Positions 1 to 64,000 of a stretch of DNA of 64,000 bases are shown here, piece by piece. This stretch comes from Endozoicomonas sp. OPT23 (GTDB lineage Bacteria; Pseudomonadota; Gammaproteobacteria; Pseudomonadales; Endozoicomonadaceae): the NCBI RefSeq assembly GCF_009653635.1, contig NZ_PPFD01000008.1, positions 1 to 64,000 of the forward strand, given 5' to 3'. The notes beneath the pieces were generated by a model that saw nothing but the letters and a program-made list of their open reading frames with translations, did no database searches and was not told the DNA's origin. Numbering within the stretch: the stretch's first letter is position 1; every line of letters starts with the position of its first letter. Position numbers and translations under genes: made by a program.

Positions 1-39
1 TGGGGTTTCCCCATGTGAGAGTAGGTCATCGCCAGGCAT
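1..39 (+). rRNA. rrf: 5S ribosomal RNA, 3' end (partial)
   Basis: The first 39 bases match the conserved 3' end of bacterial 5S rRNA (GGGG-tt-CCCC hairpin, GAGAGTAGG, then GCCAGGCAT at the end). The gene begins before the window. A strong terminator follows about 10 bases later, so this is the end of an rRNA operon. Confidence 0.93.
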
Positions 40-49
40 TGAATTAGAA

Positions 50-86
50 AACCCCAGAAGAGCAATCTTCTGGGGTTTTTCTTTTT
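50..86 (+). terminator. rRNA operon intrinsic terminator
   Basis: An 11-bp perfect stem (50-60 with 67-77) with a 6-base loop is followed by a T-rich run (ttttctttttg). It sits directly after the 5S rRNA. Confidence 0.93.
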
Positions 87-123
87 GTGCAGAAAAATTG
101 TTTCGGGAACAGTTCGAACAAAG

Positions 124-160
124 TAGGTCTATCTTGATAGAGAAACCTATCGGGCTTTTT
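124..160 (+). terminator. possible second terminator hairpin
   Basis: A nested stem (124-128 with 145-149, and 129-133 with 136-140) is followed by a short T-run at 156-160. It lies between the rRNA terminator and the end of the reverse-strand DUF2165 gene and may act as a backup terminator. The stem is AT-rich, so the call is tentative. Confidence 0.35.
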
Positions 161-185
161 AATTATGACTGCCCAAAACAATAAA

Positions 186-686
186 TCAGTTTAGTGAGTC
201 ATTATCCATAGTCGTATAAATCAAAATAAGAAGCAGGACAGTTGAAATCCGAAACCCCGGTTGAATACCGTTCCAGCTCTTTGATTGCCAAGCCAGAAAC
301 CACTCTCCGGAAATGCCCATAAAGCAGAGAAACCAAAGGCAGATACCCAATGACAGGCCATAGACGGCATATCCTTTAAAATCAGAGTAGTTTCGAACCT
401 TCATTCCTCTGATTAACTCAATGACTCCAAGCCAGCAGAGAATAGTTATTAAAGCTTCGGTAGCGATAATAAGTGTATAAGCGCTGTGCCAGAGAGTTTC
501 GGAATCGATGGCTCTCCAGGATGTCTGAGCCGGGTTGCCCGTTGTATCCATAGACATCACATGTTTTACAAAGTCGAAGTTACTTTGGTAATCCACGAGA
601 TTATTAAAAACAACGAGCGTACTAAAGATGGCGACGGTTATGTTAAGGCTAACTTTACTGAGCCGGATAGCCTGAATGTGATTCAT
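186..686 (-). CDS. DUF2165 family small integral membrane protein
   Basis: The 166-residue product has four hydrophobic segments (about residues 10-30, 67-90, 105-127 and 143-160). Its spacing and motifs fit the DUF2165 family of predicted inner-membrane proteins, including a Trp-rich loop with a GEWFLAWQS-like stretch between the last two helices. The biochemical role of the family is unknown. The gene converges on the rRNA operon and diverges from ylqF/rbgA with 124 bp between them, so it has its own promoter. Nothing nearby suggests a pathway. The family call is fairly sure; a function cannot be given. Confidence 0.8.
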   Translation of the reverse strand: MNHIQAIRLSKVSLNITVAIFSTLVVFNNLVDYQSNFDFVKHVMSMDTTGNPAQTSWRAIDSETLWHSAYTLIIATEALITILCWLGVIELIRGMKVRNYSDFKGYAVYGLSLGICLWFLCFMGISGEWFLAWQSKSWNGIQPGFRISTVLLLILIYTTMDNDSLN

Positions 687-810
687 GAAGAAACTATAGA
701 TTTTAATGAACCTATTTCAAGGCAATAGAGCTGTAGTTCTTATGGTTACTAAACAGCTTTGAAGGTTTACACTACTCCGATTTACGACTTAATCATTCAG
801 AGGCTCAAGT

Positions 811-1686
811 ATGGCGGCGATTAACTGGTTTCCCGGGCATATGCATAAAGCTCGAAAGGAAATCAAAAAGGTTGTTCCGGAAGTTGATCTGATCATCGAA
901 GTTCTGGACGCTCGCATTCCTTACAGCAGCAGTAACCCACTGGTTCCATCTCTGCGTGGTAAAACACCCTTTCTGAAGGTCCTCAACAAAGCAGACTTGG
1001 CTGACCCGAAAGTAACAGAGCTCTGGATAAAAGAGCTGGAAAAGGAAGAAGGCGTTAAAGCTATTGCTCTGACCCAAAGCCAGCCTGAGAAAGTTCGCAG
1101 TGTACTAAAACTGGCAGAAGGAATGATTGGGAGCGAACGAAACCTTGAAATCAAGGGCATGCGAGCCATGATTCTGGGTATTCCCAATGTTGGTAAGTCC
1201 ACGATGATCAACACACTGGCAAACCGTATTATCGCCAAGACAGGTAACGTTCCTGCGGTTACCAAGCAGCAGCAGCGAATAAAATTGCCAAATGGAATGA
1301 TTCTTCTTGATACTCCAGGGTTTCTCTGGCCAAAGCTGGAACCTGAATCCTGTGGTTATCGTCTCGCCGTTACCGGTGCAATAAAAGACGCTGTAATCGA
1401 ATATGAAGATGTAGCATTTTTTGCCGCAGAGTACTTTTTAAAGGTTTACCCCGAAGCACTTAGGTCACGCTTTCTGCTTGATGAACTACCAGCGACGGAT
1501 ATTGAGCTGATGGATATGATTGCAGCTAAAAGAAACTGCATGCGTAGAGGTGGAATTTCTGATCTTCATAAAGTGTCTGAAATTCTGCTAAATGAATTCA
1601 GAAGTGGCAATTTGGGCAGACTCAGCCTGGAAACACCAGAGCTGGTTGAAGCAGAAAAGCCTGTAAAAGAGCCTGAAAGCGAGTAA
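811..1686 (+). CDS. ylqF: YlqF/RbgA-type ribosome biogenesis GTPase
   Basis: This is a cytoplasmic circularly permuted GTPase. G4 (NKAD, residues 59-62) comes before G1 (GIPNVGKS, 123-130) and G3 (DTPG, 167-170), the order typical of the YlqF/YawG family. The N-terminal NWFPGHMHKA stretch is the family hallmark. In Bacillus the homologue RbgA drives late 50S subunit maturation; the same role here is inferred from family. At 291 residues the length is normal. The ATG at 811 is chosen because the conserved N-terminal motif starts within six residues of it. The gene lies downstream of an rRNA operon and 60 bp before the penicillin-acylase gene. The C-terminus ends in an acidic Lys/Glu tail without known meaning. 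Confidence 0.92.
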   Translation: MAAINWFPGHMHKARKEIKKVVPEVDLIIEVLDARIPYSSSNPLVPSLRGKTPFLKVLNKADLADPKVTELWIKELEKEEGVKAIALTQSQPEKVRSVLKLAEGMIGSERNLEIKGMRAMILGIPNVGKSTMINTLANRIIAKTGNVPAVTKQQQRIKLPNGMILLDTPGFLWPKLEPESCGYRLAVTGAIKDAVIEYEDVAFFAAEYFLKVYPEALRSRFLLDELPATDIELMDMIAAKRNCMRRGGISDLHKVSEILLNEFRSGNLGRLSLETPELVEAEKPVKEPESE

Positions 1687-1746
1687 GCTTTTCCTACCTG
1701 ACACAATAAAACTACCTGATAAGAATAAAAGAAAAAGGTATCTGAT

Positions 1747-4128
1747 ATGTTCCTATGGCTGAAACGAGGGCTACTGCTTGCCCTCAGCCTCTGTGCAATT
1801 CTATTGATAACGGTCTATTGGTTATTGTCATCAAGCAAAGCCAGGCTCGATGGCAACTACCATTCTTCCGAACTTACCGCTCCTGTTTCTGTAGAAAGAG
1901 ATAACCTTGGTGTTCCCGTAATAAGCGGTAGCAATCGTCAGGATGTAGCCTTTGCAACAGGCTACCTGCACGCTCAAGATCGCTTCTTTCAAATGGATCT
2001 GAATAGAAGGAATTCAGCGGGTGAGTTGTCTGAACTAGTCGGCAGCCTTGCTCTGAATCATGATAAAACCCAGCGAAAGCACCGGTTTAGAAAAGTAGCT
2101 CAACAAGTTGTTGAACAAATGTCGTTTAATGAACGGGTAGTGCTTAATTCTTACACGGCAGGTGTCAATGAAGGTCTGGCAGATCTGGATGGTAAGCCTT
2201 TTGAATACTGGCTGTTGAATGTAGAGCCTCAGCTTTGGAAAAATGAAGATACTTTCTTGACCGTATTCAGTATGTATATGGATCTGAATGATAATGAGTT
2301 CAAGCTGGATGATGTTAAAGGCTTTCTAGCGAAGATTGCTTCCAGAGAAGTGATTGAGTTTCTGTCACCTCTGCGCACTCGCTGGGATTCTTCTCTTATT
2401 CCGATGGAGCTTCCAACTCCCACTACTCCAGACAGCACTGCTGTTGACCTGAGGTCAAAGCCTGCTGAGTTTTATGCAGGGCTCAATGGCGAAACGATAC
2501 CTGACAGTTTTATTGGCAGTAATAACTGGGCTGTTGCTGGCAGCTTAACGGAGTCTGGAGCTGCGATTGTTGAAGATGATATGCATCTTGCTCACAGGGT
2601 TCCAACCATCTGGTACAGAGCGCAATTTAATTACCCTAATGCTAAAGGCGATGGTGTTCAGGTTACCGGTGTTACGCTTCCGGGTGCTCCGCTTATTGTT
2701 GTTGGAAGTAATGGCCATGTTGCCTGGGGTTTTACCAACAGTTATGGAGACTGGGTTGACCTGGTTTCTCTGGAAATGGCTGATGACAATCGTTATATGA
2801 CCAGCACGGGGCCAGAGCAGCTGGAAACATGGCAGGAAACCATTAAGGTAAAAGGAGAAGAGGCAGTCACTGTTGAATATCAGCAGAGTCGTTGGGGACC
2901 TGTTGTTAATTCAAGATATGACAGTTCTCGATACGCTCTTCGTTGGACGGCTCATAACCCTTCAGCAACTAATGTAAAGCTGATTGAACTGGAGCAAGCG
3001 ACCACTGTCTTTGAAGCTATGGATGTTGCTAATCAGTCAGGCATACCCGCTCAGAACTTCACTGTAGGCGACAGTCAGGGAAATATTGCCTGGACCATTG
3101 CAGGTAGAATACCTCTTCGTTCAGGTGTTGATTCAACGTTTCCTTTGAGTTGGGAGCAGGCTGAAGACAATTGGCTGGGATGGTTAGCCGTTGATAACTA
3201 TCCTCGAGTGGTGAATCCGGAAAGCGGCAGAATATGGACGGCCAATGCTCGCATCGCTTCAGGTGAAAATCTTGAGAAGATTGGTGATGGTGGATATCTG
3301 CCTGGGCCTAGACAAAAACAGATCGAGGACAGTTTGAAAAAACTGACCACAGCTAGTGAAAACAAGCTTCTCGAAGTGGCTCTTGATCACAGAGCCCTTT
3401 ATATGGAGAACTGGCGGCAGCTGATTCTTGATTCACTACAGACCGACACGGATTCTAAAAGACAGGCTTTTCTTTCTTATGTGGAAAACTGGTCAGGAAA
3501 AGCGTCAACAAACGATGTTGGCTACAGGTTGGTGAGAGAGTTTCATGATGCTCTTAATCTGAAAGTACACCAGTCTCTTGGCCGTTACTTCCGTACTCTA
3601 TCTGCTGATGCGCGTGTGGAATTTAAAGATAGCTGGCTGCAAAGCCTGAACCATGATCAGGAAATGCTGTTGAGGTTGTATCAGGAACAGCCTGAAAACT
3701 GGCTAAATCCTAAATACAGCAGTTGGAATGAGTTATACCTTGAAACCATTGATGAAGTCATTGCTGATCTGGGAGGCGCTGACAAGCTAGCAGAAGCTAC
3801 CTGGGGACAACGAAATACGTCAGCAGTAAATCATCCTCTTAGCAAAGCGCTGCCAGTTATAGGTCAGTGGCTGAATATGCCTGAGGCAGAACTGACAGGC
3901 GATGTCTGGATGCCTAAAGCTCAGAAACCAGCTGCAGGTGTTTCAGAAAGGATGATTGTTTCTCCCGGGCATGAAGAACAAGGGATTTTTCATATGCCAG
4001 GTGGGCAAAGCGGACATCCATTATCACCCTTTTATAAGGCTGGTTATATGGATTGGGTGGAAGGTAAGAAAAGCACTTTTCTGCCGGGAAAGACGTTGCA
4101 TGAGTTGCATCTAATGCTTGCAGAATAA
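1747..4128 (+). CDS. Penicillin acylase family Ntn-hydrolase
   Basis: The 793-residue precursor belongs to the penicillin G acylase / AHL acylase superfamily. It has an N-terminal hydrophobic export or anchor segment (residues 6-28), an alpha-chain region beginning with an LDG-containing stretch, a linker, and the beta-chain start GSNNW, in which Ser258 would become the N-terminal nucleophile after self-cleavage. GHVAWGFTN and the conserved Asn-rich stretches follow. Natural substrates of this branch are often N-acyl amides such as acyl-homoserine lactones, but the substrate cannot be read from sequence. It is probably periplasmic. The gene follows ylqF by 60 bp and ends at a bidirectional hairpin shared with ispG. 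The family is certain and the substrate open. Confidence 0.9.
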   Translation: MFLWLKRGLLLALSLCAILLITVYWLLSSSKARLDGNYHSSELTAPVSVERDNLGVPVISGSNRQDVAFATGYLHAQDRFFQMDLNRRNSAGELSELVGSLALNHDKTQRKHRFRKVAQQVVEQMSFNERVVLNSYTAGVNEGLADLDGKPFEYWLLNVEPQLWKNEDTFLTVFSMYMDLNDNEFKLDDVKGFLAKIASREVIEFLSPLRTRWDSSLIPMELPTPTTPDSTAVDLRSKPAEFYAGLNGETIPDSFIGSNNWAVAGSLTESGAAIVEDDMHLAHRVPTIWYRAQFNYPNAKGDGVQVTGVTLPGAPLIVVGSNGHVAWGFTNSYGDWVDLVSLEMADDNRYMTSTGPEQLETWQETIKVKGEEAVTVEYQQSRWGPVVNSRYDSSRYALRWTAHNPSATNVKLIELEQATTVFEAMDVANQSGIPAQNFTVGDSQGNIAWTIAGRIPLRSGVDSTFPLSWEQAEDNWLGWLAVDNYPRVVNPESGRIWTANARIASGENLEKIGDGGYLPGPRQKQIEDSLKKLTTASENKLLEVALDHRALYMENWRQLILDSLQTDTDSKRQAFLSYVENWSGKASTNDVGYRLVREFHDALNLKVHQSLGRYFRTLSADARVEFKDSWLQSLNHDQEMLLRLYQEQPENWLNPKYSSWNELYLETIDEVIADLGGADKLAEATWGQRNTSAVNHPLSKALPVIGQWLNMPEAELTGDVWMPKAQKPAAGVSERMIVSPGHEEQGIFHMPGGQSGHPLSPFYKAGYMDWVEGKKSTFLPGKTLHELHLMLAE

Positions 4129-4140
4129 TTAAGGAAAGAA

Positions 4141-4168
4141 GGAGCTACAGAAAACGTAGCTCCTCTTG
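4141..4168. terminator. bidirectional terminator between acylase and ispG
   Basis: An 8-bp GC-containing perfect stem (4141-4148 with 4156-4163) lies between two convergent genes. T-rich sequence follows on the plus side and A-rich sequence precedes it, so it can serve both strands. Confidence 0.75.
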
Positions 4169-4176
4169 TTTCTTAA

Positions 4177-5418
4177 TTACTGGCTGGCAATCATATCGTC
4201 ACGACGAGAGTATGTCTTAGCTACATAGTCCTCGATCATCTGCTTGTATTCTTCCGTGATATTGCCACCTTTAAGAGTGGTTACTTTCTCCCCATCAACG
4301 AAGACAGGCGCAGAAGGTGCTTCCCCAGTACCAGGTAAACTGATGCCGATGTTTGCGTGTTTACTTTCGCCGGGGCCATTTACGATACAACCCATAACGG
4401 CAACTTTCATATCTTCTACACCAACAAACTCATGACGCCAGTTCATCATTTTCTGGCGTAGGAAAGCATCAACTTCATCAGTCAGAACACGGAAGAAGGT
4501 GCTTGTAGTACGACCACAGCCTGGGCAGGCGGTAACTTCAGGAGAAAAGCTGCGAACGTCCAGGGCTTGCAGAATCTGCTGGGAAACAATGACTTCTCGG
4601 TCACGACTGCCTGTTGGCTCAGGTGTCAGTGACGTACGAATGGTGTTGCCTATACCCTGTTGTAACAAAATGCCCATGGCAACGCTGGAAGCAACAATAC
4701 CCTTACTGCCCATTCCTGCTTCTGTAAGACCCAGATGGAGCGCGTACTTCGAGCGTTCAGCCAGCTTTTGGTAAACACTGATCAGAGCCTGAACTCGGGA
4801 AACTTTGCAGGAGATAACAATCTTATCTGCTCCCAGCCCACGTTTTACAGCGGCGTCAGCACTGGTCAAAGCGGATAGCACCAGCGCTTCCTGAAGAATT
4901 TCTTCAGAAGGTTTCGGGTTTTCAGCGTTGGCATTCTCATCCATCAGTCGAGTGGCCAGCTCTTTATCAAGGCTGCCCCAGTTAACACCAATGCGAACGG
5001 GTTTATCGTACTTGATAGCAACGTCGATCATAGTGTTGAAACGATCGTCTTTCTTGTTACCAAAGCCAACGTTGCCCGGGTTGATTCTGTATTTGGCCAG
5101 CAAACGGGCTGTTTCATCGTACTTGGTCAGCAAGGTGTGACCGTTGTAGTGAAAGTCGCCCACAATAGGTACGGTGTATCCATCGGCTTCCAGCCTTTTA
5201 TAAATCTCTGGAATTGCTGCCGCAGCTTCTTCTGTATTAACAGTGACTCGAACCAGTTCAGAACCTGCATCGGCCAGCAGTTTGATCTGGTCTACGGTGC
5301 GGTTTACATCAGCTGTGTCGGTATCGGTCATGGACTGGACAACAACAGGGGCATTACCACCAAGGGTAATGTGTCCAACCTGAACAGCATGGGTTTGATG
5401 TCGGCCCATTAACTTCAT
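4177..5418 (-). CDS. ispG: 4-hydroxy-3-methylbut-2-enyl diphosphate synthase, long form
   Basis: IspG/GcpE catalyses the penultimate step of the MEP isoprenoid pathway, reductive ring opening of MEcPP to HMBPP, using a [4Fe-4S] cluster. Three cluster cysteines are visible: Cys298 and Cys301 in CPGCGR and Cys344 in [11 protein letters not shown]. The N-terminal [11 protein letters not shown] and the RINPGNVG motif are typical. At 413 residues it is longer than the roughly 370-residue enterobacterial and pseudomonad enzyme, and the wording of its motifs resembles the alpha/beta-proteobacterial and xanthomonad type. It stands alone here, not in the usual rodZ-ispG-hisS order of Gammaproteobacteria. 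The ATG is preceded on its strand by a GGAGG-like site. Confidence 0.95.
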
Positions 5419-5610
5419 TCCTCCGAAAAACTATATCGAATCAGTGAGACACAGCTAGGGTGTTTGTGCCAGAAAATAAAAGTAGACGATTAGTTTAACA
5501 CTTATCCATGAAAGCGTATTAATCCGGCATAAACTGAACTATTGTTTTACCCTGTCTAAAGCCAGCTGCAGCAACTAAGTGTGTAGACACACGTAATTGA
5601 ATATTAAATA

Positions 5611-5641
5611 GTTGTTCGCCCGCCGCAGGCGGGCAAACAAC
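5611..5641. repeat. REP-like GC-rich hairpin
   Basis: Two 14-base arms (5611-5624 and 5628-5641) with one mismatch flank a 3-base loop, giving a strong cruciform in an otherwise AT-rich intergenic stretch. No T-run follows on the plus strand, so it is not a standard terminator for that side. It looks like a REP-type extragenic palindrome or the remnant of a small mobile element, just upstream of the antitoxin gene. Confidence 0.55.
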
Positions 5642-5694
5642 TTATGAATTCGTATGTACGGGTACCGGATAGAGCAACAACAAGAGTAAATATC

Positions 5695-5886
5695 ATGGCG
5701 AAAGAAACGACTGTAAGAGCACGCATTGATGAATCTTTGAAAGAAGAAGCGGAAGTGATTCTGAAACAACTGGGCATCACTACCTCCCAGGCTATTAATA
5801 TCTATTTCAGCCAGATTGTTCTCAGGCAGGGGCTGCCTTTTGATGTCGTCCTTCCTGATGCTGAAAAAGAAGCCAGGAAGAAATAG
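5695..5886 (+). CDS. RelB/DinJ-family antitoxin, apparently without partner toxin
   Basis: The 63-residue protein has the ribbon-helix-helix pattern of RelB/DinJ antitoxins: TVRARIDESLKEEAE, then LGITTSQAINIYFSQIV and GLPFDV. Such proteins bind DNA as dimers, repress their own operon and neutralise a RelE/YafQ-type mRNA interferase. The ATG at 5695 is preferred over one 17 codons upstream because the family begins with M-(x)2-4-TVRARID. Downstream, only 64 bp separate it from the yjeH-like permease and no toxin-sized reading frame is present on either strand, so the antitoxin seems orphaned. A solitary regulator is another possibility. Confidence 0.82.
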   Translation: MAKETTVRARIDESLKEEAEVILKQLGITTSQAINIYFSQIVLRQGLPFDVVLPDAEKEARKK

Positions 5887-5950
5887 AACATAGCCCTTAT
5901 TAACAGTTCCTAAATAACAATACCTCTGTTTTTCAATCTGGCAGTAAAGA

Positions 5951-7231
5951 ATGAGTCGTCTTCATAAACAACTAGGCGTGGGAAAAGGCGTTGCCTTGTT
6001 AGCCACTTCATTAATGGGAACCGGTATATTTGTTGTTCCCGCCATTGCTGCCAGTATTGCAGGGGCCTGGTCTCTACTGGCCTGGGGAGTATTGATTGCC
6101 TTAGTAATGCCTGTGGCGTTTACTTTTGCTCTATTGGGTAAACGCTTCCCTCATGCCGGAGGCTCTGCGCACATAGTGGGAAGGGCTCTAGGGCCGAGGT
6201 TTGAGAAGCTGACTGCCTTTCTGTTTCTTGCCGTTTTGCCTGTGGGATTGCCTGCAGCCCTGGTAATGGCAACGGGTTTCTGGCATTCCGTTATGGATCT
6301 TACTCACTTTGCTGAGCTATCTATTCAGCTGGCTACGCTGGCATTGATTCTGATGCTGGGGCTAGGTGGTACTAAGTTATCTGGCAGTATTCAGGGTGGA
6401 ATTGCGTTATTAATAGTGGCACTTGTCGCTGTGCTCTGGTGGCAGGGGGATATTCAGTTGGCAGATATTTCATTATCAAGAGCTGAAGAAGGCAATGCTT
6501 CATCCATCGTTCCGGCTCTGTCTGTTATGTTCTGGTGTTTTGTCGGAATAGAAGCCTTCACCCATATGGGGGAGGAATTTGAAAACCCTGAGCGGGATTT
6601 CCCCATCGCTCTGATTCTTGGAGTGTTGTTGGCTGGACTGGTTTATTGGGGCTGTTCGGTAGCTATTTTGAAATTTGGTGTTTATGGCAGTGAACAGGAA
6701 AATACCACCGCTATCCCTAGACTTCTGGCATTGATGTTTGGTCCTACAGGGCAGTGGTTGGCAGCCATTATTGGTTATCTGGCCTGCTTTGCCAGTATGA
6801 ATGTTTATATTCAGGGCTTCTCCCGATTGTTGTGGAGCATGGCTGAAGAAGGCTCCCTTAAACGGATAGGTCTGGGTTTTCTCGGTAAGCTGAATGATAG
6901 GAAGGTGCCAGCCCGAGCACTCTGGGTTGTTTCAGGTGTTTGTGTTCTCAGTATTCTGACTCTTGAGCTGACAGGGCTTCCTCTGGAATCAATGATCCGC
7001 TTTGCCAATGGCAACTTTATTGTTGTTTATCTTCTGTCGATGTTGGCGGGTGTTCTTATTTTGAAAGGCTGGCAGAAGTGGCTAGCGATTCTTAGCTCGT
7101 TATTATGTGCCGCTGTTCTAATCGCTTTAGGCGCCGACTCTCTTTATGTGGTGGCGTTGACTCTGCTGTTTTTCATTGTAGGGCTGGTAATGAGAGCAAA
7201 CAGAAAACCTCCTCAATCTATTGAGCTCTAA
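5951..7231 (+). CDS. yjeH: YjeH-type amino acid exporter (APC superfamily)
   Basis: A 426-residue integral membrane protein with about twelve hydrophobic helices that tracks E. coli YjeH closely along its whole length (LLATSLMGTGIFVVPAIAA at the N-terminus, PVGLPAALVMA, ALSVMFWCFVGIEAF, IGYLACFASMNVYIQGFSRL). YjeH exports L-methionine and branched-chain amino acids in E. coli; the same function here is inferred. The start at 5951 has a weak TAAAG site. The gene stands alone and is followed by a long inverted repeat at 7250-7291 that could stop transcription or stabilise the mRNA end. Confidence 0.9.
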   Translation: MSRLHKQLGVGKGVALLATSLMGTGIFVVPAIAASIAGAWSLLAWGVLIALVMPVAFTFALLGKRFPHAGGSAHIVGRALGPRFEKLTAFLFLAVLPVGLPAALVMATGFWHSVMDLTHFAELSIQLATLALILMLGLGGTKLSGSIQGGIALLIVALVAVLWWQGDIQLADISLSRAEEGNASSIVPALSVMFWCFVGIEAFTHMGEEFENPERDFPIALILGVLLAGLVYWGCSVAILKFGVYGSEQENTTAIPRLLALMFGPTGQWLAAIIGYLACFASMNVYIQGFSRLLWSMAEEGSLKRIGLGFLGKLNDRKVPARALWVVSGVCVLSILTLELTGLPLESMIRFANGNFIVVYLLSMLAGVLILKGWQKWLAILSSLLCAAVLIALGADSLYVVALTLLFFIVGLVMRANRKPPQSIEL

Positions 7232-7249
7232 TAAAACTATTCAATAGTT

Positions 7250-7291
7250 ATTAACCAGATTATGCACAGGCCTTCTGTGTTTCTGGTTAAT
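7250..7291. terminator. long inverted repeat downstream of yjeH
   Basis: The outer arms of 10 bp (7250-7259 and 7282-7291) are perfectly complementary, and a second 5-bp stem (7265-7269 with 7274-7278) sits inside the loop. There is no T-run after the stem on the plus strand, so it may be a Rho-assisted or 3'-end-stabilising hairpin, or a protein-binding site. Confidence 0.5.
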
Positions 7292-7389
7292 AGCCTCCTC
7301 ACTTTTGAAAAACCCATCTTACTGATTCATATCGTAATTATTAATTAATCTGATTTCATATTAAGAATTGCTGTTAGCGGCTGCATAAG

Positions 7390-7421
7390 TTATCCACAAT
7401 CGTTATAAAAAGTTTTCCACA
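7390..7421 (+). promoter_or_regulatory. pair of DnaA-box-like sites upstream of the autotransporter
   Basis: A perfect consensus DnaA box TTATCCACA (7390-7398) is followed 23 bases later by TTTTCCACA (7413-7421) in the same orientation, 93-124 bp before the autotransporter start. Neither dnaA, dnaN nor gidA is nearby, so this is not oriC. It could be a DnaA-responsive promoter element or a chance pair. Confidence 0.45.
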
Positions 7422-7513
7422 GAGCGCCGATCACATCACAAGGCGCCTCCCCTCCGGAGTTTTTGCCTGTTCGTCAGCACTTAACAGCAAGCTGAATAGG
7501 GAGCACAGGGATT

Positions 7514-10500
7514 GTGCAGATTTTGAAAAGCCGTGTTATCAGATGTTTGATTGTTCCGCAGTTAATGGCGGCAATGGTTGTTGGGCAGGTGTGGGCCAGC
7601 CCTCAGATCATTGATGCTGATACTTCGACTGCAATCACCATCTCAGGCCCTAACAACTCTGATGATACTGTTGTAGAGCCTGAAGATGGCGTGACGGTTA
7701 ATCAGGGAAGGTTGCTTGAAACAACCAACTCCGATCCCACCATCCTGATAAATACAGATGATGTTTTCACCGGTACAGTTCTGAATAATGGTCATATCGA
7801 TGACGGCATAGTTATTTCCGGTAATGTCACCAGCTCTGCCACTGACGGTGTTGTAAAAATTGAAAATACGAACAGCGGTGAAGAGGCAAGCCTTCATGAT
7901 GGTTTGATAATAAACAGCAATAAAACTGTATCTTCATCAATGGCTGATACTGTTTATATTGGTGAAAGTGGCTATATCGATTTTATAACTGTTACCGGCG
8001 GTTCAACCCTGAGCGCAAGTGGCACAGGCAATCATGCGATTGATGTTCATACACAGGGACAGATTGGCGGAGATTTCAATAACAGCAGTGTCGGTGGTGG
8101 TACTGCGATTAATAACCGATCAGAAACAGACACCATAATTGATGCTTCAGGAACTATTGGTTCTGATAATGGTTCTGCAATCAATATTGACGGAACTGCA
8201 ACGGGTAAAATAGCCATAACCGGCACAGTTTCCGGAACAGAGAATACAACCGGTGGTAACTCTGGTGCGATTACCATTGGTGGAACCTATACCGGAATGA
8301 TTGAAAATACCGGTGAAGTTCGAGATGCCATTGTTGTGACCGGCACCCATAGCTCCTCCTCCGATGCCATCAAATCAACGGGTACACTTGGCAATAGTAC
8401 GTCAGAAACTGCTATCAAAGTTGGAAGTGATGGTTCTGTCACTACCACTTCCCCCTCTGCAACGGTTTACTCGATCAATCTGGGTGGAACCATCAATGGT
8501 TCGATTGTTAATAATGGCGAAATTGATGACGGCATTCTGATTAGTGGTACGCAGACAGCAACGGGCTCTGCATATCAATCTTCAGGTTCAGCAGGGAATG
8601 TTGCCAGAGTTCTCGAAGGGCTGACTATTTCTGGAACAGCTGATACCACTGGCACCGAGCCAACAGTATCCATTGGCAACTACTCTACTGTCGATACAAT
8701 TACTGTCACTAACAGTGGGATACTAAGAAATACAGGGTCTAATGGTGTCGCTATTGTTGTTGGTAATCAGGGTGCCGAGATAACCAACGGTATTGTAAAT
8801 GATGGCACTATTACCGGAGATATTGATAACGACGGGCTCATCTCCGGGGGAATAGACAACAACAATGTTTTTACCGGGAATATTGAAAACTCCGGTACTA
8901 TTAATGGTGGCATAGACAACAGCAGCACTGCCTTCACCGGAAACATAGCCAACGAAGCCGGTGGAACCATTAATGGCGTAATAAATAATAGCGGAACAAT
9001 CACCGGGAATATTACTAACGACGGCACCATCAATAACGGTTTTACCAATAGTGGTACGCTGACTGGCAGTATTGATAATAACAACACATTTAACGGCGGT
9101 ATTGATAGTACTGGCACTATCACTGGCTATATTGATAACTCAGGCAATATAACCGGAGGTGTCAGCTTAAATGATTTAACTGCAGCTGGTGCTTCTGCAT
9201 ACAACTCTTCAGTCGCTGCAGGGAGTACAGCCTCTCTGGTTGGTGGTTTAACGATTAATGGCACTGTAACTTCTGACGAAGATACGATAGTTCTTGGTGA
9301 TAATGCTTCCATAGACAATATTACTGTCAGCAATGGTGCAACTCTCAGCACTACCGGTGCTGTTGGTGATGGAGACCCGAATATTGATGGTAACGCCATA
9401 AGAATCGATACCGGAGGAACCATAAGTGGCAACATCACTAATTCCGGAACAATTACGGGCAATATTGCCAACGCAGGAACCATCACTGGCGGAATCACCA
9501 GCACCGGTACATTCACTGGTGTAATCAAAAACACCGGCTCAATTGGCAGTATCACTGTTCAGGATCAGACTCCAGGCTCTGAATCAGCCTATTCCTCCAC
9601 AGGCACCGCCACTCTTAACAGCTACACAGTAAACGGCAATGTCACTACAACTCATGCTGATGCCGTTAGTATTGGTGCAGGTACCAGTGCCGGAACCATT
9701 ACGATAGCGACAACTGGCAGCCTGACGGGTGCGACCAATGTTATTAACAATATGGGAACCATCACCGGCGGAATAACCAGTAATGGCACTCTGAACGGAA
9801 ATATTAACAACACAGCGTCAGGCGTAATAAGTGGTCCTATCTCCATTTCCGGCGCACTGAATGGAACCCTTACTAACAGTGGCTCAATCAGTAGCGGCCT
9901 TACTGTCAGTTTCACGGATACAGCTGCTTCTTCTATTTATTCATCCAGCGGATCAGGCTCTCTTACGGGAGGTCTAACGATTGATGGTGCTATTACTTCC
10001 TCAGCAGCTGCCGGTGCAATTGTTATTGGTGATGGAACAACAACGAATACCAATTCTATTGATACCATCACAGTCAACTCTGGTGACTCTCTGACTGCGA
10101 CAGGCACAGACAATAAGGCGATTGTTGTTACTGCTAATAATCAAATATCTGCAGGTATCCGAAATAGCGGCTCCATAAACGGCAGTATTGTGAACAGTGG
10201 AACCATATCCGGTGGTATTGAAACCGCTGGAAAATCTGGTGTCGGTTCAGCTTATATCGGTGAAAATGGTTCAGTCTTGGCTGGTGGCTTTGAAGTAACA
10301 GGTGGAACAGTCACTTCAACAGACAGCGATACAGTGCATGTGAAAAGTGGAGCAACTGTAGACAGCATTGAGGTGTCAGGCGGAACATTAAGTGCTTCCG
10401 GAGTTGGCAATAATGCTATCCAGATTGATGATGGTGCCATTCTGGGGGACGGCACACCTGTTGAATCAGAAGCTCTGATTACGATTGGCGGCGGTGCAAC

Positions 10501-13500
10501 GGTTTCATCTGCTGAAGGTACAGGCATTAATATTGAGACAGACCTTACCGGCAAGATATTGATTAATACCGGAGGCACTCTTAATGGCTCTTCTGCAACA
10601 GGCTCTCTGGTTATTAGTACAGGAAAAACCCTGACTGGCTCCATTGAAAATAATGGATTGGTTACCGGGAAAGTACATTTAATCGGTAACCTGGCGGCAA
10701 CGAATGATGCTATTGATGTTGGCTTAACCGGGCGACTTGGCAGCACTGAAGCAGACACTATTATCGAAGTTGATGGAAATCTTTCATCGTCTGCAGGGGA
10801 CGCCATCAAGATTGAAGGTGATAGCAGCGGTAGAATCCTTGTTAATGGAGCTATCTCAGACGGACAGATAAACATTACAAATGACGGTGACTATAGAGGC
10901 ACCGTCGATATTGAAGGTGGTTCAGTTGCCGATGGTTTCAGCCTTGCCGGTACTCATATATCTTCCGGAACAGGCATCAATATTACCAATGGTGGTAGCG
11001 TCGGAAGTGCCAGCACCAGCTCAGGAAGTGCCATCCACATAACGTCAACAGGTTCCCTGAGTTCACAAGCATCAAATGGAATTGCAATTAACCTGACTGG
11101 AACGGGCTCCACACTAACAGGCTCAATTCATAATGAAGGAATTATTGTTGGTGGAATTAACCTGAGTGGTATTCACGCAGCAGCTAATGAAGCAATTATT
11201 AATACAGGCACAATTAATGGTGACCTGGCGATTAATAATTCCCAGAATAATTCTCCGAGTGGCTCCAACTCTGATATTAGAAATGAAGGAACCATTAACG
11301 GAGATATCACAGTATCTGGTAATCCAACGTTGGTGTCCTCCTCCCGCTCGGCTTATTACTCAGTAGGAACCTCTGGTGATAGAAGCTTACTGAATGGTAC
11401 GTATCAACTGAGCAGCAACCGTACTGTTTCCTCTACCACAGACACTGTAAAGATCGGTGAGTACTCTGATATTAAAAAGATTGGTATCAGTGTCGGCGCA
11501 GTATTGAGCAGCACCGGAAGTAATAAACGGGCTATCTACATTGCGGAAGATGCTTCATTGGGTACAACCAATAATGAAGCAGATGTTGTTCTGCAGGTGA
11601 ATGGTGAGCTGTCATCGACACAGGGCTCTGCTCTTGAAGTAGAAGGTGATATTACCGGTGCTATTTTAGTCAGCAGTACAGGATTGATTTCCGGCAGAGG
11701 TGGTTCGACTGATGCTGCGATTCTTTTCGATAGTTCCGACAGCTCTGCGAATCATCAAGCAGTGATACAGAACCACGGGGTGATAAAGGGCAAAATATAT
11801 ATAGATACCAATCAGACATTAACTACTCATTCTGCCTATCGTTCTAGTGGTTCAAATACTGACTGGGCTGTTTTGAGTGGGGTGGATAACAATGGTCGTG
11901 GTTATACGGTAGATGATGGCGCCACGGTTACTTCAGCAAACAATACGGTATCAGTAGGAAGTTACTCATACATTGACTCAATTCTGGTTGAGGGAAGTCT
12001 TCACTCAACGGGGGCAAGCTCAGGCAGTATTTATATTGGTGCCAATGGCCAGTTAGGTGGAACGCTGGCCACTACCAAAGTGGGCAGTGGGCACTTAAGT
12101 AGCGACATTATTCGTTCAGTCACTGATACCGTTATTGATATATCCAGTTCTGGTAGTTTAATTGCAAACAGTGGTTCAGCTATAAAAATTGATGGACGTG
12201 TAACCGGTGTCATCAGCAATAGAGGAACAATTGGTGGTGCTCTGGTTGTTGGTTCTACAGGTACGCTGACAGGCGACATTGCAAACTATGGCACTATGAC
12301 CGGATTCACTAACAACGGTTCATTTACCGGTGACTTTATCAATGATGAAAGAGTTACGGGAAACATAGTGACTTCTGGAACATTCAGTGGCGATATTCTT
12401 AATCGGGACAGAGTCGAAGGTGGCATTGTTATTAATTCTGGCTCAATGTCAGGAGCAGTCACTAACAGTGGTGTGATGTCCAACGGTGGTTTTGGTGTTA
12501 ATGCTGCTGGTAGCTTTTCAGGGAATTTCACAAACAGTGGCTCGATCACTGGCAATACTGTTATCAGCGGTACAATGAGCGGAAATATCCTTAATAGCGG
12601 AACCCAAACAGGTAACATCAGCACATTTGGTTCACATAATGGCTTGATCAAAAATACCGGAACTCTAACAGGAAATATTGTCAGTGCTGGAACAAGAAAT
12701 GGCGATATATCCAATACAAACAATCTTACAGGCAATATTACCGTTTCAGGTATCACGACAGGTGCAATAAACAACACTGGGCAAATGACAGGCGACATCA
12801 TCATTGCAAATACAGGGCGCCTTAACGGAAATGTCATTAATAGTGGCACCGTGAATGGCACCATTCAGAGTATGGGAACTTTGAATGGGCAAATCATAAA
12901 CCGAGACACACTGGGTTTATCTTCAAGCTCTAATGTTATTGATTTTACCGGGGCTGCTTCTGCACTGAACCTCATGCAAGATGGCAGTTCAGCTGATATT
13001 AGAGGGCGAATCACAGGCAGTAGCCATGATGATACGGTTAACTTCAGGGAAGGTTCCTTTAACGGCAACCTCAGTGCTGTTGAGCATCTTGTTATCAGTG
13101 ATGACTCTGACATCACCATTGATGGTGACTTTACCCTTCCAGAGAAAACGTCTATCTATCTCGATAGTTCATTAGATGCTAGCCAATCTTTAATTACAGC
13201 TTCCGGAACTGCTTTTGCTGAAGCTACAGGCAGTACGCTGAATTTTATGCCGGAGGATAATGAAGCTTATTTAAGCCTGTACAACAATGGACCGGTCGTT
13301 ACTGTTGTCGATGCCCAGGCTATTGATGGCAGTGCTATGGCGTTGATTTCAGCTGATAGTGGCAGCGCACTGCTACAAACCAGAGTGTACTCAGAAAATG
13401 GAGATATTAAAGTTGAAATAAAAGCCAGCACATCGGAAGACGTAAACGGTGTTATGGGGCAGGCGCTATTGGCTGCTTTACATGAGGATGCTCATCCGGA

Positions 13501-14707
13501 TGATTCCCATGCAGTTATTTCTAATCTAAACCGTTCAGAAGAAGTAGTGGGTGAACTGGAAGATGATGTACGCCCTGATACTTCAGGTTCAACTCATACG
13601 GCACCAAGGGCAATAACGATGGCTACACAGTCGATAGTCTTTGACCGGATTAACAGTTTGAGAGGCTCTGGCCTCAACTTTGGTGACGATGGGTTTGGCT
13701 TTGGTCTTTATGGCAACAGTTATGAAAGTGGTGAATCTTCAGCTCAGCAGGCAAGTGATGAAGCAGAAGACCATGAATACAGCATCAATACATCTCAAAA
13801 GAGAGACAGACAAATCCGCCACATGGATTACACCTTATTAAATGGCGGCTCTTTCTGGGGGCAGATGATGTTTCTGGAAGGTAATCAGGATGCTAAACCC
13901 AGCACGGATGGCTACAACAACCGAGCGGGTGGAGTTGTTCTGGGTATAGATACTATTCTTCTGGATCGATTCAGGTTGGGCGTTGCCGCTACTTACGGCT
14001 ATGGTGTTGTAAATACTGAAAATGACCGTTCAACCGAGAGCCATAACTTCCTGGGTACTGTTTACGGCAGTATGGAGCGTGGAAACCTTTTTGCAGACGT
14101 TATGTTCTCCGGAGGAACAGCGAGTAACTCTGTTGATCAAGTGGTCAGGAACGTACGAGTCGTTAGCGGGAATCCTTCAGAGCCAGATACATTCATAGAT
14201 GAAAAAGTAACGGGTGACTATAACAGTTACCAGTGGAATCTGAAGTCAGTGGTCGGCTATCGATTTGCACTAGGTAGTAGCTGGGAATTTACACCTCTGG
14301 CCGAGTTGAATTATGGCAAGGTTTATTTCGAATCCTATAAGCCAAAAGGCCATCCGATTCATCCTGATAAAATAGATATTCATGACTACAGTGCTTTGGA
14401 ACTGGGTCTTGGCTTTACTATTAAAGGGTTAATCAACTCGGGTAAGCAATATATAGAGCCGGACTTTACCCTGATGATGCACCGGGACCTGCAAACAACA
14501 GGTTCAAAAGTCGAATACAGTTTTCTTGGGATAGATGCTCAGGAGTTTCTGAAAGGTCCTGCAAGGGATTCACAGAGATATAAGGCCAGCTTTGGCCTCT
14601 ACTTTGACATGGGCAGTAACTGGTATATCCGCACCGGCTATGACTATAACTGGAGCCAGACATACCGTTCCCACGGTCTGAACGCTAAATTCCGCTACGA
14701 TTTCTAA
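7514..14707 (+). CDS. Giant autotransporter with repetitive beta-solenoid passenger
   Basis: A 2397-residue surface protein. A GTG start gives a signal peptide (about residues 1-29, ending VWAS). Residues about 100-1820 are a beta-solenoid of short turns such as NSGTITGNI and NNGTINGGI, the pattern of parallel beta-helix adhesin passengers. Eight longer modules of about 60 residues are interspersed. A less repetitive stalk (about 1830-2000) leads to an autotransporter beta-barrel from about residue 2100 to the end, closing with the terminal Phe typical of outer-membrane barrels. It is presumably exported by the type V route and displayed on the cell surface; adhesion to host or biofilm is inferred. 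No protease triad or pertactin-type cleavage site was recognised. A terminator follows at 14715. Confidence 0.9.
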   Translation: MQILKSRVIRCLIVPQLMAAMVVGQVWASPQIIDADTSTAITISGPNNSDDTVVEPEDGVTVNQGRLLETTNSDPTILINTDDVFTGTVLNNGHIDDGIVISGNVTSSATDGVVKIENTNSGEEASLHDGLIINSNKTVSSSMADTVYIGESGYIDFITVTGGSTLSASGTGNHAIDVHTQGQIGGDFNNSSVGGGTAINNRSETDTIIDASGTIGSDNGSAINIDGTATGKIAITGTVSGTENTTGGNSGAITIGGTYTGMIENTGEVRDAIVVTGTHSSSSDAIKSTGTLGNSTSETAIKVGSDGSVTTTSPSATVYSINLGGTINGSIVNNGEIDDGILISGTQTATGSAYQSSGSAGNVARVLEGLTISGTADTTGTEPTVSIGNYSTVDTITVTNSGILRNTGSNGVAIVVGNQGAEITNGIVNDGTITGDIDNDGLISGGIDNNNVFTGNIENSGTINGGIDNSSTAFTGNIANEAGGTINGVINNSGTITGNITNDGTINNGFTNSGTLTGSIDNNNTFNGGIDSTGTITGYIDNSGNITGGVSLNDLTAAGASAYNSSVAAGSTASLVGGLTINGTVTSDEDTIVLGDNASIDNITVSNGATLSTTGAVGDGDPNIDGNAIRIDTGGTISGNITNSGTITGNIANAGTITGGITSTGTFTGVIKNTGSIGSITVQDQTPGSESAYSSTGTATLNSYTVNGNVTTTHADAVSIGAGTSAGTITIATTGSLTGATNVINNMGTITGGITSNGTLNGNINNTASGVISGPISISGALNGTLTNSGSISSGLTVSFTDTAASSIYSSSGSGSLTGGLTIDGAITSSAAAGAIVIGDGTTTNTNSIDTITVNSGDSLTATGTDNKAIVVTANNQISAGIRNSGSINGSIVNSGTISGGIETAGKSGVGSAYIGENGSVLAGGFEVTGGTVTSTDSDTVHVKSGATVDSIEVSGGTLSASGVGNNAIQIDDGAILGDGTPVESEALITIGGGATVSSAEGTGINIETDLTGKILINTGGTLNGSSATGSLVISTGKTLTGSIENNGLVTGKVHLIGNLAATNDAIDVGLTGRLGSTEADTIIEVDGNLSSSAGDAIKIEGDSSGRILVNGAISDGQINITNDGDYRGTVDIEGGSVADGFSLAGTHISSGTGINITNGGSVGSASTSSGSAIHITSTGSLSSQASNGIAINLTGTGSTLTGSIHNEGIIVGGINLSGIHAAANEAIINTGTINGDLAINNSQNNSPSGSNSDIRNEGTINGDITVSGNPTLVSSSRSAYYSVGTSGDRSLLNGTYQLSSNRTVSSTTDTVKIGEYSDIKKIGISVGAVLSSTGSNKRAIYIAEDASLGTTNNEADVVLQVNGELSSTQGSALEVEGDITGAILVSSTGLISGRGGSTDAAILFDSSDSSANHQAVIQNHGVIKGKIYIDTNQTLTTHSAYRSSGSNTDWAVLSGVDNNGRGYTVDDGATVTSANNTVSVGSYSYIDSILVEGSLHSTGASSGSIYIGANGQLGGTLATTKVGSGHLSSDIIRSVTDTVIDISSSGSLIANSGSAIKIDGRVTGVISNRGTIGGALVVGSTGTLTGDIANYGTMTGFTNNGSFTGDFINDERVTGNIVTSGTFSGDILNRDRVEGGIVINSGSMSGAVTNSGVMSNGGFGVNAAGSFSGNFTNSGSITGNTVISGTMSGNILNSGTQTGNISTFGSHNGLIKNTGTLTGNIVSAGTRNGDISNTNNLTGNITVSGITTGAINNTGQMTGDIIIANTGRLNGNVINSGTVNGTIQSMGTLNGQIINRDTLGLSSSSNVIDFTGAASALNLMQDGSSADIRGRITGSSHDDTVNFREGSFNGNLSAVEHLVISDDSDITIDGDFTLPEKTSIYLDSSLDASQSLITASGTAFAEATGSTLNFMPEDNEAYLSLYNNGPVVTVVDAQAIDGSAMALISADSGSALLQTRVYSENGDIKVEIKASTSEDVNGVMGQALLAALHEDAHPDDSHAVISNLNRSEEVVGELEDDVRPDTSGSTHTAPRAITMATQSIVFDRINSLRGSGLNFGDDGFGFGLYGNSYESGESSAQQASDEAEDHEYSINTSQKRDRQIRHMDYTLLNGGSFWGQMMFLEGNQDAKPSTDGYNNRAGGVVLGIDTILLDRFRLGVAATYGYGVVNTENDRSTESHNFLGTVYGSMERGNLFADVMFSGGTASNSVDQVVRNVRVVSGNPSEPDTFIDEKVTGDYNSYQWNLKSVVGYRFALGSSWEFTPLAELNYGKVYFESYKPKGHPIHPDKIDIHDYSALELGLGFTIKGLINSGKQYIEPDFTLMMHRDLQTTGSKVEYSFLGIDAQEFLKGPARDSQRYKASFGLYFDMGSNWYIRTGYDYNWSQTYRSHGLNAKFRYDF
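7885..12055 (+). repeat. eight ~60-residue repeat modules inside the autotransporter gene
   Basis: Modules begin near 7885, 8565, 9190, 9580, 9930, 10240, 11345 and 11830. Most start with an S(A/I)Y-x-S-x-G stretch, then GLTI-x-G, a DTV-x-IG turn, SID-x-ITV and a TLS-x-TG turn before a variable NAI-x-I segment. Spacers of NSGxIxGxI turns separate them. The repeats are diverged at DNA level, which argues for old duplications rather than recent expansion. Confidence 0.75.
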
Positions 14708-14714
14708 TATTATC

Positions 14715-14746
14715 AAAGCCAGCTTTCTCCTTTGCTGGCTTTTTCA
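14715..14746 (+). terminator. terminator of the autotransporter gene
   Basis: A 9-bp perfect stem (14715-14723 with 14734-14742) with a 10-base loop is followed by a run of T. It begins 8 bases after the stop codon. Confidence 0.9.
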
Positions 14747-14824
14747 CTCTCTGGCTTTTCAAAAGTCCATTCCGAAAATTACGCCTAAACTGACTGTTCT
14801 AAACAGGCAAACAACGAATCGTGA

Positions 14825-15736
14825 ATGATGACTCGACAGGAAAAGCTGACAGCCTCTGGTGTGCAATGGGTAACTCTTGATAATGGTTACAAGGTCTGGA
14901 CCAGACGGGTAGGTTCAGGCCCTATCAAGTTGCTTACCTTGCATGGTGGTCCGGGTTGTACACATGAGTATCTGGAGTGTCTGGAAAATTTTCTGATTCC
15001 TGAAGGTATTGAGGTCATCTTTTACGACCAACTGGGTTCCTGGTGTTCGGATCAGCCTGATGATGAGTCTCTGTGGATTCTCGATCGGTTCATTGAAGAA
15101 ATAGAGCAGGTGCGTGTTGCGCTTGACCTGGAAGATTTCTACTTGTATGGCCACTCGTGTGGCGGGCTCTGGGCTATTGAGTATGCCCTGAAATATCAGA
15201 TGAACCTTAAAGGTCTGATTCTGGGTAGTATCACGGGTAGCATTCAGTCCTATATGGCCCATATAAACCATATTCGAGAGCAACTTCCTCAGAATATTGT
15301 TGAAAGGATGAAGCAGTACGAAGAAGCGGGTGACCTTGAAAACGAAGAGTATCAAACCCTGCTGATGGAGCACTTATACCATCAGCATATCTGTCGTTTA
15401 TCTGAATGGCCTGACCCATTGAATCGTGCTTTCGATCATATGAATAATCAGGTTTACAACACCATGCAGGGCAATAATGAATTTGTGTTTACCGGCAACC
15501 TGCTTGGGTGGGACCGATGGAATGAACTGGCATCAATTCGTGTGGCAACGCTTATTCTGGCAGGTCGCTACGACACCATGGCGCCTGCTGATCAGAAGCA
15601 GATGCAGTCTATTATTCCTCACAGCCGGTTAGTCATTTGTGAAAATGGCAGTCACTGCTCTATGTGGGACGACCCAACGAACTATCAGCAGGCATTGGTC
15701 GGCTTTTTCAGGGATGTAGAAAAGGGCAATCTTTGA
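14825..15736 (+). CDS. Proline iminopeptidase-type alpha/beta hydrolase
   Basis: The 303-residue protein is an alpha/beta-hydrolase of the proline-iminopeptidase-2 type (peptidase S33). The oxyanion motif HGGPG is at residues 40-44, the nucleophile elbow GHSCGG carries Ser111, and the likely acid and base are Asp250 (GRYDTM) and His277 (GSHCSMW). Family members remove N-terminal proline or other residues from peptides or hydrolyse amino-acid amides. The usual elbow is GQSWGG, so the Cys in place of Trp may alter specificity. No signal peptide is seen, so it acts in the cytoplasm. The Shine-Dalgarno is weak; a second Met directly follows the first. Confidence 0.85.
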   Translation: MMTRQEKLTASGVQWVTLDNGYKVWTRRVGSGPIKLLTLHGGPGCTHEYLECLENFLIPEGIEVIFYDQLGSWCSDQPDDESLWILDRFIEEIEQVRVALDLEDFYLYGHSCGGLWAIEYALKYQMNLKGLILGSITGSIQSYMAHINHIREQLPQNIVERMKQYEEAGDLENEEYQTLLMEHLYHQHICRLSEWPDPLNRAFDHMNNQVYNTMQGNNEFVFTGNLLGWDRWNELASIRVATLILAGRYDTMAPADQKQMQSIIPHSRLVICENGSHCSMWDDPTNYQQALVGFFRDVEKGNL

Positions 15737-15840
15737 GTTTGCATGTCCGGGGACTGAACGGACTACACTGACATTATCTTAATCAACATTCATAATTAAG
15801 ATCTCATAACTGAAATCTTATAACTAAGAAGTGTGCTGCT

Positions 15841-16272
15841 ATGGAAAGGAATCTATATCAGATCGTTTATACCAGTTCGTCTTCAGAGCTGATGGAAAGT
15901 GCTGAGCTGGAAATAATTCTTGCTTCGGCCAGAAAGAATAACGCCAATAACAAGGTCACAGGCATGCTGCTCTACAGCGAAGGCGTCTTTATTCAGGTTC
16001 TTGAAGGGCCTGAACAGGCTGTTCGGGAAACCTATGAGCTGATTGCCAGAGACCCTCGTCATCACGGAGCGATCGTTCTGTTGGAGTCGGGCATTGAAAA
16101 CAGGAACTTTTCTAACTGGGCAATGGGCTTTAAACAGTCTGCTAAATCCGGTCTTGCGGATAACGAAGGTTATTCCGAGTTTCTGAATTCAGGCTTTGAT
16201 CCATCCCTGATGGTGAAAAATCCATCGGCATCTTTGAAATTGCTGCTCTCCTTTCGAAAAAATATGACCTGA
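15841..16272 (+). CDS. BLUF-domain blue-light sensor, stand-alone
   Basis: A 143-residue FAD-binding BLUF photoreceptor. All key photocycle residues sit at the spacing seen in AppA: Tyr10, Asn34, Gln52 (in FIQVLEG), Trp93 and Met95. The core domain ends near residue 100 and leaves a roughly 40-residue tail with no output enzyme such as EAL or GGDEF, so it must signal through a partner protein, as PixD/YcgF-like short BLUF proteins do. The ATG has no strong Shine-Dalgarno. An AT-rich leader with two 14-bp-period direct repeats (15801-15826) precedes it. Upstream is the peptidase and downstream atoE on the same strand, but the gaps are about 85-105 bp, so co-transcription is uncertain. Confidence 0.93.
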   Translation: MERNLYQIVYTSSSSELMESAELEIILASARKNNANNKVTGMLLYSEGVFIQVLEGPEQAVRETYELIARDPRHHGAIVLLESGIENRNFSNWAMGFKQSAKSGLADNEGYSEFLNSGFDPSLMVKNPSASLKLLLSFRKNMT

Positions 16273-16356
16273 AGGCCCTCTGCTATTCTGAAGCCTCGAT
16301 TGAATGTTATCTAAGGATAGAGGTCATACTTCTCAAATAACCAATAAAGGCAAGGT

Positions 16357-17670
16357 ATGCACAAGCTGACAGGATTCTTTGATCATCTGATGCGTCGCTA
16401 TCTGCCAGATCCTTTTGTTCTGGCGGTTCTACTGACTTTTTTGACCTTTGCTCTTGGGTTAATAGCCACTGATTCCGGGCCATCTGAAATGGTGAGTTAC
16501 TGGGGCGGCTCATTCTGGAAGCTTCTGCCTTTTACGATGCAGATGGTTCTGGTTCTGGTAACGGGCTATGTGCTGGCTGTTGCTCCATTGGTGCATAAGT
16601 TATTGAAATCTCTTGCAGGTCTTGCTCGTACTCCCGGGCAGGGCATTATTCTGGTGACGCTCTGTTCTTTTATTGCCTGCTGGATTAATTGGGGCTTTGG
16701 TCTTATTTCCGGTGCTCTGTTCGCAAGGCATGTTGCCCGTCAGGTGAAAGGAATTGATTACCGGTTGCTGATTGCCAGTGCCTACAGTGGCTTTCTGATC
16801 TGGCATGGAGGCTTGTCCGGCTCTGTACCTTTGACCATAGCGACCCCTGGCCATTTTATGGCTGAGAGCATGGGCCTGATCAAAAGCTCTGCAACCATCT
16901 TTGCTCCTTATAACCTGATCATTCTTGGTTGCTTGCTGGTGGCTATGCCGCTGCTTAATTGGCTGATGATGAAAGGCATCAGTCACAGCGTTACTGTTGA
17001 CCCAAAGTTATTAGCAGAACCTGTTGCTACCGAGCCAGAGATTCCTGATTCTCCTGCACGACAGTTGGAGCACAGTAGAACGCTGGCGCTTGTTCTTGGT
17101 GCTTTTGGTTTGATGTACCTATGGGGTTATTTTTCCAGAGAAGGGCTTAACCTGACGCTGGATATCGTGAACTTTATGTTCCTGATGTTTGGCCTGATGC
17201 TGCACGGTCATGCAGGTAAGTTTCTGTCTGCAGTTAATGAAGGTGTGAAAGGTGCGGGTGGCATAATCATCCAGTTTCCCCTGTACGCAGGCATTATGGG
17301 AATGATGATGTCTTCCGGGTTAGGACAAGGTATTTCCAACTGGTTCATCAGTATTTCATCAGCAGACAGCTTTCCTTTGTTTACGTTTCTCAGTGCAGGT
17401 CTGCTAAACCTGTTTATCCCCTCCGGTGGTGGCCAGTGGGCTATTCAGGCGCCGATTATGATTCCTGCCGCTATAGAGCTGGGTGTTGAGCCAGCGAAGG
17501 CGGCCATGGCGATTGCCTGGGGCGATGCCTGGACCAATATGATACAGCCCTTCTGGGCTTTGCCTGCTTTGGCTGTAGCAGGTCTACAGGCCAGAGATAT
17601 TATGGGATTCTGTATTATGCACTTGCTGTTCAGTGGCGTGATTATCAGCACGGTTTTTCTGCTTGCTTAA
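16357..17670 (+). CDS. atoE: Short-chain fatty acid transporter AtoE
   Basis: The 437-residue polytopic inner-membrane protein matches the AtoE family end to end (CWINWGFGLISGALFAR, a conserved GLSGSVPLTIATPGH loop, and the GGQWAIQAPIMIPAA region near the C-terminus). AtoE carries acetoacetate and butyrate-type short-chain fatty acids in E. coli, where it sits with atoDAB. No ato genes are adjacent here, so it acts as a free-standing uptake gene. Its last 87 bp overlap the 3' end of the convergent reverse-strand gene, so there is no intergenic terminator. No convincing Shine-Dalgarno precedes the ATG beyond AAGG. Confidence 0.92.
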   Translation: MHKLTGFFDHLMRRYLPDPFVLAVLLTFLTFALGLIATDSGPSEMVSYWGGSFWKLLPFTMQMVLVLVTGYVLAVAPLVHKLLKSLAGLARTPGQGIILVTLCSFIACWINWGFGLISGALFARHVARQVKGIDYRLLIASAYSGFLIWHGGLSGSVPLTIATPGHFMAESMGLIKSSATIFAPYNLIILGCLLVAMPLLNWLMMKGISHSVTVDPKLLAEPVATEPEIPDSPARQLEHSRTLALVLGAFGLMYLWGYFSREGLNLTLDIVNFMFLMFGLMLHGHAGKFLSAVNEGVKGAGGIIIQFPLYAGIMGMMMSSGLGQGISNWFISISSADSFPLFTFLSAGLLNLFIPSGGGQWAIQAPIMIPAAIELGVEPAKAAMAIAWGDAWTNMIQPFWALPALAVAGLQARDIMGFCIMHLLFSGVIISTVFLLA

Positions 17671-19413
17671 CTCAGGCACATTTCGTATCAACTGCTCTAT
17701 TTTCTCCAGCAGAAAGGATTCTTTATCATCTGATTCCGGTGGCCATAAAATATAGCCATCATCAAGGTTTTCAACGGTATAACCTCTGTCTTGATAATGC
17801 GAAATCAGATCCTGTTGTGTTTGATGTGAAAGAAATTCTTGTACAAAATTCAAATCATTGCCATGTTTCCGGCCTTCCAATTGAAGCGTTGGCTGATGCT
17901 TCAATATAAGCCTCCAGGAGTTCAACTGTTGTGCAATGAGGGTGTTTTCAAGTACTTCCATATCATTGATTAACGCTTCAATTGAACGCTGACTTTTTAG
18001 CCAGTTTGATTTGAAGTAATCCAACTCTGCTTTACTGGCATTCTCGCTGACAGAGCGGATCAGCGTTGAAAATACTCGTTGGGTCAAAATTCTCTGGATC
18101 GATGCCGGCGAGTCAAATGTTGGGAACTCGTGAAAGGCGTAGACTGGAGCTGGTAATCCATTATTTGTAGCAGATATAAATCCAACGCCAAATGGCCATA
18201 TTGCTTGATTGCTGCTGTCCAAAAGGTAATTCCAGCAATGTGTAGTCATGTTGTTCAGGTGATGGCTTTGAAGTCCCTCAAGCTTCAGAAATAGCAGTTG
18301 AAGCATATGAGGGATAGTGCCATGGGTTAAGTGACCGGACATTAATGCAAGATCATAAAAACCGGACTTTTGGGCAATGGGTGTTGCTCTTTCAGAAGGT
18401 ATGAAGCCAATAAAGTAAGGCGCTCTGGATTGGACTGTGTCACCCAGACTCTTATGGATAACCAGGGTTAATAATTCAAATACCTGTTCCCAGTGTTCAG
18501 TCTCTGCATCAATTTTATTACTCAGGCTAATCATTGCGTTGCCAGAGGCATACTGTTGAACCTCGGCTTCTGCTGGAACCAGTGTTGAAGACGGCATAAA
18601 AATGCTTTCAAAATAAGCTGGTTTTTGTTCTGTGTGAGTGAAGGTTAAAAAATCGTCGTGCATGAAAAACCTTCTGAATCGCCACCTACTGTCAGAGAAG
18701 TAGAGTAACTGGCCTTGAGTCGAAGCTCTGGACTGAATGACTGAGAACTCAGGGTGCTCTAGGGCAACCAGTTCGCGTAGGATATGCCCCAGGGCGAGCA
18801 GAGTGGGTAAATGAAAAACCGGATCCAGGTAATAAGCTTCCCGGTTATACAGGGATTCCCCCAGTATACTTTTGCAACTGTCAGAATTTGGAAGAGCTTT
18901 AAAAATAGCGGATTCAGGCGCTTCCATACTTGAAGCTTCCAGTGGCAGTCTCAGCTTCTGAAGGTACTCTCCATACCTTTCTGTCCCCAGCAAGCTAATA
19001 GAATAAGTCAGTGGGTGGGATGGATTAACAGAATAACAAGCAAGGTAATTTGAATGGCAATTGTAGAACAGAGAATAGTCATCCAGTTCTAACTCCAGGA
19101 GAGCTTCCACGCCATTGAAATCATCATGTAGAGCTGAGCCCCAATGAGAGCAGTGTTCAGAATTAATATTTTTTAGATGAGAGTCCAGCTTATTCACAAG
19201 GAGCGGATCCGAAACCGAGTGATACTGGCTCAGGTTTAATGAAGTCGTACTTCCATAATGGAGGGAGTTGGGAGGCAATATTGTTGCCAGTTCCAACTGG
19301 GTCACTCCACCTGATAAATAGAAGGAAACGTCTTGTTGGTATGCCGGGAAAAAAGTGGGTAATAAGCAGAGCAATAGCATCACAGCTGGCGTAGCAGAAC
19401 TTCTTATCTTCAT
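17584..19413 (-). CDS. Large exported protein of unknown function
   Basis: The reading frame gives about 609 residues from the ATG at 19413 (MKIRSS), which places a good signal peptide (hydrophobic LLLCLLPTFF) at the N-terminus. Upstream in-frame ATG (19431) and GTG (19452) starts exist, and none has a clear Shine-Dalgarno. I recognise no domain. The mature protein is soluble-looking, rich in His, Leu and aromatic residues, with several Cys in the first third (C-x-H-W, CHSNYLACYS) that could form disulphides in the periplasm. The C-terminal 60 residues are charged and low in order. The end of the gene runs 87 bp into the end of atoE on the other strand. It may be a lineage-specific secreted protein. 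Confidence 0.7.
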   Translation of the reverse strand: MKIRSSATPAVMLLLCLLPTFFPAYQQDVSFYLSGGVTQLELATILPPNSLHYGSTTSLNLSQYHSVSDPLLVNKLDSHLKNINSEHCSHWGSALHDDFNGVEALLELELDDYSLFYNCHSNYLACYSVNPSHPLTYSISLLGTERYGEYLQKLRLPLEASSMEAPESAIFKALPNSDSCKSILGESLYNREAYYLDPVFHLPTLLALGHILRELVALEHPEFSVIQSRASTQGQLLYFSDSRWRFRRFFMHDDFLTFTHTEQKPAYFESIFMPSSTLVPAEAEVQQYASGNAMISLSNKIDAETEHWEQVFELLTLVIHKSLGDTVQSRAPYFIGFIPSERATPIAQKSGFYDLALMSGHLTHGTIPHMLQLLFLKLEGLQSHHLNNMTTHCWNYLLDSSNQAIWPFGVGFISATNNGLPAPVYAFHEFPTFDSPASIQRILTQRVFSTLIRSVSENASKAELDYFKSNWLKSQRSIEALINDMEVLENTLIAQQLNSWRLILKHQPTLQLEGRKHGNDLNFVQEFLSHQTQQDLISHYQDRGYTVENLDDGYILWPPESDDKESFLLEKIEQLIRNVPELSKQKNRADNHATEQQVHNTESHNISGL

Positions 19414-19572
19414 TATTACGGAATAATCCATGCTGACTGGAACTGTAGACACATGTATTTGAAGATCAAATCGCTTATGTTCTGTCTCTGTGAGAACTTA
19501 CTTGGAGCAACTAGGTAATGAGTAGTTCCCTGAGATACCATAAAAAAGACAACAAAAATTTCAGGAATCGAG

Positions 19573-19896
19573 GTGACTACTTTGCACAGGCTGTGTTCAG
19601 TTGAAGATATAGAGAATCCTGGCAGTAAAGGGTTTCGAAATGAGAAAGGACATTTATTTGCTGTTCGAAGAGACAACGACATTTATGTCTACGAAAACAG
19701 CTGCCCGCATCTGGGAATTAATCTGGAATGGCATGAAGACCAGTTTCTCGATATGGAGAAACGAATGATTCAGTGTGCTACTCACGGAGCTCTGTTTTTG
19801 ATGGATACAGGGGAGTGTATTGCAGGCCCATGCCCCGGAGATAAGCTGACCGTCATTCCTTCTGAAATCAAAGAAGGTGTTGTTTATCTGCTGTGA
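19573..19896 (+). CDS. Rieske [2Fe-2S] ferredoxin-like protein
   Basis: A 107-residue single-domain Rieske protein. The cluster ligands are visible as C44-P-H46-L-G and C68-x2-H71-G. Small Rieske proteins of this size serve as electron donors to oxygenases or resemble the NirD/BphF subunits; the partner is not encoded next door. It starts with GTG (MTTLHRLC), preceded by AGGAA about 7 bases upstream and an AT-rich leader of about 100 bp. It converges on hslR, which ends 30 bp later. No membrane segment or signal peptide, so cytoplasmic. Confidence 0.9.
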   Translation: MTTLHRLCSVEDIENPGSKGFRNEKGHLFAVRRDNDIYVYENSCPHLGINLEWHEDQFLDMEKRMIQCATHGALFLMDTGECIAGPCPGDKLTVIPSEIKEGVVYLL

Positions 19897-19925
19897 CTTT
19901 CAGCAGATAAACAAATTCACTGCCA

Positions 19926-20327
19926 TCAGAGAAAATCTGACTTGTGTTTCATAATGTCCCGACGTTGTTTCTTGTCAGGACGTTTTTCGGGTCTTGGAGT
20001 AGCTCCGCGCAATGAGCGGCGCTGTTCTGCCGACATTTCCCGAGCTTTGATGCTGTCTGCTGTTTCTTCGTATAGCTGTTGAGCCAGTTCTGCTTTCTGA
20101 CGTTTGTCAGACAGTTCTTTTATAAGAATGATCTTTTCGTCCCAGCCGACACGAACTTTCAGCTCATCGCCAACCTTTGGTTCTTTCCCCGGCTTACAGC
20201 GCTGGCCGTTCAGGTGAACCTTGCCACCATCAATGGCTTCCTTGGCGATGTTTCTGGTTTTGTAGAAGCGGGCTGCCCATAACCATTTATCCAGACGGAT
20301 TTTGTCTGATTTACTTTTCTGGCTCAT
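19926..20327 (-). CDS. hslR: Heat-shock protein 15 (Hsp15), ribosome rescue factor
   Basis: A 133-residue S4-domain RNA-binding protein (RLDKWLWAARFYKTRNIAKEAI at about residues 11-32) with a basic C-terminal tail. In E. coli Hsp15 binds free 50S subunits carrying a nascent chain with peptidyl-tRNA after premature dissociation and helps recycle them. Length and motif order match. The gene lies downstream of yrfG on the same strand, the order also found in E. coli (nudE / yrfG-hslR), so the two are probably co-transcribed. The ATG at 20327 follows an AGAG-type ribosome site. Confidence 0.93.
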   Translation of the reverse strand: MSQKSKSDKIRLDKWLWAARFYKTRNIAKEAIDGGKVHLNGQRCKPGKEPKVGDELKVRVGWDEKIILIKELSDKRQKAELAQQLYEETADSIKAREMSAEQRRSLRGATPRPEKRPDKKQRRDIMKHKSDFL

Positions 20328-20403
20328 AAACTCTCTGAAATATCGAACCTGCCTTAGGGGCAGGCTCCGAAAAACTAGTGTAGACCCTTTATATGGAGGC
20401 TTC

Positions 20404-21057
20404 TTAAGCCTGAATCAAGTGCTGGAAGTCTTCTACTGACTCATAGTCGCCAATATCCTTGGCGCCTTTCTTGCTGTCAGGGTACTGAATCGTCAACAGA
20501 TGTTTGATGCCATACTCTTTTGCAGAGTCGAGGACAGGAAGACTGTCGTCTATAAACAGGGCTCTTTCCTTGTTCAAACCAATAGCGGCTTCCAGTTCAT
20601 ACCAGAATGCCTGCAGCTCTTTTGGATAACCATAGTCGTGTGAGCTGATCAGCTTATCGAAATAGTGGGCCATCGACAGACGTTCGAGTTTCAGGGAAAG
20701 GCTGTCACGATGAGCGTTGGTGATCATGATGACTTCCTTGCCTCGTTCCTTGAGGTTATGGAGAAACAGGTCAGCATCAGGACGAAAAGAGATCAGATGA
20801 GAGAGTTCACGCTTAAGGGCGACAATATCGAGATCAAGCTCTTTGCCCCAGTAATCAAGGCAATACCACTCCAGCTTACCGTAGGTTTGCTCGAACCTTG
20901 GTTTTAGCTCGGTTTTTGATTGTTCGAGGGAAATGGAGTGCTTTTCAGCGTACTTTTGCGGCACATACTCCAGCCAGAAATAGCTATCGAAGTGGAGGTC
21001 CAGCAGCGTACCATCCATGTCCAGAAGCACTGTATCTACATCATTCCAGTCAATCAT
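20404..21057 (-). CDS. yrfG: HAD-type nucleotidase YrfG (GMP/IMP nucleotidase)
   Basis: HAD-superfamily phosphatase with the nucleophile motif DMDGTLLDL near the N-terminus, the Thr/Asn motif MITNAHR, a Lys in GYPKE and the acidic FIDDS. The sequence follows E. coli YrfG (WYCLDYW, DVDTVLLDMDGTLLDL), which dephosphorylates GMP and IMP. The ATG at 21057 (MIDWNDVD) is chosen to match the length of the E. coli protein; a GTG at 21096 would add 13 residues and sits close behind an AGGAA. It diverges from nudE and precedes hslR. Confidence 0.9.
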   Translation of the reverse strand: MIDWNDVDTVLLDMDGTLLDLHFDSYFWLEYVPQKYAEKHSISLEQSKTELKPRFEQTYGKLEWYCLDYWGKELDLDIVALKRELSHLISFRPDADLFLHNLKERGKEVIMITNAHRDSLSLKLERLSMAHYFDKLISSHDYGYPKELQAFWYELEAAIGLNKERALFIDDSLPVLDSAKEYGIKHLLTIQYPDSKKGAKDIGDYESVEDFQHLIQA

Positions 21058-21149
21058 ATTTGTTCTGATCACGCTCTGTCTTTGAGGGAAAGTCACTTCC
21101 TAAAGCATGATTGATTTATACTGGTGTCTGCAACAGAGGCTGTGAAAAT

Positions 21150-21722
21150 ATGTCAAAGAAACCGGAAATCAAAGCCTGCAGGGAAGTAGCCCGCAGTCGC
21201 CTGTTTCGAGTGGAAGAACTTGAACTGAAATTTTCCAATGGTGTTGAGCGAACCTACGAGCGGCTAGGTAGCTTTGGTTCAGGCCATCAGGCCGTGATGG
21301 TTGTACCTTTGCTGGATAACAACCGGTTTCTGATGATTCGTGAGTATGCATCAGGCACAGAGGACTATCAGCTGACCCTCCCTAAAGGGTTGGTGGAGCC
21401 TGGAGAGAGTCTCGAAGAAGGCGGCGACAGAGAGCTAAAGGAAGAGGTTGGCTTTGGTGCTAAAGAGTGGCACTACCTCAGTGAGTTCACCCTGTCGCCC
21501 AATTATATGAAGAATCAGATTCATGTCATGGTTGCCAGAGACCTCTACGAAGAGCGGCTGGAAGGTGATGAGCCTGAACCTCTGGAAGTGGTTGAATGGT
21601 CATTTGATCGATTGCTGGAACTGAATGAACGGGAAGACTTCTCGGAAGCCAGAGCTTTAGCTGCACTGTTTCTGGTAAGAGAAAAACTGCAATCCGGCTG
21701 GCTGGAAGTAGCAAATGACTGA
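21150..21722 (+). CDS. nudE: ADP compounds hydrolase NudE (Nudix)
   Basis: The 190-residue protein carries a complete Nudix box at residues 80-102 (G-x5-E-x7-RE-L-x-EE-V-G-F). NudE hydrolyses Ap3A, ADP-ribose and NADH to AMP-containing products, limiting build-up of dinucleotides. The ATG at 21150 (MSKKPEIK) is preferred; an upstream ATG at 21111 would add a Cys-rich 13-residue leader not typical of the family. It diverges from yrfG and overlaps the start of cysQ by 8 bp, so the two are translationally coupled. The same nudE-cysQ pairing is common in gammaproteobacteria. Confidence 0.93.
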   Translation: MSKKPEIKACREVARSRLFRVEELELKFSNGVERTYERLGSFGSGHQAVMVVPLLDNNRFLMIREYASGTEDYQLTLPKGLVEPGESLEEGGDRELKEEVGFGAKEWHYLSEFTLSPNYMKNQIHVMVARDLYEERLEGDEPEPLEVVEWSFDRLLELNEREDFSEARALAALFLVREKLQSGWLEVAND

Positions 21723-22557
21723 TCAGAATCTGATTGATGCGGTTAAGCAGATCGCCAGAAAGGCCGGTGAAGCCATTCTGGCCATTTACGGTCTGGAAGA
21801 TCGTGGTATTCAATCCAAGGTGGATGAAACACCGGTCACCATTGCTGATCTGAAAGCCAATGATATTATCGTAAATGGGCTGCAGGCATTAGAGCCCTTG
21901 TATCCGATTCTGTCAGAAGAATCGAAACACGATACGTTGAAAGTCAGAACAGAGTGGCATCGCTACTGGCTGGTGGACCCTTTGGATGGCACTCAGGAGT
22001 TCATCAACAGAAATGGTCAGTTCGCAGTCAATATCGCCTTGATGGAAAAAAGCGATGATGGCCACAGTTACCCGGTTTTTGGCGTGGTTCATATTCCTGT
22101 TGGCAATATTTGCTATTGGGGTGGCCTGGGGCTGGGCGCTTTCAGGCAAACGAATGATGAGTCAGCTGTTGCTATCAAGCCCAGACAGTTTCAGCGAGAA
22201 CAGGAAGTTGTGGCTCTGGGCAGTCGCAGTTATAAAACAGAGCGAGCGGTACTGTTTGCTCAACAGTTGCAAGCGGTCTTTCCAAACCTTGAGGTCAGAG
22301 CCGTTGGCAGTGCTTTGAAAACCTGTCTGGTGGCTGAAGGAACTGCTGATTTTTACCCGCGCCTCGGCCCAACGTCGGAATGGGATACCGGTGCGCCGCA
22401 AGGTGTGGTTGAAGGTGCTGGTGGTCTTTTGCTTGACCCTGAAGGTCAACGCTTCTCTTACAACTTTAAGGAAAGCTTGTTGAACTCGGATTTTTTAGTC
22501 GTGGGCGACATTAATACGCCCTGGAAAAGTTTCTGGAATCAGAAAACGCTGAGCTGA
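21715..22557 (+). CDS. cysQ: 3'(2'),5'-bisphosphate nucleotidase CysQ
   Basis: A 280-residue member of the inositol-monophosphatase-like, Mg-dependent, Li-sensitive phosphatases. The metal-binding motif DPLDGTQEF (Asp88, Asp91) and the C-terminal EWDTGAPQGVVEGAGG are intact. CysQ turns 3'-phosphoadenosine-5'-phosphate into AMP during sulfate assimilation and oligoribonuclease protection. Its ATG lies inside the last codons of nudE. No sulfate genes are nearby, and the coupling with NudE suggests shared housekeeping of toxic adenine nucleotides. Confidence 0.93.
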   Translation: MTDQNLIDAVKQIARKAGEAILAIYGLEDRGIQSKVDETPVTIADLKANDIIVNGLQALEPLYPILSEESKHDTLKVRTEWHRYWLVDPLDGTQEFINRNGQFAVNIALMEKSDDGHSYPVFGVVHIPVGNICYWGGLGLGAFRQTNDESAVAIKPRQFQREQEVVALGSRSYKTERAVLFAQQLQAVFPNLEVRAVGSALKTCLVAEGTADFYPRLGPTSEWDTGAPQGVVEGAGGLLLDPEGQRFSYNFKESLLNSDFLVVGDINTPWKSFWNQKTLS

Positions 22558-22595
22558 CTTCCAGGGAAAGAAGCCAAAGCAACAGACAGGTGGAG

Positions 22596-22985
22596 TCAGA
22601 ACATATATCTGACTCTGTCTGCTTCAACGCTGAGTGGCTTGCCAGCCTCTTTGACGACTTCGCCCTTAATGGTGGTTTGTGTGCCAAATAACAAACCTTT
22701 CTGTGGAATAGAGTCGTTGTCGATATGAACCTTGATTTCGCCAGACTCGTCTCTAAACAGGTAGGTGGAGCATTTCAGCTTTTTTACAATTTCCCCTGAC
22801 AGTTTCACCAACTCATCATCCTTAGCTTCGGTGATAACGCTATCGATGCTGTGTTTTTGATACTTATGACCATCGTGATGATGTATCGAATCTATTGTTT
22901 TGTCGTGTGAGAATGGATAGAAGTTCTCTGCATTGAGCGAGGTAGCCAGCATCACAAGTCCTGAAAGCATCCAGATAGGTTTCAT
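22596..22985 (-). CDS. YgiW/YdeI-family periplasmic OB-fold stress protein
   Basis: About 129 residues with a signal peptide (MKPIWMLSGLVMLATSLNA) and a bacterial OB-fold domain: VKLSGEIVKKL, a YLFRDESGEIKVHID strand pair and a KGEVVKE strand near the end. YgiW/YdeI proteins protect against peroxide, metals and antimicrobial peptides in enterics; the ligand here is unknown. The His-rich stretch after the signal peptide (SIHHHDGHKYQKH) is an addition that could bind metal. The ATG at 22985 is chosen because GGA lies 8 bases upstream and it opens directly into the signal peptide; ATG 22997 and a TTG at 23000 lie upstream in frame. Confidence 0.85.
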   Translation of the reverse strand: MKPIWMLSGLVMLATSLNAENFYPFSHDKTIDSIHHHDGHKYQKHSIDSVITEAKDDELVKLSGEIVKKLKCSTYLFRDESGEIKVHIDNDSIPQKGLLFGTQTTIKGEVVKEAGKPLSVEADRVRYMF

Positions 22986-23098
22986 AATTTGTTCCATCAA
23001 GGTTATTAACTTCAGAATAGTTCAGTGATTTAGATTGGTTAAAAGTGCATACAGCCATTAACCTTTCTTGAACTATTTGCTGCGTTCCGGTTTGTTAC

Positions 23099-23617
23099 AT
23101 GAATAAAATCCTCATCAGCGCCTGCCTGCTGGGAGACCCTGTGCGATATAACGGTAAGTCCAAGTCTCTGGAGAATGAGTACTTGAGGCGTTGGCGTGCA
23201 GAGGACCGACTGGTACCTATCTGTCCGGAAATAGAGGGTGGGCTGCCTGTTCCCAGAGAGCCAGCGGAGATTCTGGATGGGTTGGCGGGGGATGTCATAG
23301 ACAGCACAGCAGAAGTAGAAACCATTAATGGCAACAGAGTGACTGAGTCATTTCTCAATGGTGCTAAAGCGGCCTTGAAGATGTGTCAAAAGCTGGACAT
23401 TAAGGTTGCCATCCTCACCGATAAGAGCCCCTCATGTGGTAGTCATCTGATATATGACGGTACATTTTCCGGGCAAACTATTCATGGAATGGGAGTCACA
23501 GCGGCATTTCTTGAACGACACAGCATCAAGGTTTTTTCAGAACAAGAACTTCAACATGTAAATGAATACCTATTCGTTTTGGATAAAGAGAAAATTTTGT
23601 CTGCTGTAGGAAGTTAA
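23099..23617 (+). CDS. DUF523 / TudS-like [4Fe-4S] thio-nucleobase desulfidase
   Basis: A 172-residue DUF523 protein. The three invariant cysteines are present: Cys9 (ISACLLG), Cys42 (ICPEIEGG) and Cys113 (SPSCGS), the ligands of the [4Fe-4S] cluster in thiouracil desulfidase TudS. TudS turns 2- or 4-thiouracil into uracil; equal activity here is inferred from motif conservation. The compact single-domain form lacks the DUF1722 fusion found in some relatives. It stands alone between a convergent YgiW-like gene and a Cra-like regulator. The start lies within an ACATGAAT context with no strong ribosome site. Confidence 0.82.
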   Translation: MNKILISACLLGDPVRYNGKSKSLENEYLRRWRAEDRLVPICPEIEGGLPVPREPAEILDGLAGDVIDSTAEVETINGNRVTESFLNGAKAALKMCQKLDIKVAILTDKSPSCGSHLIYDGTFSGQTIHGMGVTAAFLERHSIKVFSEQELQHVNEYLFVLDKEKILSAVGS

Positions 23618-23692
23618 ATAGAATTGTTATTTTTAATAATTATTTATTGTGATTTTTAGAGACTATGGGTTATTTCTATTCGGCGGTTCATA

Positions 23693-23722
23693 CATAAATA
23701 TATATTTATGATAAATATTTAT
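23693..23722. promoter_or_regulatory. adjacent AT-rich palindromes upstream of the Cra-like regulator
   Basis: A perfect 18-bp palindrome (23693-23710) is followed directly by a perfect 12-bp palindrome (23711-23722). They lie 61-90 bp before the regulator start, a position that suits an operator. AT-rich palindromes arise easily by chance, so binding is only a suggestion. Confidence 0.4.
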
Positions 23723-23782
23723 GTGCGAAATTGTAATGATGAACTAATTTAAATTTTCGTTTATGAAATCAATGTTGTTGTT

Positions 23783-24784
23783 ATGACGAAATCGATCTTC
23801 GAAATAGCTCAGTTGGCAGAGGTATCTGTAACGACAGTCAGGCTGGTCATCAATGGTCAGGACCAAAAGTACCGCATCAGCGAAAAGACTCGAAGTAGAA
23901 TCCAGAGCATTATTGATGAGCACGGTTACTACATAAATCAGACCGCCAGAAACCTGAAACTAAGAAAAACGCAGACTCTTGGGCTGGTAGTACCAAGGCT
24001 AAGTAACCTGTTTTTCTCTCAGTTGATCGAAATTCTTGAAGTCAGTTGCAGGAATGCAGGTTATCAACTTATTACTGTCTGTTCTTATGATGACCCTGCT
24101 CTGGAGCAGAACCTCACTGAAAATCTCATTCAAAGGGAAGTGGATGGTTTGTTTGTGGTATCCAGCAGTCGGGAGAGTCAACTGAAACTGGCTAAGTTAT
24201 GCCAAAAACCAGTGGTATTTCTGGATCGTAATTTTGACGTGGATGGCATTTCATCAGTAACGACAGACAACATTCAGGGCGGTTACCAACTTGGTTGTGT
24301 GATGGCTAAAAAGCTGAATGGGCGAGAGCTGTTTGTTCTTGGTGCCGATGGCTGGCTACCTACCATTCAAAATCGAATTGCCGGTTTAAAGTCTGGTCTG
24401 GCTGATTCAGGCTATCAATTGCCGGAACAGGATATTGTGATCAAAGGGCTGGCTGTTGCTGACTGGGACAACTGCATTAAGACCATGGAAGAGCTTTGCC
24501 AGAATCGGGGCGTGCCGAAAGCTCTAGTGACATCGTCTCTGCCCGTTTTTGAAGGGTGCATGCAGTATCTGGTCAGTGAATACGGCTCAATCCCTCAGGA
24601 TATGCTTCTGGGAACCTATGATGAGCACTCAAGCCTCAACTTCATTCCCAATCAGGTGGTTTCTGTCTGTCAGAATGCTGAAGGTATTGCGGAGTCGGCT
24701 TTTGAGATGATGTTGAAGAAAATAAACAAGGAAGAATTGCTGGATACTGTTAGGGTTATTAAATCAAACTTGGTCATCAGGTGA
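23783..24784 (+). CDS. LacI-family regulator, Cra/FruR-like
   Basis: The 333-residue repressor has an N-terminal helix-turn-helix (IFEIAQLAEVSVTTVRLVINGQ) with the VINGxxxxYRISEKTR hinge lead-in that is typical of Cra/FruR/ScrR, then a periplasmic-binding-protein-like effector domain (residues about 65-330). Cra-type proteins sense fructose phosphates and control central carbon flow. No fructose PTS or sugar operon sits next to the gene, which fits a global rather than local regulator. ATG at 23783 follows a long AT-rich leader with palindromes. The match to Cra is at subfamily level; the exact effector is unknown. Confidence 0.87.
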   Translation: MTKSIFEIAQLAEVSVTTVRLVINGQDQKYRISEKTRSRIQSIIDEHGYYINQTARNLKLRKTQTLGLVVPRLSNLFFSQLIEILEVSCRNAGYQLITVCSYDDPALEQNLTENLIQREVDGLFVVSSSRESQLKLAKLCQKPVVFLDRNFDVDGISSVTTDNIQGGYQLGCVMAKKLNGRELFVLGADGWLPTIQNRIAGLKSGLADSGYQLPEQDIVIKGLAVADWDNCIKTMEELCQNRGVPKALVTSSLPVFEGCMQYLVSEYGSIPQDMLLGTYDEHSSLNFIPNQVVSVCQNAEGIAESAFEMMLKKINKEELLDTVRVIKSNLVIR

Positions 24785-24800
24785 AGGGGCATAAACATAT

Positions 24801-24860
24801 TGGCTGGTCGCAGCTGGTCAGGTTGCAGTTTGTCAGGTTGCAGTTTGTCAGGTCGCTGTT
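24801..24860 (+). repeat. 15-bp tandem repeat, four copies
   Basis: Four successive 15-bp units (24801, 24816, 24831, 24846) share the pattern (t/g)gtcaggttgcagtt; the middle two differ at one base, the outer two are degenerate. The array begins 16 bp after the stop of the Cra-like gene and is intergenic. Three-base periodicity means it could encode VRLQF-type repeats, but it lies after the stop codon. Confidence 0.8.
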
Positions 24861-24906
24861 TGCAGATTGTGCCATGATTGAAATCTGAATAAATAGCGGG
24901 GGCTGT

Positions 24907-25932
24907 ATGTATACAGACGAAGACTTGAACAGAGCTGTCAGGGAGGGAATCTTTTCTACGGATTCAGTCGAAGCCTTTCGAGATTATCTGAGCTCTGAGA
25001 GGTCAGACTCTGACAAAAACGTAGCTGAGCAAGAATTCCCTGCTGTTGATGAAGAGAACTTCCGTCTGATCTCTGGCTTTAATGATATTTTTGTTGTTAT
25101 TGCCAGCCTGCTCTTCCTGCTTTCTTCCTCATGGGTCCTGAGTTCCTATAGTCAGACAGCCAGTGCACTTTCATTGACGGTTCTATCCTGGGGACTTGCA
25201 GAGATATTCGTTGCCAGAAGAAAGATGGCGTTACCCGCGATCATGTTGCTGCTGAGTTTTGGTGCTGGCGTGTTTCTGTCTGTCTTTTCATTGTTTGAAC
25301 AGCTCAATGAAACAACTGTTACCGTTTCAGCTTTAGTCACCATGGGCGCTATCTGGTTGCACTGGAAACGCTTCATGGTGCCGGTCACTGTGGCTGCTGG
25401 AATGGCGACTCTGGTCGTATTTATGATCAGCCTTTCGGTATGGGTGTTACCGCAGTTGCTTGAGTGGCTTTCTCCTCTGATATTTGCAGGTGGTTGCCTG
25501 GTCTTCTCTGTAGCCATGTATTGGGATGCTTCTGATCCAGCCAGAACCACACGGCGCTCTGACTCTGCTTTTTGGCTGCATTTATTGTCAGCTCCCATGC
25601 TGGTCCATCCTGTTTTTGTGAATCTCGGCATGTTCAAAGATCAGGAAAGTCTTCAGAGTTTGCTGGTGGCTGTAGCTCTTTACCTGCTGATGACGCTGAT
25701 TTCCCTGATCATTGATCGTCGAGCCTTCATGGTTTCATCATTGATTTATGTGCTCTACGCACTTTCATCCTTTTTTGAAACCTATGGTTATGTCAGCTAC
25801 AGCTTTGCACTAACTGGTATTGTGATTGGTAGCGCACTGCTGCTTCTGTCGGCATTCTGGCACCCGGTCCGTACGCTGATTGTGAAAAGCCTGCCGGTTT
25901 CGCTGCGACAGCATTTGCCGGTTATTCAATGA
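24907..25932 (+). CDS. Polytopic membrane protein of unknown function
   Basis: A 341-residue protein with a charged cytoplasmic N-terminus (about 55 residues, with EDLNRAVREGIFS) and about ten hydrophobic helices from residue 58 on. The architecture resembles DUF2157/DUF4401-type membrane proteins, but I cannot confirm the family by eye. There are no conserved charged pairs in the helices that would indicate a transporter. It is followed 29 bp later by the pentapeptide-repeat gene, and they may form an operon. Confidence 0.7.
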   Translation: MYTDEDLNRAVREGIFSTDSVEAFRDYLSSERSDSDKNVAEQEFPAVDEENFRLISGFNDIFVVIASLLFLLSSSWVLSSYSQTASALSLTVLSWGLAEIFVARRKMALPAIMLLLSFGAGVFLSVFSLFEQLNETTVTVSALVTMGAIWLHWKRFMVPVTVAAGMATLVVFMISLSVWVLPQLLEWLSPLIFAGGCLVFSVAMYWDASDPARTTRRSDSAFWLHLLSAPMLVHPVFVNLGMFKDQESLQSLLVAVALYLLMTLISLIIDRRAFMVSSLIYVLYALSSFFETYGYVSYSFALTGIVIGSALLLLSAFWHPVRTLIVKSLPVSLRQHLPVIQ

Positions 25933-25961
25933 CTGGCGCTCAAAGAATCAAGGTGTAGACA

Positions 25962-26564
25962 TTGGCTGCAGATATTAATAATAACGATGAGTATTTTTCT
26001 GAAACCTTTAACCAGCTGAACAAGGTTGGTGAAAAGATTGAACGAACAGAGTTTGAAGATTGCACCTTTGAAAATTGTGACTTCAGCAATGCAGAGTTTG
26101 TCAGCTGTCGTCTTATTGATTGCCGTTTTATCAAGTGCAATCTGAGTCTGGTGTCGTTTCAGCTGAGTCGTTTTTTAGAAACAGATTTCAAAGAGAGTAA
26201 ATTGGTAGGGGTTGATTGGACGCGTCTGACATGGCCCAACATTCTTGTGCAATCCCCGTTGGGTTTTGAGAAGTGTATTCTGGATAACTGCACGTTCTTC
26301 GGTCTTGAGCTGAAAGAGCTGTTGCTCAGGGATTGCCGGGTTCATAACGCTGACTTCACAGAAGGGCAGTTTCAGGAAGCCTGTTTTCAGGAAACAGACT
26401 TCAGTGGCAGTACTTTTAATCATACAAATCTGACAGAAGCCGACTTCAGTGGTGCGTCTGATTACCGAATTGATGTATTAAATAACACCGTTCGAGGCGC
26501 GATATTTTCCAGGCAGGAAGCGGTTCAACTTCTGGAAAGTCTTGAGCTGGTACTGGTGGATTAA
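25962..26564 (+). CDS. Pentapeptide-repeat protein (TTG start)
   Basis: The 200-residue protein is built of A(D/N)Lxx-like five-residue repeats (CTFENCDFSNAEF, CRLIDCRFIKCNL, ADFTEGQFQEACFQETDFSGSTF) that would form a right-handed quadrilateral beta-helix. A C-terminal FSRQEAVQLLESLELVLV helix caps it. Relatives include Qnr/MfpA DNA mimics, but generic pentapeptide proteins of this form are common, so gyrase protection is not assumed. No ATG occurs in the frame; TTG at 25962 has AAGG about 9 bases upstream and is the only plausible start. Confidence 0.85.
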   Translation: MAADINNNDEYFSETFNQLNKVGEKIERTEFEDCTFENCDFSNAEFVSCRLIDCRFIKCNLSLVSFQLSRFLETDFKESKLVGVDWTRLTWPNILVQSPLGFEKCILDNCTFFGLELKELLLRDCRVHNADFTEGQFQEACFQETDFSGSTFNHTNLTEADFSGASDYRIDVLNNTVRGAIFSRQEAVQLLESLELVLVD

Positions 26565-26671
26565 TGCTGCACGAACGTACCCCGTAGTTTTGCAGGCTTG
26601 TTCAGGCTTGGGGGCTCAAGTAAACTGTAATGTCCGGCAAACCGGCAGAATCAATAATTGAGAGGTGAGCA

Positions 26672-26923
26672 GTGGCTCGAGTAACAGTAGAAGATTGTCT
26701 GGATCACGTAGATAACCGTTTTGAACTGGTTATGGTGGCTTCCAAACGCGCTCGCCAGCTGGCTATTGGTGGTAAAGAACCAAAGCTGGATTGGGAAAAC
26801 GACAAGCCTACAGTAATGTCTCTGCGTGAAATTGCAGAAGGTCTGGTTACAGCTCTGACCGTTGAAGAAAAAGTGATCGACGAAGACGAAGCTGCCATGT
26901 TCCTGGCTGGTGTAGAGGGTTAA
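26672..26923 (+). CDS. rpoZ: RNA polymerase omega subunit
   Basis: The 83-residue protein begins [31 protein letters not shown], the diagnostic omega fold sequence. It helps assemble the beta' subunit and takes part in ppGpp binding on RNA polymerase. It starts with GTG at 26672, preceded by GAGAGGTGAG. spoT follows 66 bp downstream, the classical rpoZ-spoT pair. Confidence 0.97.
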
Positions 26924-26989
26924 AACCCCTAGTCATTTCTACCTTCAGGGGTTGCTGAATGGCCGGATGCTGCACAGGAGGAGCGGGCT

Positions 26990-29119
26990 TTGCTGACTAT
27001 TGAAGAGTTTGCCGGCCGCTTGAAGTCCTACCTGAATCCCGAACAGGTTAATCTTGTTCGCAGGGCTTACTATTACGCCGAGCAGGCTCACGACGGACAA
27101 ACCAGGCGCAGTGGTGAGCCTTATATCATCCACCCGCTTGAAGTGGCAGCTATTCTGGCTGACATGCATATGGACCATCACAGTCTGATGGCCGCCATGC
27201 TGCATGATGTTATTGAAGATACCGGAATTGAGAAATCAGCGATTGCTGAACAGTTTGGTGACATAGTTGCCGAGCTGGTGGACGGTGTCAGCAAGCTGAC
27301 TCACATGCAGTTTGAAGACAAGACCGTTGCTCAGGCAGAGAACTTCCAGAAGATGGCACTGGCCATGGCGAAGGACATTCGCGTTATTCTGGTTAAGTTG
27401 TCTGACCGCCTTCATAACATGCGTACCCTTGGAGTTTTGCGTCCCGACAAGCGTCGCCGCATAGCTCGTGAAACCCTTGATATTTATGTGCCCATTGCCA
27501 ATCGACTGGGCATGCATAACCTGCGGATCGAACTTGAAGATCTTGGCTTCAATGCCATGTATCCCATGCGTTCAAGAATGATCAAGCAGGCTGTCAGGGA
27601 AGCCAGAGGCAACCGCAAAGACCTGGTTACCCAGGTTCAGAAAGCGATTGCTGCCCGCCTTGAAGAAGTCGGTCTGAAAGGTCGGGTTGTCGGGCGAGAG
27701 AAACACCTCTACAGCATCTATAAAAAGATGCAGAGCCAAAGCAAATCCTTTGCCGAAATCATGGACATGTTTGCCTTTCGTATCATCGTCGAAAGTGCAG
27801 ACTGCAGTTACCGTACCCTTGGTATGGTCCATAACCTCTACAAGCCGATTCCCGGGCGCTTCAAGGATTACATAGCCATTCCCAAGGCTAACGGTTACCA
27901 GTCCCTGCATACCAGTCTGTTTGGTATGCACGGTGTTCCGATTGAAATCCAGATCCGTACTCAGGAAATGGAAGACATGGCGAACAACGGTATTGCTGCC
28001 CACTGGCTGTATAAGTCCGGTGAAGAAGCGCTGTCCGGCAGCCATGCTCGTACACGTCAGTGGTTGAAAGGTGTTCTTGAACTGCAGAAAAACGCTGGTG
28101 ATTCTCTGGAGTTTATCGAAAACGTCAAGATCGACCTGTTTCCTGACGAAGTCTACGTGTTCACACCAAAAGGTCATATTCTGGAGTTGCCTAAGGGTGC
28201 TACAGCGGTTGATTTTGCTTACTCAGTTCATACGGACGTTGGTAACACATGTGTTGCCTGTCGAATTGATCGAAGACTGGCGTCGCTTAGTCAGCCTCTG
28301 CAAAGTGGTCAGACGGTTGAAGTGGTTACAGCACCAGGCGCTAGGCCAAACGTTGCCTGGCTGAACTTCGTTACGACCGGTAAAGCTCGCTCGAATATTC
28401 GTCACTTCCTCAAGAACCAGCGTCGAAACGAATCCATCGCCCTTGGTCACAGACTGCTTAATCAGTCCATGCAGACCTTTGGCGTTAAGCTCGAAGACAT
28501 TGATGAACAGGTGATTGCCGAACAACTGAAAGTCATGAGCATGACTCAGTTGGGTGATCTGCTGGAAGATATTGGTCTGGGTAACCGCATGGCTTATGTA
28601 GTGGCCAGAATGCTGGTTGAGCCGGGCCTGCACGATGAAAGTAAAACTCAGATAGATTCTTCGGATAACGGAAAGCCTCTCTCTATTCGCGGCACAGAAG
28701 GCATGGTGATCAGCTTTGCCAAATGCTGCTATCCGATTCCGGGTGACCCTGTAGTCGGGCATGTCAGCTCTGGTCGTGGCATCGTTATCCATACCGAAAG
28801 CTGCAAGAACATTGCCGACGTTCGCCACAGTCCTGAAAAGGTGCTGGAAGTGGACTGGGACAAGAATGTTTCCGGTGAGTTTACCGTTGAATTGATGGTT
28901 GAGCTTGAACACCATCGGGGCATGATCGCTTCACTTGCCACTACAGTCACGGCTGTTGAAGGCAATATTGAAAAGATCAGTATGGAAGAGCGTGATGCCA
29001 GCTTCTGCGTAGTTCAGCTGGTTATTAATGTTCGCGACCGACTGCACCTTGCTCGAATTATCAAGAGACTGCGTGTGATTAAGGGCGTTCATTCCATTAA
29101 TCGCCGTCGGGAAGCTTGA
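26990..29119 (+). CDS. spoT: Bifunctional (p)ppGpp synthetase/hydrolase SpoT
   Basis: The 709-residue enzyme has an HD hydrolase domain (His48, His72-Asp73 in AAMLHDVIEDT, then RLHNMRTL), a synthetase domain with PGRFKDYIAIPKANGYQSLHT, a TGS domain (VYVFTPKGHILELPKGATAVDFAYSVHT) and a C-terminal Zn-finger/ACT region. It makes and destroys the stringent alarmone in response to carbon, iron and fatty-acid starvation. The start is TTG at 26990 with a perfect AGGAGGAG about 7 bases upstream. Downstream a terminator separates it from a reverse-strand accessory pair that comes before ridA. Confidence 0.96.
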   Translation: MLTIEEFAGRLKSYLNPEQVNLVRRAYYYAEQAHDGQTRRSGEPYIIHPLEVAAILADMHMDHHSLMAAMLHDVIEDTGIEKSAIAEQFGDIVAELVDGVSKLTHMQFEDKTVAQAENFQKMALAMAKDIRVILVKLSDRLHNMRTLGVLRPDKRRRIARETLDIYVPIANRLGMHNLRIELEDLGFNAMYPMRSRMIKQAVREARGNRKDLVTQVQKAIAARLEEVGLKGRVVGREKHLYSIYKKMQSQSKSFAEIMDMFAFRIIVESADCSYRTLGMVHNLYKPIPGRFKDYIAIPKANGYQSLHTSLFGMHGVPIEIQIRTQEMEDMANNGIAAHWLYKSGEEALSGSHARTRQWLKGVLELQKNAGDSLEFIENVKIDLFPDEVYVFTPKGHILELPKGATAVDFAYSVHTDVGNTCVACRIDRRLASLSQPLQSGQTVEVVTAPGARPNVAWLNFVTTGKARSNIRHFLKNQRRNESIALGHRLLNQSMQTFGVKLEDIDEQVIAEQLKVMSMTQLGDLLEDIGLGNRMAYVVARMLVEPGLHDESKTQIDSSDNGKPLSIRGTEGMVISFAKCCYPIPGDPVVGHVSSGRGIVIHTESCKNIADVRHSPEKVLEVDWDKNVSGEFTVELMVELEHHRGMIASLATTVTAVEGNIEKISMEERDASFCVVQLVINVRDRLHLARIIKRLRVIKGVHSINRRREA

Positions 29120-29126
29120 CTGATCA

Positions 29127-29158
29127 CTGGCCAAAACTCTGTGTTTTGGTCAGCGTTT
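29127..29158 (+). terminator. terminator after spoT
   Basis: Arms 29127-29137 and 29143-29153 are complementary apart from one G-T pair and are followed by gttttc. The stem overlaps the stop codon of the convergent secreted-protein gene. Confidence 0.8.
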
Positions 29159-29866
29159 TCTCACCAAACTATGTTGAGTCTTGCAGGGAAGGCTGAAGCC
29201 CATTGCAAACACTAAGAGGTGCACAGCTTTTATCATCCCTCTTTGCAAATAACCATCAAAAAGCAATTGCGCAGAAAATGGTTGTGTAAGAGCAGGCTCT
29301 GAAATGCTCGGTTGAACAGTAAATTCAAGCTGGTTGGATTTATTATTAATCGAAATTCCGGGTAGCCCTTCGCCATTAATGTAAAGATTGATCAGTATGC
29401 TCGATAACCCCCCTTCGTCTGTTATTCCGCCCAATATAAAACTGATGTGATGCTCATTAGCGGTTAGCTGCTGAATATACAAATGCTCATCCATTTGCGG
29501 AGCAGTATGTTCTTTTGCTAAAAGAGTGCTAGCTATTGCTGCAGGTATGTATGGGTATAGGTGATTAAGAGAATGCTTTGTGGGAAGCAGTTGATGAATA
29601 GCTACCAATAACTGCCAGCCGATAGTTCCAAGCCTTCGTTGTGCTTCAGGCATTGGTATATTAGTACTCAAAACCTGCTGATTCAAAAAGGTATTTTGAT
29701 AGGTTACCTGAAAAAAAGAAAAGGTTTGATTACTTAATTTGGACTTAAGTTCCAGTCTGTTGTTCACTTTACCCAGTGGAGTTTCTATAGCATTAGCCAG
29801 AGAGCTGACTGCTAGGAGAAGGACAGCAAAGCAGAAAGCCAGTGAGTTTCTCGATCGGGTGCTCAT
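29150..29866 (-). CDS. Secreted protein of unknown function, paralogue A
   Basis: About 238 residues from ATG 29866, giving a signal peptide that ends in SSLANA before IETPLGKV. No known domain is recognised. The sequence aligns with the neighbouring gene at 30085-30762: both mature proteins begin I(E/D)T-x-LG(K/E)V, share a YPYIPAAIASTLLA / IPFIPTALTTLTQ segment and a following block (LYIQQLTANEHHISFILGGI / LTLQNLQSFHGGSIQLTLQGV). They are diverged tandem duplicates. This copy lacks the hydrophobic C-terminal tail of its sister and ends in a basic KTQHSLVRKR stretch. An upstream ATG at 29881 is possible. Confidence 0.75.
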   Translation of the reverse strand: MSTRSRNSLAFCFAVLLLAVSSLANAIETPLGKVNNRLELKSKLSNQTFSFFQVTYQNTFLNQQVLSTNIPMPEAQRRLGTIGWQLLVAIHQLLPTKHSLNHLYPYIPAAIASTLLAKEHTAPQMDEHLYIQQLTANEHHISFILGGITDEGGLSSILINLYINGEGLPGISINNKSNQLEFTVQPSISEPALTQPFSAQLLFDGYLQRGMIKAVHLLVFAMGFSLPCKTQHSLVRKR

Positions 29867-30032
29867 CTTTTTTAACACCATATTTATTTTTATTGTGGGC
29901 TCAGTATGGCTTAAAAAGACGTGGGTGCCAGACCGTTAGTCTGAATAGAGTGAATGCCCGTAAAGTTAGAAGCTGAGTAGGGTGGGGGCGAGAAACTTTA
30001 CTCCTTTACTCGACGCTGGGAGACCTGAGAGA

Positions 30033-30077
30033 AGAATGAGTAAAAAATCCTACTGGAATTATTACTCATTCTTTTTA
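30033..30077. terminator. hairpin downstream of secreted paralogue B
   Basis: Complementary 11-bp arms (30033-30043 and 30062-30072) with an 18-base loop are followed by T-rich sequence. They lie directly beyond the stop of the reverse-strand gene and could terminate on either strand. Confidence 0.6.
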
Positions 30078-30084
30078 TCTTACA

Positions 30085-30762
30085 TCAGTGAGATTGAGAG
30101 CGTTGTCTAATCAGAAAGACTGCACCTATGGCAGCCGCTACCACAGGTACGGCAGAGTTACCGGATATTGGCTGAACTGGAATCGGTGGTTGATAAACCA
30201 TATCAATATGGAAAGTGATAGGAATTAGCCCTCCGGTATTTATGGCAACCTGAATTATTCCACCTTGAAGAAGAGAGATGTTCATTGTCGTTTGGACTGT
30301 GCTTTCTGAATGGTTCACACCCTGAAGCGTCAGTTGTATACTTCCCCCATGGAAAGACTGTAGATTCTGCAAGGTCAGATTATCACTCAATACAGGGACT
30401 GACGGGTTTGAAACCTGAGTCAACGTTGTAAGTGCAGTGGGAATAAATGGAATGAGTAGCCCGTTTACTGATTGAGGTAGCTGATCAATATGAGTGTTTA
30501 TACCCTTCAATAGGTTGGGGCTGAGAGTACCCAGTATGTAACCATCATCATTGCTCACTTCAATGAAGAAAAAGTCATCACCTGTAAACAGCTCGTTTAG
30601 AGTTAAGGCTACCTTATTACCTCCTCGAGAAAAGGATACTTGGCTATGAACCTCTCCAAGAATTGTATCGATAGCTATTGCCTTGATCGAAAGCAAAGTA
30701 AACGCCAAACCTATAATTAAGCCTAATTGTCTTAAATTAAATCGCACAGTTAAAAACTCCAT
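30085..30762 (-). CDS. Secreted protein of unknown function, paralogue B with C-terminal anchor-like tail
   Basis: About 225 residues from ATG 30762 (MEFLTVRF). The signal peptide ends near SIKAIA before IDTILGEV. It is the diverged paralogue of the gene at 29150-29866. The last 25 residues form a small-residue linker (GNSAVP), a 15-residue hydrophobic stretch (VVAAAIGAVFLI) and a basic end (RQRSQSH), a layout like protein-sorting tails such as PEP-CTERM or GlyGly-CTERM, though no named signature is matched. A TTG at 30792 would add ten residues. Confidence 0.75.
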   Translation of the reverse strand: MEFLTVRFNLRQLGLIIGLAFTLLSIKAIAIDTILGEVHSQVSFSRGGNKVALTLNELFTGDDFFFIEVSNDDGYILGTLSPNLLKGINTHIDQLPQSVNGLLIPFIPTALTTLTQVSNPSVPVLSDNLTLQNLQSFHGGSIQLTLQGVNHSESTVQTTMNISLLQGGIIQVAINTGGLIPITFHIDMVYQPPIPVQPISGNSAVPVVAAAIGAVFLIRQRSQSH

Positions 30763-30869
30763 ATTCTTTTTTATGCGGATAAGTATGGTCAAAGTTTCCA
30801 GTAATGCTTGAAAAATACGTACTGTCCCTTAGTATTGGCCTCTTTCTTCACAGAAATGTGAGTGTGTAA

Positions 30870-31256
30870 ATGAGCAATAGACAAACAATTAATACTGAAA
30901 ATGCGCCGAAGGCCATCGGCACTTATTCTCAGGCGGTAAAGTCTGGCACTACCGTTTATGTTTCTGGGCAGATTCCACTGGTGCCAGAAACCATGGAGCT
31001 GGAGCAGGGGGACTTCAAGGCACTGACCCGTCGTTGCTTTGAAAATGTGAAAGCTATTGCTGAAGCAGCAGGTGGTACGATTAACGACGCTGCTAAGGTG
31101 GGGATTTTCCTGACTGATATGTCTAACTTCGCTGAAGTGAACGAAGTAATGGCTGAGTACTTTGAACAGCCTTACCCGGCTCGTGCAGCTATTGGCGTGA
31201 AAGAACTGCCGAAAGGTGTACCGGTTGAGGTTGATGCGATTCTTGAGCTGAAGTAA
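30870..31256 (+). CDS. ridA: RidA reactive-intermediate deaminase
   Basis: The 128-residue YjgF/YER057c/UK114 protein has the conserved [14 protein letters not shown] and [10 protein letters not shown] motifs; Arg105, which holds the substrate carboxylate in E. coli RidA, falls at the same number. It hydrolyses 2-aminoacrylate and similar enamines released by PLP enzymes such as threonine dehydratase, preventing PLP damage. In many gammaproteobacteria ridA follows rpoZ-spoT; here two reverse-strand genes lie between. It ends one base before the stop of the convergent monooxygenase gene. Confidence 0.95.
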
Positions 31257-31257
31257 T

Positions 31258-32517
31258 TCAGAACTCGTCCCATGGGGTATCCTGATAGCAATCAGGGTAC
31301 TTCATTCGGTGCAATGCATTTCTATATGCCAGGTTATCAAGGTAACTTCCGGGTGAAGATAAATTCGCCAGAACGGAAAGTTTTCTGAGCTGTTCCAGCG
31401 CCGCCTTCCTTCTGACATTGAAAGAAACCCGCCCTGATTGTTTTATTTCTACATACTTTGCTGCAAAGATTCGCTGTTTTTCTGTTGGAAGATTTATCTC
31501 TCTGGCCAGATATCTGGCAATCACTCTTGCCTGATAGAAGTAAAGAATAAAGGGGAATGAACCAACATCCACACCGGTAATCGAGAGCTCTGGGTACAAT
31601 GGGTGAAACAGGTTCAGGTAAAGTGGCGTTGCACTCATGCCATTAGACGACAGCTTGCATCCGGGTAATGCTGAGAGAATAGAGTCTGCCGTTCGATAGC
31701 CTGTGCAGAGTATAAGGTGGTCGATGTTATCAAGCTGACTTCCATCCTCCAGAAAAACAGTGTTGTCATTAACCCCTATAATATCGGCATGACGGCTGAT
31801 GCTGTTTCCTTTTCCATACAACCCTTTTTCCACAGGGTAATGTTGTCTGCTGCCTTTGTGTGCACAAACATAAACCCTGCTGGCAGTAAGGCTGATCTCT
31901 CTACTCAGGTCTTCACCAGAAGGGCCGGTGCCTAACAGGGCGACTCTTTTGCCGAGGTACTTATCAGGTCCTCGATAACTCAGGCTGTGTTCAATCGTTC
32001 CCGAAAAATCATCTGTTCCTGCTATCTCCGGAAGTATTGGGCAACCATAACGGCCAGTGCAAAAAACAATGGCTGAAAATAGCCCCTGATCTCCCTGACT
32101 GGTCTTCAATCGCCAAAGCCGTTGGCTGTTGCTGATGTTTTTCTCAATGCCAATGAATTGATGCTTGAAGCGGATAATAGCCGTCAGACCATTGCTGTCT
32201 GAAAACCGCTGTAAATGATTCAGTATATTGCTGGCAGTGGGGTAAAGAGGCAGGCTATCGGGAAATGGTTGATCAGGCAGGGCCATCAATTCTTTGGGAA
32301 AGTTACTTCTTAAAGATGGGTAACCTGCACTGTGAATATCATGAATACTTCTTCTAAGATCATGAAAACCATCCAGTGGCTGAATAGCCCAGGTTCCGCC
32401 AAGGCAATCTCGCTGTTCATAAACCGTGATATCAAGACCTGACCTTTCTAACTCTCTTGCGGTAATCAAGCCAGCAGGCCCAGCGCCAATAATGGCTACT
32501 TTATTATTGTCAGGCAT
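31258..32517 (-). CDS. Flavin-containing monooxygenase-like FAD/NAD(P) oxidoreductase
   Basis: The 419-residue protein has a FAD-binding GAGPAG (residues 11-16), an FMO fingerprint FSGTIEHSLSY and a second dinucleotide motif GTGPSG for NADPH. This order is that of class B flavin monooxygenases, which oxygenate N, S or carbonyl groups of small substrates such as trimethylamine in marine bacteria. The substrate cannot be deduced. No partner gene is near. Its stop abuts that of ridA, a tight convergent junction. ATG at 32517 opens directly into the Rossmann fold. Confidence 0.87.
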   Translation of the reverse strand: MPDNNKVAIIGAGPAGLITARELERSGLDITVYEQRDCLGGTWAIQPLDGFHDLRRSIHDIHSAGYPSLRSNFPKELMALPDQPFPDSLPLYPTASNILNHLQRFSDSNGLTAIIRFKHQFIGIEKNISNSQRLWRLKTSQGDQGLFSAIVFCTGRYGCPILPEIAGTDDFSGTIEHSLSYRGPDKYLGKRVALLGTGPSGEDLSREISLTASRVYVCAHKGSRQHYPVEKGLYGKGNSISRHADIIGVNDNTVFLEDGSQLDNIDHLILCTGYRTADSILSALPGCKLSSNGMSATPLYLNLFHPLYPELSITGVDVGSFPFILYFYQARVIARYLAREINLPTEKQRIFAAKYVEIKQSGRVSFNVRRKAALEQLRKLSVLANLSSPGSYLDNLAYRNALHRMKYPDCYQDTPWDEF

Positions 32518-32690
32518 GCTGCCGCCATTTTTCTAGATGGGTGAGTGCAAGCCGGCAGATAAGCTGGCTATGAAAGAGTGTAGTCGGAAGAATGAGCGGC
32601 TTTATCGGAGCGTTTGTACTATTTATCAGCTCACATGGAGAGGGTAGCTAGATTTGAACATGATGAATTCAGGAAATGGAGTTCCACATC

Positions 32691-33152
32691 ATGATGCTAA
32701 TTAAGAAAAGTCTGTTAACAGTTTCACTATCCTTACTTGCACTTCACAGCGGTCTGTCAATGGCCTGGCCAGGTATTACCAGAGGCCAGATGGTCGATCT
32801 GGACAGCTCTGAACCTTTCAATAACAAATGCTCTTACCGTGTATTGCTTAAGGAAACAGGCATATCTAATGAAGTGAATATGGTCAGTTCGGATAAGCTG
32901 ATTTTTGATACCCTGATTGATGACCCTAATGCTTCTGGAAAGAATCAAAGGCAGGTCGCCAGCACATTCACGATCAATGCCAACGACAAGATGAAAGCTA
33001 CGGGAAGTGTTATTCCTGGTCCTTACTCTTCACAGTTCCAGAAAAAGCTGAAAGCAGGTGAGTTTGAAATCACTGAGCACTCATGTGTGAAAATGGTGTC
33101 GCCAGATCATGCCAGGCAACACCATAAATATCACCACAAGAAAGAGAAGTAA
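32691..33152 (+). CDS. Small exported protein, unknown function
   Basis: About 153 residues from ATG 32691 (GGAG 9 bases upstream; another ATG at 32676 overlaps AGGAA). The signal peptide ends at GLSMA before WPGITRGQMVDL. The mature part has two Cys (CSYRVLL and HSCVKMV) that could form a disulphide, and it ends in a His/Lys-rich tail (HHKYHHKKEK) able to bind metal or acidic surfaces. No domain is recognised. It converges on the beta-propeller gene. Confidence 0.72.
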   Translation: MMLIKKSLLTVSLSLLALHSGLSMAWPGITRGQMVDLDSSEPFNNKCSYRVLLKETGISNEVNMVSSDKLIFDTLIDDPNASGKNQRQVASTFTINANDKMKATGSVIPGPYSSQFQKKLKAGEFEITEHSCVKMVSPDHARQHHKYHHKKEK

Positions 33153-33179
33153 TTTCCCTTTTCAAGGTTTAGTTGATCT

Positions 33180-34328
33180 TTAGCCCTCCTCTGCAGGGAG
33201 CCTTTCCCAATAGGTCAGGGAGCCGTTAAACCAGGTTCCCACAGCAATATCACCGTTAGGCAGGAAGATCGCATCGTGAGGATGCGGGAAGCCTGCCGCT
33301 CCAATCACTTCAGAAACATTAATCTTGCTGATAACCTTGTTGTTCTCATCCATGACTACCAGGTGACCTGTCAGATCGGGAATCAGGACATAATCTTTCC
33401 AGATATCAAAATCACAAGGCTCAACAATTGCAGGATCTGTGACTACAGAAAGCGTTTTGCCGTCTCCGTCCGTATATTGCAAACGGTTGTTACCGCGATC
33501 AGCAATTAACAGCTGGTCTCTGCCTTCGCGTATATCCCAGATCAGCCCGTGAGGCGTATTATATAAATTAGCCTCCTCACCTTTGCCTCCAAAGGTCAGG
33601 CCTTTGTACTCACCATTCTCAGCATTAAACTTGTGCACCAGAGAACCTGAATAGCAGTCAGCCATGTAAATGTCTTTGCCGTTAGGGTTAAAGGCAACAT
33701 TACAGGGAGAGTAACCGCTTGGAATAGCGATCATATTGTTGTTGTAATTCGTGTATGCCCAGTTGTAGAAGTCCTTCATAGTGTTGAAGAATCCACGTTC
33801 ATACATGCTCAGAGACTCTGGAAAATTATTGCTCCAGATTTCGTTCATGTCCGTATCAGTTTTATAAAAACGGCCTGCATTATTGGTGTGATACAGGTAG
33901 AACTTACCATCTTGCTCAGTACGGCCATCCAGACCATGGGGTTCACCTTTCGCGTGATCTTTGGTGCCAAGAGTACCCAGGAAGTCGGCATTATTGTCGA
34001 ACTTGATCAAAGCCCGGGTATTTTCATCGTGACCGTACCAGGTAGAGTAAGTCACGTAGATGGAGCCATCTTCAGCCAGAGTCAAACCATGAACGTTGCT
34101 CCAGGTGCTGGTGATTTCTTCCGGAACAACCAGTTTGTCGCGACGAATACGGTAACGGAATTCACCTTGTCCGAGAATTTTCTGATCCAGTACTGCCTGT
34201 TCTTCAGGAGGCAGGGGAGTGGGGGCATTGCTGGTTAAAACATAGGTTAAATAACCAATGGCAAGCAGGAATAGTGCAAGGATCAGATAGATGATCCAGC
34301 GAGTAACCTTACCCAGAATGGAAAGCAT
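33180..34328 (-). CDS. Membrane-anchored NHL-type beta-propeller protein
   Basis: The 382-residue protein has an N-terminal signal anchor (residues 11-33) and about six beta-propeller blades marked by repeated PHGL / ADRGNNRLQ / NGDIAVG turns, resembling NHL and peptidyl-amidoglycolate lyase-like propellers. It would face the periplasm. No catalytic set can be assigned, so a lyase, sugar-acid lactonase-like or structural role is open. It lies downstream of an AraC regulator on the same strand, which diverges from a membrane hydroxylase, so the three may form one functional group. Confidence 0.78.
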   Translation of the reverse strand: MLSILGKVTRWIIYLILALFLLAIGYLTYVLTSNAPTPLPPEEQAVLDQKILGQGEFRYRIRRDKLVVPEEITSTWSNVHGLTLAEDGSIYVTYSTWYGHDENTRALIKFDNNADFLGTLGTKDHAKGEPHGLDGRTEQDGKFYLYHTNNAGRFYKTDTDMNEIWSNNFPESLSMYERGFFNTMKDFYNWAYTNYNNNMIAIPSGYSPCNVAFNPNGKDIYMADCYSGSLVHKFNAENGEYKGLTFGGKGEEANLYNTPHGLIWDIREGRDQLLIADRGNNRLQYTDGDGKTLSVVTDPAIVEPCDFDIWKDYVLIPDLTGHLVVMDENNKVISKINVSEVIGAAGFPHPHDAIFLPNGDIAVGTWFNGSLTYWERLPAEEG

Positions 34329-34526
34329 TGGGGGCTCCAGAATATTATTATTTTCTCTATGGCCCGATGTAATGAGACCGGTCGAACCATGACAGCTTGA
34401 CCGGCTATTTTACTAATCAGTTGTCTTATTCTGATGGAGGATAAAAGCAAAGATATGGATGATCAGGTCAGCAGTCTTATCTGCTGAGAAATACACCAAC
34501 AATTGAGCGATACCAAAACAGACACG

Positions 34527-35648
34527 TCACTGGTTTAAATACTGCTTTCTGAATGCTGAAGGCGACATTCTGAAGTGCCGATGAAAGCACCGTGAAAAAT
34601 AAAGCTGATCAGAGTAACCAGCAAGTTCGGCTATCTCTGCAATAGAGATTCGAGTGTGAGTCAGCTTTTCACAGGCTAATGCCATCCGTTTTTCATTTCT
34701 CAGTTCGATTACGGTCAAACCAGTGTGTTGTTTAAATAAACGAATCAAACTGGAAACAGAAATGCAGGCTTCTTCAGCGATTTCCTTAACAGTGATGTTC
34801 TTTCTGAAATGCTTCTCGATGTATTCAATAGCTTTCAAAACACGATGATCAATCACTGAGCGCTTAAACTCAGGCACCAGTCGTTTACACTGAATCAAAG
34901 CCTGTTCGAGCAGGTTGTACCTGAGCCTTATTGCCCACGGGTCAGAGTCCTGACTGATCTCTCTGATATGCTCAAACAAAGGTGTGATCGTATCTATGAA
35001 AGCTGAATCTTTGGCTGAAAGGTGATGTATTCCAGAGCCGACATCAGGCCAGTCCAGCAACTCGTTGAAGCGGGTATCCGGGAGAAAAACCAGCCAGTAA
35101 CAGCCCCAGCTATCAGCATCAGGGTGTCGATGGTAATCATAAAATGCATCGGGGGACAATAAAACGAGGTCACCAGGTCCTACTTCAAGACTGCTTCTCA
35201 GACCGTTATAAACGCCCTTTCCAGAAACAGTCAGCTGCAATCCCCAACCTGATTTACGACCCGGTCTGTATACACGGTAATCACTCCACTGGCCTTTTTC
35301 GGAAAGGGTGTAACTGCAGTTACAACGATAATCGACAATAAAATCGATCCCTTCCATGGAACTGATGAATTGCTGAAGAAACTGGTTGGCCTCTTCCTGA
35401 CTGATGTCGTGTTCTTTTTCAAAGACAGGTCGCCATCGTTTTGAAAGCTCTGGAATACGGGGTTGATCAAGGATTCTTCTAACGGCTTCCTGTATTTCAT
35501 CAGGCTTTTGCCAGCTCAGACTGGGCATGTCCGGAAAGAGGTCGGGGGAATGGGTGCTAAACACTTCATCCATATATGGAGTGCTAATGAAGTTGTAGTA
35601 CTGCTTTGCGGCCTGAATAGCATTCATTGTTCTGGTTATATTCTCCAT
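34527..35648 (-). CDS. AraC-family transcriptional regulator
   Basis: The 373-residue protein has a roughly 95-residue N-terminal extension, an AraC-type cupin ligand domain (about 105-235, with GWGLQLTVSGKGVYN and PGDLVLLSPDAFYDYHRHP) and a C-terminal double helix-turn-helix (about 270-373; EACISVSSLIRLFKQHTGL and IAELAGYSDQLYFSRCFHRHF). The cupin resembles the arabinose-sensing domain of AraC in layout. It is transcribed divergently from the hydroxylase gene with 127 bp between, so control of that promoter is likely. The N-terminal extension has no recognised fold. Confidence 0.88.
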   Translation of the reverse strand: MENITRTMNAIQAAKQYYNFISTPYMDEVFSTHSPDLFPDMPSLSWQKPDEIQEAVRRILDQPRIPELSKRWRPVFEKEHDISQEEANQFLQQFISSMEGIDFIVDYRCNCSYTLSEKGQWSDYRVYRPGRKSGWGLQLTVSGKGVYNGLRSSLEVGPGDLVLLSPDAFYDYHRHPDADSWGCYWLVFLPDTRFNELLDWPDVGSGIHHLSAKDSAFIDTITPLFEHIREISQDSDPWAIRLRYNLLEQALIQCKRLVPEFKRSVIDHRVLKAIEYIEKHFRKNITVKEIAEEACISVSSLIRLFKQHTGLTVIELRNEKRMALACEKLTHTRISIAEIAELAGYSDQLYFSRCFHRHFRMSPSAFRKQYLNQ

Positions 35649-35775
35649 ATTTGGGGAGATATCCTACTAACAAAAACGACATAAAGACAGGTAACTTAAT
35701 TGTCATCCCTCATAGCCGGACAGATCGTGCTGTTGGGCTGAAACACATAACAATAAATAGAAGAGGTTCTCTGCT

Positions 35776-36762
35776 GTGAATGAAGGACTCTGTAATTACG
35801 AAGGGTCAACCTTTCGTACAATACTGACCTGGATAGCCTACCCAATTGGTGTACTGCTGCCTTTTACTCTGGGTGTTTATTTCAGACCGGAAGAGCCAAG
35901 TGCTGGCTATGTTGCTTTCTTCCTGCTGCTGGGTTTCACCATTGCTTTTACCTTTGAAAAAATTCAACCACACTGTGAAAAGTGGAAGCGTGATCATGAT
36001 GGTGATACCAAAACCAGTCTGATGCACATCTTCTTCACCACAACGCTGACTCAAGCTATTACTCCTTTTGTAATGATGAGTATTTACTGGTTGCTGAACG
36101 CTGATGGCCGTTCCTCTCTGGCGCTGGTCTCCTGGCCAACAGAATGGCCAATTATGGCTCAGGCGGCTCTGGCTCTGGTCGTTGCGGAGTTTGGTGTTTA
36201 CTGGGAGCATCGCTGGTTCCACACCAAGCACTATCTGTGGAGATTCCATGCGGTTCACCATTGTGTACGTCGTCTGACATTCCTGAATGCCCTGCAGTCA
36301 CACTTCTTTGACCTGATCTGGGTCGGTGTTGCGATTGCTCTTGGTTTGACAGTGTTTGGTGCGCCAGAAGAGATGGCGATGATCGTAGCGATCTTCACTG
36401 TACTGCACGGTAAGTGGCAGCACGGTAATATCCGCTACAAGCTGGGCTGGATGAACTACATTTTCTCCGCTGCAGAGCTGCACCGCTGGCACCATTCTGT
36501 TCGCTATCAGGATGCGGACTCCAACTATGGTTCAAACCTGATTGTATGGGATCTGGTGTTCGGCACTTACAACCTGCCAAAAGATCGTGAGCTGGATGTT
36601 GTGGGCGGTATTGGTCTGGGTCGTGATGATGCTACCTTCCCGAAAACCTGGTGGGGTCAGCTGATCGTGCCTTTCTTCTGGGAAAAGATGGTGGGTAATC
36701 GTCACTACTACCCTGATCAGAAGAAAAAACAGGAAGCAAAAGCGGCAGCGGCGAACTCTTAA
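35776..36762 (+). CDS. Sterol desaturase / fatty acid hydroxylase superfamily membrane protein
   Basis: A 328-residue polytopic protein with the eight-histidine di-iron signature of the superfamily: H145-x3-H149, H158-x2-H161-H162, and H236-x2-H239-H240. Such enzymes hydroxylate or desaturate membrane lipids, sterols, carotenoids or alkyl-glycerols in the inner membrane using O2. Substrate is unknown. The start is GTG at 35776 with AGAGG about 9 bases upstream. It faces the AraC gene and ends in a strong shared terminator with the MFS gene. Confidence 0.88.
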   Translation: MNEGLCNYEGSTFRTILTWIAYPIGVLLPFTLGVYFRPEEPSAGYVAFFLLLGFTIAFTFEKIQPHCEKWKRDHDGDTKTSLMHIFFTTTLTQAITPFVMMSIYWLLNADGRSSLALVSWPTEWPIMAQAALALVVAEFGVYWEHRWFHTKHYLWRFHAVHHCVRRLTFLNALQSHFFDLIWVGVAIALGLTVFGAPEEMAMIVAIFTVLHGKWQHGNIRYKLGWMNYIFSAAELHRWHHSVRYQDADSNYGSNLIVWDLVFGTYNLPKDRELDVVGGIGLGRDDATFPKTWWGQLIVPFFWEKMVGNRHYYPDQKKKQEAKAAAANS

Positions 36763-36790
36763 ACAGGTTTGTTAAATAACTTCCCGTGAG

Positions 36791-36822
36791 AGGCCAGTGT
36801 TTTCGGACACTGGCCTTTTTTG
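36791..36822. terminator. bidirectional terminator between hydroxylase and MFS genes
   Basis: A perfect 10-bp stem (36791-36800 with 36807-36816) is followed by a T-run on the plus strand. It lies between convergent genes. Confidence 0.92.
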
Positions 36823-36832
36823 TTATTCCAGA

Positions 36833-38050
36833 TCAGGCAGAAGCAAGCAGAGGTTTTCTAATGACAGGGTTGGCATTAATAGGAATATGCAGAAGAGCAG
36901 CTGCGAATGCCAATACGACGGTTGACCACCAGATGGGTTCATAAGAGCCGTAATAGTCGTATATTCTGCCGCCAGCCCAGGCTCCCAGGAAGCTGCCGAC
37001 CTGATGGGTAAAGAACACCAGACCGTAAAGAGTAGAAAGATATTTTGCCCCGAAAATCTGACGAACAAGGCCTGACGTCAGTGGCACCGTTCCGAGCCAG
37101 CAAAAACCAATAGCAGCACCGAATATGGAAGCAGTGTTGTTGGTTACAGGCAGAAGCACGAAGGACGCAATAACCAGTGTTCTCATCAAATAGAGAGAGG
37201 TCATGACATAGCGTTTATCGAACCTGTCGCCCATCACCCCCCAGAAATAAGAACCGAAGATATTGAACACGCCAACATAAGCCAGTGCCATGGCCGCAGC
37301 ACTGGCGGCGAGTCCTTTATCCCCCAGATAGCTTGGCAGGTGGGTGGCAATGAACATGACATGGAAACCACAGACAAAGAAACCGGCATGAATCAGCCAG
37401 TAACCTTTGTGGGAAAAAGCTTCGTTTAACGCCGCTTTAACGCTGTCAGGGGCATCGTCCTGCGCCGTTGTCTGAGTCTTATTTACCTCACTGGTTTTCA
37501 TAAAGGCAGAAAGAACAACCATAACGCTGCAGGCTACAGCGAATACCTGAAGAGCGGTTTGCCAGTCAAAGTTTGAGAGCAAAGCTTCCGCACCGGGAAT
37601 CACTGCAAACATACCGAAAGAACCAGCGGCTGTGGTTAAACCGAAAGCCTTGGCAGTATGTTGAGCTGGAACTACCTTGGCTACGGCACCAAGAATAATC
37701 ACATAACTGGTGCCACTTAAACCCAGACCAACCAGAGCGCCAAGCGTAAGGTAAAGCCAGTCAGGTTGTACGGCGATAGACGTTAGATACAAACCGGCAG
37801 CATAAGTCAGCGCACCGAAGCAGATGATACGACGTGCACCCCAGCGGTCGGCAGCCATACCGACAAAAGGCTGAAACATGCCAAACAGCAGGTTTTGCAG
37901 GGCGATGGCCAGACTGAAAAACTCACGGCCAGTATTGAAGGTCTCTGAAATGGGCATCATAAAAATGCCAAAGGACTGGCGAATACCAAGACTGAAAATC
38001 AGTATGGCAATCCCCATCCAGACAAGAAGAGGAAATCGAAAAATACTCAT
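36833..38050 (-). CDS. MFS transporter, monocarboxylate/oxalate-formate type
   Basis: A 405-residue protein with twelve predicted helices; the first loop motif GMAADRWGARR and the layout SLGIRQSFGIFMMPISETF match the oxalate/formate antiporter and MCT-like branch of the major facilitator superfamily. It would move an organic anion or a hydrophobic acid. The start ATG overlaps the stop of the upstream His-rich small gene (TAATG), so translation is coupled. Confidence 0.87.
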   Translation of the reverse strand: MSIFRFPLLVWMGIAILIFSLGIRQSFGIFMMPISETFNTGREFFSLAIALQNLLFGMFQPFVGMAADRWGARRIICFGALTYAAGLYLTSIAVQPDWLYLTLGALVGLGLSGTSYVIILGAVAKVVPAQHTAKAFGLTTAAGSFGMFAVIPGAEALLSNFDWQTALQVFAVACSVMVVLSAFMKTSEVNKTQTTAQDDAPDSVKAALNEAFSHKGYWLIHAGFFVCGFHVMFIATHLPSYLGDKGLAASAAAMALAYVGVFNIFGSYFWGVMGDRFDKRYVMTSLYLMRTLVIASFVLLPVTNNTASIFGAAIGFCWLGTVPLTSGLVRQIFGAKYLSTLYGLVFFTHQVGSFLGAWAGGRIYDYYGSYEPIWWSTVVLAFAAALLHIPINANPVIRKPLLASA

Positions 38051-38241
38051 TAGTGATGATGCTCTGAATGCTGAGAGTGGGACATTGAGTGGTGTTCGCC
38101 ATTGCCTTGATGGCAGCCGGCATTAACGGCATTGCGAGACAGGGAATCCAGAAGAACCGGTGAGTGATGAACAATCACCAGAGATACTCCCAATAACACC
38201 AACATCCTTAACAGCTGTGCAGTTAAAGACTGGGAAAACAT
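38050..38241 (-). CDS. Small His-rich membrane protein coupled to the MFS gene
   Basis: About 63 residues from ATG 38241 (MFSQSLTAQLL), which has GAGAA about 7 bases upstream; a GTG at 38271 would add ten residues. One hydrophobic helix (LLRMLVLLGVSLVIV) precedes a C-terminal tail with Cys and eight His in 21 residues (CHQGNGEHH...EHHH). The tail looks metal-binding. The stop codon overlaps the MFS start by one base, so this is a two-gene unit. No family is recognised; a metal chaperone or accessory subunit is a guess. Confidence 0.72.
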   Translation of the reverse strand: MFSQSLTAQLLRMLVLLGVSLVIVHHSPVLLDSLSRNAVNAGCHQGNGEHHSMSHSQHSEHHH

Positions 38242-38419
38242 CGCATTTTCTCGGTTATAGAAAAAACGCACGATTTTAGTGAGAAGATGAAGATATAAAC
38301 AGTCGTAATAGTCTTTAACTGTTGGCGAGTAATCTCAGTCTATGGGCCATGTAAATTAACATTGCCCATGGGTTTTATATTTTAAAATGCTGCCCACGAT
38401 AGGCTGGACTTCGGTGAAA

Positions 38420-38440
38420 TCAGGAGCCCTTGGCTCCTGA
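38420..38440 (-). terminator. hairpin after the rsgA paralogue
   Basis: Nine-base perfect arms (38420-38428 and 38432-38440) with a 3-base loop sit 9 bp beyond the stop of the reverse-strand gene. There is no T-run on that strand, so efficiency is uncertain. Confidence 0.55.
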
Positions 38441-38448
38441 CCTGTTTT

Positions 38449-39510
38449 CTATATCATTCCCTTTTTAATAGCGCGGGATGTTCCAGCAACATCCTTGATG
38501 TAACGGGTAAAGTCTTTATCTTTTGCCCGTCGCTCCGCCAACTGTGAGCCATTTCTGGCCTGTTCTCTCAAAAGCTTCTGGTAGTTTTTGAAGCGACGCT
38601 GCTCCAGTCTTTCCTCTTCAATTGCACGGTTCACCGCACAATCAGGCTCGGACTCATGCTGGCAGTCACTGAACCGGCAGTTTTCAGCAAGCTCAATGAT
38701 ATCGGCAAATGTTTCCTCAACGCCCTGCTCGCAACCAGCAAGTTGTAGCTCACGCATTCCCGGTGTATCGAGTAACAAACCACCATCTGACATCATATGC
38801 AGCGACCGGCCCGTTGTTGTGTGCCGGCCTTTACTATCGTCTTCCCGAATACCACCGGTTTCCTGTATGGAGCGTCCCAGCAGTGTGTTGGTGATCGTTG
38901 ATTTACCCACACCGGATGAGCCGACCAGAGCGACTGTCTGACCAGTACGACACCAGTCAGAAAGCTGTTCTTTGCAGGCTGGATCAAGGCTGTTAACCGC
39001 TACAACAGATAGCAATGAATCAAGAGCCTGAACCTGTTCTGTATAGCTCTCCGGCTCAGAACAGCAGTCTGCCTTGGTTAAAATAATAACCGGTTCAGCA
39101 CCTGCCTCTTTTGTAGCAGCCAGATAGCGTTCGATTCGACTCAGATTAAAGTCATCATTCATAGACGAAACTATAAAAACAGAATCCAGATTGGCTGCAA
39201 TAAGCTGCTCATTCACTTTGCTGCCAGCCGCCTTGCGAACAAATAGAGAGCTGCGTTCCAGCAGCCTATGAAAACTGTTGTCTTCGTTTAGTAACAGCCA
39301 GTCGCCCACAGTGATTGAAGGCATACTGTGATGAACAGGAATAGAAAGTTCACCCGCCTCTGTTGAAACTTCAAGAATCGATCGGTGAACAGCCATCACT
39401 TTTGCCGGATGTGTAGCTTCCCACTCATCCAGTGTCAGTTGCTGCTGAAAAAAAGGACGCCATCCCATTTGTTGCAGAGAAAAATGAGAAAGAGATAAAT
39501 CTGTAGACAT
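38449..39510 (-). CDS. rsgA: RsgA-type ribosome small-subunit GTPase, likely second paralogue
   Basis: The 353-residue circularly permuted GTPase has an N-terminal OB domain, G4 (TKAD), G1 (GSSGVGKST), G3 (DTPGMRE) and a C-terminal Zn-knuckle (CRFSDCQHESEPDC). RsgA assists late 30S maturation and is inhibited by ppGpp. The N-terminus (LGW-type QQMGWRPFFQQQL) matches the branch found as a second copy beside canonical RsgA in several gammaproteobacteria. ATG 39510 follows AGGGG by about 6 bases; TTG 39528 would add six residues. A structured leader with a 12-codon ORF lies upstream (39541-39655), suggesting attenuation control. Confidence 0.9.
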   Translation of the reverse strand: MSTDLSLSHFSLQQMGWRPFFQQQLTLDEWEATHPAKVMAVHRSILEVSTEAGELSIPVHHSMPSITVGDWLLLNEDNSFHRLLERSSLFVRKAAGSKVNEQLIAANLDSVFIVSSMNDDFNLSRIERYLAATKEAGAEPVIILTKADCCSEPESYTEQVQALDSLLSVVAVNSLDPACKEQLSDWCRTGQTVALVGSSGVGKSTITNTLLGRSIQETGGIREDDSKGRHTTTGRSLHMMSDGGLLLDTPGMRELQLAGCEQGVEETFADIIELAENCRFSDCQHESEPDCAVNRAIEEERLEQRRFKNYQKLLREQARNGSQLAERRAKDKDFTRYIKDVAGTSRAIKKGMI

Positions 39511-39540
39511 GGTAACCCCTGACGCCAACTCGGCATCATG

Positions 39541-39655
39541 AAAAATAAAATTCTGGGGCGTAGCCCCGGCTATCGGCCGGGCAGGAAAGAGTCTTTCTTG
39601 TTAATCAGACGTCAGCTGCCCGGAAAGGGTTGCTTACAATCATCAAATATCCTCC
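39541..39655 (-). promoter_or_regulatory. putative translation-coupled attenuator leader of the rsgA paralogue
   Basis: In reverse-strand RNA, arm A (39616-39623) can pair with arm B (39577-39584, 8 bp perfect). B overlaps the arm of a second 6-bp hairpin C (39565-39570 with 39576-39581). C in turn overlaps a third GC hairpin D (39555-39559 with 39563-39567), and D is followed by an AT-rich T-tract (aattttattttt). A:B and D are compatible; C excludes both. Arm A lies inside a 12-codon leader ORF. The remaining stretch up to 39907 shows nothing further that I can assign. Confidence 0.6.
39605..39643 (-). CDS. 12-codon leader peptide upstream of the rsgA paralogue
   Basis: An ATG at 39643 with a strong GGAGG 7-8 bases upstream opens a short frame, MIVSNPFRAADV, ending in TGA at 39605. 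Its codons 7-10 overlap arm A of the leader hairpin chain. The arrangement (strong start, tiny frame, alternative structures, main gene about 95 bases on) is that of leader peptides controlling attenuation. Expression is untested. Confidence 0.6.
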   Translation of the reverse strand: MIVSNPFRAADV

Positions 39656-39907
39656 AACTGTATTTACTGATAAGTGAGGCTGGATGATAACAGAAATGTT
39701 GAATGCAAAAGAAGGTAGGAAAAACGCTATAAATTATCCCTGAAGAGCGTTGGGTAGTATGTCGTTGTATGAACTTAAAGGTAGAAGGCTCATTGACCTG
39801 GTTAGGCTAAGCTTTCGACTATTTTCTCGACAGAAAAATTAATTTTATTTACGTCTCCATGATCTAGCCTATTTCAAACTAATAAATAATATAAAAAGGT
39901 GAATATA

Positions 39908-40936
39908 TTGAAGCGTTTACTCTTTGCTTTTGTATTTGTTTCGGTATTGCTCAAAAATCTGGCCTTTGCAGACTTTTTTGATGAAAATGAATATGAAGAC
40001 TACCGTACGGCCCCTAAAAATAAAGAATGGTTTGGTCACATCGAGAGTACTCCCTTATTAAATGAGTCATTATCCGAACTCTTTTTTGCAAAAACAGCGT
40101 ATCAGCTCTTTCTGATGGATGGAGTTGAGCATATTTCAAAAGAAGAAGGTCTCTCATATCAGGACATGCTGAATAAGTTTAAAATATCTGAGGAAATCTG
40201 GTTTCGGGATCTGTTGGCTCAGGGGGTTAGTAAAGGAATCGCTGATATGATGTGCGTTCATTTGCATGAAACTGATTTTTATTTTGGCGAAGAAGGCCGA
40301 CCTGACTGGGCTGATGATGTCGAAAAATTGCCAGATAGTAGTTGGTTTTCTGGAATGAAACTTTGGTACTTCTATAGTTGGTTTTTTAAAATTGAATATT
40401 GTAATTCTAATTGTTCATTTTCTAAAATGAAATCCTGGTATTTTTATAAAAGTTATATCGTCTATTTATGGATACAACTTCTTGGTGAAGAAGAGTTTTT
40501 ACACACATCGGAAGACAATCTGGCTATCAGAGATCGTTATGTTTCAGGTGTATCAAAATACCTGACTTTCTGGAGAAATTCGCTAAAAGGGCTGACTGCT
40601 GAGGAACTCTATACTTCCTGGAGAAATAGAGCTAAAGGGCTGCCTGCTAAAGACCGCTTTTTCTCGCTTTGGAATAAAGAAGCAGGGCTCATCAATACAG
40701 AGTTTCTGAGAATGACTGTGGACCATGTGATCATTTCAACTTTAGCAGTGGAAAGTGCTGAAAGAGTTCAGGTTGATTACGAAGAACAGAGAAAAGAGTT
40801 GGAATTAAAACTAGATCTAGTTGGTGATTCGGGCTCTTTTATAGAAAGTTATAAGTGGTTTAACTTTATGTTGCCAAGACACGAATTTTTTAGTCGACAG
40901 AATAAAGCTCTGAAAGAGATGGGACTGGGCTTTTAG
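39908..40936 (+). CDS. Exported protein with internal repeats, unknown function
   Basis: A TTG at 39908 preceded by AAGGTGA gives MKRLLFAFVFVSVLLKNLAFA, a classical signal peptide; a GTG at 39899 overlaps the ribosome site and is less likely. The mature part of about 320 residues is rich in Trp, Phe and Tyr. It has two internal repeat sets: a pair around residues 148-185 (WFSGMKLWYFYSW / SFSKMKSWYFYKS) and a triple of about 17 residues near 218-262 (FWRNSLKGLTAEE / SWRNRAKGLPAKD / LWNKEAGLINTE). The gene is visibly more AT-rich than its neighbours, which suggests acquisition. It may be a lineage-specific secreted factor. Confidence 0.72.
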   Translation: MKRLLFAFVFVSVLLKNLAFADFFDENEYEDYRTAPKNKEWFGHIESTPLLNESLSELFFAKTAYQLFLMDGVEHISKEEGLSYQDMLNKFKISEEIWFRDLLAQGVSKGIADMMCVHLHETDFYFGEEGRPDWADDVEKLPDSSWFSGMKLWYFYSWFFKIEYCNSNCSFSKMKSWYFYKSYIVYLWIQLLGEEEFLHTSEDNLAIRDRYVSGVSKYLTFWRNSLKGLTAEELYTSWRNRAKGLPAKDRFFSLWNKEAGLINTEFLRMTVDHVIISTLAVESAERVQVDYEEQRKELELKLDLVGDSGSFIESYKWFNFMLPRHEFFSRQNKALKEMGLGF

Positions 40937-40963
40937 TCACGACAGGGAGTGATGAACGATACA

Positions 40964-41004
40964 AGTGCCATGATTATTTTGCGTCACTCATGGCACTCTG
41001 TTTT
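40964..41004 (+). terminator. terminator after the repeat-containing exported protein
   Basis: Ten-base perfect arms (40964-40973 and 40988-40997) are followed by ctgttttgtc. They lie between convergent genes and may work on both strands. Confidence 0.8.
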
Positions 41005-41024
41005 GTCAAAATTGCACCTGATTC

Positions 41025-41315
41025 TCAGGACACTTTGCTCATTTCGTGAACCACAAAGCTGACCACAGCGCCTTCAACTGCTTGTTTATAGGCTTCAATA
41101 TGAACGGTCTTCATATGATCCTGCCATAAATCACGGGTTTCCCAGTTTTCAAAAAACAGGAACTGTTCAGGCTTGTTGTTGTCTTGATGCAGGTCGTACT
41201 GAATACAGCCAGTTTCGGCAAGAGTTGGTTCAACCAGTTTGGTCAGTTCAGACTTTACCAGTTCAATCTTCTCCGGGTGTGCCTCGATATGAGCGACGAT
41301 GGTTAATGCAGTCAT
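41025..41315 (-). CDS. ABM-domain monooxygenase (YgiN-like)
   Basis: The 96-residue protein has the antibiotic-biosynthesis-monooxygenase ferredoxin-like fold: an N-terminal LTIVAHIEAHPEKIELVKSEL strand-helix, the ETGCIQYDLHQ strand and FLFFENWETRDLWQDHM. Dimeric members oxidise quinols or polyketides without cofactor; YgiN recycles quinol in E. coli. The ATG has AGGAAA about 7 bases upstream. It lies in a reverse-strand run with two short-chain oxidoreductases. Confidence 0.88.
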   Translation of the reverse strand: MTALTIVAHIEAHPEKIELVKSELTKLVEPTLAETGCIQYDLHQDNNKPEQFLFFENWETRDLWQDHMKTVHIEAYKQAVEGAVVSFVVHEMSKVS

Positions 41316-41362
41316 GGTTGTTTCCTGATGGATTGAGAGCTGAATACTGTCAGAAGCCTACA

Positions 41363-41998
41363 TCAATCCATTGTTTCACGAGAGATAATTTTAGTACGCA
41401 TTTCACTATTGCCAGCATGGTGTAGCATAGCGCGGGCAACAGAAAGAGTTGATACAGGAAGGAGTTTTTTGGGAATCAGTGGAGAGAAAGCTTGAAAGAA
41501 GAGTTCAGCTGCAGATTCTCCAAGCCGAAACTCATTCCGTTCTCCTTTTAGCAGCGAAGGACGAAAGGTGTGCAAAGTCTTAAAGTTTTTAGCTTTTAAC
41601 TTAGTCTCCATTTCCCGTTTCACGTCCAGATAAAAGCTCGGCAATTTGCCTTCAACACCGGCAGAGCTGATGACTGAAAAATGCTCACAGCCTGATTGCT
41701 TTGCCAAAGCAGCTGTATCCAGAACAGCCTGCAAATCGACTTTTTTAAAGGCTTCTTTTGAGCCAGCCTGTTTAATGGTTGTCCCCAGACAGCAGAAAGC
41801 GATATCGATAGGACTGGCCAACTTTATGTCTAACCACTGCTCAATTGGGTGAATCAGTTGTTCAAGTTTTGTATGCTCGGGAAGGTTCTGTCGACCGATG
41901 TAAACTACCTTTTCATAGTCGTTTGATGCCAGTAGAAGAGTCAGCAGATGATTCCCGATAGCACCTGTAGCGCCTGTAATCAGGGCGGTTTTGCTCAT
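41363..41998 (-). CDS. NAD(P)-binding oxidoreductase, HTATIP2/atypical SDR type
   Basis: A 211-residue Rossmann protein with the GATGAIG dinucleotide motif at residues 8-14 and a YLDVKREME stretch in the position of the SDR Tyr-x3-Lys catalytic pair. Its length and order resemble the TIP30/HTATIP2-like atypical SDR group. Substrate is unknown. The start overlaps the upstream epimerase gene by 4 bp (ATGA), so the two are co-translated. Confidence 0.82.
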   Translation of the reverse strand: MSKTALITGATGAIGNHLLTLLLASNDYEKVVYIGRQNLPEHTKLEQLIHPIEQWLDIKLASPIDIAFCCLGTTIKQAGSKEAFKKVDLQAVLDTAALAKQSGCEHFSVISSAGVEGKLPSFYLDVKREMETKLKAKNFKTLHTFRPSLLKGERNEFRLGESAAELFFQAFSPLIPKKLLPVSTLSVARAMLHHAGNSEMRTKIISRETMD

Positions 41999-42855
41999 AC
42001 GTCACTCATTGCTTCAAGCAAACTCTTGTATCCGGCTTTGTAGTCCGGAAACCTGAAACTATAACCCGCATCAACAATCCGTTGATTCAGACAACGCTTA
42101 TTAGCCCGCGGAGGAGCAGAATGTGAATCATCCAGTTCAACATCAAGCTGCTCAGCCAGCCAATGCAAAACTTCATGCATAGGCGCAGGGCTGTTATCTA
42201 CACCGAGATAAAGAGTATCCACTGGAAGCCCTTCCATATCCCGTTTGATCAGGTAAGCCAGAATGCCGGCGCAGTCATCCCTGTGAATACGGTTGCCATA
42301 AATCACCGGTTCAGCAGGGCAGCCTTCACCCGCTTTAACCCTGTTGATCATACGATTGCGACCAGGACCATAAATACCACCAAACCTTACGGCTGTAGCA
42401 GGGTAAGACGAAGCAATAATCAGACTTTCAGCTTCTAGCATAATCAGGCCGGAGTATGACGCAGGCTCAGGTAAAGTGGACTCGGTAATTTCTTCACCGT
42501 TGCCGTGAGGGTAAACACTGGTGCTTGAAGTAAACAGGATTCGTTCGGGCAGGTAACCATCGTTCTGAATTCTGGCCAGTACATTGGAGAGACCGTTGAT
42601 GTAAGCTTTGCGGTAGTTCTCTTCTCCGCGGCCGTCTGTTGCGGCAGAATAGACCAGGTAATCAATCCTTTCGGGCCACTGGCCGAGATTGTCAGGATCA
42701 CTTAAGTCACCGGCTACCGGGTGCACACCCGCCGGGAGTTTATCAATGGAACGACGAAGTCCCCAGACAGAAAAACTACCGTCAGCCAGTAACTGTCTTG
42801 CCAGTTCACCGCCAACGTCTCCACAACCTGCAATGAGTACGTTTTTTTTATTCAT
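41995..42855 (-). CDS. SDR-family NAD-dependent epimerase, YeeZ-like
   Basis: About 286 residues from ATG 42855 (MNKKNVLIAGCGDVGGELA), an extended SDR with a GCGDVG nucleotide motif and the SSTSVYP segment of the YeeZ group, which lacks a clear sugar-nucleotide specificity. The frame extends to a GTG at 42879, which would add eight residues before the Rossmann start. It is coupled to the next SDR gene. In several gammaproteobacteria a YeeZ-like gene sits near regulators; no pathway is visible here. Confidence 0.82.
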   Translation of the reverse strand: MNKKNVLIAGCGDVGGELARQLLADGSFSVWGLRRSIDKLPAGVHPVAGDLSDPDNLGQWPERIDYLVYSAATDGRGEENYRKAYINGLSNVLARIQNDGYLPERILFTSSTSVYPHGNGEEITESTLPEPASYSGLIMLEAESLIIASSYPATAVRFGGIYGPGRNRMINRVKAGEGCPAEPVIYGNRIHRDDCAGILAYLIKRDMEGLPVDTLYLGVDNSPAPMHEVLHWLAEQLDVELDDSHSAPPRANKRCLNQRIVDAGYSFRFPDYKAGYKSLLEAMSDV

Positions 42856-43118
42856 GATGGTCGCCGTGGGTTGAAGCACCGAGGTTATAAATCACAGTGT
42901 GGCAAGTGTCTCCCATTCCATTGGAAATGCAAGCCTTTGGTATATAAAGCCATGCCTTAAAAAGCCTGCCACAGAAAATAAAGTGTTTGATATAATACCT
43001 GTTTAAATTTACAGTATTTTCAAATTTTGTCTATTCTTGGCTCTCATGCCTACAGTGGAGTGAAAGTGTCTGCCGCGAAGTTGAAAACCTTCTCCACAGC
43101 TGCTTTCAAAATACAGTC

Positions 43119-44033
43119 ATGACTCTTACGGAACTGCGTTACATCGTCGCATTGGCTCAAGAACAGCATTTTGGCCGTGCTGCTGGCAAATGTTTTGTCA
43201 GTCAGCCCACGCTCAGTGTCGGTGTTAAAAAGCTGGAAGCAGAGTTGGGCATGGCTCTGTTTGAACGTTCCCGCAATTCGGTGCGGGTCACCCCCATGGG
43301 TGAAAAAGTCGTCAAGCAGGCTCAGAAGGTTCTGGAAGAAGTGGCTGGCGTAAAGCAGATTGCCAAGTCAGGCCGTGACCAGCTGAGCAGTCCACTTCGT
43401 GTTGGCGCTATTTACACGATCGGCCCGTACCTCTTTCCTCATCTGGTTCCCCGTCTGGCTCAGGTAGCTCCGGGTATGCCGCTTTATATTGAGGAAAACT
43501 TCACAGCAGTTCTTCGTAAAAAATTGCGAATGGGTGAGCTGGACGCAATCATCATCGCATTGCCGTTTACTGAGCCCGATGTTCTGACCATGCCGCTTTA
43601 TGATGAGCCCTTCCGGGTTCTGTTGCCGGGTGGTCACCGCTGGGAAAAAGAAGAAGCGGTTGATCCGGCCGAGCTGATTAATGAAGAGCTTTTGCTGTTG
43701 GGTGAAGGACACTGCTTCCGTGATCAGGTATTGGAAGCCTGCCCGCTTCTGGCTCAGAAAGACGACTCGGGCACTGAAGAGTCTGGTGGTATTGAAGCGA
43801 CCTCTCTGGAAACCGTAAGACATATGGTAGCCTCAGGTATGGGTATCAGCGTTTTGCCACAGTCTGCACTGGTGGACAGCCATTACGCTCCGGAAGTTCT
43901 GACATCCAGACCTTTCCGTTCACCGGCTCCCAGCAGAACCGTAGCTTTGGCCTGGAGAACGAGTTTCCCGAGACCCAAGGCTATTGATGCATTATCTGAT
44001 GCCTTGCGGTTATGTTCGGTTGCTAAACCCTGA
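43119..44033 (+). CDS. oxyR: Hydrogen peroxide sensor OxyR
   Basis: The 304-residue LysR-type activator has the DNA-binding HTH at residues 1-60 and the two redox cysteines at exactly the E. coli numbers, Cys199 and Cys208 (GHCFRDQVLEACP). Oxidation to a disulphide switches it to activate katG, ahpC and similar genes. The closely preserved MTLTELRYIVALAQEQHFGRAA start supports ATG 43119. It lies upstream of recG, as in Pseudomonas; a secreted avidin-like gene on the other strand is inserted between. Confidence 0.96.
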   Translation: MTLTELRYIVALAQEQHFGRAAGKCFVSQPTLSVGVKKLEAELGMALFERSRNSVRVTPMGEKVVKQAQKVLEEVAGVKQIAKSGRDQLSSPLRVGAIYTIGPYLFPHLVPRLAQVAPGMPLYIEENFTAVLRKKLRMGELDAIIIALPFTEPDVLTMPLYDEPFRVLLPGGHRWEKEEAVDPAELINEELLLLGEGHCFRDQVLEACPLLAQKDDSGTEESGGIEATSLETVRHMVASGMGISVLPQSALVDSHYAPEVLTSRPFRSPAPSRTVALAWRTSFPRPKAIDALSDALRLCSVAKP

Positions 44034-44049
44034 ATGGTTTTGCGGTCTT

Positions 44050-44490
44050 TTATTCTGGAGCTGGATAAAAAATACTGGATCCGCTATTGATATGAAAAAT
44101 TGATTTGGTGGCTGCTGGATTGGCTTGATGCCAGAGAAGATCCAGCTTTGGGCCTTTTGAAGTCGTAAGACAGGCTCCTGTCCATGAAGAGATAGAGCCT
44201 TCTTCTTTGGTCCAGTTAACTCTGAAGGAGATGGCGGTTCCCTTAGAAGGTAAGTCGAAAGTATTTGTACCGAATGAGCCATATAAAGGGAAAGCAACAT
44301 TATCGGGGAATAGGCCGTCAGGTGATTTGAACGACCCTAGCAGACCGTTATTATCAGTAGGATCTGTCTGCAGAATAAGAGTGGATCCTGATCCGGATGT
44401 CCAGGTACCAAACAGGTTATCGCAGCCCTGAGCATGACAGGTTAAAGAAATCATGCAGCTTAATGGTATGGATAGAAGACCGTATTTCAT
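44050..44490 (-). CDS. Secreted avidin-family protein
   Basis: A 146-residue precursor with a signal peptide ending near CHA20. The mature part aligns with avidin/streptavidin: FGTWTSGSGST (avidin GKWTNDLGSN region), VNWTKEEGSISSWTGAC (avidin VNWKFSESTTVFTGQC), LDLLW (biotin-stacking Trp) and SIFYP near the end. Trp30, Ser36, Trp93, Ser99, Ser101, Trp103 and Trp120 fall at ligand-site positions; Cys23 and Cys107 match the avidin disulphide. The streptavidin Trp120 position is Phe or Ile and the Asp128 position is Ser, so affinity or oligomerisation may differ. The ATG has GGAG 7-8 bases upstream. Confidence 0.85.
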   Translation of the reverse strand: MKYGLLSIPLSCMISLTCHAQGCDNLFGTWTSGSGSTLILQTDPTDNNGLLGSFKSPDGLFPDNVAFPLYGSFGTNTFDLPSKGTAISFRVNWTKEEGSISSWTGACLTTSKGPKLDLLWHQANPAATKSIFHINSGSSIFYPAPE

Positions 44491-44595
44491 ACATTAACTC
44501 CGTGAACTAAATACACATTCATATGGTTTATAGTTTATGAACAGCAGAAGGCAAGAACGGACAAAGTAAAAAACTGTCTTGAAGGTAGGAAGAGT

Positions 44596-46680
44596 ATGGC
44601 CAAGCCCCTGAACGAAGTTCCGGTTACGGCGCTGAAAGGTGTCGGGGGTGCGCTTGCGGAAAAACTGGCGAAAATCCAGATTAATAATCTGCAGGACCTG
44701 CTGTTTCATCTGCCCATGCGTTATCAGGATCGCACCCGTATTGCTCCTATGGGAACCCTGCAGCCGGAAATGGACTGTGTGGTTCAGGGCAGAGTGGTGG
44801 CTGCTGATGTCATGATGGGTAAACGACGTAGTTTGCTGGTTAGAATCAGTGATGGTTCCGGCTCTATTGGTTTACGTTTCTATCATTTCTCCGGCGCTCA
44901 AAAGAATCAGCTGAAAACAGGTGCAGAAGTTCGTTGCTTTGGTGAACCAAGGCGAGCGGCTACCGGCCTTGAAATGTACCATCCGGAATACCGGGTCATT
45001 AAAGCTGATGATGATACTGATGTTGAAGAAACGCTGACACCTGTTTATCCCGCCACCGAAGGTCTGACCCAGCAGCGTATTCGCGCACTCTGTCAACAGG
45101 CGCTGGAAAAGCTTGATAACCCTGATGCCCTGCAAGAGTTTTTGCCTGAAGAAGTTCGCTGGCAATACCAGTTAGGTTCGCTGGTGGATGCCGTTCGTTT
45201 TCTCCATGCGCCACCACCGGATGTTTCCTATGAACTGCTTGAAGAAGGCCAACACCCAGCACAACGTCGCTTATCCTTTGAAGAGTTATTGGCTCACAAC
45301 CTGAGTATGCAGAAACTGCGGACTTTGGTTCGTACTGTTAAAAGTTACCCAATGCCACCGAAGCAGGAACTGACTCAGTCTTTCCGAAAAGAGCTGCCTT
45401 TTGCCCTGACCAATGCTCAGGAAAAGGTGCTGGCCGAAATCAGTCAGGACATGATGGAGCCAGAGCCAATGCTACGGCTGGTTCAGGGTGATGTGGGCTC
45501 GGGTAAAACAGTCGTGGCAGCGCTGGCTGCATTACAGGCCGTGGAAAATGAGTTTCAGGCTGCCGTAATGGCACCCACAGAAATTCTGGCTGAACAGCAT
45601 GAAAAGAACTTCAAGAGCTGGTTCAAACCTCTCGGAATTACTGTCGCTTTTCTATCCGGCAAAGTGAAAGGTAAAAAACGTCAGGAAGTGTTGGAACAGA
45701 TTGCCAGTGGTGAGGCTATGGTGATCGTCGGCACCCACGCTATTTTTCAGGATGAAGTCATCTTTAAAAAGCTGGGACTGGCGATTATTGATGAACAACA
45801 TCGCTTTGGTGTTCATCAGCGAATGTCTCTGCGCAAAAAAGGTGAAGCCAATGGTGGTCAGCCTCATCAGCTGATTATGACGGCAACACCGATTCCCAGA
45901 ACGCTGGCCATGAGCGCCTATGCTGACCTGGATTGTTCCATCATAGATGAACTGCCACCGGGACGAACGCCGGTGAATACCGTTGTGCTGGGTGATGACC
46001 GTCGTGACCAGGTTATTCAGCGGTTAAAAACAGCCTGTGTAGAAGGTCGACAGGCTTACTGGGTTTGCACTCTGATTGAAGAGTCGGAAGCATTGCAGTG
46101 TCAGGCTGCCGAGGTGACAGCTGAACATTTAAAGAAAACCTTGCCGGAACTTTCTATTGGTCTTGTACATGGTCGAATGAAAGCGGCAGAAAAGCTGGAA
46201 GTAATGGATGCCTTCAAGGCTGGTCATCTGCACTTATTAGTAGCAACAACCGTTATTGAAGTGGGTGTCGATGTTCCGAATGCCAGCCTGATGGTCATTG
46301 AAAACCCTGAACGGCTTGGCCTGTCCCAACTGCACCAGCTTCGAGGTCGGGTCGGCCGTGGCTCCATAGCCAGTCACTGTCTTTTGATGTATCACGCACC
46401 TTTGTCGCAACAGAGTCGTGAACGTTTGCAGGTTATGCGTGATTCCAGCGATGGTTTTGTAATTGCCGAAAAAGACCTTGAACTGAGAGGCCCAGGTGAA
46501 GTTCTGGGAACTCGTCAGACAGGTCTGGCGTCATTCCGGGTTGCCGATCTGGAAAGGGATTCCGGCTTGCTGGAAGATGTAAAAAATGCCGGTCGGGTGT
46601 TGCTGGAACAAGCCCCTTCTAATGCAGAACCGCTTATTCTTCGATGGCTGGGACATGCTGAGAAGTATGCGAATGTTTAA
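44596..46680 (+). CDS. recG: ATP-dependent DNA helicase RecG
   Basis: The 694-residue helicase has an N-terminal wedge/OB domain, Walker A GDVGSGKTVVA, the DEQH box (IIDEQHRFGV), MTATPIPRTLA and the C-terminal helicase motifs GRVGRG. RecG remodels stalled replication forks and R-loops. Length and motif set are normal. ATG 44596 follows AGGTAGGAAGAG. It ends by overlapping 47 bp of the convergent LysR gene. Confidence 0.97.
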   Translation: MAKPLNEVPVTALKGVGGALAEKLAKIQINNLQDLLFHLPMRYQDRTRIAPMGTLQPEMDCVVQGRVVAADVMMGKRRSLLVRISDGSGSIGLRFYHFSGAQKNQLKTGAEVRCFGEPRRAATGLEMYHPEYRVIKADDDTDVEETLTPVYPATEGLTQQRIRALCQQALEKLDNPDALQEFLPEEVRWQYQLGSLVDAVRFLHAPPPDVSYELLEEGQHPAQRRLSFEELLAHNLSMQKLRTLVRTVKSYPMPPKQELTQSFRKELPFALTNAQEKVLAEISQDMMEPEPMLRLVQGDVGSGKTVVAALAALQAVENEFQAAVMAPTEILAEQHEKNFKSWFKPLGITVAFLSGKVKGKKRQEVLEQIASGEAMVIVGTHAIFQDEVIFKKLGLAIIDEQHRFGVHQRMSLRKKGEANGGQPHQLIMTATPIPRTLAMSAYADLDCSIIDELPPGRTPVNTVVLGDDRRDQVIQRLKTACVEGRQAYWVCTLIEESEALQCQAAEVTAEHLKKTLPELSIGLVHGRMKAAEKLEVMDAFKAGHLHLLVATTVIEVGVDVPNASLMVIENPERLGLSQLHQLRGRVGRGSIASHCLLMYHAPLSQQSRERLQVMRDSSDGFVIAEKDLELRGPGEVLGTRQTGLASFRVADLERDSGLLEDVKNAGRVLLEQAPSNAEPLILRWLGHAEKYANV

Positions 46681-47614
46681 CGTTCATCCTATCTGAACGA
46701 AGGTTAATGCCTGCATCCCAGTGGGGCTTATCTTTTCCGATTTTATCAATTATAAAGTCAATAAATGCCCGAACCTTTGCCGGTAAATGCTTTCGTTCAG
46801 GATAAACCGCGTACATGGTTTGCTGAGGTAAACGGTAATCAGGAAGTACCTGAACAAGCTCGCCGGACTTCAGGTACTCACTGGCCGTAAAGGTCGTAAG
46901 CCGACCAATGCCGCAGTTTCCCAGAATCGCAGTCATCAACGCTTCACTGTTATTGACCAGAAAATTACCGGTTGTTTGAATGCTGACGGTTTCATCCCTG
47001 CCCATTAGCACCCATTCACTGGAATCTTTGGAATACACATAATGCAGGCAGTTATGGTCGTGCAGGTCGCTCACTGTTTCTGGTGTTCCATGCTTTTTTA
47101 GATAGGCAGGTGTTGCTACCAGCAGGTTATGGCAGGGGGCAATTTTACGGGCAATTAGTGATGAATCTGCCAGCTTTCCGCCCCGAATAGCCAGATCAAA
47201 ACCCTCACCGACCAGATCCATTACCCGGTCTTCCATAACCATATTGATGGAAATCCCCGGGTAGTTGCTCAGAAACTCAGGTACCAAAGGGGCAATATGT
47301 AAGCGACCAAACGACATAGGAACCGAAATTTTTAACTGGCCTTTTGGACTGCCCTGTAATTCGAAGACTGAATCTTCAGCTTCCTGAGCCGCATTTAGCG
47401 CCTCAATCGCTCTTGATAAATAACGTTCGCCCGCTTCAGTAAGACTGAGCTTTCGAGTTGAACGATGAAGTAGCTGAACACCAAGATGCTCTTCAAGTTG
47501 GGTAATCCGTTTGCTGACGGCTGATTTTGATAGCCCCAGCTTGCGAGCTGCTGCAGCAAAGCCATTGCTTTCCACAACAGCAACAAAAATGGCCAGTGCA
47601 CCAAACTGATTCAT
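46634..47614 (-). CDS. LysR-family transcriptional regulator
   Basis: About 326 residues from ATG 47614 (MNQFGALAIFVAVVESNGF) with an N-terminal winged HTH (FAAAARKLGLSKSAVSKRITQLEEHLG) and a LysR effector domain of the CrgA/AaeR-like group. A GTG at 47626 would add four residues. It diverges from the VOC protein gene with about 115 bp between and probably controls it. The last 47 bp run antisense into the end of recG, and the 3' tail (about 25 residues, RSDRMNVKHSHTSQHVPAIEE) looks like a non-conserved extension. Confidence 0.88.
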   Translation of the reverse strand: MNQFGALAIFVAVVESNGFAAAARKLGLSKSAVSKRITQLEEHLGVQLLHRSTRKLSLTEAGERYLSRAIEALNAAQEAEDSVFELQGSPKGQLKISVPMSFGRLHIAPLVPEFLSNYPGISINMVMEDRVMDLVGEGFDLAIRGGKLADSSLIARKIAPCHNLLVATPAYLKKHGTPETVSDLHDHNCLHYVYSKDSSEWVLMGRDETVSIQTTGNFLVNNSEALMTAILGNCGIGRLTTFTASEYLKSGELVQVLPDYRLPQQTMYAVYPERKHLPAKVRAFIDFIIDKIGKDKPHWDAGINLRSDRMNVKHSHTSQHVPAIEE

Positions 47615-47728
47615 CTTATTGTTCACTTTTATTCGACAGTCAGTTTCCAGTATGTCGGATTATCACTCATGAAGAAACGATCTATAGTTTTACTGTCACC
47701 TGAACAATAAAGAAAAGGATATGTTGCC

Positions 47729-48190
47729 ATGGTCAGACTTGAGCATTCCAACCTGAGTGTTGTTGATATAGAGAAAACACTCGATTTTATCCTGACTGCT
47801 TTCCCTCACTGGCAAGTGAGAGCCAGAGGAAACAATGTCTGGTATGGCGTTGAAAGACAGTGGCTGCATGTGGGTGATGATGACTATTACCTGAGTCTGA
47901 ATGGTCAGGCAGCAGGAAAGAACCGGGACTTACAGGGGCATACTCCAGGGCTGGCTCACCTCGGGTTTGCTGTAGATGATGTGAATGCTATCGTCGAAAG
48001 GCTGACGGCTAAAGGTTATGACATTCGGGTGGATATGCGAGAAGGTCACCCGTTTAGGAAGACAGCCTACTTTATTGATCCGGAAGGGTTTGAGTTCGAG
48101 TTCATTCAATACCTCAGTGAAAAGCCGGAAGAGAAGAACCTTTATGAAGATGTAGGCTCAACAGTAGTGACCTTTGTAAATCCGGACTGA
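47729..48190 (+). CDS. VOC-superfamily (glyoxalase/dioxygenase-fold) protein
   Basis: A 153-residue protein with the paired beta-alpha-beta-beta-beta modules of the vicinal-oxygen-chelate fold: LEHSNLSVVDIEKTLDFIL at the start, HLGFAVDDVNAIVERLTAKG in the middle and YFIDPEGFEFEFIQYL at the end. Candidate metal ligands His6, His77 and the Glu of EFEFIQ are present. Members act as glyoxalases, dioxygenases or resistance proteins; the substrate is unknown. Divergent from the LysR gene, its likely regulator. ATG 47729 is preceded by AAAAGGA at a suitable distance. Confidence 0.87.
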   Translation: MVRLEHSNLSVVDIEKTLDFILTAFPHWQVRARGNNVWYGVERQWLHVGDDDYYLSLNGQAAGKNRDLQGHTPGLAHLGFAVDDVNAIVERLTAKGYDIRVDMREGHPFRKTAYFIDPEGFEFEFIQYLSEKPEEKNLYEDVGSTVVTFVNPD

Positions 48191-48348
48191 GTTTTCTGAT
48201 CGGTAGGCTGATGTGCACAGGAGCGCAGGAAGCATAGGAGCTTCGGAGGATTTATACGATATTCGAAACTTTATATGCTTTTCATTTCTTTCAAGAGTTA
48301 TAACTTGTTAGCAAGTTAAGAAAGTTGTCTGATTGACTCAAAATAATA

Positions 48349-50403
48349 ATGAGTCTAATCATGAAAACTCTTGTTAAACGGCTATTGAAGTATACGTTTA
48401 TACTACTTGCATTTGGCTCGGTTGCGGGCTTTTTCTGGCTCGATCATCAGTTGCAGAAAGCGATTCCTGATGACGAGTACCATGCCTATATTAATCAGCC
48501 TGCCAAGCCGCCATCCTACGCAGATTCAAAGCATGTAAGTTGTCAGGATCAGAACAAAGATAAGAATGCCTACTTTGGGGCTCTCCATATTCATACCGGT
48601 TTCTCTGGCGATGCCGCAGGATGGGGTAACCAGACAACCCCTGTTGATGCCTACAAGTTTGCCCGTGGCGATACAATAAAACCTGAATTTCGACTTGGTG
48701 ATCTTTCTTCGCCAGAGGTCACTATTGACCGGCCACTGGATTTTGCTGCGGTAACTGACCATGCCGAATATCTGGGGGAAGCTTACCTTTGCAGTACGCC
48801 GGGAACTCAGGCCTATGACACGCTGATTTGCAGTGTTTTCCGTGGCGATACTCAACTGCCTTTGGGAGAAGCGGCACAACCTTTAATTCGTATGGCTTCC
48901 ATGGTGATGTTTGATGAACGTTCAGCGTTGCTTTGTGGTGAAAATGGTATGGGTTGCCTGAAAGGTGTTAACCATCAGTGGCTGCGTACACAACAAGCGG
49001 CTGAGGAAGCCTATGACCGCAGTGATGCCTGCAATTTCACCAGCTTTGTTGGCTATGAATACAGCCTGAAAGAAAAGGCCAGCAATATGCACCGTAACGT
49101 AATTTATGCCAACGGTACTGTGCCGCCTATTCCTCTGAGTGCCCGTGAAGTTCAGAAACCGGAACAACTATGGGAATGGCTGGACAACAACTGTCTTGAA
49201 GCTGATGGTAACTGTGATGCGCTGGTTATTCCTCACAACAGTAACTGGAGCAGTGGTCGTATGTTTTATCCATATCGTCTGACTGAATATAGCGAAAAGG
49301 ATAAACAGCGCTATGCCATGTTGAGAAACAAGGTTGAGAGACTGGTTGAGATCATGCAGATCAAGGGAGATTCCGAGTGCCGAAATGGTCTGTCCGGCAT
49401 TATGGGTATGCCTGATGAACTCTGTGACTTTGAAAAACTGCGTAATTATCAGGAAGAAACGGAAGACTGCGGGGACAAAAAAGGTGAAGGAAATATGAAG
49501 CTACAGGGATGTGTATCCCGTTACAGTTTTGTTCGTTCAGTGTTAATGGAAGGCCTTACCGAACAGCGTGAAGTCGGAACCAACTCCATGAAGTTCGGTA
49601 TTATAGCTGCGTCGGATAATCATCTGGCCATTGGTGGTGCCGTTGAGGAAGACAACTATCCCGGTCACAACGGTGGTGATACCACACCAAAAGATCGTAT
49701 TGGTGAAGAAATTAATGTCCCTGGTCTGGTAAAGGCTGAACCATATCGCTACAACCCGGGTGGTATTGCTGGTGTCTGGGCCGAAGAGAATACCCGGGAA
49801 TCTCTCTTTTCCTCGATGAAGAAAAAGGAAACCTTCGGTACTTCAGGCCCTCGAATTCTGCCGCGTTTCTTTGCTGGTTGGGACTACAAGCCAGAGATGT
49901 GTGGCAACCCCGATATGGTGTCCCGGGCTTATGCGTCTGGTGTTGCCATGGGCGGCGATTTGCCTGAAGCACCTTCTGCCAGCTCCAGGCCATCGTTTCT
50001 TTTGAGTGCCTTGATGGATGCCAAAGAAGGTGCAACACCACTGCAGAAAATCCAGATCATTAAAGGCTGGACGGATGAGAGCGGCAAAATGTATCAGGAG
50101 ATTATTGATGTTGTAGGCGATAAGCAGCCAACCATGTCTGTAAACACTAATACTTGTGAGCAGACTGGCACCGGCCATCAAAGTCTTTGCGGTGTATGGC
50201 AGGATGAAAACTTCGACCCGAATGTTTCAGCGGTTTATTACGCTCGTGTCGTTGAGAACCCAAGCTGCCGCTGGAGTACATACGACTGCAATAAGCTGTC
50301 TGATAAAGAAAAGCCTGCGGCTTGCTCTGACCCAAGCGTTCCGAAAACCGTTCAGGAAAGAGCATGGACGTCTCCTGTCTGGTATGAAGCCAGTCAGGGG
50401 TAA
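48349..50403 (+). CDS. DUF3604 domain exported/anchored protein
   Basis: The 684-residue protein has an N-terminal signal anchor (about residues 14-32) followed by a DUF3604 domain, a PHP-like metallo-phosphoesterase relative: FGALHIHTGFSGDAAGWG and DFAAVTDHAEYLGE provide His/Asp metal ligands, with IPHNSNWS and AASDNHLA later. It is rich in Cys (over a dozen), consistent with an oxidising periplasmic site. The role of the family is not established. ATG 48361 (MKTLVKRLL) is a fair alternative start four codons in. No operon partner; it converges on a DMT transporter. Confidence 0.85.
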   Translation: MSLIMKTLVKRLLKYTFILLAFGSVAGFFWLDHQLQKAIPDDEYHAYINQPAKPPSYADSKHVSCQDQNKDKNAYFGALHIHTGFSGDAAGWGNQTTPVDAYKFARGDTIKPEFRLGDLSSPEVTIDRPLDFAAVTDHAEYLGEAYLCSTPGTQAYDTLICSVFRGDTQLPLGEAAQPLIRMASMVMFDERSALLCGENGMGCLKGVNHQWLRTQQAAEEAYDRSDACNFTSFVGYEYSLKEKASNMHRNVIYANGTVPPIPLSAREVQKPEQLWEWLDNNCLEADGNCDALVIPHNSNWSSGRMFYPYRLTEYSEKDKQRYAMLRNKVERLVEIMQIKGDSECRNGLSGIMGMPDELCDFEKLRNYQEETEDCGDKKGEGNMKLQGCVSRYSFVRSVLMEGLTEQREVGTNSMKFGIIAASDNHLAIGGAVEEDNYPGHNGGDTTPKDRIGEEINVPGLVKAEPYRYNPGGIAGVWAEENTRESLFSSMKKKETFGTSGPRILPRFFAGWDYKPEMCGNPDMVSRAYASGVAMGGDLPEAPSASSRPSFLLSALMDAKEGATPLQKIQIIKGWTDESGKMYQEIIDVVGDKQPTMSVNTNTCEQTGTGHQSLCGVWQDENFDPNVSAVYYARVVENPSCRWSTYDCNKLSDKEKPAACSDPSVPKTVQERAWTSPVWYEASQG

Positions 50404-50410
50404 TCTTGTT

Positions 50411-50436
50411 AAAGTCGTAGCATCAGCTGCGACTTT
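50411..50436. terminator. shared terminator between DUF3604 and DMT genes
   Basis: Arms 50411-50421 and 50426-50436 (11 bp, one mismatch) flank a 4-base loop. T-rich sequence follows on the plus strand. It overlaps the last codons of the reverse-strand gene. Confidence 0.75.
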
Positions 50437-51352
50437 GCTTTATGCGATTAAAGGCAAAAGGTAAAAGAGCGCTGGCAATAATAATGGCAGCTCCAATCAT
50501 GGAGAGAGAATCCGGTACCTCACCAAATAGCCAATAGCCGAAAGCAATCGAGTAAATCATTTTCATATACTCGACATTGGCAACGATATTGGCTTCCCCA
50601 TGTTTATAGGCGGTAACTCCAATCCATTGTGCGACGGAAGAGAGAACGCCCACTGCCACAAGGAGCATCAGTTCATAACCGTTTGGCCACTGCCAGGCGT
50701 ACAGGCTTGGAACCAAAGCTATAAAACCTACGAACACCGCTTGATAAGTCAGTAGAACCACTCGTGATTGCGTTTGCGCCATTCTCCTTACGCAGACGAC
50801 AGCAACTGCTGCTCCCAGTGAGCCAACTATTCCCGCCAAAGTGTAAACGACAGAAGGGTCTTCAAACTCTGGTCGTACAATCAGAATGACACCGGCAAAG
50901 CCAGATAGAATAGTAAACAGGCGGACTTTACCAATAATTTCTGAAAGAAACAGTCTGGAAATAACGGCGACAAACAGCACCTGAAGGAAGCCGAGAGCCG
51001 TAGCATCTGCCAATGGAATATTACTGACAGTGACAAATCCCAGATAAAGCGCAGCAAAAGCACCAAGAATACGAAACAGGTGTAGCTGTATTTGTTGTGG
51101 TTTTAGCAATACATCCAGAGATCCCAAGACGGAAGGCATCAGAACGGCAACAAAGATCAGCTGTCGAAACAGTAATATCTGAAACAGGTCAATTCGCTCA
51201 CTTAATACTCGAACAATGACGCCTACTGCAACAAAAAGTGCAGTAGAGATAAGAGCGAGTAGAACGCCTTTTGAAGTCGGTGACAGTGTGTTGATGAATG
51301 GGATATTTACTCGGGAAAGCAAAGCAGGTTTGCTTGTTATTTCGTTGACCAT
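50423..51352 (-). CDS. DMT-superfamily (EamA) transporter
   Basis: About 309 residues with ten hydrophobic helices forming two EamA repeats (FRQLIFVAVLMP in the first, VVLLTYQAVFVGFIALVP in the second). EamA proteins export amino acids, nucleobases or metabolites; direction and substrate cannot be read. ATG 51352 is preferred to a GTG at 51364 four codons upstream. A cytoplasmic N-terminal stretch of about 28 residues comes before the first helix. Confidence 0.87.
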   Translation of the reverse strand: MVNEITSKPALLSRVNIPFINTLSPTSKGVLLALISTALFVAVGVIVRVLSERIDLFQILLFRQLIFVAVLMPSVLGSLDVLLKPQQIQLHLFRILGAFAALYLGFVTVSNIPLADATALGFLQVLFVAVISRLFLSEIIGKVRLFTILSGFAGVILIVRPEFEDPSVVYTLAGIVGSLGAAVAVVCVRRMAQTQSRVVLLTYQAVFVGFIALVPSLYAWQWPNGYELMLLVAVGVLSSVAQWIGVTAYKHGEANIVANVEYMKMIYSIAFGYWLFGEVPDSLSMIGAAIIIASALLPFAFNRIKQSRS

Positions 51353-51413
51353 TAGTTCACTCACAGTGTCATGAGTGGATATTTTAAAGGTTGCACCTGT
51401 AGACAGGTCAATA

Positions 51414-51442
51414 AGAAGCCCGAATAAAAAAATCGGGCTTCT
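51414..51442 (-). terminator. terminator of the giant modular protein gene
   Basis: Perfect 10-bp arms (51414-51423 and 51433-51442) with a 9-base A-rich loop lie 20 bp past the stop. On the reverse strand, TTATTG follows the stem. Confidence 0.85.
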
Positions 51443-51461
51443 GTTCAGAAACGACTAACGT

Positions 51462-54400
51462 TTACTCAATAATCCATTGTTGGTTATCACCGTCATTCTG
51501 TGTCCAGATACCGACATTGGAGCCGTTGGTGGAACCAAAGGCATCAACAACATAGTTGTCATTCTTACGGGTCTTCAGCAGGCCGTTATCGAAGTCAAAC
51601 TTCTGGTTGTCACTGCTATTACAACTGGCGAGAACCACCTGGCCGTTGTTGTTAGCTTCTCCTTTGTAATCAAGACAGAAACCAGTGTCAGCTTTCAGAT
51701 GAATACTGCCATCTGCGTAATGACTCCATTGTTGTGAATCAGAACTGTCACAATTATTCACGACAACATTGCTGTCCTGATTCAGCCCTGTAGCACTCAA
51801 ACAGCCATAACGGGCATTACGGTACTGATTGAAAGTAACACCGGTATTCACCGTTTGCTTCTGCCATTGCTGATTATTGTTGCCATGATACTGCCAGATG
51901 CCAATCTTGCTGGGTTGCCCTGCATAGGCATCAATCGCGAAGTTACTGTTGGCTGAAGAAAGAATGATATTGCCGTCAGTTTGCCATTGCTGATTCACAC
52001 TGTCGGAACAGGCTTCAAGGGTGAAATTACTGTTATTGGCAGCCTGGGCTGTTGCGCAGAGTGCTTCATTGGCCAGAGGGTGGAAACGACTCTGAGTATC
52101 TTCGCTCCATTGTTGGGAAGCCGCATCGCTACAGGTCAGTCTCTGAATCTCGGCACCAGCAACAGCATTTACGCTCCAGCACTTGTCTTCATGAACCTGT
52201 TTGATTTTCAGGTGGCTTTGCTGGGTGACACCATCAAGGCTTCCTACATAAACGACCAGAGCATTCTGTTCAACGACAGACAGTGTTCTGTTTGCTCCGT
52301 GACCTGACGATATTACATCTGCAAGCGTTGCAGCCTGGCCATCATGGAAGTAAGGCGCTGTTCGCCATACGCCCAGCAGCGTTGGTGTATCAAAGCCAAC
52401 GCCCTGCAATGGCTGGCTGATTCCCTGTCCGGATGAAGGTTTGATGGTTCCGACATCATGACGTTGGCCATCCGTGAAGCTCGGGCCACTGTGGCAGGTG
52501 GCACAACCGACGTCACTGAACAGTTGTTCGCCAGTAGTTGCCTCGATGGTCAGCTCGCCACTGCTTGTTTTACTCGGACTTCGATCAAACTCATCCAATG
52601 ACGCAACGTAGGTCGCCAGCGCATCCAGATCTGAACTTAGTCCGGCCTTTGGATTGCCCAGAGGGTTGGAGGTATTGTTGAAGTCAGCGTCGGTCAGGAA
52701 TCCGGTACCACCGAAACCGTTACGAATGTCGTTCTCGAAGTCCTGAATCTCATCAAAGTTCGCTGTCCAGTGAACATTGCCATGGCCCATGCCTTTACGG
52801 CCTTTCAGAGTAATGGTGTTTCGCAGACCTTCGCCACGATCAGTGAAATCCCAGACGGTTCCGTCATCATCACCTTCAAGGTGACAGCTAGCGCAACTGA
52901 GATAGCCGTCTCGACTCATTCTTGGGTCACGGGCATTGTAGAAAATCTGCAATCCCAGCAGTTTCTCGCTGTTAAAACGTTCAAAACCAACAGTGGTTAC
53001 GTTGGCCAGACGATTTGGTGAGAAAGACAGGGAACTGATTACATCATCAATGTCGTAAATACTGACGCTTCGAGTCGTGAAGTTATAGATAAAGGCTCGT
53101 TTGGTTTCACCATCAACCCAGACACCCTGAGGAGCAAGACCGGTATTGTCGATGGCTCCCATATGAGCGCCCGAGTAGGCATCAACAATTTCGACACTGT
53201 TGGAACCCTGCATAGCCACAAACACATAATCACCCAGTGGCGTGAAGGCTACAGCATGCGGGGCATCGCGGTCGTTGAAATCAAACTGGCGATCACTCAG
53301 CTCCTGTCCCTGATTCAGATCGATCTGGGAAAGAATGGCTCTCACAGCAGAGTCGTGAGTCAACGCCTCACCATCCCGCCAGGTTCCACGAAGAATATTG
53401 TCCTTTTTGGAGGGAACAAAAGCCTTCAGGCCATCGGGAGAAACAGCTATGTGCGTGAGGTAATTAGGAATGCCTCTTGCGCGGTCTTCCGCATCAACGG
53501 TGGAGCTGTCTACCTGTAGTGGAATGTTTTTGACGGTGCTTAGGTCAGAGGTGTTGATCTGAGTAATCAACCCCTGATCTGTTGAGCGCAGTCGTGTAAT
53601 CCAGGCATTAGCCCCATCACCACTGATGGCAATACCTCTGGGTTCAGCATTTACGGCACGACGCTGGAGAATATTACCGGTAGCTGCGTCGAAGCTGAGC
53701 ACTTCACCGCTGCTTTGCAGAGTAACAAGGCCTGTGCCTGTGCCCGGAATAAAGGCTACGCCATAAGGACCATCGCCATAGTTCAACTGTACTTCGCGAA
53801 CCTTACTGCCGGAGCTGTTCAGGGCAACGAGTTTGTCATCTTCCTTAACGGCTATCCAGATAAGACCAGTGTTATCCACGGCGACAGTAGCTGGGTGATT
53901 ACCGACACTGGTCTCCCAGACCTTATTCATGCCAAGCCTGTGAATCGCGGTAACCGTGTTGTTGTCAGGGTTAACGTTAAACACAAGGCTGCCAGAGCCG
54001 GTTATTTTCGATGAAGCCGTGGGTGTATTAGTTGTCAGAGGGTTGGAAACAGTACGAACAAAGTTGTAATTCCGGCTGACACTGCCTGTGGTCACAGTCA
54101 GAATCACTTCATAGTGTCCGGCCTGTGTATAGGTGTGTGTAGCTATTGGGTTGGTAGAAGGCTGGGTACTGATACCGTCGCCGAAGTTCCACTTATAAGT
54201 GGTGGAACTGTCACCTTGAGTGACCGCGGTAAACTCTGATGCAGTGCCAGTTTCCTGTGTTGATTCACGGGTCTCCTGAGTGACACCAGCATTCAGTTGT
54301 TGATACAGCTCACTGACCTGAGTGGCATTCAAAACCTTGTTATAGATGCGCACATCATCCAGGAAACCCTGAAAATTGGTTGGGTTCTGGTCAATAGTGC

Positions 54401-56390
54401 CCAGCTTCCTATAGCTGTTATAGGTTTGCCCACCCAGAACACCTGATTTGGCAGAGCCACTGACTAGTTGCTGGCCATCCTGATACATAACAAGGCTGCC
54501 AGTACTGGAATCACGGGTCAGAACATAGTGGTGAAGAGCACCATCATTAACAGCTTCCGGTGATGTAATACCAGTATCATTACCTGCGGATAATTTCAGT
54601 TTTCCTGAGCCATCAATCCAGCCCCAGAACACATCATTTGTCCCACCCGCATGATCTCGACCAGCGATACCCGGTGCCAGCCAGGCATTGTTGCTGCCTG
54701 CCTGTGTTGTACTCATGGAAAAGGCCAGAGAGGAAGAACTGCCTAACAAAGTGGAAATGTCCTGCTCCAGACTGATCCATTCGCCATTAGCGTCCTGAGC
54801 AACTCCGCCAGCAGCCTGTAACTGCCCACCGATAAGAGTTCCGTGATTACCACTCACGACATTCTGAGTGTCCGTGTCCAGCGGCCAGTGTTGGACAGGA
54901 ACTGTAGAAGACGATGCTGTTGTAAAAGTAGAAGTAAACTCTGCCGCAACAGTATTGCCAACATAATCAGAAACACCACCTTGAACGATCTTAATCGTAT
55001 ATTCAGAATTAGCCTTCAAAGGCGCAGCAGGTGAAAAATTCACAATACCCAGCTGGGCACTGAAGGTACCTGATACCTGATTGCTGTCGTCATCCAGTAA
55101 CTGGATGCTATTAGTATTGAGCGACTCATAGAGCACAGTATCAGAGAAGGCGATACCGATTCTGGAAGTAATCGCCTGATTGGCAGCTCCGTCGCGAGGG
55201 GATACCTGCTTAATAGCAGGCGGTGTAGTGTCCGGATTTACATCGTGAACCATGAAAGCATTACCTGTGCCATGGTCGTTTCCGATGTAGATGAGGTTGC
55301 CCATTGGGGCTACCTGACCATGGTCAGTATTACTTCTTGGCAGAAATCCTTTACCCAGCTCTACATAGTTATTGATATTGCTGATATCAATTTTATGCAT
55401 GAAGTCTTCGGCACCCTGGAAGACGTAATCGTCCTGAGTCCCGCAATAGAGCATGTGGTCAACTCTCAGACTGTTGTTATCCAGTACGAACTCATTGGGA
55501 TCAGACAGATCGTAAGTCACCATTTTGGCATTAGAGCCACGAGTAGAAGCATGAACTTTAGTACCGTCGAAACAGGTCGCATAATACTTATTATGACTGC
55601 TGACAGTGTCCAGCAGAACAGGATTTAACGGATCTGAAATATCCAGACTGGCCCAACCACTGGTGTTGTCCATACTGGTCAATACCAGCTGATTACCTAT
55701 GCTAAAAACGGGACCAACTCTAAAGCCGCCAAGTTCACCGGGAGGAACAGGATTGGGGCGATTATTTCCTCGGTTCGCTATATAAGGTTGCTCCGGGTCA
55801 GAAGCGTCAACGATATACATGCCCTGATTGGCGTTAGACACATAGAGGTATGGTGCCTGCCACCATAACTGCCAGGAAACGCTGGAATAGTCTCCACCGT
55901 TAACACCCGGCAATACCAGTTTGGAGACCTGCTGAATGTTATCGACATCGGTGAAATCCCAGAACTCCACGCCCTTAATTGTTTGCACGGCGACGTATGA
56001 TTTGCCATTGATTTCACTGACACCGAATGCATGAGGCTCACGGAACTCACGGGTACGCCCCGTTGGTTCGTATACCGTTTTTCTTAAAGAAATATTTCGT
56101 GGATCAGAGACGTCGTACACCAGCCAGCCACCGGGACCTTTACCGCTGTCCGGAGCAAACATAGTCATAAAGTAGCCGTTCAGCATGATACCGACATTGG
56201 CACCAAAAGCTTTTCGGCTTGGGTAGGTAGCGGGAATACCGTTGTTTCGGTCAATCCATGAAATGGGTTTGAACAGTTCGCTGGAGCTATAAGTCAGGTT
56301 TCCCAAGCCCGGGCCTTGTACATCAGCCGTTGCATATCCAGAGCAGAGTATGGCTGATGCCATCGCTGCTTTTAACCATCTTCGGTTCAT
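51462..56390 (-). CDS. Giant secreted modular protein: LVIVD, Ig-like, LamG, PKD, beta-propeller, di-haem cytochrome, ricin lectin
   Basis: About 1642 residues from ATG 56390 (signal peptide MNRRWLKAAMASAILCSGYATA; GAGAA upstream). In order: LVIVD-type beta-propeller (about 30-385), bacterial Ig-like Big_5 domain (388-490), LamG/ConA jelly roll (495-697), PKD domain (713-776), YncE-like propeller (797-1140), a cytochrome-c-peroxidase-like region with two haem sites CASCH (1166-1170) and CATCH (1296-1300), then a ricin-type beta-trefoil lectin array with repeated QQW motifs (about 1407-1641). It probably acts outside the inner membrane, binding glycans and carrying out redox chemistry. ATG 56390 is chosen over an upstream start at 56462 because it opens the signal peptide. 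Confidence 0.85.
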   Translation of the reverse strand: MNRRWLKAAMASAILCSGYATADVQGPGLGNLTYSSSELFKPISWIDRNNGIPATYPSRKAFGANVGIMLNGYFMTMFAPDSGKGPGGWLVYDVSDPRNISLRKTVYEPTGRTREFREPHAFGVSEINGKSYVAVQTIKGVEFWDFTDVDNIQQVSKLVLPGVNGGDYSSVSWQLWWQAPYLYVSNANQGMYIVDASDPEQPYIANRGNNRPNPVPPGELGGFRVGPVFSIGNQLVLTSMDNTSGWASLDISDPLNPVLLDTVSSHNKYYATCFDGTKVHASTRGSNAKMVTYDLSDPNEFVLDNNSLRVDHMLYCGTQDDYVFQGAEDFMHKIDISNINNYVELGKGFLPRSNTDHGQVAPMGNLIYIGNDHGTGNAFMVHDVNPDTTPPAIKQVSPRDGAANQAITSRIGIAFSDTVLYESLNTNSIQLLDDDSNQVSGTFSAQLGIVNFSPAAPLKANSEYTIKIVQGGVSDYVGNTVAAEFTSTFTTASSSTVPVQHWPLDTDTQNVVSGNHGTLIGGQLQAAGGVAQDANGEWISLEQDISTLLGSSSSLAFSMSTTQAGSNNAWLAPGIAGRDHAGGTNDVFWGWIDGSGKLKLSAGNDTGITSPEAVNDGALHHYVLTRDSSTGSLVMYQDGQQLVSGSAKSGVLGGQTYNSYRKLGTIDQNPTNFQGFLDDVRIYNKVLNATQVSELYQQLNAGVTQETRESTQETGTASEFTAVTQGDSSTTYKWNFGDGISTQPSTNPIATHTYTQAGHYEVILTVTTGSVSRNYNFVRTVSNPLTTNTPTASSKITGSGSLVFNVNPDNNTVTAIHRLGMNKVWETSVGNHPATVAVDNTGLIWIAVKEDDKLVALNSSGSKVREVQLNYGDGPYGVAFIPGTGTGLVTLQSSGEVLSFDAATGNILQRRAVNAEPRGIAISGDGANAWITRLRSTDQGLITQINTSDLSTVKNIPLQVDSSTVDAEDRARGIPNYLTHIAVSPDGLKAFVPSKKDNILRGTWRDGEALTHDSAVRAILSQIDLNQGQELSDRQFDFNDRDAPHAVAFTPLGDYVFVAMQGSNSVEIVDAYSGAHMGAIDNTGLAPQGVWVDGETKRAFIYNFTTRSVSIYDIDDVISSLSFSPNRLANVTTVGFERFNSEKLLGLQIFYNARDPRMSRDGYLSCASCHLEGDDDGTVWDFTDRGEGLRNTITLKGRKGMGHGNVHWTANFDEIQDFENDIRNGFGGTGFLTDADFNNTSNPLGNPKAGLSSDLDALATYVASLDEFDRSPSKTSSGELTIEATTGEQLFSDVGCATCHSGPSFTDGQRHDVGTIKPSSGQGISQPLQGVGFDTPTLLGVWRTAPYFHDGQAATLADVISSGHGANRTLSVVEQNALVVYVGSLDGVTQQSHLKIKQVHEDKCWSVNAVAGAEIQRLTCSDAASQQWSEDTQSRFHPLANEALCATAQAANNSNFTLEACSDSVNQQWQTDGNIILSSANSNFAIDAYAGQPSKIGIWQYHGNNNQQWQKQTVNTGVTFNQYRNARYGCLSATGLNQDSNVVVNNCDSSDSQQWSHYADGSIHLKADTGFCLDYKGEANNNGQVVLASCNSSDNQKFDFDNGLLKTRKNDNYVVDAFGSTNGSNVGIWTQNDGDNQQWIIE

Positions 56391-56541
56391 TATTTTTATT
56401 CTCAGTGGTTGATTTTGAACAGCGTCTTTATCTTTCAACACCATGGATAGTGGTGGGTGCATTGTTTTGTCAGGTGGTTTTGAGTCGGTGGTTCCTCCTC
56501 TTTTGAATGGAAAGTAAAAGTGACCGTTTTATGAAATATTG

Positions 56542-56610
56542 TTGACAGAACTTTTGTGCGATATTAATTTCTTCTTCTGATATTTATTTCATTGATAGAA
56601 ATTTTTATCA
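56542..56610 (+). promoter_or_regulatory. porin promoter with candidate operator (site 1)
   Basis: TTGACA (56542-56547), a 17-bp spacer and TAATTT (56565-56570) form a near-consensus sigma-70 promoter. A 30-bp element (56581-56610) with an inverted TTTCATTGATAGAAA core starts 16 bp after the start of the -10 box. The same element in the same position is present at 58262. The leader of about 200 b before the porin start also has a 7-bp hairpin at 56635-56655. Confidence 0.75.
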
Positions 56611-56785
56611 TATTAAGAGTTGTTCGGTAAAGAGAGTCAGGTCACAGTCCTGACTGAGACTGTTGTCGATGTGAATATAGAAGTAATCAGAGTTTGTCGG
56701 TTTAAGCAGTGAATAGCCCGACTTCTTTTTGAAGTTTGAATAACTGGTCAATACAACAATAAAAACACACACCAGGAATTATTCA

Positions 56786-58075
56786 GTGAAAAATAACTAT
56801 AAGAAACACCTGCTGAGTGCTGCGATCCTTGCTGCAGTGTCCAGTGCTTCTATACAGGTCAAGGCTGAAGCAATGACCATCGATCCAAGCCTGAAAGTAA
56901 CCTACAAAAACTACTATTTTGACGATGACCATAAAAGTGACTCTGGCTACAACCTTGATGAGTGGGTTCATGGTTTAGTCGCTGACTTTGACAGCGGTTA
57001 TGTAAACGACATGGTTGGTGCAGTGGTCACTGCAGGTTTTGTCAGTCCTTTGAGTGTCAAGAAAGGTACAGAGAACGGCAAAGGTATTGGCATTACTAAC
57101 ACTGAACGGGGAAGTGATGGTAAAGCCAATGGTATAGCAGGATTTCAGCAAGCTTATGTGAAGACCCGGTACACTTTTGATCAGGTTGAACTGAAGGCGG
57201 ATATTGGTGTTAAAAACCGTTCGCTTGAACAATATGGGGACAATGGCTCTCGTTTGTTGAGTTCAAGCACGAATGGTATTGATCTGGCCGTAAACGTTGC
57301 TGGTCTGGGGCTTTACGCGACACAAATTGATGGTTTCAGTGCTCGAAATGATTCTAAGTTCAGTAGTGACCTGACCAATGGCACAGACAAGATTGATAAT
57401 GTAAGAATATTCGGTGCTACTTATTCTGTGGCAGGTGTAGGCCTGACAGCAGAAACGGCAGCTTCAACAGATTATCTCACCAAGAATTTTTTCAAGGCTG
57501 GTTACACCTTCGATCTCGATAACTCGATGGCCGTTGCCGTTGATGGTCGTTACGGTACAGCCAAAGAGAATGGTAAATTGTACGGTAACGCCAACTATAA
57601 ATCCAAGTACTACAACCTGAACGCCAAGTTAAATGTCGGTAACGTATGGGTAAGTGCCGGTTATAACAGGACGTCTGATGGTGACTATGACAATAAGCTG
57701 TTTAAAGAAAGCCATGGCGCGTTTAACTCCAGCCTTTCTCAATGGGAAGGTTTTATGCTGGAAGATGAGACTGCGTATGTCGTAAGTGCCGGTTATAACT
57801 TTGCCGATCAGGGCATGCCTGGGCTGGATGCGAAAGTCTGGTATGCGAAGGGCAGCAGTGCCAAGGATTTGAACGACTTTAGCCGTAAAGAATATGGTAG
57901 CTTTATATCTTATGCCTTTGATGGTCAGTTCAAGGGGCTGAAGGTGAGCTGGTTATACGACAACTATAGGGCTGATGGTACTCCGACTGGAGCGAGAGGA
58001 ACTACCAAGCCAGGAACACTGTATGACGAAGACACAAACCGTTTTTATGTGACTTACGATTTTACGGTGTTCTAA
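56786..58075 (+). CDS. OprD-family outer-membrane porin
   Basis: The 429-residue protein has a signal peptide (cleavage near QVKA/EAM), alternating beta-strands of a large barrel, and a C-terminal FYVTYDFTVF ending in Phe, all typical of OprD-like specific porins. These pass small organic anions, amino acids or sugars through the outer membrane. The start is GTG at 56786 with AGGAA about 8 bases upstream. It heads the sugar-uptake locus and shares a promoter/operator layout with the binding-protein gene, so the substrate is probably the same. Confidence 0.87.
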   Translation: MKNNYKKHLLSAAILAAVSSASIQVKAEAMTIDPSLKVTYKNYYFDDDHKSDSGYNLDEWVHGLVADFDSGYVNDMVGAVVTAGFVSPLSVKKGTENGKGIGITNTERGSDGKANGIAGFQQAYVKTRYTFDQVELKADIGVKNRSLEQYGDNGSRLLSSSTNGIDLAVNVAGLGLYATQIDGFSARNDSKFSSDLTNGTDKIDNVRIFGATYSVAGVGLTAETAASTDYLTKNFFKAGYTFDLDNSMAVAVDGRYGTAKENGKLYGNANYKSKYYNLNAKLNVGNVWVSAGYNRTSDGDYDNKLFKESHGAFNSSLSQWEGFMLEDETAYVVSAGYNFADQGMPGLDAKVWYAKGSSAKDLNDFSRKEYGSFISYAFDGQFKGLKVSWLYDNYRADGTPTGARGTTKPGTLYDEDTNRFYVTYDFTVF

Positions 58076-58102
58076 GTTAGTTAATACCTGATCTCCTTGT
58101 TG

Positions 58103-58139
58103 AAAATCCGACCTTACTCCCTCTGAGGTCGGATTTTTC
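58103..58139 (+). terminator. terminator of the porin gene
   Basis: Perfect 12-bp arms (58103-58114 and 58126-58137) with an 11-base loop and terminal T-run. Confidence 0.93.
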
Positions 58140-58222
58140 CTGTCATTGAAAGCTTTCAGCTGACTGCAAGATCCTGCATTTTTGCAACAAAAACCATAAT
58201 CTGAAATTTTTTGCAAAAACGG

Positions 58223-58291
58223 TTGACACTCTGTGAGTATGAAATTAAATTCAGGGTGTGGTATTTATTTCACTGAGCGAAATATCTATCA
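58223..58291 (+). promoter_or_regulatory. ABC-operon promoter with candidate operator (site 2)
   Basis: TTGACA (58223-58228), 17 bp, TAAATT (58246-58251); a 30-bp element (58262-58291) with a TTTCACTGAGCGAAA core follows at the same 16-bp offset as in the porin promoter and agrees with it at about 25 of 30 bases. A 9-bp perfect hairpin (58301-58309 with 58321-58329) follows in the leader. Confidence 0.78.
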
Positions 58292-58405
58292 AGGCATAAG
58301 CAGTAATAAGCCTGAAACAGTTATTACTGGTTGCCCGAGCCGCGATATACAGGCAGCCTGAATTCAAAGAAGTTATCACATAGAACAATAATAAGGTGTG
58401 AAACA

Positions 58406-59437
58406 ATGAAAAAGCTGCTCATGGGTGCTGCCCTCTCGGTTGCCACTTTTATCGGAAGCGTACAAGCTGCTCCTGCCACTCCAGACCTCTCGTCGTTCAA
58501 ATGTAAACCAGGCGAAACCTTCTACATGAATGTGATGGTTTCCGGCGTTGAATACTGGTTCCCGGTTTACGAAATGTTTAAACAGGCAGCCCAGCAGATG
58601 GGTTGTAAAACAGTTTATACCGGCACCCCTGAATATGACGTGAACAAACAGCTGACAACGTTTGAACAGATTCTGGCGAAAAAGCCGGCGGGTATTCTAC
58701 TTCACCCAATGAACCCTGACCCATTTATTGAGCCAATAAACCGTGCAGCAGAGATGGGTATTCCTGTTGTTACCTTTGCTGCAGATTCTCCAAACAGTAA
58801 GCGTGCTTCCTTTATTACTTCTGATAACTACAGTGAAGGTAAATACGCTGCTGATACCATCGCCAAGGATATGGGTGGTAAAGGTGAATACGCTGTTCTG
58901 GAAAACCCGGGACAGGATAACCACGACCGTCGTGTAACAGCCTTTGTTCAGCGTATGAAGGACAAGTGGCCTGATATGAAACTGGTTGCTCGTGCTGCCA
59001 GTAATACCGATGCGGTTAAAGCTTACAATGCGACTATGAGTATGGCTCAGGCTAATCCGAAGCTGGGTGCGATTTTCATGCCGGAAGCGACTTCAGCACT
59101 GGGCGCAGCTCAGGCGTCTAAAGAGCTGGGTGGTAAGATTCGAGTATTTAACGCTGACGTTAACGGTAAAATTCTCGACATGATCAAGGAAGGTGAGATC
59201 TTTGGTTCTGTTAACCCGAACCAGGGTATGCAGGGTTACATGGGATTCATGCTGCTTTACATGGCCAGTCGTCAGAATCTGATTGACCCAATGAACGACT
59301 ACGCACGTTCAGGATTTAACCCTATGTCGGTTCCTTTCGTGGATAACGGTTTCTCCATCGTATCCCAGAATAACGCTGATGACTTCTACTGGGACAAGTA
59401 TCTGCAGCGCCGTGGTACCAAAGGTATTAACGAGTAA
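58406..59437 (+). CDS. CUT2-type sugar ABC transporter, periplasmic binding protein
   Basis: About 343 residues from ATG 58406 (AAGGTG 7-8 bases upstream), with signal peptide MKKLLMGAALSVATFIGSVQA. It is a ribose/xylose-type type I periplasmic binding protein (residues YMNVMVSGVEYWFPVYEMFKQ, GILLHPMNPDPFIEPINRA, AADSPNSKRASFI). The family binds monosaccharides, polyols or AI-2; the exact ligand is not readable. An in-frame ATG at 58331 would only add a non-signal leader. A hairpin follows the gene, and ATPase and permease genes come next. Confidence 0.92.
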   Translation: MKKLLMGAALSVATFIGSVQAAPATPDLSSFKCKPGETFYMNVMVSGVEYWFPVYEMFKQAAQQMGCKTVYTGTPEYDVNKQLTTFEQILAKKPAGILLHPMNPDPFIEPINRAAEMGIPVVTFAADSPNSKRASFITSDNYSEGKYAADTIAKDMGGKGEYAVLENPGQDNHDRRVTAFVQRMKDKWPDMKLVARAASNTDAVKAYNATMSMAQANPKLGAIFMPEATSALGAAQASKELGGKIRVFNADVNGKILDMIKEGEIFGSVNPNQGMQGYMGFMLLYMASRQNLIDPMNDYARSGFNPMSVPFVDNGFSIVSQNNADDFYWDKYLQRRGTKGINE

Positions 59438-59453
59438 GGCTCGATTTGCTCTT

Positions 59454-59495
59454 GAGTGGTTGAGCTGGGTCCCGGCCCGGTTCACCACTCCTTTT
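59454..59495 (+). terminator. intra-operon hairpin between binding protein and ATPase genes
   Basis: Arms gagtggt (59454-59460) and accactc (59484-59490) close a GC-rich loop, followed by ccttttaatt. Such elements often lower expression of the ATPase relative to the binding protein. Confidence 0.55.
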
Positions 59496-59537
59496 AATTA
59501 CTCCTAATAAGAATCATAAGAATGTCGGAGTTGGGCT

Positions 59538-61112
59538 ATGAGTAATGAAGTGATCATGGAGATAGTTGATGTCCATAAGTGCTTTGGTCCCACCAAAGCA
59601 CTGGCAGGCGTCAACTTCACTCTTCATCAAGGTGAGATACATGCGCTTTGTGGTGAAAACGGAGCCGGTAAATCAACCCTGATGAAAGTGATTGATGGTC
59701 TGCATCAGCCTGATTCCGGCAATATCCATATAAAAGGCAAGAAGGTTGTTATCAACGGAGCTCTGGAAGCGCAGAAGCTGGGAATAGGTTTTGTGCACCA
59801 GGAAATAGTGCTCTGCCCGGATGTTTCAGTGGCTGAAAACATCAACATGGCGCTGACCAATCAGAGTAAAAAGTGGTTTGTTAACTATTCAGAAATGAAT
59901 AAAAGGGCGAAAGAAAGCCTCAAAGATATTGCTCCTCATATTAATCCATCAGCTCGACTCGACTCCTTGAGTATCTCCGAGCAGCAGCTGGTGGAAATAG
60001 CTAAAGCTCTGTCGCTTGATTGTGACGTGCTGATTCTGGACGAACCAACAGCAGCACTGACTGAAGCAGAATCCCAGGCGCTCTTCAATATTATGCAGGC
60101 TTTGAAAGCCAAAGGCATAAGTATCATCTATATCAGTCATCGAATGGCTGAAGTGTTTGAACAATGTGATCGGGTTACCGTACTCAGGGATGGAATCTGG
60201 GTGTGTACTGACCGTATTAAAGATACTTCACCGGACAATGTTGTTAAAAGCATGGTTGGCCGGGATGTAGGGCACCTTTATCCTGAAAAGCTACAGGAAG
60301 ATTTCGCTAATTTGGATGTTATGTTGGAAGTGGCCAACCTTTCTGATGGTGATCGCTTCAACGACATTCAATTCAAGCTGCACCAAGGTGAAATCTTCGG
60401 TGTTTCCGGTCTGATTGGAGCGGGTCGCAGCGAGATGGTTAAAGCGATCTGCGGACTTCATGCCAAAACCTCAGGCGAGATCAGTTTTAAAGGTCAGCCT
60501 GCTTCTATTAAGCATTACAGCGACAGTATTAATCAGGGCATTGTTTATCTTTCTGAAGACCGGAAAGAAGACGGTGTATTTCTGGATGTATCCATTGCGC
60601 GAAACATCTCGGTTCTGAAGCTGGAGCAGGTTTGCAACAACATGAAGTGCATTGACCCTGCTGCAGAAAGGAAACAGGCACAAAAGCTCACTGATCAACT
60701 GAAGCTGAAAAGTGCCGGTATGGACAAACCGGTGTCATCACTCAGTGGTGGTAACCAGCAGAAAGTAGCCTTGGCGAAAATGCTGTCGGTGAACCCTTCC
60801 ATCATCATTATGGATGAGCCGACCCGTGGTATTGATGTAGGTGCCAAGGTCGAGATTCATCAGCTGATTCGCAAGCTGGCCAATGAAGGTGTTGGCGTTA
60901 TCGTAATTTCATCGGAATTACCCGAAGTTGTAGGCCTCTGTGACCGTGTCATGGTTATGCATGAAGGTGAGCAGCAAGGCACACTGACCGGCGATGAAAT
61001 CACTGAACAAAATATTATCCATCTGGCCTCAGGTCTTGGACAGAAAACCGAAAGCGTGTCCGGAACAAGCAAGAAAACAATAATAAAAACAAAAGGGCTG
61101 GAAGTGGCATGA
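59538..61112 (+). CDS. CUT2-type sugar ABC transporter ATP-binding protein
   Basis: The 524-residue protein carries two nucleotide-binding domains in tandem, as in RbsA/XylG. The first has Walker A GENGAGKST (39-47) and Walker B LILDEPTAAL; the second has the degenerate Walker A GLIGAGRSE with LSGGNQQKVALAKML and IIMDEPTRGIDVGAK, so only one half is expected to be fully active, as usual for the group. It ends overlapping the permease start by 4 bp. A short Ser/Lys-rich C-terminal tail (about 20 residues) is extra. Confidence 0.94.
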   Translation: MSNEVIMEIVDVHKCFGPTKALAGVNFTLHQGEIHALCGENGAGKSTLMKVIDGLHQPDSGNIHIKGKKVVINGALEAQKLGIGFVHQEIVLCPDVSVAENINMALTNQSKKWFVNYSEMNKRAKESLKDIAPHINPSARLDSLSISEQQLVEIAKALSLDCDVLILDEPTAALTEAESQALFNIMQALKAKGISIIYISHRMAEVFEQCDRVTVLRDGIWVCTDRIKDTSPDNVVKSMVGRDVGHLYPEKLQEDFANLDVMLEVANLSDGDRFNDIQFKLHQGEIFGVSGLIGAGRSEMVKAICGLHAKTSGEISFKGQPASIKHYSDSINQGIVYLSEDRKEDGVFLDVSIARNISVLKLEQVCNNMKCIDPAAERKQAQKLTDQLKLKSAGMDKPVSSLSGGNQQKVALAKMLSVNPSIIIMDEPTRGIDVGAKVEIHQLIRKLANEGVGVIVISSELPEVVGLCDRVMVMHEGEQQGTLTGDEITEQNIIHLASGLGQKTESVSGTSKKTIIKTKGLEVA

Positions 61113-62131
61113 ACCATTCAGGTACCAATCACAGCATGAATGTTCTTGAAACAGCGCCAGAACTCTCTCCAAAGAGACAGTGGTTGGGTAGCTTCAAGAA
61201 TATGCGAGAAGCGACGTTGATTTTGATCATCGCAGCTATCTTCGTCACCATGAGCTTTGCTTCAGAATACTTCCTCACCTGGCCCAATATGAAAGCCATG
61301 ATGCTGTCGTTTGCGACTGAGGGCATCGTGGTTGTAGGCATGACCGTGCTGATCATAGTGGGAGGCATTGACCTCTCGGTAGGTGCAGTCATGTGTCTGG
61401 CGATGGTGATTGCCGGCAAGCTGTTCCTGTTAGGCATGAACCCCTGGTTGGCAAGCGTGGTCAGTATTGGCAGCTGCTCTTTCCTTGGTTACCTGACCGG
61501 GCTGACTGTTACTCGAATTGGTCTTCATACTTTTATTGCAACGCTGGCTTTGATGGGCATTGCTCGCGGCTTGAGCATGATTATTACTCAGGGAACGCCT
61601 CTTTCGCTGTTTTCATTACCACCGGAGTTCAAGTTCATCGGTCAGGGCTCAGTGTTTGGTGTGCCTTTTGTCATCATTGTCTTCTTTGTGGTGATCATCA
61701 TCAGCGATTATATGCTGAGAAATGCATCAGCCTTTCGAAAGGTTTTCTATACCGGCAGTAATGAAAAGGCGGCAGAGTATTCAGGCATCAATACCAACCG
61801 CGTAAAGCTGGGTGCCATTATCCTTTGCTCAACACTGGCAGGTTTTGCCGGCATTCTTTACATGTCAAAATTTGGTGCGGCTACTCCCAACTTTGGTGTT
61901 GGACTGGAACTGAATATCATTGCTGCGGCGGTTATTGGTGGCGCTAGTCTGAAAGGCGGCGAAGGTAGTGTACTGGGAGCGATCCTTGGTATTGCCTTGC
62001 TGTCGATTGTTTCCAGCTCCCTGATTCTTCTGAATATATCGGTCTACTGGCAGGATTTAATCAAGGGCATGATTCTTTTGATGGCTGTCTCCATCGACCA
62101 GATTCTTCATAATAGACGCAGTAGCCGTTAA
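61109..62131 (+). CDS. CUT2-type sugar ABC transporter permease
   Basis: The 340-residue permease resembles RbsC, with about ten helices and the conserved GGIDLSVGAVMCL segment and the EAA-like loop AAEYSGINTNRVKLGAIILCS. It forms the inner-membrane channel with the preceding ATPase; ATG overlaps the ATPase stop (ATGA), so translation is coupled. A roughly 30-residue hydrophilic N-terminal extension precedes the first helix. Confidence 0.93.
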   Translation: MNHSGTNHSMNVLETAPELSPKRQWLGSFKNMREATLILIIAAIFVTMSFASEYFLTWPNMKAMMLSFATEGIVVVGMTVLIIVGGIDLSVGAVMCLAMVIAGKLFLLGMNPWLASVVSIGSCSFLGYLTGLTVTRIGLHTFIATLALMGIARGLSMIITQGTPLSLFSLPPEFKFIGQGSVFGVPFVIIVFFVVIIISDYMLRNASAFRKVFYTGSNEKAAEYSGINTNRVKLGAIILCSTLAGFAGILYMSKFGAATPNFGVGLELNIIAAAVIGGASLKGGEGSVLGAILGIALLSIVSSSLILLNISVYWQDLIKGMILLMAVSIDQILHNRRSSR

Positions 62132-62158
62132 ACGACGCAAAGCATTCAAAGGTATTGC

Positions 62159-63133
62159 ATGAACAGCATGACTGATTTTGACAATGCCAGACTTTTTACC
62201 AAGGTGATCAGTCTGCATTACATCGAAGAGCGCAGTCAGTCAGACATCGCCAAAACACTGGGGCTGTCGACTGCCAAGGTAAACCGGATTATTCGGCAGG
62301 CCAGGGAGCAGGGCTGGATTGAAATCAGCATCAATACGCCGTTCAAACATCTCTTTGATATTGAACAGCGGATCAAGGCAGTCAGCAATATTTCTGACGT
62401 GGTGATTGCTCCGGATTTCTCGACAGATGCCAATATGATGGTGAAGTCTGCCGGTGCAGCTGCTGCCAGTTATTTGCTCGAGAACCTGAAAGATAACTGC
62501 ACAATTTGTGTCAGTGGCGGTAAAGCGGTCAGCGCTATTGTTGACGAAATCCGACCCAGGCAGGAATACAAAAATATTACCGTTGTGCCTGCCACAGGTG
62601 GCGTACAGGGTAAGCACTATACCGATGTAAATCATCTCGCCAGCCAGCTGGCGGAGAAACTGGGAGGCAGTGCACGACAGCTGCATGCACCATTGTTCGC
62701 GGACAGTGCCAGTGAAAGAAACATGCTGTTAAAAGTGCGTCAGACAAAGGAGATTCTCGATCAGGCGAGAAAGGCTGATATCGCCTTACTCGGTATTGGT
62801 TCCATTCTGCCGGATGATTCCAGTTATTTTGATCTCTACCCGGCGTCTGCCAATGAAAGAAGCAAAATTGAAAAGGCGGATGCCGTCGGTGATCTGTTTG
62901 CACACCTTTATGACTCGCAGGGTTTTCCCTGTCTGCCAGAGTATAACGACAAGCTGGTCGGTCTGACTCTGGATGAATTACAGGACGTTTCACTCTCCAT
63001 TGGAGTATCCGCAGGGCCTGACAAGATAGCCCCTATTAGTGGTGCTTTGAGAAGTGGACGACTAAAAACGCTTATTACCGATGAAAGTACGTCATTGGGT
63101 GTTTTGGAAGTATTGGAAAAGAATAATAAATAA
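62159..63133 (+). CDS. SorC/DeoR-type sugar-responsive regulator
   Basis: The 324-residue protein has an N-terminal HTH (EERSQSDIAKTLGLSTAKVNRIIRQAREQGWI) and the SorC-family sugar-phosphate-binding domain (residues about 60-320; CVSGGKAVSAIV, VPATGGVQG, LLGIGSI). Such regulators (SorC, DeoR of Bacillus, EryD) bind phosphorylated sugars or polyols and control the operon that contains them. The two identical promoter/operator modules upstream of the porin and binding-protein genes are the natural targets. ATG 62159 has AAAGG 7-8 bases upstream; ATG 62168 is three codons in. Confidence 0.9.
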   Translation: MNSMTDFDNARLFTKVISLHYIEERSQSDIAKTLGLSTAKVNRIIRQAREQGWIEISINTPFKHLFDIEQRIKAVSNISDVVIAPDFSTDANMMVKSAGAAAASYLLENLKDNCTICVSGGKAVSAIVDEIRPRQEYKNITVVPATGGVQGKHYTDVNHLASQLAEKLGGSARQLHAPLFADSASERNMLLKVRQTKEILDQARKADIALLGIGSILPDDSSYFDLYPASANERSKIEKADAVGDLFAHLYDSQGFPCLPEYNDKLVGLTLDELQDVSLSIGVSAGPDKIAPISGALRSGRLKTLITDESTSLGVLEVLEKNNK

Positions 63134-63139
63134 CTATGT

Positions 63140-63158
63140 GGTGACTGACTGAGTCACC
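63140..63158 (+). repeat. short inverted repeat between regulator and reductase genes
   Basis: Perfect 7-bp arms (63140-63146 and 63152-63158) with a 5-base loop. No T-run follows, so it may tune translation or mRNA stability inside the operon. Confidence 0.5.
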
Positions 63159-63175
63159 GAGCCAGGTAAGAGACT

Positions 63176-64000
63176 ATGAAATATAAGAAGCTCGGCACAA
63201 CAGATATTGAAACCTCAGTGATTGGCCTGGGTACCTGGGCCATGGGTGGCTGGATGTGGGGTGGCGGCAATGATAAGGATTCGGTTGCTGCTATTCACAG
63301 TGCTCTGGACAGTGGTGTAAACCTGATTGATACCGCACCGGCTTATGGTCTGGGTCGTTCAGAAGAGATTGTCGGAGAGGCCATTAAAGGCCGCAGAGAT
63401 AAAGTGGTTATTGCAACCAAGTGCGGTCTTGTATGGCATACCGACAAGGGTAATCACTTCTTTGATGAAGAAGGTAAACCGGTTCATCGTTATCTTGGCG
63501 CAGACTCTATTCGATATGAGCTTGAGCAAAGTCTTAAGCGACTGGGCACGGATTATATTGATCTCTACATTACCCACTGGCAGGACCCTACGACACCTGT
63601 TTCAGAAACCATGGCAATACTCGAAGAATTAAAGAAAGAAGGGAAAATTCGAGCCATCGGTATCAGTAACGTTAATAAAGAAGAAATGTCTGAATACCTT
63701 GAGAGCGGCACACTGGATTCCATTCAGGAAAAGTACAGCATGCTGGATCGGGAGATAGAATCCGGGCTCTTGCCTCTGAGTGAACAGAACAATGTTTCTA
63801 TTCTCAGTTATTCACCTCTGGCTCAAGGGTTGTTAACCGGAAAGATAGACCCTGAAAGAACGTTCAGTGGTGATGACCAGCGCATAGAAGATCCAAGATT
63901 CAGTCAGGAAAATCGCCAGAAAATCGCAGCGATGCTTTCTAAAATGAAACCGGTGGCTGATCAGCACAATATCACTCTTGGGCAACTGGTTATTGCCTGG
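63176..64000 (+). CDS. Aldo/keto reductase (3' end outside window)
   Basis: 275 codons are visible and the frame stays open to the window edge. The catalytic tetrad Asp52, Tyr57, Lys82 and His134 is complete, with GLGTWAMGGWMWGG at the N-terminus and QEKYSMLDREIESGLLP and SYSPLAQGLLTGKI later, as in bacterial AKR members that reduce sugar aldehydes. ATG 63176 has CAGGTAAGAGA upstream. As part of the sugar locus it may convert the imported substrate. Confidence 0.9.
   Translation, partial: MKYKKLGTTDIETSVIGLGTWAMGGWMWGGGNDKDSVAAIHSALDSGVNLIDTAPAYGLGRSEEIVGEAIKGRRDKVVIATKCGLVWHTDKGNHFFDEEGKPVHRYLGADSIRYELEQSLKRLGTDYIDLYITHWQDPTTPVSETMAILEELKKEGKIRAIGISNVNKEEMSEYLESGTLDSIQEKYSMLDREIESGLLPLSEQNNVSILSYSPLAQGLLTGKIDPERTFSGDDQRIEDPRFSQENRQKIAAMLSKMKPVADQHNITLGQLVIAW

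Follow-up and report, generated by a model that had tools for sequence, protein, structure and literature searches.

The window analysed here, a whole stretch of 64 kb from Endozoicomonas sp. OPT23, carries on its minus strand the gene rsgA2 (38449-39510), which encodes a 353-aa GTPase of the RsgA family as judged from Pfam, TIGR00157 and a protein tree. The product matches PF03193 (RsgA_GTPase) at 167.6 bits (cut-off 30, E 3e-49) and TIGR00157 at 150.8 bits (cut-off 100), and solved RsgA chains match it down to E 2e-33; its score of 163.3 bits against NF008931 lies below the cut-off of 360. The canonical RsgA of the same genome is encoded elsewhere and is 33% identical to RsgA2 over the matched part; inspection by eye of the region upstream of this canonical gene showed no comparable leader. 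In a tree of 32 proteins, from which L093 and L101 were left out as too short, a split of 24 versus 8 rows (support 100/99) separated RsgA2 from its own-genome canonical copy, the smaller side comprising L002 from the own genome, L145 and L146, all of them second copies, and another five rows called canonical on account of their low similarity. The 24 rows that group with RsgA2 span Pseudomonadota, Bacillota, Actinomycetota and Myxococcota, and two actinobacterial proteins fall in this clade on long branches. By these sequence comparisons RsgA2 is a paralogue in a clade apart from canonical RsgA, not a canonical orthologue. An initial annotation, made from the letters of the window, had named an RsgA paralogue as the target of a regulatory leader, and both the domain scores above cut-off and the separate clade agree with that identification. 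In one alphaproteobacterial genome (G664, the source of locus L021), a Firmicutes rsgA2 query matched a single RsgA-family gene at E 1e-10, rsgA2 itself, and this genome may rely on rsgA2 alone. The rsgA2 match of a congener (L054, G004:C2:3742337-3743365) has one internal TAA; this copy may be decaying, or the match may run past the end of the gene.

Ahead of rsgA2, again on the minus strand, a GGAGG Shine-Dalgarno site (39651-39655) precedes a leader ORF of 12 codons and a TGA stop, MIVSNPFRAADV (39605-39643). Two RNA arms lie within the ORF: arm 1', AACCCTT, at codons 5-7 (39625-39631), and arm A, CCGGGCAG (39616-39623). Downstream follow arm B, CTGCCCGG (39577-39584), which can partner A or C; arm C, GCCGGGGC (39563-39570), which can partner B or D; and the 3' strand of hairpin D, GCCCC (39555-39559), predicted to act as an anti-Shine-Dalgarno when B occupies C. 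The tail after hairpin D, AGAATTTTATTTTT (39541-39554), leads to a further hairpin, E (39521-39537), directly 5' of the rsgA2 Shine-Dalgarno AGGGGTT (39514-39520), here called SD2, which is the target of both 1' and D. The ORF, its GGAGG site and the tail were read from the sequence; the assignments of 1', B, C, D and SD2 also draw on the pairing tests described below. Arm A (39623-39616) and arm B (39584-39577) form eight perfect pairs; in hairpin C, GCCGGG (39570-39565) pairs with CCCGGC (39581-39576); and in hairpin D, GGGGC (39567-39563) pairs with GCCCC (39559-39555). The A:B, B:C and C:D pairings are mutually exclusive. The initial annotation had located the GGAGG site, the 12-codon ORF, A:B, hairpins C and D and the T-tract (the tail AGAATTTTATTTTT) correctly to the base, and its picture of a leader ORF overlapping arm A, with alternative A:B, B:C and C:D pairings, is borne out by the sequence. 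The pairing of 1' with SD2 (39631-39625 with 39520-39514) and hairpin E were absent from it.

Folding of the leader RNA, a check proposed with the initial annotation, recovered A:B and D in a 91-nt stretch (z -2.90; 1 of 200 shuffles equally stable), while a longer stretch of 153 nt was less exceptional (z -1.69; 9 of 200 shuffles equally stable). No Rfam family matched the leader at gathering score in the 64-kb window, and at a lax threshold the best match over the leader reached 21.3 bits against a gathering score of 90. Six related rsgA2 loci compared with Rfam gave only a purine riboswitch, which lies near a Firmicutes rsgA2 locus (L151:1165-1266). The peptide MIVSNPFRAADV contains no run of codons for one amino acid of the kind seen in leaders of amino-acid biosynthesis genes, and its codons after the third vary between species. 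A divergent 345-aa ORF of unknown function (39899-40936, plus strand) begins about 250 nt away from the leader and has the same intergenic region.

Within the genus, rsgA2 was present in 4 of 10 genomes (E 1e-80), and it was found in 50 of 293 genomes of the order and 17 of 369 genomes of the class; with Firmicutes queries (thresholds 1e-75 and 1e-70), it turned up in 100 of 250 genomes from the class to which L035 belongs and in 38 of 113 from that of L028, of which 30 of 101 places and 30 of 38, respectively, were examined. Upstream of rsgA2 in many relatives lie a start like ATGATTGTA, an arm A that carries CGG at codon 8 or close to it, the arms B, C and D, and then an SD2 of the type CAGGGGTT. 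A detector blind to these motifs found a Shine-Dalgarno site with a short ORF upstream of rsgA2 in 60 of 77 deduplicated, mainly gamma- and alphaproteobacterial loci against 23.8 expected, although some of its matches are clearly accidental ORFs and it missed at least one true leader with a weak Shine-Dalgarno (L010); the other 17 of these 77 orthologue loci had no such ORF. Applied to Firmicutes rsgA2 loci, the same detector returned an upstream ORF (uORF) in 48 of 55, with 22.7 expected. Counted from the detector list, an M[IS][VA] start is present in 43 of the 77 loci, or in 43 of 87 when ten more distant gammaproteobacterial rsgA2 loci are added; examined separately, none of these ten had a convincing leader.

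A covariance model (R1), built from 18 leaders with A:B as its sole structure, gave 68 bits for this leader in its own genome and 13.9 for the next match. Across 369 genomes of the class it gave five matches of 68-81 bits, all directly before rsgA2, and across 293 genomes of the order all 14 matches at E 1e-4 (13 genomes) were directly before rsgA2; the OPT23 leader itself is counted in both samples, and several matched leaders are among the 18 that built the model. Fifteen weak matches (19-28 bits) in the class genomes lie away from rsgA2, and the one that was read, L128, looks spurious. No strong R1 match was found before a gene other than rsgA2 in the own genome or in these order and class genomes. 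Genome G181 has two almost identical rsgA2 copies (L059, L104), each with one leader. There are 131 records of plasmid copies of rsgA2. In three annotated plasmid copies the distance from the preceding gene to the rsgA2 start is 5-73 nt, too short for this leader to fit. A mobile resistance context was considered and set aside, as the three annotated plasmid neighbourhoods contain no antibiotic-resistance gene by annotation; annotated there are genes for acetyltransferases and regulators, together with an integrase and an IS3 transposase in L206 and an arsenic efflux gene in L207. Genes of the acetyltransferase kind (GNAT, N-acetyltransferase) are seen repeatedly in the vicinity of rsgA2, by annotation at L205-L207 and by a guess from eye in the upstream flanks of L020 and L025. 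At L021 and L026 (Rhodobacteraceae), about 100-250 nt upstream of rsgA2, what we take by eye to be a signal-recognition-particle RNA gene lies close before the leader.

The start of the leader peptide is nearly fixed. Among 39 leaders, codon 2 is ATT in 34, AGT in three, ATA in one and TTT in one, and codon 3 is GTA in 27, GTT in ten, GTC in one and GCA in one, while codon 4 is any of 18 different codons. A conserved structured 5' region that serves mRNA stability or as a protein-binding site, possibly for RsgA2 autoregulation, and has no part in ribosome sensing would leave unexplained the leader ORF with its Shine-Dalgarno, the Met-Ile-Val (MIV) at its beginning and the way in which arm A is in register with the start codon, and we regard such an explanation as highly improbable. 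The fixed MIV is not in itself proof of a stall and could instead favour initiation on the leader.

The arms were compared by duplex energy in the same 39 leaders, each arm being paired with its own partner or with partners swapped between species over 20,000 permutations. Own partners were clearly preferred for A:B (z -8.0) and C:D (z -9.1), both values being inflated because B and D were mostly picked as the best partners of A and C. Preference was also seen for B:C (z -3.1), D:SD2 (z -4.0) and 1':SD2 (z -4.2), the 1' and SD2 windows being set by fixed position; six unmodelled control pairings gave z between -1.6 and +1.6. An earlier version of the 1':SD2 comparison with 40 rows agrees (own mean -6.58 versus swapped -5.49, sd 0.22). 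These permutation figures are not exact probabilities, since the species are related. When each clade was represented by one row (n=30), significance held for all five pairings, and one control (1':B) reached z -1.9. In a core of 29 leaders A:B, C:D and 1':SD2 (z -3.8) were still significant; B:C (z -1.6) and D:SD2 (z -1.0) were not, because those arms hardly vary there. The 39 leaders were hand-chosen for recognisable A-D arms, and the arms of 14 rows were set by hand where automatic finding misplaced them or failed. Near-duplicates (for example L056, L069, L070 and L104; L081 beside L084; L115 beside L113) and leaders with other or unclear wiring (for example L021, L026, L037, L073, L088, L097, L099, L101-L103 and L110) were left out, and L066, L093 and L094 were dropped after arm finding.

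Individual leaders illustrate the co-variation. Arm 1' and SD2 change together as AAGCC/GGCTT (L011), ATACCC/GGGTAT (L016), CCACCC/GGGTGG (L054) and AGAACC/GGTTCT (L109), and C, D and SD2 change jointly as GGGTTTCC/GGAAACCC/GGGTTT (L079) and GGGATTC/GAATCCC/GGGAT (L113). A hairpin directly before SD2, the counterpart of E, occurs in 19 of the 39 leaders, with 3.1 expected from mononucleotide shuffles. Comparison of orthologous leaders, a check also proposed with the initial annotation, found the leader peptide and the arms conserved in relatives, with own partners beating swapped ones. Since the same arms recur in relatives and fit their own partners better than cross-species swaps, the leader elements at the OPT23 locus are, on this comparative evidence, well beyond chance. 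By the own-versus-swapped comparison, the gammaproteobacterial leader has RNA arms, 1' and D, that pair with the rsgA2 Shine-Dalgarno. The leader, its arms and their co-variation, its specificity for rsgA2 and its conserved MIV are all documented by sequence.

These pairings bear on whether the leader controls transcription or translation. In the initial annotation, hairpin D and its T-tract formed a terminator; a ribosome over arm A would let C form, prevent D and allow read-through into rsgA2. At the OPT23 locus the T-tract is present, and D with its tail is among four terminator-like sites found in a scan of the 64-kb window, although 2.9 such sites are expected. Among the 39 leaders, at least five T in the 8 nt after D occur in 14, a mild excess over a background of 16% of positions, and the tract is missing in 25, including that of the congener L005. 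D as a terminator was rejected as a general feature because the T-tract is not conserved, OPT23's own species being excepted from this rejection. The co-variation of D and 1' with SD2 is not needed by an attenuator, and transcription attenuation of this kind is unlikely. Since the 3' arm of D co-varies with SD2 across the 39 leaders, control of rsgA2 is probably translational.

How a translating ribosome might act on SD2 was modelled with a 29-nt ribosome footprint masked at each codon of the leader in turn, the unpaired probability of SD2 being computed in the 39 leaders. The values are thermodynamic; large multiloops are poorly modelled and co-transcriptional kinetics are left out. Mean accessibility was 0.142 in naked RNA, 0.231, 0.285 and 0.259 with the P site at codons 1-3, 0.105 at codon 4, and 0.083, 0.082, 0.069, 0.068, 0.071, 0.074, 0.078 and 0.111 at codons 5-12. 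At codon 2, accessibility exceeded the mean of codons 6-10 in 37 of 39 leaders and that of naked RNA in 31, and was below the naked value in seven. The better of codons 2 and 3 exceeded codons 6-10 in all 39 and naked RNA in 32; in the other seven (L008, L012, L015, L055, L084, L100, L119) codons 2-3 were no more open than naked RNA. For the OPT23 leader the values are 0.03 when naked, 0.39, 0.41 and 0.48 at codons 1, 2 and 3, 0.10 at codon 4 and 0.01-0.07 later. When the segment from stop codon to SD2 was shuffled (117 control sequences), the mean profile was flat at 0.14-0.18; codon 2 exceeded the late codons in 44 controls, exceeded naked RNA in 62 and was below it in 38. Codons 2-3 surpassed both the naked and the late states by a positive margin in 31 of 39 real leaders compared with 40 of 117 controls, and one of the 117 reached the margin of the OPT23 leader. 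The open range shifts with the assumed leading edge of the footprint and stays within codons 1-4. The largest drop above 0.1 comes after codon 2 or 3 in 27 of the 31 leaders that have one, eight of the 39 showing no such drop. An earlier run with 31 leaders and another mask gave the same tendency with weaker contrasts and exceptions such as L005. In the model, SD2 opens mainly when the ribosome is at roughly codons 1-3, which encode the conserved Met-Ile-Val, and the presence of a ribosome over arm A is predicted to close rsgA2.

This predicted direction is the reverse of that in the initial annotation, in which a ribosome over arm A turned the gene on: SD2 is least accessible, at about 0.07-0.08, with A masked (codons 5-11). 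The general idea that the progress of a ribosome controls a ribosome GTPase survives; a conserved terminator and the annotated direction are not supported. The direction also matters for a comparison with the translational attenuators of erm and cat genes, in which a leader peptide is coupled to mutually exclusive hairpins and a sequestered Shine-Dalgarno. The rsgA2 leader has all of these parts, and a stall with arm A covered (codon 5 or later) would open the gene in a classical switch of the erm type. The number of arms, however, places SD2 in the closed state when A is covered, and computed accessibility is lowest from codon 5 on, the direction thus being predicted to be reversed here; a classical switch is improbable. 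Opening of the Shine-Dalgarno upon covering of the first arm, as an erm-type mechanism has it, was not seen in the computation.

The reading that we favour, with a probability of roughly 0.55, is that the uORF drives a switch in translation by way of two locks on SD2. The switch would sense ribosomes stuck in early elongation, and its output would be an auxiliary 30S GTPase of the RsgA type. When the leader is free of ribosomes, A:B and C:D would form and arm 1' (codons 5-7) would pair with SD2, closing the gene. With ribosomes running to the stop codon, A would be covered, B would pair with C, and the freed D would pair with SD2, again closing it. A ribosome held on Met-Ile-Val would cover 1' and leave A exposed, such that A:B and C:D would stay, D would remain engaged and SD2 would be free. 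Stalling at MIV is our inference, as is its cause, for which A-site or early-elongation inhibitors or other translation stress are candidates; RsgA2 may then protect, clear or recycle 30S subunits.

The Firmicutes leaders appear to be wired differently. Those of L028, L179, L188, L194 and the like have a GGGGAGG- or GGGAGG-like arm A, an arm B with CCTCCC, and an SD2 that is GGGAGG, GGAGG or AGGAGG; since A and SD2 are alike and B has CCTCCC, B can pair with either. In such leaders SD2 is predicted to be open until the ribosome reaches or passes a conserved peptide motif and more closed afterwards. The scan covered 26 hand-chosen Firmicutes leaders, mostly of three-arm types, and in 17 of the 25 with a drop above 0.1 the largest drop fell between two codons before and one codon after the motif end. 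Accessibility falls well before the motif in L176, L180 and L183, and L035, L182, L185 and L186 are closed when naked. Fifteen bacillar leaders were put in, of which seven could be scored; most of these change little with ribosome position (little change or no clear step in L148, L151, L155, L156, L161 and L165), and L175 closes only late.

The motif itself resembles that of the gammaproteobacteria. Of 48 uORF peptides from Firmicutes, 34 contain the gamma-type pair [IS]V (shuffles: mean 16.3, maximum 26) and 33 a wider motif, [EDQ][IS][VAT] (shuffles: mean 5.1, maximum 14); the wider motif was picked after looking, and many of the 48 peptides are closely related. Serine at the motif position is encoded by TCG in L179-L186 and by AGT in the gammaproteobacteria and bacillar L148; because these codons differ, the residue itself is probably constrained, at least in part. 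The near-invariant ATT in the gammaproteobacteria could also reflect needs of the RNA or of initiation.

These leaders are also relevant to an alternative in which the leader senses failed initiation. An untranslated leader, as in a shortage of mature 30S subunits, would keep A:B and C:D and leave the gene open, and full translation would shut it, providing direct feedback on 30S maturation. The predicted closure of SD2 once a ribosome has passed codon 4 in the gammaproteobacteria fits such a sensor, as do the three-arm Firmicutes leaders L028, L194, L196, L202 and L203, which are open when naked (0.74-0.99) and fall at or past the motif. Against this, naked gammaproteobacterial RNA is more closed than RNA with a ribosome at codon 2 in the 31 of 39 leaders noted above (seven opposite), 1' co-varies with SD2, the four Firmicutes leaders just named as closed when naked do not fit, and a conserved MIV would not be needed. 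We regard a sensor of failed initiation as unlikely. Returning to the stall-sensing switch, it can be extended, tentatively and at somewhat short of even odds, to rsgA2 as a whole: an undescribed, cross-phylum family of stress-induced 30S GTPases with lineage-specific RNA wiring and a common uORF stall motif, [M/E/D/Q]-[I/S]-V. The gammaproteobacterial RNA would then act as a band-pass, closed when untranslated, closed when translated through, and open only at a first-codon jam.

The leader and its RNA fold suggest an alarm for jammed protein synthesis. If the proposal is true, the jamming of early elongation is coupled directly, in at least two phyla, to one copy of a ribosome-maturation GTPase, and the uORF control of ribosome GTPases known from hflXr extends to the small-subunit factor RsgA. 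The RNA logic would separate the states of no ribosome, a ribosome stuck at the start and a passing ribosome, and is concrete and testable. The conserved Ile/Ser-Val motif would offer a handle on the stall signal, and the role of RsgA2 in 30S protection, clearing or recycling would become approachable through the inducer. The initial annotation knew of no leader of this kind for RsgA, and none was found in the open-licence PubMed Central literature, judged from titles and abstract starts among the matches listed. The terms rsgA and leader peptide came together in the open-licence literature only through the title of a reference, and the main text of a paper on tetracycline in S. meliloti (PMC12218461) does not mention GTPase, rsgA, engC or yjeQ.

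The WblC/WhiB7 response of Streptomyces coelicolor to antibiotics that target translation counts a pair of RsgA/EngC paralogues, SCO6149 and SCO5211, among its listed paralogue pairs (PMC7157823). Control there is by a transcription factor (PMC7157823); the likeness is one of RsgA paralogy and implies no placement in the rsgA2 clade. The rsgA2 switch appears comparable to two further systems, which, like the Streptomyces pair, serve here as analogies. The first is hflXr (rli80) of Listeria, a duplicated gene for a ribosome-associated GTPase that is preceded by a short uORF with an RLR motif, by alternative RNA structures and by a transcription terminator, and is induced by lincomycin and erythromycin (PMC6310831). 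The likeness lies in the duplicated GTPase, the uORF and the alternative structures, the other genomic copy in Listeria being one that plays no part in resistance (PMC6310831). The rsgA2 leader differs in pairing with a Shine-Dalgarno rather than forming a terminator, in having MIV or [E/D/Q][I/S][V/A/T] in place of RLR, and in its target, an RsgA-type GTPase. Antibiotic induction is a feature of hflXr (PMC6310831), whereas the rsgA2 leader is known here from sequence and computation. The second is toiL-topAI of E. coli, whose uORF pairs with the downstream ribosome-binding site; that site is freed when a ribosome is held on the uORF, the start codon included, and the authors' data point to tetracycline and retapamulin as holding ribosomes at that codon (PMC12121999). 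In toiL (PMC12121999), as in the proposed 1':SD2 pairing, uORF sequence base-pairs with the ribosome-binding site of the gene that follows; the target gene and the arms differ. A stall anywhere on toiL is thought to induce (PMC12121999), whereas in the rsgA2 leader opening of SD2 is predicted for the first codons alone, since passage of the ribosome would close a second lock, B:C with D:SD2.
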